Of a DNA stretch of 22,506 nucleotides, positions 1-22,506 are shown in pieces. The stretch covers positions 1-22,506 of the IMG/VR virus record IMGVR_UViG_3300030116_003980; one strand, written 5' to 3'. The notes beneath the pieces are model-generated. The model ran no database searches and was not told the origin of the DNA. It saw nothing but the letters and a program-made list of their open reading frames with translations. The DNA is from a virus. A program made the translations under genes and the position numbers. Numbering within the stretch: position 1 is the first letter of the stretch; every line of letters starts with the position of its first letter.

Positions 1-51
1 CAATTTCACATTGAGTATCGTGACCCGTTTGACATACCACCACAGTACTAG
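1..51 (+). CDS. 3' end of an upstream gene (partial)
   Basis: Frame 1 is open from the window edge to a TAG at 49-51 and gives 16 residues ending in YRDPFDIPPQY, which look protein-like. The other two forward frames read less like protein or stop at once. The start lies outside the window and no function can be given. A GC-only hairpin follows six bases after the stop, as would suit a gene end. The fragment is short, so it could be a chance open frame. Confidence 0.4.
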   Translation, partial: QFHIEYRDPFDIPPQY

Positions 52-56
52 TCGTT

Positions 57-72
57 AGGGGGGAAACCCCCT
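57..72 (+). other. GC hairpin after the partial gene
   Basis: A run of six G, an AAA loop and five C, flanked by A and T, make a 6-bp very stable hairpin. No U-tract follows, so it is not a standard intrinsic terminator. It may protect a 3' end or mark a processing site. Positions 73-135 between it and the next structure hold no gene that I can support. Confidence 0.5.
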
Positions 73-135
73 GATGATAGTGACCATATCTATATGCAGG
101 CGTCAAGCAGGAAAAACTCTCTCGTTATCAGCAAT

Positions 136-209
136 AAGTGTGTAAACCGACTACACGCTTTGGATATATCCATGCTTAGTAGGGCTATGCCCGTGTCGGT
201 TGCTAAGCA
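136..209 (+). ncRNA. Candidate pseudoknotted structured RNA / cis-regulatory leader
   Basis: Five helices fit together with almost no unpaired linker. P1 is a 9-bp stem (136-144 with 152-160, one G-U) closing a 7-base loop, AACCGAC (145-151). P2 is TGGA/TCCA (161-164 with 169-172). P3 is TGCTTAG/CTAAGCA (173-179 with 203-209). P4 is GGGC/GCCC (182-185 with 189-192). The whole P1 loop is complementary to GTCGGTT (195-201), which lies unpaired inside P3, so a 7-bp pseudoknot can form. The element ends 18 bases before the ATG at 228, a position that suits a riboswitch or autoregulatory leader. I cannot assign it to a known RNA class. The pairings are read from the sequence; the function is inference. 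Confidence 0.6.
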
Positions 210-227
210 ATTTAATACTTTTCAATT

Positions 228-968
228 ATGGAGAACAAAAGTTTCTCAGAAAAGGTCGGTGACTTCTTCACTGGCGGAACGGCTACTACAGAGCCAAATA
301 CTGTAGAGCAACCTTCAACTGTTGAGCAGGTTCCTGACTATCTATTAGAGATAGGCAAGCGAACACCTGTCAATGTCACAGGCAAAGGCGAATATCAAGG
401 AGAGCACAAGATGCGATTCTATGGTGTTACACCGTTACCTGGCGGCACTGACAAGGACGGCAAGAAGACAAACGGATTGACTATCTGTTTGAACTTTGAG
501 TTGACTGAACTTCGTACAGATACGCATTGCTATCTGTTTTGTGAAGAAAAGCCTGTCTATGGCTTAAAGAGTGTGGCGAATTTGCAACTTGAGTTTGCTA
601 AATTTCGTGCACTTGAGTTGATTAAGTTAGGCGTTGCCTCTCTTCCTCAACACAGTCAACTGTTTGCTACGCTTGCTCAGCACGGCTGGACTATTGCGAA
701 CATATCTAACAAGGATAAGTTCAAAGGTAGTAAGATTGTTTCCAAGTTATTCTACATCCTTGACGGAAGTGGCTTAATGGAATGGTTCCAGGGCGAAGCA
801 AAGTTCGACATTAATGCTCTCAAGGGCAAAGTTGTCGATGCTAAGATTAGTTCTGGCGGTCAGTTGATGTCTATCACAGGTCAAGAGAAAGGCGAGAAAG
901 TTTCTGTACAAGAAGCTACGCCACTTGAAGACGCAGGTGTTGCTGATTACAGTCTTAACTTCGGCTAA
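228..968 (+). CDS. Conserved-looking phage protein of unknown function, 246 aa
   Basis: I do not recognise the family. The product is soluble, has no signal peptide or membrane segment, and starts with a Ser/Thr/Glu-rich tail of about 35 residues before a mixed alpha/beta body with a charged C-terminal region. It is the only gene between the pseudoknotted leader (136-209) and a strong terminator (981-1008), so it looks like a single-gene transcript with its own control. Its base composition stands out: one 60-base line I counted (301-360) is about 45 percent GC, against about 30 percent for a line in the gene at 2754 (3241-3300), and it uses GGC, GAC and CTT codons more. That could mean selection for strong expression or a different origin. 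The start at 228 is the first ATG in frame, after an A/T-rich leader without a Shine-Dalgarno site. Confidence 0.75.
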   Translation: MENKSFSEKVGDFFTGGTATTEPNTVEQPSTVEQVPDYLLEIGKRTPVNVTGKGEYQGEHKMRFYGVTPLPGGTDKDGKKTNGLTICLNFELTELRTDTHCYLFCEEKPVYGLKSVANLQLEFAKFRALELIKLGVASLPQHSQLFATLAQHGWTIANISNKDKFKGSKIVSKLFYILDGSGLMEWFQGEAKFDINALKGKVVDAKISSGGQLMSITGQEKGEKVSVQEATPLEDAGVADYSLNFG

Positions 969-980
969 GATTGTGACTAA

Positions 981-1008
981 GAGTGTGCCTTCGGGCATGC
1001 TCTTTTTT
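981..1008 (+). terminator. Rho-independent terminator
   Basis: GAGTGTGCC, a TTCG tetraloop and GGCATGCTC form a 9-bp stem with two G-U pairs, followed by six T. It ends the transcript of the 228-968 gene, 12 bases after its stop codon. Confidence 0.88.
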
Positions 1009-1023
1009 ATGTTTTAGTGAGTA

Positions 1024-1217
1024 CACTATCATCGCGCGTGCATATACGGTACATATACAAAAGTTGTGCGTGTGTATGTGTGTGTAGAATACCTCTATTT
1101 GCACCATATTCACCACATACACCGTATCTACGAGTGTCGTAGTGTTGCGTTATGGGCCGTTAAGTAGTTGATAGACAGTGCATTGTGGGTTATGGGAACT
1201 CTCTCTTTCCCTACAAT
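1024..1217 (+). other. Nested inverted repeats in a non-coding region
   Basis: No gene can be supported between 969 and 1728. In this part CTATCA (1026-1031) can pair with TGATAG (1169-1174). Inside that, ATACG (1044-1048) pairs with CGTAT (1123-1127), and GTGTATGTG (1072-1080) with CACATACAC (1114-1122). Inside that, GAATA (1087-1091) pairs with TATTC (1107-1111). A perfect CTACGA-GTG-TCGTAG hairpin (1128-1142) abuts the stem. A further stem, ATTGTGGG (1182-1189) with CCCTACAAT (1209-1217, one bulged T), follows. The order is what a folded RNA or an origin-type DNA structure would show. Function unknown. Confidence 0.45.
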
Positions 1218-1245
1218 ATCAGTTAACACCGTGTCTTCGCTGTTC

Positions 1246-1375
1246 TATTTAAGCGTTTGATAGGATAAGTAGTTAATTTACCACTTACCCACCAAAGGTA
1301 CGGAATATATTTTTAATTGTCAAGTCAAGCGTTTTGCGTATTCTATTTGTAACTTATTTATATTTAAGCGTTTGA
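1246..1375. repeat. 15-bp direct repeat pair TATTTAAGCGTTTGA
   Basis: Two identical copies lie at 1246-1260 and 1361-1375, 115 bp apart, in A/T-rich non-coding DNA. A related sequence, TCAAGCGTTTTG, lies between them at 1325-1336. Spaced direct repeats beside A/T-rich DNA can be initiator-binding iterons or operator sites. A hairpin TAAGT...ACTTA with one mismatch (about 1265-1287) lies between the copies. No promoter could be assigned with confidence. Confidence 0.5.
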
Positions 1376-1418
1376 CACATATTGTCAATTTGAATTGTTA
1401 ATAAGTATTTTAAAGTTT

Positions 1419-1473
1419 CCATGTAAGTTAAGAGCAGTAATCAGGTTAACCACCTTACATGGGCACTTTTTTT
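1419..1473 (+). terminator. Terminator-like hairpin with T-tract
   Basis: CCATGTAAG (1419-1427) pairs perfectly with CTTACATGG (1454-1462), extended by TTAA/TTAA across a CCAC bulge, and a run of seven T follows at 1467-1473. No open reading frame ends just before it, so the transcript it would terminate is probably non-coding RNA from the 1020-1418 region. Confidence 0.65.
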
Positions 1474-1474
1474 A

Positions 1475-1701
1475 TTATGGCCACTAACTAAAACCATCTT
1501 GGCCAGGATGAGCGAGTCAATGCACCGTGCAACCCAAAGCAGCTAGGTAAGCAGAAACCTAGAATAAAAATTCTGTATGGTGACTAATAGGAATAGACTA
1601 TTAAGGCACAATCTCTTGCCATAGGTAAGTAACAGTTATTTCTAATGGGATATACAGTTTCATGAGATACACCTAAGCATGTGTTTAAACTGCTTTTTTT
1701 T
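1475..1701 (+). ncRNA. Candidate structured small RNA between two terminators
   Basis: This stretch has no coding potential that I can support and holds a run of short hairpins. They are CATC/GATG (1495-1510), TGCA-CCG-TGCA (1521-1531), CTAGGT/ACCTAG (1543-1562), AGAAT/ATTCT (1561-1574, an alternative to the preceding one), TAATAG/CTATTA (1585-1603) and GGCA/TGCC (1605-1620). It ends in CAGTTT/AAACTG (1655-1692) with eight T. The 8-mer TAGGTAAG occurs twice (1544-1551 and 1622-1629) and again in the structured gap at 5423-5430. It may be an independent RNA or the leader of the gene at 1729. Confidence 0.4.
1655..1701 (+). terminator. Terminator or attenuator ahead of the 1729 gene
   Basis: CAGTTT (1655-1660) pairs with AAACTG (1687-1692), with an inner CATG/CATG pairing, and eight T follow at 1694-1701. 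It lies 28 bases before the next start codon, so it could act as an attenuator for the downstream genes as well as an RNA 3' end. Confidence 0.6.
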
Positions 1702-1728
1702 ATTATTAACTAAACTAAATTGAAAGCT

Positions 1729-1929
1729 ATGGCTGGATTAGTATTACCGCGTAAACAACGCGAAGAGCTTCGCAGAGAGCAAGCTATTGAACGTAATAAT
1801 GCGTATCAAGAAAAGATTAGTACTGTTAAAGGTATTATGGAATACATGAACATCAATAAAAATATTGGCAAACGTCAGTTAGGTGTTCTTGAAGCTAAAC
1901 TATTGTATTTACGCAGTAAGGAAAGATAA
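1729..1929 (+). CDS. Small charged protein of unknown function, 66 aa
   Basis: I do not recognise the family. The product is helical and rich in Arg, Lys and Glu, with an N-terminal stretch MAGLVLPRKQREELRREQ that would form an amphipathic basic helix. The ATG at 1729 is preferred over an in-frame TTG at 1720. It stands alone between a T-rich hairpin (ending at 1701) and a 70-base gap. A nucleic-acid-binding or adaptor role is possible but not shown. Confidence 0.6.
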   Translation: MAGLVLPRKQREELRREQAIERNNAYQEKISTVKGIMEYMNINKNIGKRQLGVLEAKLLYLRSKER

Positions 1930-1999
1930 CTCTTTCTTTACCTGCCCTTTTATTAATTTAATAAAGTCCTGCTAATACATACACAGGCATATAGAAATC

Positions 2000-2431
2000 A
2001 TGGCTCAAGTAAAAATTACTAAAGCAATGGTTATTGAGCAAATACTCAAAAACTTTCAAAAAGGCGGTGTACACGTCAAGAAAAATGGTAAAAGTTTTAT
2101 ACCTCAAACAATAGAAGACTTGCAACCACGAATTATTAAACGTACTATTAACAAGAAAAACAACAAGCATTACGATAAAGCGTATTCACAGTTGTACTAC
2201 AAACTTGTTAAAGGACCAAAAGATAAAGCAAAGACAGCTAAAATTAAGAACAAGTTAAAAGCAAGCAGTCGTACTAATATAGTTGCTATGCCTGAAGTTG
2301 GACCTACATATCCATCTATTCGTGATGGTAGAGTTCAACGTGCTACAGCTAAGAAATTAGTTGTAAACCTTTCATCTTCAATGACTTGTACTATACAAGA
2401 CAATGGTTTAATAACTGTAGACTTCAAGTAA
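2000..2431 (+). CDS. Basic protein of unknown function, 143 aa
   Basis: The product is strongly basic (many Lys, Arg and Asn-Lys runs in residues 40-90) with no membrane segment. The C-terminal 45 residues look like a small beta domain. It may bind nucleic acid. The stop codon overlaps the next start (TAATG at 2429-2433), so it is translationally coupled to the acidic protein that follows. A basic/acidic pair made together could form a complex; this is inference. Family not recognised. Confidence 0.7.
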   Translation: MAQVKITKAMVIEQILKNFQKGGVHVKKNGKSFIPQTIEDLQPRIIKRTINKKNNKHYDKAYSQLYYKLVKGPKDKAKTAKIKNKLKASSRTNIVAMPEVGPTYPSIRDGRVQRATAKKLVVNLSSSMTCTIQDNGLITVDFK

Positions 2432-2721
2432 TGGGTGGAATGAAGAATAAAGCAATAGAAGAGCAAGAGCGTATTGCTCTTGACTCTTTGTATGATGCAA
2501 AGTATTGGGAAATAAGAGATGAAGAATATGAATTATATCTCAATAGCGAACAATACTTTGACGATATAGAAGCGCAGGCAGATGAAGACGCTTTTATACG
2601 AAAGCATGTTATTGGTAATAAACCAATCGACATAGACAGTAGTGATGTCACTATCACGCAGCAAGACATATGCGACGACATATCTAGCAGAATGCCTTAC
2701 AGCGCTGACGACGTCAAATAA
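2431..2721 (+). CDS. Acidic protein of unknown function, 96 aa
   Basis: It starts at the ATG that overlaps the previous stop by one base. An in-frame ATG 45 bases upstream would give a long overlap and is less likely. The product is very acidic (Glu/Asp-rich, with clusters in residues 25-50 and at the C-terminus), helical in its first half, and has no recognisable domain. Its charge is opposite to that of its coupled neighbour at 2000. Confidence 0.65.
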   Translation: MGGMKNKAIEEQERIALDSLYDAKYWEIRDEEYELYLNSEQYFDDIEAQADEDAFIRKHVIGNKPIDIDSSDVTITQQDICDDISSRMPYSADDVK

Positions 2722-2753
2722 TTATATTAACAACCAATTAAATTTTAGAAATT

Positions 2754-3758
2754 ATGTGCGGAATAGTCGCCTATATCGGTAAAGGTACACCGATTAATAA
2801 ATTAATGTACCTAATGAACGACAACGATAGTCGTGGTGGTCACTCATCGGGTGCCTACATAAACGGTAATGTGTACAAATGTTTAGACGAATCGTCTAAT
2901 TTATTATCTATTATTAACGAAACAGATATAAATTGTTTTGTTGGTCATACACGTTACGCAACTCACGGTGATAAAACTGCTGAGAACACACACCCATATA
3001 CATATGGTAAATACATAGGTGTACACAATGGTGTGTTAAGTAACCATGACGAGACTATGACTTCTCATAATCTTGACAAGGTAGATGTAGACAGTAAAGC
3101 AATATATGCTTTATTAGAAGAAACAAATGATGTACATACTCTTGGTGCACATGCTGGTACAATCAACGCTGTTTATGTTGATATAACTACAGGTGAGCTT
3201 AATGTATATAGACGTAACAATCCTCTGTTTAGATTTAGAACTGATGACGGTATATTCTTTAGTTCTTTAAAAGAAGGTCTTGAAATTATAGCTGAACAAT
3301 TTGGATATGAAAAAGATAAAGTAAAGGAAGTAACTAAAGATAAACTTTTTACATATAATCCTGATGGTTCATTAAAATGTTCTATGGAGATTCAAGTTAC
3401 AGCTATAGAAACAACGCCAAGCAAGCAATGGTATGAGTATGGTAATTATTATAGTCCTGGAATTAAAACTAGAGATTATACTAATTATAGTAATAGCTGG
3501 TCTAGAGCAGATGAAGATGCTTGGAATAGGTCTTGGAATATAGAGCCTGTGCAAGATACTCAAGGTGGTGTACATTCTTCTGAAGAAGAGTATATTGATT
3601 GGTATTCTGATGATTGGTATACTGTAATGCAAGAAGGTTTAGACCTTGTTACAGATATGTTTAAAGACATTAAAGCTTGTAATACTCTTGATTCTGTTGA
3701 TGAAGCAAAGATAGAGCAGTTTATTAAATTATGTGAACAGGAGGTGTATCAATCATGA
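2754..3758 (+). CDS. Class II glutamine amidotransferase domain protein, 334 aa
   Basis: The N-terminus MCGIVAYIGKG places a Cys at position 2, the Ntn-type nucleophile of class II glutaminases, which release ammonia from glutamine. GHTRYATHG (residues 64-72) and HNG (91-93) match the glutamine-binding signatures of GlmS/PurF/AsnB-type domains, and GAHAGTINAVYVD follows at about 131-143. None of the usual partner domains (sugar isomerase, phosphoribosyltransferase or AsnB synthetase) is present. The last 110 residues are acidic and rich in Tyr and Trp and are not recognised. The enzyme must hand ammonia or a glutamyl group to a separate partner, and the amidoligase 140 bases downstream is the obvious one. 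It overlaps the next small gene by ATGA. Confidence 0.9.
   Translation: MCGIVAYIGKGTPINKLMYLMNDNDSRGGHSSGAYINGNVYKCLDESSNLLSIINETDINCFVGHTRYATHGDKTAENTHPYTYGKYIGVHNGVLSNHDETMTSHNLDKVDVDSKAIYALLEETNDVHTLGAHAGTINAVYVDITTGELNVYRRNNPLFRFRTDDGIFFSSLKEGLEIIAEQFGYEKDKVKEVTKDKLFTYNPDGSLKCSMEIQVTAIETTPSKQWYEYGNYYSPGIKTRDYTNYSNSWSRADEDAWNRSWNIEPVQDTQGGVHSSEEEYIDWYSDDWYTVMQEGLDLVTDMFKDIKACNTLDSVDEAKIEQFIKLCEQEVYQS
3739..3744 (+). promoter_or_regulatory. Shine-Dalgarno site AGGAGG
   Basis: A perfect AGGAGG lies 10 bases before the ATG at 3755, inside the end of the amidotransferase gene. Nearly all other starts in the window have only A/T-rich leaders, as is usual in Bacteroidota, so this site is unusual. 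It supports the 53-codon gene at 3755 and favours its first ATG over the one at 3758. Confidence 0.75.
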
Positions 3759-3916
3759 TGGAAAAATTATTAATGCTCGTTGCAGATTCAGAATTTGCAG
3801 AAGAGCTATACCAAGCTATTGATAAGCTTGAAGAACGTAATGGTAAAAGCCCTGATACAAAAGAGCTTAGAAGTTTAATAGATAAAACCTTTGAGTTATG
3901 CCAGGAAATCCGTTAG
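3755..3916 (+). CDS. Small acidic protein between amidotransferase and amidoligase, 53 aa
   Basis: This short frame begins MMEKLLMLVADSEF and ends in CQEIR. It overlaps the amidotransferase stop by four bases (ATGA) and the amidoligase start by 19 bases. It has a strong Shine-Dalgarno site. The product is helical and acidic, with no membrane segment. Its fixed place between two partner enzymes suggests an adaptor, a subunit, or a peptide carrier for amide ligation, but the family is not recognised. Confidence 0.7.
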   Translation: MMEKLLMLVADSEFAEELYQAIDKLEERNGKSPDTKELRSLIDKTFELCQEIR

Positions 3917-5412
3917 AAGAATTTGTTCCAAATATTCCTGTTACAGCACGATTTAATATTCAGTCTAGCAATATTGCATCTGAAGATTGTTATATAAAAA
4001 TACCAACTGATTGGTTTAAAGAATTGTTAGATGATGGTGTGCTTTATAATGACATACTTTATACTGTACAAACTCATTTATCAAGTGTAACATATTGTGG
4101 TACAGGTAGATGTAGAAGAACTATATGGTATTATGCAAAATGTATGCATGATGGTAATATAAGCAGAGATAACAATCCTTTTAGTAGTGATGATTTTAAC
4201 TTATCTATGCCATATGTTGATTTGTTTTTGAGTATATATAACCATGTATATGATGACAAAGGTTGGTGTTTTATTGATGATGGTTATGCTATTGAACCTC
4301 GCGACAATGGTGCTGTATTAATTGGAGAAGAAGGAGATAGCGAAAGCTATTGGCAGTATGAAGATGAAGTTAGGTGGGGTCAATGTTTTCACGGTGAAGG
4401 TTATGTAGATTTGCAAGCTGGTGATTATTGTTATTCAGAGCGTGATGATATATATTTTGATTGTGATGATACAGCTAGTAATAATTATTATCATTGGCGT
4501 GAGTGTTGTGAAGACTATGTACATGAAGATACTGGTGAGTGTTGTGACCGTTACAGAGATAATGAATCTAGTTTTGATAACTGTTATCATCAAATGGGTA
4601 AAACATCTTATCTTAATACAAGTTCAATGCATTATACGTTTGGTGTTGAGATTGAAACATGTACAAGAAGGTCTGTAGATTATACTGACCTTAACCTTAA
4701 AAGCGTTGAAGACGGTTCTATAGAAGGTTATGAGTATGTTACTGGTGTGCTTGAAGGTGATAAGGGTGTTGCAATGCTTAAAAGCATATGTAGAGAGCTT
4801 AGAACTTCTGAAACATTAGTAGACAGAAAGTGTGGTGTACATATACACATTGGTAATACTATATTCAATCGTAGATTTTCTATAATGCTATTAAAGCTTT
4901 GTAAGATGATTGAGAAAGATATATATAGTATGTTACCACCATCTCGTGCTGATAACAGTTATTGCAAGTTATTGCCAGATACTGTAAACAGAATGAATCT
5001 TCATAATTATAAATCTACGCTTGGTCCTTTTGTACAAGGTGTTGATATAAGCAGACAATATAATAAGAAGACTGGTCACCCTGGTGGTCATTACAATAGT
5101 CAGCGATACTATTGGGTTAACTTAACTAATTGCAGTGCGCGTACAGGCCCTGAAACAGTTGAGTTTAGACCTCATAGTGCTACTATTGATTTCAAAAAGA
5201 TATACAATTGGTTGTTGATTTGTATGTCTATTGTTAAGTTTGCTGAGAACAATCAAAGAAGAATTATAACTGCAGGTTTTAGCCGTAAAGGTAATGTAAC
5301 TTTGCATGAAGTTCTTAAAGATAGTTTGAATGACAGACTTTATAATAGTGTGTGGACTTATGTTAAGAACAGAGCCGAAGGTTTTGGTCATAATTTAAGC
5401 GTCACAGAATAA
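3898..5412 (+). CDS. Amidoligase-family (COOH-NH2 ligase) protein with acidic Cys-rich N-terminal region, 504 aa
   Basis: The C-terminal half carries the signatures of the Amidoligase_2 family, a glutamine-synthetase-like group of ATP-dependent carboxylate-amine ligases. These are FGVEIE (248-253), EDGS (271-274), GYEYVT (277-282), CGVHIHIG (312-319) and VEFRPHSAT (421-429). The first 240 residues are separate. Residues 150-230 are dense in Asp, Glu, Tyr, Cys and His, including RECCEDYVHEDTGECCDRYR (201-220), and could bind metal or act as a substrate-docking region. It probably joins an amine or ammonia to a carboxylate, fed by the class II amidotransferase just upstream. Substrate unknown; cell-wall peptides, proteins or small metabolites are all possible. 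Long for the family because of the N-terminal extension. Confidence 0.85.
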   Translation: MPGNPLEEFVPNIPVTARFNIQSSNIASEDCYIKIPTDWFKELLDDGVLYNDILYTVQTHLSSVTYCGTGRCRRTIWYYAKCMHDGNISRDNNPFSSDDFNLSMPYVDLFLSIYNHVYDDKGWCFIDDGYAIEPRDNGAVLIGEEGDSESYWQYEDEVRWGQCFHGEGYVDLQAGDYCYSERDDIYFDCDDTASNNYYHWRECCEDYVHEDTGECCDRYRDNESSFDNCYHQMGKTSYLNTSSMHYTFGVEIETCTRRSVDYTDLNLKSVEDGSIEGYEYVTGVLEGDKGVAMLKSICRELRTSETLVDRKCGVHIHIGNTIFNRRFSIMLLKLCKMIEKDIYSMLPPSRADNSYCKLLPDTVNRMNLHNYKSTLGPFVQGVDISRQYNKKTGHPGGHYNSQRYYWVNLTNCSARTGPETVEFRPHSATIDFKKIYNWLLICMSIVKFAENNQRRIITAGFSRKGNVTLHEVLKDSLNDRLYNSVWTYVKNRAEGFGHNLSVTE

Positions 5413-5420
5413 CAATGTAT

Positions 5421-5500
5421 AGTAGGTAAGAAGAAGTAGTGTACCTTCTTTTAAGACCGTGACACTAGCGCGAGCCTGGCGAACCACATGTGCGCCTACT
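5421..5500 (+). other. Structured intergenic RNA element
   Basis: AGTAGG (5421-5426) can pair with CCTACT (5495-5500), closing a domain that holds an AAGAAG/CTTCTT hairpin (5428-5433 with 5445-5450) and a GC-rich part. There GCGC (5468-5471) can pair with GCGC (5491-5494). It lies just after the amidoligase and 21 bases before the next start. It lacks a clear T-tract at its end, so it is more likely a processing or regulatory fold than a simple terminator. Confidence 0.4.
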
Positions 5501-5521
5501 TTATATTTAAACTTTAAATAA

Positions 5522-5707
5522 ATGGAAATAAAAACGATATACATTATATATCATATAGAAAGTAGTGGTTATAAATATATAGAAGCTATTACTGACGATT
5601 TACAAAAGTGGCATAAAAATCATAATAAAGACAGAGAGCTTGAAGATTACGAAGACTTAGATGATTTTGTAATTGAAACAACAACACTTCAAAAATTTAA
5701 AAAATGA
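5522..5707 (+). CDS. Small protein of unknown function, 61 aa
   Basis: It has a beta-rich N-terminus (IKTIYIIYHIESSGYKYIEA) and an acidic, helical C-terminal half. The start follows an A/T-rich leader. Its stop overlaps the next start by ATGA (5704-5707), so it is coupled to the DUF932-like gene and heads the replication gene run. Family not recognised. Confidence 0.65.
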   Translation: MEIKTIYIIYHIESSGYKYIEAITDDLQKWHKNHNKDRELEDYEDLDDFVIETTTLQKFKK

Positions 5708-6579
5708 CAAAAGAAGAATTATTAACTAGCGGGGAGTTAGACTTTACCGTTAGTAAACGTAAAATGTTATACGAAGGTACATACGACGGAACATATAATA
5801 CACCGTTTTTCTGTACAGTAAATGATAAAACAGCAGAAGCATTAGGTCCTGTTCGTAGTAGATATACAGTGCTACAAAATGCAGACTTGTTAGATAATAT
5901 ATTGGATAAACTACAACCTAACTCTTATGATTTATCACAATCTAAATGTGGTATGTTTGGTGGTGGTAAAAAGATATATTTCTTTATTAAACTAAATTCT
6001 AATATAGCCATAGGTCAAGATGGGTTTGATGTATACTTATATGCATTATCATCTCATGATGGCAGTCAGCGTTTAGTATATGGTGTATCTACTAAAACAC
6101 ATAGTTGTCAAAATATGTTTGCTACTCTTATGGCTGACAAGGATAATAATTATGTTGTTAAACATACAGCTAAAATAGAAAAAAACAACAAGATGTTTAT
6201 CAATGACCTCATAGACCGTAATCTAATGGGTATCAAACACTTGTTCACTATCATGCAGCAACATACACCTACACCTACGTTTCATAACAACTTTCTTGAT
6301 ATTGTAGCTAAAACTGCAGGTAAGAAAAAGATTGTACAATCTGTTAAAGATAAACGTAACGAACTTAGCAAAAGTATTGCATTAGAGCGTGAAAATAAAG
6401 GTGACACTTATTACGGTTTATTTAATGGTCTTACTCATTATCTTACGCATAAACATCACGAATATACTAACTGGTCTCCTGAATACGAGCTTTTAGTAGG
6501 TAATAGTAATTCATATACAAAAGAAGCGCTTAAACGTATTATTAACGAGATGCGAGCTCAAGGTATAAGTTTAAACTAA
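5704..6579 (+). CDS. DUF932-like phage/plasmid protein, 291 aa
   Basis: The sequence matches the general pattern of the DUF932 phage/plasmid protein family. It has a conserved early block LGPVRSRYTVLQNADLLDNI (about residues 47-66), then GGGKKIYFFIKL, then a core containing SHDGSQRLVYGVSTKTHSCQN. The biochemical role of the family is not established to my knowledge; members sit in phage and plasmid replication or early regions, as here. Length is in the family's usual range. It is coupled to both neighbours (ATGA upstream, TAATG downstream). Confidence 0.8.
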   Translation: MTKEELLTSGELDFTVSKRKMLYEGTYDGTYNTPFFCTVNDKTAEALGPVRSRYTVLQNADLLDNILDKLQPNSYDLSQSKCGMFGGGKKIYFFIKLNSNIAIGQDGFDVYLYALSSHDGSQRLVYGVSTKTHSCQNMFATLMADKDNNYVVKHTAKIEKNNKMFINDLIDRNLMGIKHLFTIMQQHTPTPTFHNNFLDIVAKTAGKKKIVQSVKDKRNELSKSIALERENKGDTYYGLFNGLTHYLTHKHHEYTNWSPEYELLVGNSNSYTKEALKRIINEMRAQGISLN

Positions 6580-7154
6580 TGAATGAACTTATTATACAAT
6601 TCCTTAAAATAGCATTTGCAAAGGCTCCTGAGCTCACCATTCAGGATGTCCTTATTTTGCATTTTCATAAAAACTTTCGAGTAGAAATGTACCATAAAGG
6701 TCTTACAGATAAATACGGCTTACATGAAGGTAATATATATAAATCATACAAAACTTTGCGTGATAATAATTATATAACACATGATGGTAAAACTATTGTT
6801 GTAAGACCTAAAGGTAAATCTTTATTTAATGGTAAGCTATCTAAAAAGGTAGCTTATCATGTATTAAAAGATGTACGAGAAAAGTGGTTTGAGAAATTGT
6901 GGAAATTGTATCCTATAAAAATAGGTAAAAAGAAAAGTAAACAATTATTTCTTGACATAAACTTGACTGAAGACATGTTTATTTATATCTTAGATAGCTT
7001 GCAAAAACAAATAAAGTATAAAAACCACATGGATTCTATACAGAAATTTCATCCTGAATTCAAGCATTTAGAGCGCTGGATAAAAAATGAAGAATGGGAT
7101 AATGAAGTTCCTGATGTAGATGAAAAGAAAGTAATTAAATTAGGGAGAAAATGA
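6579..7154 (+). CDS. Phage replication initiator / helicase-loader-like protein, 191 aa
   Basis: The N-terminal 85 residues read as a winged-helix DNA-binding domain (KYGLHEGNIYKSYKTLRDNN resembles the recognition and turn segment). The C-terminal 90 residues have the layout common in phage O- or DnaD-like replication proteins: KLWKLYPIKIGKKKSKQLF, then a helical stretch, then a conserved end around FKHLERWIKNEEWDNE. Such proteins bind the origin and load the helicase. The gene directly precedes and overlaps the DnaB gene (ATGA), which supports this role. Confidence 0.75.
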   Translation: MNELIIQFLKIAFAKAPELTIQDVLILHFHKNFRVEMYHKGLTDKYGLHEGNIYKSYKTLRDNNYITHDGKTIVVRPKGKSLFNGKLSKKVAYHVLKDVREKWFEKLWKLYPIKIGKKKSKQLFLDINLTEDMFIYILDSLQKQIKYKNHMDSIQKFHPEFKHLERWIKNEEWDNEVPDVDEKKVIKLGRK

Positions 7155-8467
7155 ACAGAAAAGACCTTGAAGAAATAGTTATATCTAAACTATTAAATAA
7201 AAAAGAACATTATTACGATAATTTTAATTTGTTATCTGAAGATTTATTTACAAATCTAGAGTATAAATTAATATTTCAAATTATAGACGATACATACCAA
7301 CAAGGTAAATCTATTGATATTATAAAATGTGCAAATGAACTGCGCAAAGAAACAGGTAAAGATTTTACATATGAAGTTGGTGTATTGTTTATAAAAGAAA
7401 CATTTACTTATGACTTTTTAAATTGTGTTCACAGTTTAATAGAGCATAATAAAACAAACAAATTAGAAAGTGTTGTTAATGAGCTTAATCATGTATTGCA
7501 AACTAAAGATTGTAGTGTAGAAGAAGCTATAGAAAAAGCTATTAGTAGTTTATCTACAGTAAACGACAATACGATGGAGGATGTGCCTGATATAAAATCA
7601 CAGCTTAAAGATTTTGTACACAAGGTTGAGGAAAATAATATGAACCCTGGACTCACTGGAATTACAAGTGGGTTCTCTGAAATTGATATACATACTAATG
7701 GTTGGAAAGAACAAGACCTGGTTATTGTAGGTGGTGCATCATCTATGGGTAAAACAAGTCTTGCTTTGTCTTTAGCATATAATGCTGCACAAGAAAACAT
7801 ACCATCAGTAATATTCTCTTATGAAATGTCTGTTAATCAATTACTTACAAGATTAGTTAGCTCTGATTCATATATAGAAAACAAATCATTATCTTCTGGT
7901 GAGCTCGGAGAAGGTGATTGGTCTACAATGCATAAAACTGTAGGTAAGATAGAAAGAATGCCATTGTATATAGATGAATGTTCTAACACTAGCTTACGTT
8001 ATTTACTTAATAGAATTAGAAGATATGTGTTAAGTAAAAAAGTAAAGCTTGTTATGATTGATTACTTACAACTTATAAACAACTTTACTAAAGGTAGAAG
8101 TCGTGAGCAAGAAGTATCACAAATAGCAAGGGCCTTAAAAAATATAGCAAAGGAACTTAATATATGTGTAATTGCTTTATCACAATTAAGTAGAGGTGTG
8201 GAGAAACGACAAGGTTGTAGACCTACACTTGGAGATTTGCGTGAGTCTGGTGAGATAGAACAAGCAGCAGATACTGTAATTCTTGTATATAGACCTGAGT
8301 ATTATGGTTTTGAAGTAGATGAACATGGTAACAATGTAAAAGGTCTTGCTGAAATTATATTTGCTAAAGGTAGAAATGTAGGAATTGGTAATATATTCTT
8401 GTTTTTCAACAATAAATTTACTAAATTTGAAGAGCAAAAAAGCGAATATAATTACTTTAAGTCGTGA
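7151..8467 (+). CDS. dnaB: Replicative DNA helicase, DnaB family, 438 aa
   Basis: A 5'-3' hexameric helicase that unwinds the phage fork. The N-terminal helical domain (residues 5-105) matches the DnaB primase-interacting domain, followed by a linker and the RecA-like core. Walker A is GASSMGKTS (195-203), the catalytic glutamate lies in SYEMS (223-227), and Walker B is VMIDYLQL (301-308). SQLSR (344-348) and the arginine-finger region GDLRESGEIEQAAD (361-374) follow. All key residues are present and length is typical. A purine-rich GGGAG lies just before the ATG. It overlaps both neighbours. Confidence 0.96.
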   Translation: MNRKDLEEIVISKLLNKKEHYYDNFNLLSEDLFTNLEYKLIFQIIDDTYQQGKSIDIIKCANELRKETGKDFTYEVGVLFIKETFTYDFLNCVHSLIEHNKTNKLESVVNELNHVLQTKDCSVEEAIEKAISSLSTVNDNTMEDVPDIKSQLKDFVHKVEENNMNPGLTGITSGFSEIDIHTNGWKEQDLVIVGGASSMGKTSLALSLAYNAAQENIPSVIFSYEMSVNQLLTRLVSSDSYIENKSLSSGELGEGDWSTMHKTVGKIERMPLYIDECSNTSLRYLLNRIRRYVLSKKVKLVMIDYLQLINNFTKGRSREQEVSQIARALKNIAKELNICVIALSQLSRGVEKRQGCRPTLGDLRESGEIEQAADTVILVYRPEYYGFEVDEHGNNVKGLAEIIFAKGRNVGIGNIFLFFNNKFTKFEEQKSEYNYFKS

Positions 8468-8736
8468 TAAACTTTAAGAAAATAACCAAAAAGGTTTCTG
8501 ATGAAACCAAAATTCCTCTCTATAAAATCAACAAAGTAGTATCTCTTACGTTTGATGAGATTAATAACCTTATTAAAAAGAAAGAGAATATATTGCTGCG
8601 TGGTTTTATGAAGTTTGTAACTTCTAAAAGAGAGCATTATAAAAAACCTGAAAAATTAAAAGTAGAACAGATAATTAAATTACCAACAAAAAATGAAACC
8701 AAACGTAATCGTAGTGGGAAAGAGCGGCTCGGGTAA
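8464..8736 (+). CDS. HU/IHF-like DNA-binding protein, 90 aa
   Basis: It starts with GTG overlapping the helicase stop (GTGA). The pattern VSDETKIPLYKINKVVSLTF followed by LLRGFMKFVTSKRE matches the HU/IHF fold: helices 1-2, then the strand with the conserved GF, leading to the DNA-binding arm. The usual arm consensus and the AxNP tip are not seen; the chain instead ends in a Lys/Asn-rich tail. It may be a shortened, divergent HU. The last 44 bases overlap the next gene. Such proteins bend DNA and can assist origin opening or recombination. Confidence 0.65.
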   Translation: MINFKKITKKVSDETKIPLYKINKVVSLTFDEINNLIKKKENILLRGFMKFVTSKREHYKKPEKLKVEQIIKLPTKNETKRNRSGKERLG

Positions 8737-9328
8737 GTCGTCGTCCCTTCGCAATCTCAATCCAGAGAGAACAGCTGTATTAAATACAGAAAGAAAACAA
8801 CTTCCATTTAAAGGTGCTAACAAGTTTATGAATGTTGCTATTCCTAATCTTGCTGCATATAAAACTGCATTCAAACAAGCTGTTGAGTCTGATAAAATAG
8901 ACACAATAGTTGTTGAGTCTTTTACATCTTTAATAGAAATGATATACAGAGAAGCTGATGTAAGATTTAAAGGCTTTGATGTATGGTCTTTCTACAATAA
9001 AGAAATAGATAGCATACTAAACGCGTCTAAAAACACTAATAAGAATGTAATATTCTTAGCTATTGATGGTGCTTATGAAGGCGAAGATGGTGTACAAGAA
9101 AGATTTGTAGCTGTTGATGGTAACCGTTGGAAGAAACGCGTTGAGAAAGAATTTGTATTGTGTTTATATACAGACAACCATGTAAACGATGGTAAAGTAG
9201 ACTATAGATTTAGAACACAATCATTAGGTAAAGACTCTGCTAAAAGTCCAATGGATATGTTTGAGACTTTACATATTAGTAATGACCTGGCACAGGTAAT
9301 AGAAAAGTGCGACGAGTATTATTCATAA
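8693..9328 (+). CDS. P-loop ATPase, AAA_24 / Sak4-like single-strand annealing candidate, 211 aa
   Basis: The Walker A motif GKSGSGKSS (9-17) lies at the very N-terminus, and IDTIVVESF (69-77) fits Walker B with an acidic residue after the strand. Size and layout match the phage nucleotide-binding family that includes Sak4-type RecA-like recombinases. The next gene is an SSB-like protein, a pairing often seen for Sak4, and a RecE-like nuclease lies further on. Likely role: annealing or strand exchange of phage DNA. The assignment to Sak4 rather than another small P-loop ATPase is inference. Confidence 0.78.
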   Translation: MKPNVIVVGKSGSGKSSSLRNLNPERTAVLNTERKQLPFKGANKFMNVAIPNLAAYKTAFKQAVESDKIDTIVVESFTSLIEMIYREADVRFKGFDVWSFYNKEIDSILNASKNTNKNVIFLAIDGAYEGEDGVQERFVAVDGNRWKKRVEKEFVLCLYTDNHVNDGKVDYRFRTQSLGKDSAKSPMDMFETLHISNDLAQVIEKCDEYYS

Positions 9329-9346
9329 ACATAAAAAAGAAAAGAA

Positions 9347-9886
9347 ATGTTTACAAATTTAGAAAGCGTAGACGCAACGTCTACTGGAGCAAAGTATATC
9401 AAAGCAGGTATACACACAGTTAAAGTAACTAAAGTTGAATCATCTAAAGCAACTAATCCTAATGCAAGAACACCATACATAGACTTCCATATGGAGGCAG
9501 GAGATGGTAGCATAGGTAAAGCTCGTATATTTGGAGATAGAGAAGGTCAATCACCTGAAGCTGCTGAGTACAAAGCAAAGATGCTTAAAAGATTATTAAT
9601 GGCTTGTGGTGTTACAGATTTTAAAGATTATATAAAAGCTTGTAAAGAAACTGTAGGAGCTACTGTAACGGTAGCTTTTGCAGAGCGTGAGTATTGGACT
9701 AACGACGATAATGATATGCCAGTAATACGCAAAGCTATTGATTACAAATGGCCTGTAAAAGATGGAGAACAGTTTGACCCATCTTGGAATAAGTCTATGA
9801 GTCAGGAAGACCTTCGTGCATATAATGATGCATTGGAGGCGGCTGGCACTGCAACAACTTCTGTAGTAGATGATATGCCATTTTAA
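9347..9886 (+). CDS. Single-stranded DNA-binding-like protein with acidic tail, 179 aa
   Basis: The protein ends in VVDDMPF, which matches the acidic, Phe-ended tip of bacterial SSB (DDDIPF-like) used to recruit partner proteins. The body is beta-rich in its first 70 residues (HTVKVTKVESSKA, then PYIDFHMEAGDG and GKARIFGD) with a helical part after it, similar to phage SSB-like families such as DUF669. It follows the Sak4-like ATPase by 18 bases. Probable role: coating ssDNA and recruiting recombination proteins. Confidence 0.72.
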   Translation: MFTNLESVDATSTGAKYIKAGIHTVKVTKVESSKATNPNARTPYIDFHMEAGDGSIGKARIFGDREGQSPEAAEYKAKMLKRLLMACGVTDFKDYIKACKETVGATVTVAFAEREYWTNDDNDMPVIRKAIDYKWPVKDGEQFDPSWNKSMSQEDLRAYNDALEAAGTATTSVVDDMPF

Positions 9887-9895
9887 TATATAAAT

Positions 9896-9955
9896 TGTAC
9901 GGCAAGCCAAGGGTATACTATGTTGGTTCATAGGCTCTCGCTTGTCGTACATTTT
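9896..9955 (+). promoter_or_regulatory. Long hairpin ahead of the NinB-like gene
   Basis: TGTACGGCAAGC (9896-9907) pairs with GCTTGTCGTACA (9940-9951) over 12 bp with one G-U. The loop holds a second hairpin, CTATG/CATAG (9918-9922 with 9929-9933). Four T follow at 9952-9955, and the next ATG is at 9960. It could be a weak terminator, an RNA processing site, or a translational control element for the downstream gene. Confidence 0.6.
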
Positions 9956-9959
9956 AATT

Positions 9960-10349
9960 ATGAAACATATAGCAAAAATAATTAACGGTAAAATAGTATA
10001 CACTTACCCTAGTAAAGTTGAGCGACAAATAAAAAAGCTTAACAACACTAGTGTAATTGTAGAAATAAAAAAGAATACTGTAAAAAGAAGTGGTGCTCTA
10101 AACCAATACTATTGGAAAGTTGTAGTAGGTATTTTAACTGATGAGTTAGGATATACTAAAGAGGAGATGCACGAAGTCCTGAAGTCTAAGTTTCTATATA
10201 AAAAAGAACTAATAGGAGATGAATGGATTAGAGTAGCTATAAGTACAACTAAACTAACAAACAAAGAGTTTATAGATTATATAGACAAAATAAAAATGTT
10301 TGCAAGTCAAGAGCTTTCTATTTACATACCTGACCCTAACGAAATATGA
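9960..10349 (+). CDS. NinB-like recombination protein candidate, 129 aa
   Basis: The ATG at 9960 is preferred; an upstream in-frame TTG would start inside the hairpin. The segment RSGALNQYYWKVVVGILTDE, then GYTKEEMHEVLKSKFL, then TTKLTNKEFIDYIDKI and YIPDPNE at the end, is the layout of a phage family usually annotated as NinB or as recombination-associated. Position between the SSB-like and RusA-like genes supports a recombination role. The family call is from memory of pattern and needs a profile search. Confidence 0.55.
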   Translation: MKHIAKIINGKIVYTYPSKVERQIKKLNNTSVIVEIKKNTVKRSGALNQYYWKVVVGILTDELGYTKEEMHEVLKSKFLYKKELIGDEWIRVAISTTKLTNKEFIDYIDKIKMFASQELSIYIPDPNEI

Positions 10350-10951
10350 AAAGAATATTTATACCAGGAAATGTACCGTCCAGTAAAAACAGTAAACAAT
10401 GGACGGGTAAAATGTTGATACATAGTAAAGCTACTAGAAATTATATTAGGGATACTAAACAGCATTACATAAACAATACACAAAACTTTTATGAACAGGT
10501 TGTAGAACAGGGATTAAATAATGAATCTTTGTTACCTACATTCCCAATACATATTGACTTTTATTTTATAAGAAGCAGTCGTCGTAAATTTGATTTTATA
10601 AACCCAGCACAAACAGTACAAGACCTTATGGTTAAGTATGGTTGGATAGAAGATGATAACTGCGATATTATTATGCCACATTTTAGTGGTTACCATGTAG
10701 ATAAAAAGAATCCAGGAGTATTAATTAAAGTTTTAAATATGAGTAAAGACTTACCAATTATGTGGGGTTTCGAAGAGCCTAATCATATGAGAAGCGAAGA
10801 ACACAGAAAGTTTCTTATTGAACAGTATAATCGTAATAGACCTACAGAAGAACATGTGCATACTATGGCACAGTTAAACAGAGCATTATTAACTAACGAA
10901 ATAAACGCATTAAGCAATGGCAAAACAGACACACGCAACAAGACTACTTGA
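10346..10951 (+). CDS. RusA-like Holliday junction resolvase, 201 aa
   Basis: The opening IPGNVPSSKNSKQ and the block FDFINPAQTVQDLM (82-95) followed by GWIEDDN (99-105) fit the RusA family, which cuts four-way junctions during recombination and before packaging. Asp83, Asp93 and the Asp pair 103-104 are present. At the positions of E. coli RusA Asp72 and Lys76 this protein seems to have Ile85 and Gln89, a variation I associate with Bacteroidota phage members. A C-terminal extension of about 60 residues is not recognised. It overlaps its neighbours by 4 and 35 bases. Confidence 0.78.
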   Translation: MKRIFIPGNVPSSKNSKQWTGKMLIHSKATRNYIRDTKQHYINNTQNFYEQVVEQGLNNESLLPTFPIHIDFYFIRSSRRKFDFINPAQTVQDLMVKYGWIEDDNCDIIMPHFSGYHVDKKNPGVLIKVLNMSKDLPIMWGFEEPNHMRSEEHRKFLIEQYNRNRPTEEHVHTMAQLNRALLTNEINALSNGKTDTRNKTT

Positions 10952-11153
10952 GTATTTAAAAACATACGGTAGTATAACATCATTAGAAGCTATTAGAGAT
11001 TTAGGTAACACTAGATTATCTGCTACTATATATGTTCTTAAAGATGAAGGACATAATATACAAACAGAAAACACTCAGGTAGCAACACGATGGACAAACA
11101 AAGATGGTAGTAGAAAAACTACTACAGTAGCTAAATATAGTTTAATACAATAG
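10917..11153 (+). CDS. Small helix-turn-helix protein, 78 aa
   Basis: The segment ATRLLEYLKTYGSITSLEAI followed by RDLGNTRLSATIYVLKDEGH is a compact winged-helix/HTH pattern common in small phage proteins. A short beta-wing with Lys/Arg residues follows. Possibly a transcription regulator or a DNA-binding accessory factor. The start lies within the end of the RusA-like gene (35-base overlap). Target unknown. Confidence 0.7.
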   Translation: MAKQTHATRLLEYLKTYGSITSLEAIRDLGNTRLSATIYVLKDEGHNIQTENTQVATRWTNKDGSRKTTTVAKYSLIQ

Positions 11154-11155
11154 TT

Positions 11156-11419
11156 ATGGGAGTAAATAGCAGACAAAATAAAATTAAAAAACATAACGAA
11201 GAAGTATTTAAAATATATGATGTTTGGGTAGACGCTTTAGATATAAAAGGATTAAGAGAAGAATGTAAATGTTTATTTAAAGAACTACCGAAAGATAATA
11301 GAAACTATATAGTAAAAGAAATACTTACTATAGCAGAATTACAACAGCTACAATTAGAAACAGGAGTAGAAATTATTAATGTTAAAGAAGACGGAACGCA
11401 TGAGCATTTTAAAAAATGA
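11156..11419 (+). CDS. Protein of unknown function, 87 aa
   Basis: Mostly helical and charged, with a Lys-rich N-terminus and a Cys pair CKC near residue 38. No domain recognised. It begins two bases after the HTH gene and overlaps the nuclease gene by 20 bases, so it belongs to the same transcript. Confidence 0.6.
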   Translation: MGVNSRQNKIKKHNEEVFKIYDVWVDALDIKGLREECKCLFKELPKDNRNYIVKEILTIAELQQLQLETGVEIINVKEDGTHEHFKK

Positions 11420-12167
11420 AGGTATAATTACAGATGATAATTATTATCAAGATAGAGAATACATATCATCTAGCATGGTGAAGCAGGCTTTACAAGGAAG
11501 CAAGAAGCGGTTTGATTACGCAATGGAGCAAACAATAGAAAGCGAGGCATTACTTGTAGGGTCTGCATTCCATGCTATGATGTTAGAACCTGATGAATAT
11601 AAAAAACTATACGCTTTTGAACCAGCAATGGATAAAAGAACCAAAGCAGGTAAAGAATATATAGCAACTTGGAAGGAGGAGAACAAAGACATACCGTATC
11701 ACCTCCCTGGTAAGCATGAAGAAATGCTTATTAATATGCAAGAAAGTTTAAGTAATCATCCTGGATACAAAAAATTAATTGGTGATGGAGAACGCGAAAC
11801 AATTAAATTATTTGAACTACAAGGAACTAAATGTAAAGCTAAAGTAGATTATTACGATACTAAAGATAATTACATAGTAGACATTAAAACATGTAACTCT
11901 GTAAATGTAGATGATATAATTGAATCTATTAAAAAGTATATGTATGGAATACAAGCAGCGTTTTATTTAGATGGACTAAAAGCGCATAAGTTTTATTTTG
12001 TGTTTATAGAAAAGAAAGCTCCTTACGATGTAGTAATAGTAGATTTTGTATCAGGTTTAGAAGAAGGTCGAAAAGCTTACGCAGCAGGTATAAAAAACAT
12101 ACTTAGTTTTAAAGAGATGGGTGACAAGACGTGTTACAATATGTTTAACAAAATACTACAACTATAA
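11400..12167 (+). CDS. RecE-like PD-(D/E)XK exonuclease, 255 aa
   Basis: The motifs of the phage exodeoxyribonuclease VIII-like family are in order: SMVKQALQGSKKRFDY (25-40), GSAFHAMMLEP (54-64), the catalytic strand KAKVDYY (146-152, Asp150), DIK (161-163, Asp161 and Lys163) and YGIQAAFYLDGL (182-193, Gln185). It would chew one DNA strand to expose ssDNA for the Sak4-like annealing protein and SSB. The ATG at 11400 gives a 20-base overlap with the upstream gene; an in-frame ATG at 11379 would add 7 residues. Confidence 0.85.
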   Translation: MSILKNEGIITDDNYYQDREYISSSMVKQALQGSKKRFDYAMEQTIESEALLVGSAFHAMMLEPDEYKKLYAFEPAMDKRTKAGKEYIATWKEENKDIPYHLPGKHEEMLINMQESLSNHPGYKKLIGDGERETIKLFELQGTKCKAKVDYYDTKDNYIVDIKTCNSVNVDDIIESIKKYMYGIQAAFYLDGLKAHKFYFVFIEKKAPYDVVIVDFVSGLEEGRKAYAAGIKNILSFKEMGDKTCYNMFNKILQL

Positions 12168-12520
12168 TGCATACGGTATTTGTATATGGAACATTACGAA
12201 GTGGTTATAGTAATCACTTCATAATGTCTCCTACTGTAAAGATAGGAGATGGTGTAACTAAAAATAAATATGCTTTATATTCAACTGGTATACCGTTTTT
12301 AGTAGAAGACGAACAAGTATCTAGAGTAAAGGGAGAAGTATATTTTGTAGATGAAACTACGTTTGAAATACTTGATTCTCTTGAAGGTCACCCAAGATGG
12401 TATACAAGAAAACTTATACCTGTAATGGTAGATGGAAAAGAATATACAGCATGGACTTATTTTAATAAACCTGCTGGTAAATTAATTAAATCAGGAGATT
12501 ATGCAGAGAAATCAAAATAA
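12167..12520 (+). CDS. Gamma-glutamylcyclotransferase (AIG2/GGCT-like) protein, 117 aa
   Basis: The N-terminal VFVYGTLRSGYSNH carries the YGTLR signature of the GGCT fold, and LDSLEGHPRWYTRKLIPV (about 70-87) matches the block with the conserved catalytic-region glutamate. Members release 5-oxoproline from gamma-glutamyl amines or peptides. In this phage it is the natural partner of the amidotransferase and amidoligase at 2754-5412, although it lies 6.7 kb away among recombination genes. The start overlaps the previous stop (TAATG). Confidence 0.87.
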   Translation: MHTVFVYGTLRSGYSNHFIMSPTVKIGDGVTKNKYALYSTGIPFLVEDEQVSRVKGEVYFVDETTFEILDSLEGHPRWYTRKLIPVMVDGKEYTAWTYFNKPAGKLIKSGDYAEKSK

Positions 12521-13094
12521 AGAAAAAGCTTATGTAGTTAGGACAGAAACTTTTGAAGAAAGAATGAGAAGAAAATCTGAAGAGGCTGTTAACAATAGAC
12601 ATTACAAACATAAATGTTTTGAGTTAGTAGAAGGCCTTATGGGGTTAGATAGGTATCAATTACTTAATTCAAGAAAACGACATATAGTTTTATCTAGACA
12701 TTTATTACATTACGCATTAAGAAAAAAAACAACTATGACATTAGAAGCAATTGGTAAGCTTACTGAGCGTGACCACGCAACTGTTGTACATGGTGTGCAA
12801 TATATAGAAGATTATTCTAAAACAGATTCGTATATTAATGTTCTTAAAAAATGTATAGATGAAGAAGTTATACCTGAACTATTTAAAACCAGAGATATGT
12901 TTACATTAGCAAACAGCGTAAACAGGTCAACAGGTACAAGAGTAGAGGGTATATATAACGTAATATTTAAAAATATAAATTTATTTCAATATGAGAATGC
13001 CAATATTCTTCAACCTGATAAAGTATCGGGTAAGGTTATACGGAAAGAAAAAAGGTCAGACCGTCTTGCGAGACAATTACTCGGAGAGGACTAG
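12501..13094 (+). CDS. Orphan DnaA domain IV (DnaA-box-binding-like) protein, 197 aa
   Basis: Residues 57-108 match the DNA-binding domain IV of the initiator DnaA, with SRKRHIVLSRHLLHYALRKK (57-76), LEAIG (81-85) and the signature DHATVVHG (91-98). There is no AAA+ domain, so it cannot act as a full initiator. The remaining N- and C-terminal parts are basic and unrecognised. It could bind phage origin sites, compete with host DnaA for its boxes, or regulate genes. I did not see a TTATCCACA box by eye. It overlaps the previous gene by 20 bases. Confidence 0.82.
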   Translation: MQRNQNKEKAYVVRTETFEERMRRKSEEAVNNRHYKHKCFELVEGLMGLDRYQLLNSRKRHIVLSRHLLHYALRKKTTMTLEAIGKLTERDHATVVHGVQYIEDYSKTDSYINVLKKCIDEEVIPELFKTRDMFTLANSVNRSTGTRVEGIYNVIFKNINLFQYENANILQPDKVSGKVIRKEKRSDRLARQLLGED

Positions 13095-13284
13095 TAAACA
13101 AATTTGTATTGGTGACACAGTAGAAATTGTAAACAATAAAAAGTATAACAATAATTTACATAAAAGATTACACATGGAAAACAAAGGAAGATTAGGATGC
13201 GAGATAGAAATAATAGATGTTGCACCTATATCACAACATGGTTATTCTATGGTAGACTTTGAAAAAAGTGAGCAAGCTACTTGA
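12991..13284 (+). CDS. Protein of unknown function with a small beta domain, up to 97 aa
   Basis: The part after residue 35 looks real: QICIGDTVEIVNNKK followed by KGRLGCEIEIIDVA resembles a small SH3/KOW-like barrel. The start is uncertain. The ATG at 12991 gives a 104-base overlap with the DnaA-like gene. An in-frame TTG at 13066 would shorten that to 29 bases. No function assigned. It is the last gene before a strong hairpin (13304-13346). Confidence 0.6.
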   Translation: MRMPIFFNLIKYRVRLYGKKKGQTVLRDNYSERTSKQICIGDTVEIVNNKKYNNNLHKRLHMENKGRLGCEIEIIDVAPISQHGYSMVDFEKSEQAT

Positions 13285-13303
13285 ACGCTGCGTTTATGTT
13301 CTG

Positions 13304-13349
13304 ATTAAGGGGGTTAAATGATTTGGTCGTCTGCGGCCCCCTTAATTTT
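13304..13349 (+). terminator. 10-bp hairpin, terminator-like
   Basis: ATTAAGGGGG (13304-13313) and CCCCCTTAAT (13337-13346) pair perfectly around a 23-base loop and are followed by a short T run. It separates the recombination genes from the next group, so it may end or trim that transcript. The short T-tract makes termination efficiency uncertain. Confidence 0.65.
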
Positions 13350-13366
13350 GTATTAAAAAAAAGATT

Positions 13367-13588
13367 ATGAAAATATTTTTAGCAGTATTAACAATTATAG
13401 CATTATATGCATCTTATGAAATTATGGTGTATAATAAGATTAAAAAAGAAAATGAAAAGAATAATAAAAAACGCTCTACAAAGAGCTATAAAAAAAGGAA
13501 AAAAACTACAGGTAGTACAAAGGTATCTAAAAATAATACACAAAGTAAACGTAAGCCTGGACGTCCTAAAAAACAGATTAAGAAATGA
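13367..13588 (+). CDS. Membrane-anchored AT-hook protein candidate, 73 aa
   Basis: The N-terminus MKIFLAVLTIIALYASYEIM forms one membrane-spanning helix with little positive charge before it. The rest is a Lys/Arg/Ser/Thr/Asn-rich tail that ends in KRKPGRPKK (61-69), a textbook AT-hook with its GRP core, which binds the minor groove of A/T-rich DNA. If the tail is cytoplasmic, the protein could tether phage DNA to the membrane. If the N-terminus is a signal for export, the tail would be outside, so topology matters. The stop overlaps the next start (ATGA). Confidence 0.7.
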   Translation: MKIFLAVLTIIALYASYEIMVYNKIKKENEKNNKKRSTKSYKKRKKTTGSTKVSKNNTQSKRKPGRPKKQIKK

Positions 13589-13782
13589 GTGAAGAAAACA
13601 TAACAGTCAAGATATTAAATCTATATGCAATGTGGTATCATAAAGAAATGCTTGACGAAACAAGAGAAAACCCACCAATATTAAATGAGTTCCTTGAAGT
13701 TCAAATTAAAGATGGTAATATAGCTGATTTATTTAATAGCATACCAGAGTTAAAAGGTATAGCTAAAGCATTAGAATTGTAA
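13585..13782 (+). CDS. Protein of unknown function, 65 aa
   Basis: An acidic helical protein without a recognisable domain. It overlaps both neighbours by a few bases (ATGA upstream, TAATG downstream), which supports it as a real gene of this operon. Confidence 0.65.
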   Translation: MSEENITVKILNLYAMWYHKEMLDETRENPPILNEFLEVQIKDGNIADLFNSIPELKGIAKALEL

Positions 13783-14045
13783 TGGTAAATCACAAAAAAG
13801 TATATATAACATTTTTTAATTTAGACACATGTGACCACATTCTGTGTACCAGTTGCGGACAAGTTGCTCAAGACATTCATCATATAAATGCGCGGGGTAT
13901 GGGCGGGAGTGAAAAGGATTATATAGAAAATCTTGTAGCGCTATGTAGGATATGTCACGATAAGGCAGAAAGTAGTCGCTCATTTAATAATTATGTTAGG
14001 GTTAAACACCTTAAAAAAATAATTTACATGCTGGAAGAAGAGTAA
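13782..14045 (+). CDS. HNH-type nuclease-like protein, 87 aa
   Basis: A zinc-type HNH layout is visible: CTSC (22-25), DIHHINARGMGGS (31-43), ENL (49-51) and CRICHDK (55-61). Cys22, Cys25, Cys55 and Cys58 could hold zinc, and His33/His34 with His59 could form the active site. Phage HNH proteins nick or cut DNA in packaging, recombination or host-DNA attack. It is the last gene on the plus strand. Confidence 0.8.
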   Translation: MVNHKKVYITFFNLDTCDHILCTSCGQVAQDIHHINARGMGGSEKDYIENLVALCRICHDKAESSRSFNNYVRVKHLKKIIYMLEEE

Positions 14046-14052
14046 TCTTCTT
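14035..14052 (+). terminator. Hairpin at the end of the plus-strand operon
   Basis: AAGAAGA (14035-14041) pairs with TCTTCTT (14046-14052) around a GTAA loop that holds the HNH stop codon. A second short hairpin, GTAGT/ACTAC, lies near the stop of the opposing gene. The T-tract is weak, but the place, in the 50-base gap between converging operons, suits termination or RNA 3' protection. Confidence 0.45.
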
Positions 14053-14095
14053 TCGGTATTGTAAAAACTGCTCTAAAGTATACTCGGTAGTTTGA

Positions 14096-15250
14096 CTACT
14101 TTATAGGTACATTATAGTAATACTCACATTGCATACCATCCTTCTTATGCCACACAAAAGCGTGCGCTCTCTTCATGCACGATATATATCCACTATCATC
14201 ATGCCATTGGTCTGTAGGACTCATACTTCCCAAATGTCTTACAGCTATTCCATTCAACTCTTCTACCTGACCCATTATATTCGTTTTAAGGCTATGTAGA
14301 TGCCCTCTATGCACTTCAATATGTTTTACCTTACTCCACACATCACGGAATCGTTGCGATATTACAGACGCTAAATTTTTGTAGTTCTTTACACGATGTC
14401 CGTGGTCAAAAATTAACAAACACTCGCCATATACATATCCTTTCATCAATGACCTATTATTATCTACTGTAATATGTGGTGTTTGTTCATATATAGCCTC
14501 AAGTGCATCTCCCATATGTAACATAGATTCTTCATCATGATTACCTGGTACTACAATTACTTGTACAGGAGCTTTTTGAGATAATGCATTTATACATTCT
14601 ACTAAAAGCTTTCTACCATATCGGTAAGCCTCATATGCTGATACAGAATTGTTTTGTGGCGTTCCTTTTGTTGTTGATGCAAAAGGTTTGTCTTTATCTA
14701 TATTTAAAAAATCGTTACCTACTACAAATACTATTTTTTCGATTTCGAATCCTCTGGCTCTGTAAAAAAGGGAATCAATAGCATCGTGAAGCCTAGTCCT
14801 AGCCACGTCAAGAGAATAATTATCACCACTAATGCCCAACTTACCAAGATGCAAGTCGTATGCCCCAATTTCAAGCAAATACTTGTCATTATCTTTTGTA
14901 TTAATTTTATAAGTCGGTTTAAATGCATAGGATGAAAAACATTCAAATAAATCTTGTTTTAAATCTTCGGTAAGTTTTGATACATTTTTCCATATATCAA
15001 TTTTTTTAAATTTTGCTTTTGTTCTGTACATTGTTACAGTAACAGGCTTTCTTTTTTTATTAAAACCAGTAACTTCATATGTACCGACATCAAACCAGTC
15101 TACCTCCCATGTTTGTAAGTCTACTTTACAGTTTTTTATTAAATCGTCTAATGATTTAACTCTACTGCTATCTTTTACTGAAACTATTAATGAATCTTTT
15201 TTTTCGTTTTTGATTATCTGCTCGTTGGGTAATTTTTTATTTTTTTCCAC
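14096..15250 (-). CDS. Calcineurin-like metallophosphoesterase, 384 aa
   Basis: The metal-binding motifs of the superfamily appear in order: YDLHLGK (131-137), VGNDFLN (177-183, the GD/GN block), PGNHDE (235-240), FDHGH (281-285) and HRGHLHS (314-320). This is the core of phosphodiesterases and Mre11/SbcD-type nucleases. The first 120 residues are a separate, Lys-rich, unrecognised domain. It is the last gene of the minus-strand run, after the lysis genes. Substrate unknown; nucleic acid processing is likely. Confidence 0.87.
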   Translation of the reverse strand: MEKNKKLPNEQIIKNEKKDSLIVSVKDSSRVKSLDDLIKNCKVDLQTWEVDWFDVGTYEVTGFNKKRKPVTVTMYRTKAKFKKIDIWKNVSKLTEDLKQDLFECFSSYAFKPTYKINTKDNDKYLLEIGAYDLHLGKLGISGDNYSLDVARTRLHDAIDSLFYRARGFEIEKIVFVVGNDFLNIDKDKPFASTTKGTPQNNSVSAYEAYRYGRKLLVECINALSQKAPVQVIVVPGNHDEESMLHMGDALEAIYEQTPHITVDNNRSLMKGYVYGECLLIFDHGHRVKNYKNLASVISQRFRDVWSKVKHIEVHRGHLHSLKTNIMGQVEELNGIAVRHLGSMSPTDQWHDDSGYISCMKRAHAFVWHKKDGMQCEYYYNVPIK

Positions 15251-15515
15251 GATTTCTTGCTCTATTTTTAGATTGCCTTTCTTTCACCATCTTTCCCTTT
15301 TTAGTATGAGACATGTCTTTTTTGTCTTTATTACCATATGTGCCAGATTTACGATTTTTAGCATTTAATTCTGACCTGTATTTTCTACGTTCAGAAGTAG
15401 AATGATATTTTTTATCATATTCTTGCTTTTTTTTGCGTGCTTTAGGGTTTTTTGCGTAAAACTTAGCACTTTTACTTTTACCTTTACTTTTTCCAGCTAA
15501 TGTGTTTCTTGCCAT
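15237..15515 (-). CDS. Very basic small protein, 92 aa
   Basis: The composition is dominated by Lys, Arg, Ser and Asn, with SERRKYRSELNAKNRKSGTY in the middle and KNRARNRGKK at the end. I recall similar proteins in marine phages, where they are unassigned. It probably binds nucleic acid and could be a packaged internal protein. It overlaps the phosphoesterase start by 14 bases. Confidence 0.7.
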   Translation of the reverse strand: MARNTLAGKSKGKSKSAKFYAKNPKARKKKQEYDKKYHSTSERRKYRSELNAKNRKSGTYGNKDKKDMSHTKKGKMVKERQSKNRARNRGKK

Positions 15516-15517
15516 AA

Positions 15518-15664
15518 CTATAATTCTTTTGGTTCAAATAAAAATGCAAAATAAAAAAGAGGTAAATAAAAATGATGTTCCCAATATGGGTGCGTTTCAG
15601 TAGGCTCAAAGGTTCTAAAACCAAAAAGTATACCTGTATATAAACCTATTTCTAATTTACGCAT
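15518..15664 (-). CDS. Small aromatic-rich protein, 48 aa
   Basis: The ATG at 15664 overlaps the preceding stop (TAATG), so it is preferred over an in-frame ATG 42 bases upstream inside that gene. The product MRKLEIGLYTGILFGFRTFE and onward is rich in Phe, Tyr, Leu and His and ends in FAFLFEPKEL. It may be a peripheral membrane or short membrane-spanning protein. Unknown function; near the lysis genes. Confidence 0.6.
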   Translation of the reverse strand: MRKLEIGLYTGILFGFRTFEPTETHPYWEHHFYLPLFYFAFLFEPKEL

Positions 15665-16047
15665 TACATTATATTTTTTTCGCTTACACCTATATCTATA
15701 AGCCATTGTTTAATTTTAATACCTGGAGATTCGTCAAAATATAACGAAGCAGAACCTATTTTAAGATGCTGATTATATAATAAATGATACATTACTATAT
15801 TTTCTAAGCTATCATACTGCTTCCAGGTGGCGGTGTCAGCAACTTTACCATCTAGTTTACCGCCTATATAAGCTATATGCTTGTAGGACTCACATGTAGT
15901 TGGGTGTTCTGACTCTACCGCTCTGTACCTTGAAAGCTGTCCATTAAAGTGTATTATATCGCAAGATACAGATAAATTATATTCTTTTTTTTCGGGTACA
16001 TGTTTATATTCAGTACCAGTAGAGTGTATTATTAAATACTCAATCAC
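15664..16047 (-). CDS. T7-lysozyme-like amidase fold with lost metal ligands, 127 aa
   Basis: Several blocks align by eye to N-acetylmuramoyl-L-alanine amidases of the Amidase_2 type. They are YLIIHST (4-10), IAYIGGKLDGKVADTATWKQ (58-77) and the end IGSASLYFDESPGIKIKQWL (97-116). In T7 lysozyme zinc is held by two His and one Cys. Here the first His (His8) remains. The GH of the second block reads GS (Ser99), and the CPSFD block reads SPGIK (Ser107 for Cys). Hydrolysis is therefore unlikely. The protein may bind peptidoglycan or regulate, as T7 lysozyme binds RNA polymerase. It follows the holin-like gene (ATGA overlap). Confidence 0.68.
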   Translation of the reverse strand: MIEYLIIHSTGTEYKHVPEKKEYNLSVSCDIIHFNGQLSRYRAVESEHPTTCESYKHIAYIGGKLDGKVADTATWKQYDSLENIVMYHLLYNQHLKIGSASLYFDESPGIKIKQWLIDIGVSEKNIM

Positions 16048-16430
16048 TTTTTTCTTATTTTCTCAATACTGCGTCCTGCAAAATATGCACCATACACAGT
16101 AATCAAAAGTGTTTGATATATAGGAATATACGCTGGAGCTATTTCAAACCCACCAGCATTACCATCAAATATAGATATAACAACAAACATTGCTGTTAAA
16201 AATATGCATATTAATGGTCTTATATTTTTAGAAAGCCAGTTATCAGACTTCATGTCGGCTTCCCATCGCCTTGTGACTTGTTCTTGAGCCTGGGACTCAG
16301 CTTTCATCATTACTTCTTTTATGGCTTTTTTAGCAGCCATAGCTTCTTCTTTAGACGTAGATAAATTATCTATTACATTACCTACTTTTTCTATCACTCC
16401 CCCACTTAAAAAGCTTAATAATTTGCTCAT
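16044..16430 (-). CDS. Holin-like membrane protein, 128 aa
   Basis: Two membrane helices lie at about 72-88 and 101-119, after a long helical N-terminal part rich in Ala, Glu and Lys. The block WLSKNIRPLICIFLTAMFV (65-83) matches the Holin_3TM family seen in phages and gene transfer agents. It lies between the M15 endolysin and the amidase-like gene and overlaps both. Likely role: permeabilising the inner membrane to time lysis. Confidence 0.8.
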   Translation of the reverse strand: MSKLLSFLSGGVIEKVGNVIDNLSTSKEEAMAAKKAIKEVMMKAESQAQEQVTRRWEADMKSDNWLSKNIRPLICIFLTAMFVVISIFDGNAGGFEIAPAYIPIYQTLLITVYGAYFAGRSIEKIRKK

Positions 16431-16894
16431 ATAATAGTTACTATGTCAGCAATTTTATAAGCAGTATCACCATCTTTATCTTTATATGCTTCTAAAACTT
16501 GCTTCCTGTTTTTTTCTTTTTTTAACGATATATGTATCCAAGCAAAATCAAATTCATTTATCATTTGGTCAAACTGTAAACCAGATTTTAAAACCCATTG
16601 ATATATTTCTTGGTTGCACATTTGACCATCTTTCCAAAATTGCAAGTCCAAAGCTTCACCTTTACAATGTTGACTTTTAGTACTTCCACCAATAGCACGA
16701 TTGAGTTGCGGACTGCGATAACCACTACTAATACGGATAGGACCAAGAGCGTCCCGCATAGGTTGTATAAGCTCTGTAATAAGAACTTGCATATTTGCCA
16801 AATGTTTTTTAGAAGGCTCATTGCTAATGCCTAATCTTGTTGCTGTATTGCTTCGAGTAATCTCTGACAATACAAAGTTTTTACTTAATCTCAT
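16427..16894 (-). CDS. Peptidase M15 family endolysin, 155 aa
   Basis: The layout is that of M15A zinc D-Ala-D-Ala peptidases: RISSGYRSPQLNRAIGGSTK (54-73), SQHCKGEALDL (74-84) and FAWIHIS (117-123). His76, Asp83 and His121 are the expected zinc ligands. It cuts the peptide cross-links of host peptidoglycan. No signal peptide is seen, so export depends on the holin-like neighbour. The motif set is complete, so this is probably the active lysis enzyme of the pair with the degenerate amidase. Confidence 0.9.
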   Translation of the reverse strand: MRLSKNFVLSEITRSNTATRLGISNEPSKKHLANMQVLITELIQPMRDALGPIRISSGYRSPQLNRAIGGSTKSQHCKGEALDLQFWKDGQMCNQEIYQWVLKSGLQFDQMINEFDFAWIHISLKKEKNRKQVLEAYKDKDGDTAYKIADIVTII

Positions 16895-16900
16895 AATTTA

Positions 16901-17239
16901 TTAAAACGCTTCCATTATTATTTCATCTACCGACTCCTGTACTTCTTTTCTAGTAGCCTCCATCGTCATCATAATATTTGCCTGAAACCTTTTTACCTCT
17001 TCATTGTTGTTAAAAACTACTAATGTAGGAACTACAACAATTTTATATTCACTTGCCCATCTAGAGTCTGTTGTTATATCGACTCGTTCTGTATCACAGT
17101 CTGTAAGCTTGTTTAACCAAGCTACTTCATTGGTTTTGTTAAAACTAGCATTAAATTCTACTACATGTAAACCATTAGGAAAATCTTGTGAACATGCAAT
17201 TGTTGATAAAAGAAAAATTATATATAGTAACTTTTTCAT
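16901..17239 (-). CDS. Thioredoxin-like lipoprotein lacking the CXXC motif, 112 aa
   Basis: MKKLLYIIFLLSTIACSQ is a signal peptide with a lipobox-like end, so Cys16 is probably lipidated. VVEFNASFNKTNEV (26-39) occupies the place of the thioredoxin WCGPC segment, but Asn34 and Asn37 replace both cysteines. VVVPTLVVFNNNEEVKRFQ (68-86) keeps the cis-Pro loop. It cannot do disulfide exchange by the usual route. I recall similar proteins in Bacteroidota phages. It sits between the endolysin and a membrane/coiled-coil protein, so an envelope role in lysis is possible. Confidence 0.75.
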   Translation of the reverse strand: MKKLLYIIFLLSTIACSQDFPNGLHVVEFNASFNKTNEVAWLNKLTDCDTERVDITTDSRWASEYKIVVVPTLVVFNNNEEVKRFQANIMMTMEATRKEVQESVDEIIMEAF

Positions 17240-17243
17240 AATC

Positions 17244-17528
17244 TTATCTTAATTTATCAATCTTCTCTTCCATTCTAATCATTTGGGTTTTTATTTCTTT
17301 TACATCGTCTTGTGTAGTCATAATAGTCTGTCGAATAAGTTGGTCCTTCATATCGTATTCCATACGAGTAATTTCAGGGTCAGGAGGGAGGGGTAGTTCT
17401 TTAGCTTCTGTTATGTCTGATTGCAAGGTAAACCACATACCTACAAGTGTGAAGATTAGTACTGCTATTCCAGCTAAAGTTTTTATACTTAACTGTAAAG
17501 TTGTGTCTTCATTTATTTCTTTTGCCAT
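17244..17528 (-). CDS. Membrane protein with coiled coil, inner-spanin-like candidate, 94 aa
   Basis: A short N-terminal stretch, one membrane helix (about 15-35), a Pro-rich link (PLPPDPE) and a long heptad-type helix to the end (55-94, with EIKTQMIRMEEKIDKLR). This is the shape of an inner-membrane spanin subunit, with the coiled coil in the periplasm. A lipoprotein gene follows at once, as in two-gene spanins, but that lipoprotein has an unusual thioredoxin-like fold. Family not recognised; the spanin idea rests on layout only. Confidence 0.6.
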   Translation of the reverse strand: MAKEINEDTTLQLSIKTLAGIAVLIFTLVGMWFTLQSDITEAKELPLPPDPEITRMEYDMKDQLIRQTIMTTQDDVKEIKTQMIRMEEKIDKLR

Positions 17529-17530
17529 GA

Positions 17531-18565
17531 TTAAAATATTACATAATTAATTCCTACACTAAAGTTATGCCATTGTCTGTTCCAATACTTATTATATCTT
17601 CCTTCTACAAATATACCTAAACTTTTGTTAAATCTATAGCCATATATTAAACCAACAGAATAATCAATCCATTGACCACCTTTATAGTTATAATAAGAGT
17701 ACTCATTATTTGTATCTAAATGATATGGCATTATGTTTCCCCAAGTGTGAAACCAAAAATCTTTTGTAAAATGATAATAGTCTAAACCAAACACAAAAGA
17801 ATACTCAACAATATTTTTTAAACTATTTCTTTGTTTTTCTACATAATTATTTATAACTTCAGGTATAATAACTTCTTCCCACACTTCTTGACTATTTGCA
17901 ACAAGAGTTCCATCAGGAGAAAAATACTCTCCATCTAACGTAATAGAGTAACCCTCTTGGATAGCAAGGTAAGTATAATGGAGACTACCATTAGCGAGTA
18001 CCCACTCGTCCAGAGGGTTGAAGCCGTAGGGTTCGGCAAGTCTTTGCACTAAACCCCCGTTAAACGAAAGCTTGCCGTCCCTTACTTTTAATCTAAATCT
18101 TTCAGATGCTTCAAAATATTTTATATCAGCAAACCCATCTTCCAGGTATTCAACTTTTGTTACCCAGCTGTCTGCTACATATCTTACAAAGTGGTGTTGA
18201 TTAATATAATTAATTCCTAATCGTCTTACAAAATCAGCTTCAAATAAATATTCAAAGCCATCGACTCTACCAATGGTGGCTGCATCACTATATGAATTTT
18301 CTGTACCATTATAAAAAGTAAGAGCCCTGTTTTCATATCCAAATCGTTTTATTTTTCTAAGTCCTATAGATATATTATAATCAAATGGAGTTTTTATAAC
18401 ATCTTCTTGTAAAGAACCAGAGGTAACAGACCATATTTGGTTGTCCCCTAATGATGTACCACCATTAACTGCAGCATAAAATGTAGAATATTTAAATATT
18501 TTATGTAAAGCTTGTGCGTTACCTATAAAAGGAATTAACAATAAAACTATAAGTAACTTTTTCAT
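17531..18565 (-). CDS. Exported outer-membrane beta-barrel-like protein, 344 aa
   Basis: MKKLLIVLLLIPFIGNAQA is a clear signal peptide. The mature part is rich in aromatic and glycine residues with alternating patterns, and the end IFVEGRYNKYWNRQ then FSVGINYVIF has the terminal aromatic residue expected of outer-membrane barrels. Blocks such as GLDYYHFTKDFWFHTWGNI and YSVGLIYGYRF look like barrel strands. The family is not recognised. It overlaps the T9SS-sorted protein gene by four bases and is made right after it, so the two may act together at the host surface. Confidence 0.72.
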   Translation of the reverse strand: MKKLLIVLLLIPFIGNAQALHKIFKYSTFYAAVNGGTSLGDNQIWSVTSGSLQEDVIKTPFDYNISIGLRKIKRFGYENRALTFYNGTENSYSDAATIGRVDGFEYLFEADFVRRLGINYINQHHFVRYVADSWVTKVEYLEDGFADIKYFEASERFRLKVRDGKLSFNGGLVQRLAEPYGFNPLDEWVLANGSLHYTYLAIQEGYSITLDGEYFSPDGTLVANSQEVWEEVIIPEVINNYVEKQRNSLKNIVEYSFVFGLDYYHFTKDFWFHTWGNIMPYHLDTNNEYSYYNYKGGQWIDYSVGLIYGYRFNKSLGIFVEGRYNKYWNRQWHNFSVGINYVIF

Positions 18566-20739
18566 TTCTTTAATACTTTTGTAGTGCTTGTGTTACCTTT
18601 ATATGTAACGTTAAAATTATATACGCCTGTAGGTAACAAGCTTACATCTAATTGATTAAGACCTTTGTGTGTTTGGTTTTCTTTTATTTTAATAATAAGT
18701 TTTCCTGATACATCATATACTTTTATTCCTACACGTCCGTTTGTTAATATATTTAACACATCACCCATAGGGTTAGGGTACATAACTATATTATGACCTC
18801 TAAGTAAATCTCTTGTATCAAGTGGACTATCTCCATTACAATGCCAATATAATTGTTGACACTTTTCATCCCAAGAATTGTTACAACAATAAGGGTCTAC
18901 TATAATAACCCAAGCATAACAAGTATCATTTAACCAATATGGATTACCAGGACCATCAACACAACCTGCATCATATAAACATTCAGCGTCTGTATTAGCA
19001 AAAGGCTCATAATTATATGCATCAGCATCCATGCAACCTTCTACAATTAATTCACACTCGTCTTCCGTATTTGCAAGAGAGTCATAATTAAATGCTGTGC
19101 TGTCCATACAACCATATATAAATGGTATACAGCTAAAATCTTCTGTATTAGCTTCTTCATTGTAATTATAAGCTTCTGGGTCAGTACAACCAAGAACTGT
19201 TGTAAAACAAGCTCCTTCTAACTCTATATTAGCTATAGGGTCATAGTTGTCAGCCATAGGGTCCATGCAACCAAAGTACAAACAAGAACTATCTGAAACA
19301 TTTGCTGCGTCATTAAAGTTCCATGCTATTGAGTCCATACATCCATATACAAAAGACTCACACTCTCCATCATCTACGTTAGCTAAAGAGTCATAATTAA
19401 AAGCAAGAGAGTTTGTACAGCCATATACTACAGGTATACAACTATTGTCGCTTGTGTTAGCCTCTGGGTTGTAATTAAATGCATCTTCTTGCAAACAACC
19501 ATATACTGTTTCTATACAATAATCTCCACAATAAGGTAATGCGCTATATATATGCCAAAATGGTGGTTCAAAAGGCTGTAAAGCTCCTGCACCATTCATG
19601 GCAAAAGGGTTCGCACCTCCTGATATTAATAAATCTAAATGCTCATTATATAAAAAGAAAGAGTTGTGCATTGTTTGAAACTCTAATTCTTCTTGTGGTA
19701 CTTGTGGTGGCCCTAATTCAAAATACCTAATATGCACAGGCATGTCTGTTCTTAAATATAACCACTTAATTTCTTCGTATATACCAGGACCTAATGTATA
19801 AACTCCGTGTATACTATCTCCTTGTGTAACGGCTAAATGTGAGTCTCCCCATCCATCTCCGCCAGCGTCATTTAATACTAACTTATACTCACATACAGGT
19901 ATTATATCATTTAATGTGGCTTCAGGGTCGTAATTATATGCATTCCAATCTAAACAACCTACAATGTGTTCTGTTTCACAACTACCATCGTCTACTTGTG
20001 CAAATGGATTAAACTCCATGTATGCAGTATTCATACAACCATACACAGTAGGTATTTCACAATCTTCTACATATATAACGCCTGAATATGCTGCAGCTCC
20101 AAAATTAGAATCAGGTAACTCCCACAATACATCAGGACTACCACAAGGCTCTAAGTCTCCCATAATAGTAAAGCTACCATCAGAGCCACCCCATTGACTA
20201 CCACCTAAACCATCACCGTATGTATCACTTAATATAAGCTCTACGCCTGTTTCAGGTACACATACTTGATATGGTATTGTAGAATTAGCCTGACTATATG
20301 TATACTCACCTGCCATTACGCTTTCTACTGGTTGACCTGTAGTTATATCTGTAAGTATCCAACCTGTTTCTCCAGGATATTGGTCAAGCGTTATTTCTAA
20401 AAGCATTTTAGCTTCACCCTCACCACACTCTACATTAGCACAACTACCATTGTCTGTATCTGCTAAAGGGTTATAATTTATAGCCTCAGGGTCCATACAC
20501 CCAGGAGTAATATTTGGGTCTATTGGTAAAGGACAGTCACCTTCATCAAAGCCAAATTCAGGACAGTTAAAATCTATAAAATAACCATTCCAGGAATAAG
20601 CATTGTTATCACAATAACCATCACCTAACCATTCTTCAGGAGCTTCGTTTCCTGCACAATCTACAAATATTGAATCTTGAGAAAATGCGTTAAGAGTTAT
20701 AAACGCAATAAGATATAGTAATTTTTTTAGCATTTCCAT
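18562..20739 (-). CDS. Phage-encoded T9SS-sorted surface protein with LNR-like domain and ten Cys repeats, 725 aa
   Basis: The order of parts is: signal peptide (1-20; the second Met at residue 3 is also a possible start); an LNR/Notch-like Cys module with LGDGYCDNNAY and FGFDEGDC (28-69); and ten modules of the pattern GC-x-D-x-x-A-x-N-Y-x-P-x-A-x-x-D-x-x-C, at about 80-100, 234-254, 261-283, 414-434, 440-460, 466-486, 490-511, 517-537, 543-562 and 568-587. Two longer insert domains (104-230 and 284-408) hold YGDGLGG and GGDGWGD, which may bind calcium. A Cys-rich module YCCNNSWDEKC (617-627) follows. The end (648-725) has VMYPNPMGDVLNI, KVYDVSGKLI and LPTGVYNFNV, the type A sorting domain that directs cargo through type IX secretion. 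It is made together with the barrel protein. Confidence 0.9.
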   Translation of the reverse strand: MEMLKKLLYLIAFITLNAFSQDSIFVDCAGNEAPEEWLGDGYCDNNAYSWNGYFIDFNCPEFGFDEGDCPLPIDPNITPGCMDPEAINYNPLADTDNGSCANVECGEGEAKMLLEITLDQYPGETGWILTDITTGQPVESVMAGEYTYSQANSTIPYQVCVPETGVELILSDTYGDGLGGSQWGGSDGSFTIMGDLEPCGSPDVLWELPDSNFGAAAYSGVIYVEDCEIPTVYGCMNTAYMEFNPFAQVDDGSCETEHIVGCLDWNAYNYDPEATLNDIIPVCEYKLVLNDAGGDGWGDSHLAVTQGDSIHGVYTLGPGIYEEIKWLYLRTDMPVHIRYFELGPPQVPQEELEFQTMHNSFFLYNEHLDLLISGGANPFAMNGAGALQPFEPPFWHIYSALPYCGDYCIETVYGCLQEDAFNYNPEANTSDNSCIPVVYGCTNSLAFNYDSLANVDDGECESFVYGCMDSIAWNFNDAANVSDSSCLYFGCMDPMADNYDPIANIELEGACFTTVLGCTDPEAYNYNEEANTEDFSCIPFIYGCMDSTAFNYDSLANTEDECELIVEGCMDADAYNYEPFANTDAECLYDAGCVDGPGNPYWLNDTCYAWVIIVDPYCCNNSWDEKCQQLYWHCNGDSPLDTRDLLRGHNIVMYPNPMGDVLNILTNGRVGIKVYDVSGKLIIKIKENQTHKGLNQLDVSLLPTGVYNFNVTYKGNTSTTKVLKK

Positions 20740-21026
20740 CTTCTTCTAGCTTGACGTATTCTTGAATTAGGATTATTTCTTGTTTTTGCACTACTTCTTT
20801 TTAGTTGACCTAACGAACGAGCACAATATGATTTACGTCTTTTAGCTGCTTTACTACCTTTCTTAACTTTACCTGTTACAGCAGTCTTAAGCTTGCTACC
20901 AGGGTTAGCTTTTCTATATGCTCTAACACCTTTTGCTGTCATACCAGCTCCAGATTTTGTAGAACGATAGTTTGCGCCTTTACCCTTGGTGGTTCTTCTT
21001 ATAGGGTTTTCTTTTTTTCTAGGCAT
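20727..21026 (-). CDS. Basic marine-phage protein, DUF6321-like, 99 aa
   Basis: A Lys/Arg/Gly/Ser-rich chain with the segment GMTAKGVRAYRKANPGSKLK (28-47), then TAVTGKVKKGSKAAKRRKSY (48-67) and CARSLGQLKR, and RIRQARRRWKC at the end. I recognise this pattern from cyanophages and other marine phages (DUF6321-like). Its role is not known; a DNA-binding or virion-internal role is possible. It overlaps the T9SS cargo gene slightly and abuts the next basic protein. Confidence 0.8.
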   Translation of the reverse strand: MPRKKENPIRRTTKGKGANYRSTKSGAGMTAKGVRAYRKANPGSKLKTAVTGKVKKGSKAAKRRKSYCARSLGQLKRSSAKTRNNPNSRIRQARRRWKC

Positions 21027-21241
21027 TAGTCGTATTGTTTTTCAAAATTACACTTAGAACATACCATACCACCATGTGCATAGCTTTTACGCTTTTTCTT
21101 TTTAGCAGTTTTAGCAGCTCTTCTAAAATTAGCATCAGTTGGTGCGCCTTTAGCACCTTTTTTTCTCATTTTCTCTCCGCTTCCTGCTTTAATTCTCTTG
21201 CGTTTCGCATGTATGTTTGCGTATAATCCTCGTTTAGCCAT
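21026..21241 (-). CDS. Basic marine-phage protein with CxxC pair, 71 aa
   Basis: The start MAKRGLYANIHAKRKRIKAG and the following SGEKMRKKGAKGAPTDANF are typical of a small family frequent in marine phages. The C-terminus has CSKC (a possible zinc site) not far from His54. I chose the ATG at 21241 because it gives the family N-terminus; an in-frame ATG at 21283 would overlap the previous gene further. Function unknown. Confidence 0.8.
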   Translation of the reverse strand: MAKRGLYANIHAKRKRIKAGSGEKMRKKGAKGAPTDANFRRAAKTAKKKKRKSYAHGGMVCSKCNFEKQYD

Positions 21242-21449
21242 TTTTTGCAAATTTTTCAACGCCTGATATACCAAAACAGCCAAGCACTACCCATACAAAT
21301 GAATTATATACATAATCATTAATAATTAAATCTTTACCTACCCAACCTGTTACAAGGTCAGCTATCATAATCATGCACATAACTGCAAATGCTATAAAGC
21401 CTACTATAGCTTTTTCATTCCAAGCGTTATCGTTTTTAAATATTTCCAT
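21234..21449 (-). CDS. Two-helix membrane protein, possible second holin, 71 aa
   Basis: Two hydrophobic stretches lie at about 14-36 (AIVGFIAFAVMCMIMIADLV) and 46-64, with a short polar link. Size and shape fit a small holin or a virion membrane protein. The other holin candidate is at 16044. It sits upstream of the basic proteins and overlaps both neighbours. Family not recognised. Confidence 0.65.
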   Translation of the reverse strand: MEIFKNDNAWNEKAIVGFIAFAVMCMIMIADLVTGWVGKDLIINDYVYNSFVWVVLGCFGISGVEKFAKNG

Positions 21450-21703
21450 TAGTTTTTGTATAAAGCAACTGCATCGGTTGATGCTCCATTACTAGCAATG
21501 CTTGTTATATCACCATATAATACTATCCCACCTTTTACTTTTATACCAGTATATGCAGTACCATCTATAGTAAAATCATAAGTTCCGTCTGATAAAAACT
21601 GTATAGCAAAAAAACCAGACACTGCTAATGTTGCTTGGTTTTTGTATATAGTTATACCGTTAGCCTGGGTTAACCTTGTGTTTAAATCATTAATTGAAGC
21701 CAT
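21449..21703 (-). CDS. Small probable virion protein, 84 aa
   Basis: A short helix followed by beta-rich sequence (GFFAIQFLSDGTYDFTIDG, then GIKVKGGIVLYGDITSIASN). The composition, rich in Thr, Gly, Ser and Ala, is like that of small phage structural or decoration proteins. It lies in the run of beta-rich genes near the right edge. Unassigned. Confidence 0.6.
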   Translation of the reverse strand: MASINDLNTRLTQANGITIYKNQATLAVSGFFAIQFLSDGTYDFTIDGTAYTGIKVKGGIVLYGDITSIASNGASTDAVALYKN

Positions 21704-21745
21704 CTTCGTATATATTAAGTTTGTTAATTTTTGTTTTATTATTTT

Positions 21746-21865
21746 TTAATTGTCACAATCGCAACAATCTTCATGCTCACCACAACACTCTTCTGGGTCT
21801 GGGTCTGTAGAGTCAACAATCCACGACTCCCAAATTAATTCAGCAGTTTTCTTTTTATCACTCAT
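21746..21865 (-). CDS. Tiny Cys-rich protein, 39 aa
   Basis: The ATG at 21865 overlaps the preceding gene's stop by 8 bases, and the frame runs to TAA at 21746. The product begins MSDKKKTAELIWESWIVDST and ends in an acidic stretch with five Cys and one His (CCGEHEDCCDC), which looks like a metal-binding tail. It is too short for a family call. The tight overlap supports it as a real gene. Confidence 0.6.
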   Translation of the reverse strand: MSDKKKTAELIWESWIVDSTDPDPEECCGEHEDCCDCDN

Positions 21866-22289
21866 TAACTTTAAATTTTCCATGCATCCATGTTTTTATA
21901 GTTGTACCTTTTTTTAGCTTTATTTTATATCTATAACCACCAGGAGTTAATGATGTTTCAGCAGATGTTAAAGATAATGTAATTTTTCCATTTGTATCGT
22001 CCACTGAAATTGCTGCTGGTTTACTTTGTGTGTAACCAGATACAACAGTAAAATAATCTGTTTCAGATAAATCATCACCACCTAATTCTGCATTTCTTGC
22101 AGTTAAATTTGATGCTGCTATTATAGTATCATCAGAATTTGCTCCATATATATTAAAAAATACATAGTACTCTGCTAAAGAAAAAACAGCGTTAGATGAG
22201 TCTGTTATATTTACAGATAAAGACAAAGAATCTTCAGCCTTTATAATTATATCTATTTTTTGCGATATGTCTGTATTTATTGTTGCCAT
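21858..22289 (-). CDS. Beta-rich structural protein candidate, 143 aa
   Basis: The chain alternates polar and hydrophobic residues with many Thr, Ser and Asp. The end GGYRYKIKLKKGTTIKTWMH then GKFKVNE resembles the N-terminal domain of baseplate upper proteins (BppU/DUF2479-like). A virion role in the tail or baseplate is plausible from this and from its place beside a similar protein. It could also be another immunoglobulin-like phage domain. Confidence 0.6.
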   Translation of the reverse strand: MATINTDISQKIDIIIKAEDSLSLSVNITDSSNAVFSLAEYYVFFNIYGANSDDTIIAASNLTARNAELGGDDLSETDYFTVVSGYTQSKPAAISVDDTNGKITLSLTSAETSLTPGGYRYKIKLKKGTTIKTWMHGKFKVNE

Positions 22290-22290
22290 C

Positions 22291-22506
22291 TTATTTTAAT
22301 GTTAAAGTTGCTCCGTATATTTTTACTGTTGTAGATGCAGGAGTTATCGTTATAGACAAACTTTCTCCTACAGCACAAACCCAATCTGTTATATCTATAT
22401 CTGTATCACTACCAGCTGCTTTTTGCGTTAGTAGTGTTGTAGTTCCAAGTTGAGTTCTTGCAATAGCTACAGAACCAGATATTGCTTTAGCGCTACTTGT
22501 GTGTAC
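22291..22506 (-). CDS. C-terminal part of a beta-rich structural protein (partial)
   Basis: The frame is open from the right edge to a TAA at 22291-22293, giving 71 residues. They are rich in Thr, Ala, Ser and Ile, with ISGSVAIARTQLGTTTL and LSITITPASTTVKIYGATLT, a typical beta-sandwich composition for a tail or fibre component. The start is outside the window. It stops one base before the next gene's start codon region. Confidence 0.65.
   Translation of the reverse strand, partial: VHTSSAKAISGSVAIARTQLGTTTLLTQKAAGSDTDIDITDWVCAVGESLSITITPASTTVKIYGATLTLK

Follow-up and report, generated by a model that had tools for sequence, protein, structure and literature searches.

Phages are seldom regarded as clients of the complex secretion machines of their hosts. 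The locus studied here, in a viral window of 22,506 nucleotides (the whole stretch of DNA analysed), raises the question of whether a phage gene addresses its product to the type IX secretion system (T9SS), a hallmark of Bacteroidota degrading algal matter at sea, and what such a protein would do for the virus. A first-pass annotation had read the gene as coding, in a lytic-type phage, a T9SS-secreted surface protein with a signal peptide, an LNR-like module, ten Cys repeats and a type A sorting domain. The features of the locus are as follows.

16044-16430, minus strand: 3TM holin (GTA_holin_3TM, phrog_3427)
16427-16894, minus strand: M15 peptidase endolysin, next gene downstream of the cassette (phrog_894, E = 1e-35)
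16901-17239, minus strand: cassette gene 4, secreted thioredoxin fold of 112 aa without CxxC (profile match)
17244-17528, minus strand: cassette gene 3, 94 aa with one probable N-terminal membrane helix (hydropathy)
17531-18565, minus strand: cassette gene 2, predicted outer-membrane beta-barrel of 344 aa (predicted fold)
18562-20739, minus strand: focal gene, predicted T9SS cargo of 725 aa (ORF list, profile matches, relatives)
18565-18795, minus strand: T9SS type A sorting domain, residues 649-725 (profiles and predicted fold)
18838-18963, minus strand: Cys-rich module YDAGC..PYWLNDTCYAWVI.VDPYCCNNSWD..CQ..Y..C, residues 593-634 (invariant alignment columns)
18979-19500, minus strand: main Cys-repeat block, residues 414-587 (sequence, pattern count)
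19525-19893, minus strand: second beta-rich domain, residues 283-405, motif D.GGDGWGDS (model)
20065-20427, minus strand: first beta-rich domain, residues ~105-225, motif TLDQYPGETGW..DTYGDG (alignments, model)
20533-20658, minus strand: LNR-like four-Cys motif, residues 28-69 (alignment; outside Pfam Notch)
20680-20739, minus strand: putative signal peptide, residues ~1-20, cleavage probably before QDS (read by eye)
20727-21026, minus strand: DUF6321 basic protein, upstream, with a 13-bp overlap with the focal start (profile match)
21234-21449, minus strand: small membrane protein of 71 aa (relatives)

Domain architecture of the predicted cargo

The 725-aa open reading frame is uninterrupted and spans exactly 18562-20739. 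Its start, MEMLKKLLYLIAFITLNAFSQ, was judged by eye to be a Sec-type N-terminus, in agreement with the signal peptide first proposed, and is likewise typical in most complete relatives, across which the sequence diverges and the hydrophobicity is retained. At the C-terminus, PF18962 (47.6 bits, cut-off 27, E = 2.1e-12) and TIGR04183 (40.6 against a cut-off of 23, E = 1.8e-10) both score above their cut-offs, and the predicted model of residues 649-725 has the Ig-like seven-strand fold of a type A sorting domain. This model superposes on the T9SS-bound tails of NucA and RemA (Z = 8.6 and 8.5, rmsd ~2 Å over 71-73 residues), resembles the C-terminal domains of mirolase and RgpB (Z = 8.1 and 7.2), and has the T9SS-bound FspA tail among its fold matches as well, confirming the sorting domain by profile and by fold. 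We show that the domain is retained in 72 of 76 full-length relatives (42/42 and 30/34); inspection of the ends of the four others revealed another tail, which is present in 54/148 Flavobacteriales genomes. All 34 virus records, which had been selected for holding the focal gene, contain the domain, 32 of them in exactly one copy. The sorting domain (CTD) is under purifying selection (dN/dS 0.19).

Elsewhere in the cargo, the Cys-rich module at residues 593-634 is the best-conserved part (dN/dS 0.07), and residues 100-230 show a dN/dS of ~0.10. The fold search with the full model returned trusted matches for the sorting domain only; the likeness of the second beta-rich domain to vCBM60 (Z = 6.5 over 95 residues) is weak and below trust level, and residues 19-77 and 588-640 are mostly modelled with low confidence. 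One relative of the cargo carries a MAM domain and another has CBM48-like matches.

The repeat form GC-x(5-7)-[NF]Y..C occurs 10 times in the cargo, against a maximum of 2 and a mean of 0.06 in 5,000 shuffles of the cargo protein itself, which bears out the ten repeats first noticed. Besides the main block, three more Cys repeats lie at residues 80-100, 234-254 and 261-283, and repeat number among cargo relatives ranges from ~7 to 33. That such repeats are common in flavobacterial proteins also proved correct (209/296 Flavobacteriales genomes), and because they are so common in host proteins, they may be mere spacers. Two copies of the same repeats were also noticed in a cyanophage gene whose product carries the annotation virion structural protein; cultured phages matched the cargo by its repeats only, in cyanophage S-CAM3. 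Some cassette phages further hold giant ORFs (~1,500-3,000 aa) with the same repeats and without signal peptide or sorting tail, which possibly encode virion fibres; they had no match in PHROG and were rejected as known fibres.

Canonical LNR modules have six Cys in three disulfides. By contrast, the motif C..W.GDG.CD...C.EF..D.GDC, kept among closer relatives, has four conserved Cys, and Pfam Notch was found neither in the cargo at E ≤ 1 nor in 42 relatives at E ≤ 0.1. For want of a profile match the LNR/Notch identity was rejected, and the interaction with eukaryotes that had been suggested on that basis is unsupported.

Phage context and distribution of the cassette

The surroundings of the gene are those of phage DNA: holin, M15 endolysin and DnaB helicase are among its neighbours, and the gene order is repeated in ~100 viral contigs. 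In several large-phage loci the cargo gene is immediately preceded by a relative of the 71-aa protein. No integrase was found in the 34 virus records, consistent with the lytic type proposed earlier. A misassembled stretch of host DNA, a concern raised in the first-pass annotation, or a recent passenger host gene would fit the frequency of Cys repeats and sorting domains in Flavobacteriales; however, this origin is extremely improbable, and misassembly or host contamination was rejected on the conserved gene context. The partner barrel is also almost absent from cellular genomes (1/395 Bacteroidota genomes), and genome-collection matches comprise four contigs only, three with cassette genes, apparently viral contigs in metagenome bins. 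The homology search advised at the outset thus located the cassette in phages and yielded no host donor: among the matches listed for Flavobacteriales genomes, the best cover only cargo residues ~383-644, except for a metagenome-bin contig carrying the cassette, and a close host donor was rejected on this partial length.

The focal gene is the first of four, followed by genes for the barrel, the 94-aa protein and the thioredoxin fold. The barrel start overlaps the focal stop codon (ATGA). With 12 long strands (pLDDT 78), a match to OmpG (Z = 11.6), a C-terminal F and a start that is signal-peptide-like by eye, the predicted protein has the hallmarks of an outer-membrane barrel. None of 65 barrel homologues matched PorP/SprF in Pfam at E ≤ 1, and the likeness to chain F of the T9SS complex 8gl6 (E = 2e-3, TM 0.29) stood amid many unrelated barrels. 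Hydropathy of the 94-aa protein peaks at 2.1 over residues 17-35 and is followed by a charged tail, which from its sequence is likely periplasmic and probably coiled-coil. The 112-aa protein matched thioredoxin profiles (E = 1.8e-4 and 6e-5); CxxC was absent from all 99 relatives, a lipobox-like start occurred in 1/99, and no outer-membrane lipoprotein partner was seen elsewhere in the cassette.

Among 107 distinct barrel loci, the cargo was seen in 103, with the 4-bp overlap in 78 of those; in two of the remaining four the contig breaks off at the cargo's final residues, and the other two leave no space for it, so that the cargo stands beside the barrel in 105/105 loci able to show it. These loci lie on dissimilar backbones, namely 60-kb phages with terminase, portal and GroEL and >120-kb UvsX-type phages. 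Terminase and portal were located by a scan of the proteins of one genome (G006); phrog_2 was rejected as a terminase marker, having matched 11/14 control genomes. Grouping of backbones by shared genes gave a near-total merger at two genes and 14 groups at three, and is coarse because the loci are fragments. The endolysin directly follows the cassette in many loci; one group has the M15 type, another a PG-binding amidase type unrelated to it. The holin then follows in many; in loci L140-L152, cargo and barrel lie away from the small genes or from recognised lysis genes. The barrel was found in no cultured phage, and the host is therefore known only indirectly. Sequence comparison shows that the cassette is linked and its sorting domain conserved in many predicted marine Bacteroidota phages of several lineages.

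Possible roles of the predicted cargo

We propose, with a probability of roughly 55% for the explanation as a whole, that the gene encodes a T9SS cargo within a late four-gene envelope cassette of marine Bacteroidota phages, and that this cargo may mask the cell surface. The late operon would be translated as a coupled unit with the barrel. Sec would export the cargo, which would fold in the periplasm, where its 36 Cys probably form pairs; the host T9SS would recognise the Ig-like C-terminal domain and pass the protein through the SprA/PorV translocon, after which the PorU sortase would remove the tail or a barrel would retain it. The Cys-repeat rod would stand at the cell surface or be shed. 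Its likely partner in the outer membrane is the phage barrel, and the two other cassette proteins, placed in the inner membrane and the periplasm, may assist assembly or link the layers. Around lysis, the exported cargo would cover surface ligands, such that progeny virions or competitors are not bound to the infected cell or its debris.

Judging from the domains, Sec export with periplasmic folding and T9SS recognition and passage are very likely; with less support, pairing of cargo and barrel is about evenly balanced and receptor masking is tentative. Since sequence and predicted fold address the phage protein to T9SS, its display on the infected cell or its release is expected, and the cell probably bears this viral protein on its surface shortly before bursting; the display first proposed thus stands as to its address and is refined to a four-gene cassette. 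Masking, another early suggestion, may be right, and a lysis or egress role is to be considered beside it. In favour of masking, the giant repeat ORFs, if virion fibres, could bind the same ligand as the cargo. Against it, the late place beside lysis genes leaves little display time and fits lysis equally, and one protein suffices for classic superinfection exclusion, whereas the cassette has four.

It is also conceivable, although somewhat unlikely, that the cassette serves to open the outer membrane, or to weaken it, when the cell lyses, its four proteins forming a chain through the envelope that does the work of spanins. The position before either endolysin type and the holin that follows in many loci speak for this, as do the provision of one protein per envelope layer, almost always together, the i-spanin-like layout predicted for the 94-aa protein (a single N-terminal membrane helix and a charged tail), and a survey in which the Bacteroides phage B124-14 and the Croceibacter phages P2559S/Y are spanin-less (PMC6139136). 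However, no o-spanin lipoprotein is present given the near-absence of lipobox-like starts, the scans made returned no sequence match to spanin families, L140-L152 separate cargo and barrel from the small or lysis genes, and some flavobacterial phages have unimolecular spanins (PMC8776804). The more specific proposal that a virus-specific, transferable cassette spans the inner membrane to the surface via T9SS and replaces spanins at lysis seems unlikely. An exported cargo that acts outside to the advantage of the phage, by making infected cells or their debris adhere to particles or to one another, or by binding other parties, grazers for instance, is likewise doubtful: T9SS adhesins are common in Flavobacteria, and the repeats of variable number, the beta-rich domains and the MAM and CBM48-like relatives give the protein an adhesin-like make-up, yet nothing ties it to any ligand and its position at the lysis genes is left unexplained. 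Finally, the secreted or surface-held cargo could join released virions as an accessory receptor-binding protein, as the repeats in the cyanophage gene and in the giant ORFs might suggest; this is very unlikely, for signal peptide and sorting domain would take the cargo out of the cytoplasm, where assembly occurs, and the cyanophage protein and giant ORFs have neither. Because of these two signals, a cargo that is only a virion component appears unlikely from its sequence.

Under the preferred explanation, the presence of a conserved cargo on so many contigs of marine phages would make T9SS a machine that is routinely borrowed during infection. The cassette is a testable candidate for receptor masking or for an unexplained outer-membrane lysis step, in a host phylum where some phages have no recognisable spanins. 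It also cautions that a sorting domain in a viral contig is not necessarily host contamination.

Comparison with known systems

Outer-membrane proteins used by phages for superinfection exclusion include the T5 lipoprotein Llp and the Lc porin of phage PA-2. If masking is right, the cargo is alike in being a phage surface protein that blocks adsorption, but Llp and Lc are single proteins that do without T9SS, whereas the cassette has four genes. Relative to the spanins Rz/Rz1 (PMC6139136), the 94-aa protein is predicted to be i-spanin-like in layout and the cassette lies near endolysin and holin; in place of a lipoprotein partner or a sequence match, it has a beta-barrel and a T9SS cargo.

In SprB/SprF and PorZ/PorQ, a T9SS cargo is encoded with or retained by an outer-membrane barrel (PMC10202324), and the phage cassette resembles them in placing a T9SS cargo beside such a barrel. 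However, the SprB tail is of type B and SprF belongs to the PorP/SprF family, whereas the phage cargo ends in a type A tail, and the phage barrel, unlike SprF, has no PorP/SprF match in Pfam. Host flavobacterial T9SS proteins share the GCTDP.A.NYNP repeats, and their genomes also contain the same kinds of sorting tail; neither the whole cargo architecture nor the partner barrel was found in host proteins among the sampled genomes.

The closest precedent is Cryophage, from which genes for proteins with a type A sorting domain were reported in 2020 on sequence grounds; its authors already suggested that the host T9SS is hijacked and that superinfection is thereby excluded (PMC7468147). The earlier view that no characterised example exists thus holds for function and not for the occurrence of phage T9SS cargos, which Cryophage had already provided. 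Cryophage has three enzyme-like or PA14 cargos that vary between strains of one phage, whereas the present system has one conserved Cys-repeat cargo, which many lineages carry adjoining lysis genes and which is locked to an outer-membrane barrel and a pair of small envelope proteins. Therefore, the idea of a phage T9SS cargo is not new; what does appear new is a conserved cassette that is linked to lysis genes and brings a barrel of its own.

The cargo protein and its sorting domain

The cargo gene is an intact open reading frame:

18562-20739, minus strand: predicted type A cargo of the type IX secretion system (T9SS), 725 aa, first gene of the cassette

Its N-terminus, read by eye, is a typical flavobacterial signal-peptide sequence. 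Behind it lie a motif with four Cys, two domains rich in beta structure and ten Cys repeats of a single kind. Next comes a Cys-rich module that is very conserved (YDAGC...YCCNNSWD..C), and the C-terminus is a T9SS type A sorting domain above the curated cut-offs of both Pfam and NCBIfam. The repeats and the sorting domain proposed in the first-pass annotation hold up, the repeats being far above chance (10 observed versus a maximum of 2 in 5,000 shuffles). The predicted fold agrees with the sorting-domain assignment: in an AlphaFold2 model based on an alignment of 42 relatives, residues 649-725 are of good model quality. Among the structures that match them best are the tails of NucA, RemA and FspA in complex with the Flavobacterium T9SS translocon, as well as those of mirolase and RgpB. 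The LNR module claimed alongside them survives only as an LNR-like motif; it has just four Cys, and Pfam returned no Notch match in the cargo or in 42 relatives.

The Pfam sorting-domain match recurs in all 42 closer cargo members and in 30 of the 34 more distant ones. By inspection, the four exceptions (L009, L011, L092 and L160) end in a different tail, ITDLLGRPV...YIYDDGSV..KKI, which is present in 54 of 148 Flavobacteriales genomes, at dozens of places; it is likely a sorting tail, possibly one of the T9SS that has no Pfam or NCBIfam model. The sorting domain diverges sharply in some relatives (for example L057 and L070 versus the rest) although the adjoining module is well conserved, which suggests that tails were swapped with function retained. 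In pooled, non-independent sequence pairs of 80-98.5% identity, the sorting domain has a dN/dS of 0.19, the Cys-rich module 0.07 and the barrel encoded by the next gene 0.09.

Cassette linkage and phage backbones

The cargo gene overlaps this next gene by four bases. The 344-aa product of the latter is predicted to be an outer-membrane beta-barrel with 12 long strands (pLDDT 78), and its model is matched at Z 9-11.6 by barrels including OmpG. The remaining two genes encode a 94-aa protein with a single N-terminal membrane helix and a charged tail, probably a coiled-coil, and a secreted thioredoxin-fold protein with a CxxC motif in none of 99 relatives. Using only the barrel as query, we searched the viral collection, a test of cargo linkage that is unbiased for homologues in the 57-89% identity range found. 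With all searches pooled, the cargo gene was present at 103 of 107 distinct barrel loci, 78 of the 103 having the identical four-base overlap; of the four loci without a full cargo, two show the final 31 and 73 residues of a sorting domain at the contig edge, and at the other two there is no room. The cargo follows the thioredoxin gene in L011, L092 and L158, and the small genes come first in L015 and L088, but the four genes stay together despite these changes of order. One 245,646-bp virus record (G026, stretches L141 and L145) carries the cargo-barrel pair twice, with more than 100 kb between the copies.

The region is phage DNA, because its neighbours are phage-type and relatives lie in viral contigs. 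The window, a linear virus record of 22.5 kb, encodes a DnaB helicase, RecE-like and Mre11-like nucleases, a 3TM holin and an M15 endolysin; whole-protein close relatives of the cargo are present in other viral contigs, and a profile search detected a relative in at least 581 viral stretches, partial matches included. Recurrence of the gene order in about a hundred viral contigs rules out host DNA in a misassembled contig, the alternative raised in the first-pass annotation. Among 84,980 species of a genome collection there were four cargo matches; three of them carry the cassette genes and appear to be viral contigs sorted into metagenome bins, and the fourth matched over a short stretch only. 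We took 34 virus records (22-246 kb) because each holds the cargo gene; 32 of them have exactly one sorting domain and none has a tyrosine-type integrase. Three further genes of the window are of types that together are known as peptide- or wall-modifying systems:

2754-3758, plus strand: class II glutamine amidotransferase (PF13522)
3898-5412, plus strand: amidoligase (PF12224, E 7e-20)
12167-12520, plus strand: gamma-glutamyl cyclotransferase (PF06094, E 1e-25)

The phage backbones differ. The 60-kb phage G006 encodes terminase (phrog_6681), portal (phrog_6547), GroEL and GroES, and L148 comes from a 155-kb record with a single-strand-binding protein, a UvsX-like recombinase, a replicative helicase and a ribonucleotide reductase. 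The four cassette genes are all that G006 has in common with L148, L013 and L015 in the compared stretches of 22 kb or smaller, and more may be shared elsewhere. In G006 and the window, the cassette is followed by an M15 endolysin gene; at this place L148, L013 and several others have an endolysin that is unrelated to it and carries a peptidoglycan-binding domain. That the cassette shares its position next to lysis enzymes of unrelated kinds points to a link with lysis or, at the minimum, with late expression. In G006, GroEL (phrog_5725, E 9e-135) and GroES (phrog_3188) lie close upstream of the cassette (L163:8961-11454).

Origin of the repeats and the barrel

With 209 of 296 genomes containing them, the Cys repeats are common among Flavobacteriales, so the raw material of the cargo is host-like. 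This does not hold for the barrel, which was found in 1 of 296 Flavobacteriales and 1 of 395 Bacteroidota genomes, both times the metagenome bin with the viral contig, and in none of the cultured phages of a 50,697-record collection. The only cargo match among these phages is annotated as a virion structural protein of Synechococcus phage S-CAM3 (L166:7569-9119), which carries two of the repeats without a signal peptide or sorting domain; cyanobacteria are not known to have a T9SS. In some of the cassette phages, giant ORFs of about 1,500-3,000 aa with the same repeats (L098:3133-7833, L102:28-7557, L107:46-9033 and L160:1-4422, one of them interrupted by a contig end) have neither signal peptide nor sorting tail, gave no PHROG match in the three scanned, and are possibly virion fibres. 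Because they bear the repeats without the tail, the repeats alone do not mark a secreted protein; signal peptide and sorting tail are specific to the cassette gene.

Probable export, possible roles and known systems

T9SS cargos require a Sec signal peptide and a C-terminal domain, and in the cases tested that domain is reported to be both necessary and sufficient for secretion; PorV is used by type A cargos, and dedicated barrels retain some cargos, PorQ holding PorZ and SprF holding type B cargos (PMC10202324). Following these known cases, the phage cargo is expected to exit through the host T9SS and then to be either retained at the cell surface, perhaps with the phage barrel as its anchor, or shed. 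We regard such export within the cassette as highly probable. Receptor masking around lysis ranks first among the roles and is put forward tentatively. Taken as a blend of export and masking, the best overall explanation has a probability of roughly 0.55.

Help in opening the envelope at lysis ranks second and is rather unlikely. The gene position, the presence of one cassette protein for each envelope layer and the listing of Bacteroidota phages in which no spanin is recognised (PMC6139136) speak for it, but the cassette has no lipoprotein partner, and unimolecular spanins are known from some flavobacterial phages (PMC8776804). Adhesion or interaction with a third party is a little less likely still, and decoration of the virion by the cargo, ranked last, seems improbable.

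Phage-coded T9SS cargos as such are already known. Cryophage encodes three variable ones, and its authors proposed that the phage hijacks the host system and that superinfection is excluded (PMC7468147), and sorting domains are also mentioned in a crAss-like study (PMC6949934). In contrast to the Cryophage proteins, the cargo described here is conserved and accompanied by its own outer-membrane barrel. As far as our searches of the open-access literature reached, what is new is an envelope cassette of four genes, conserved and virus-specific, that includes such a barrel and sits in the lysis region of several phage lineages.
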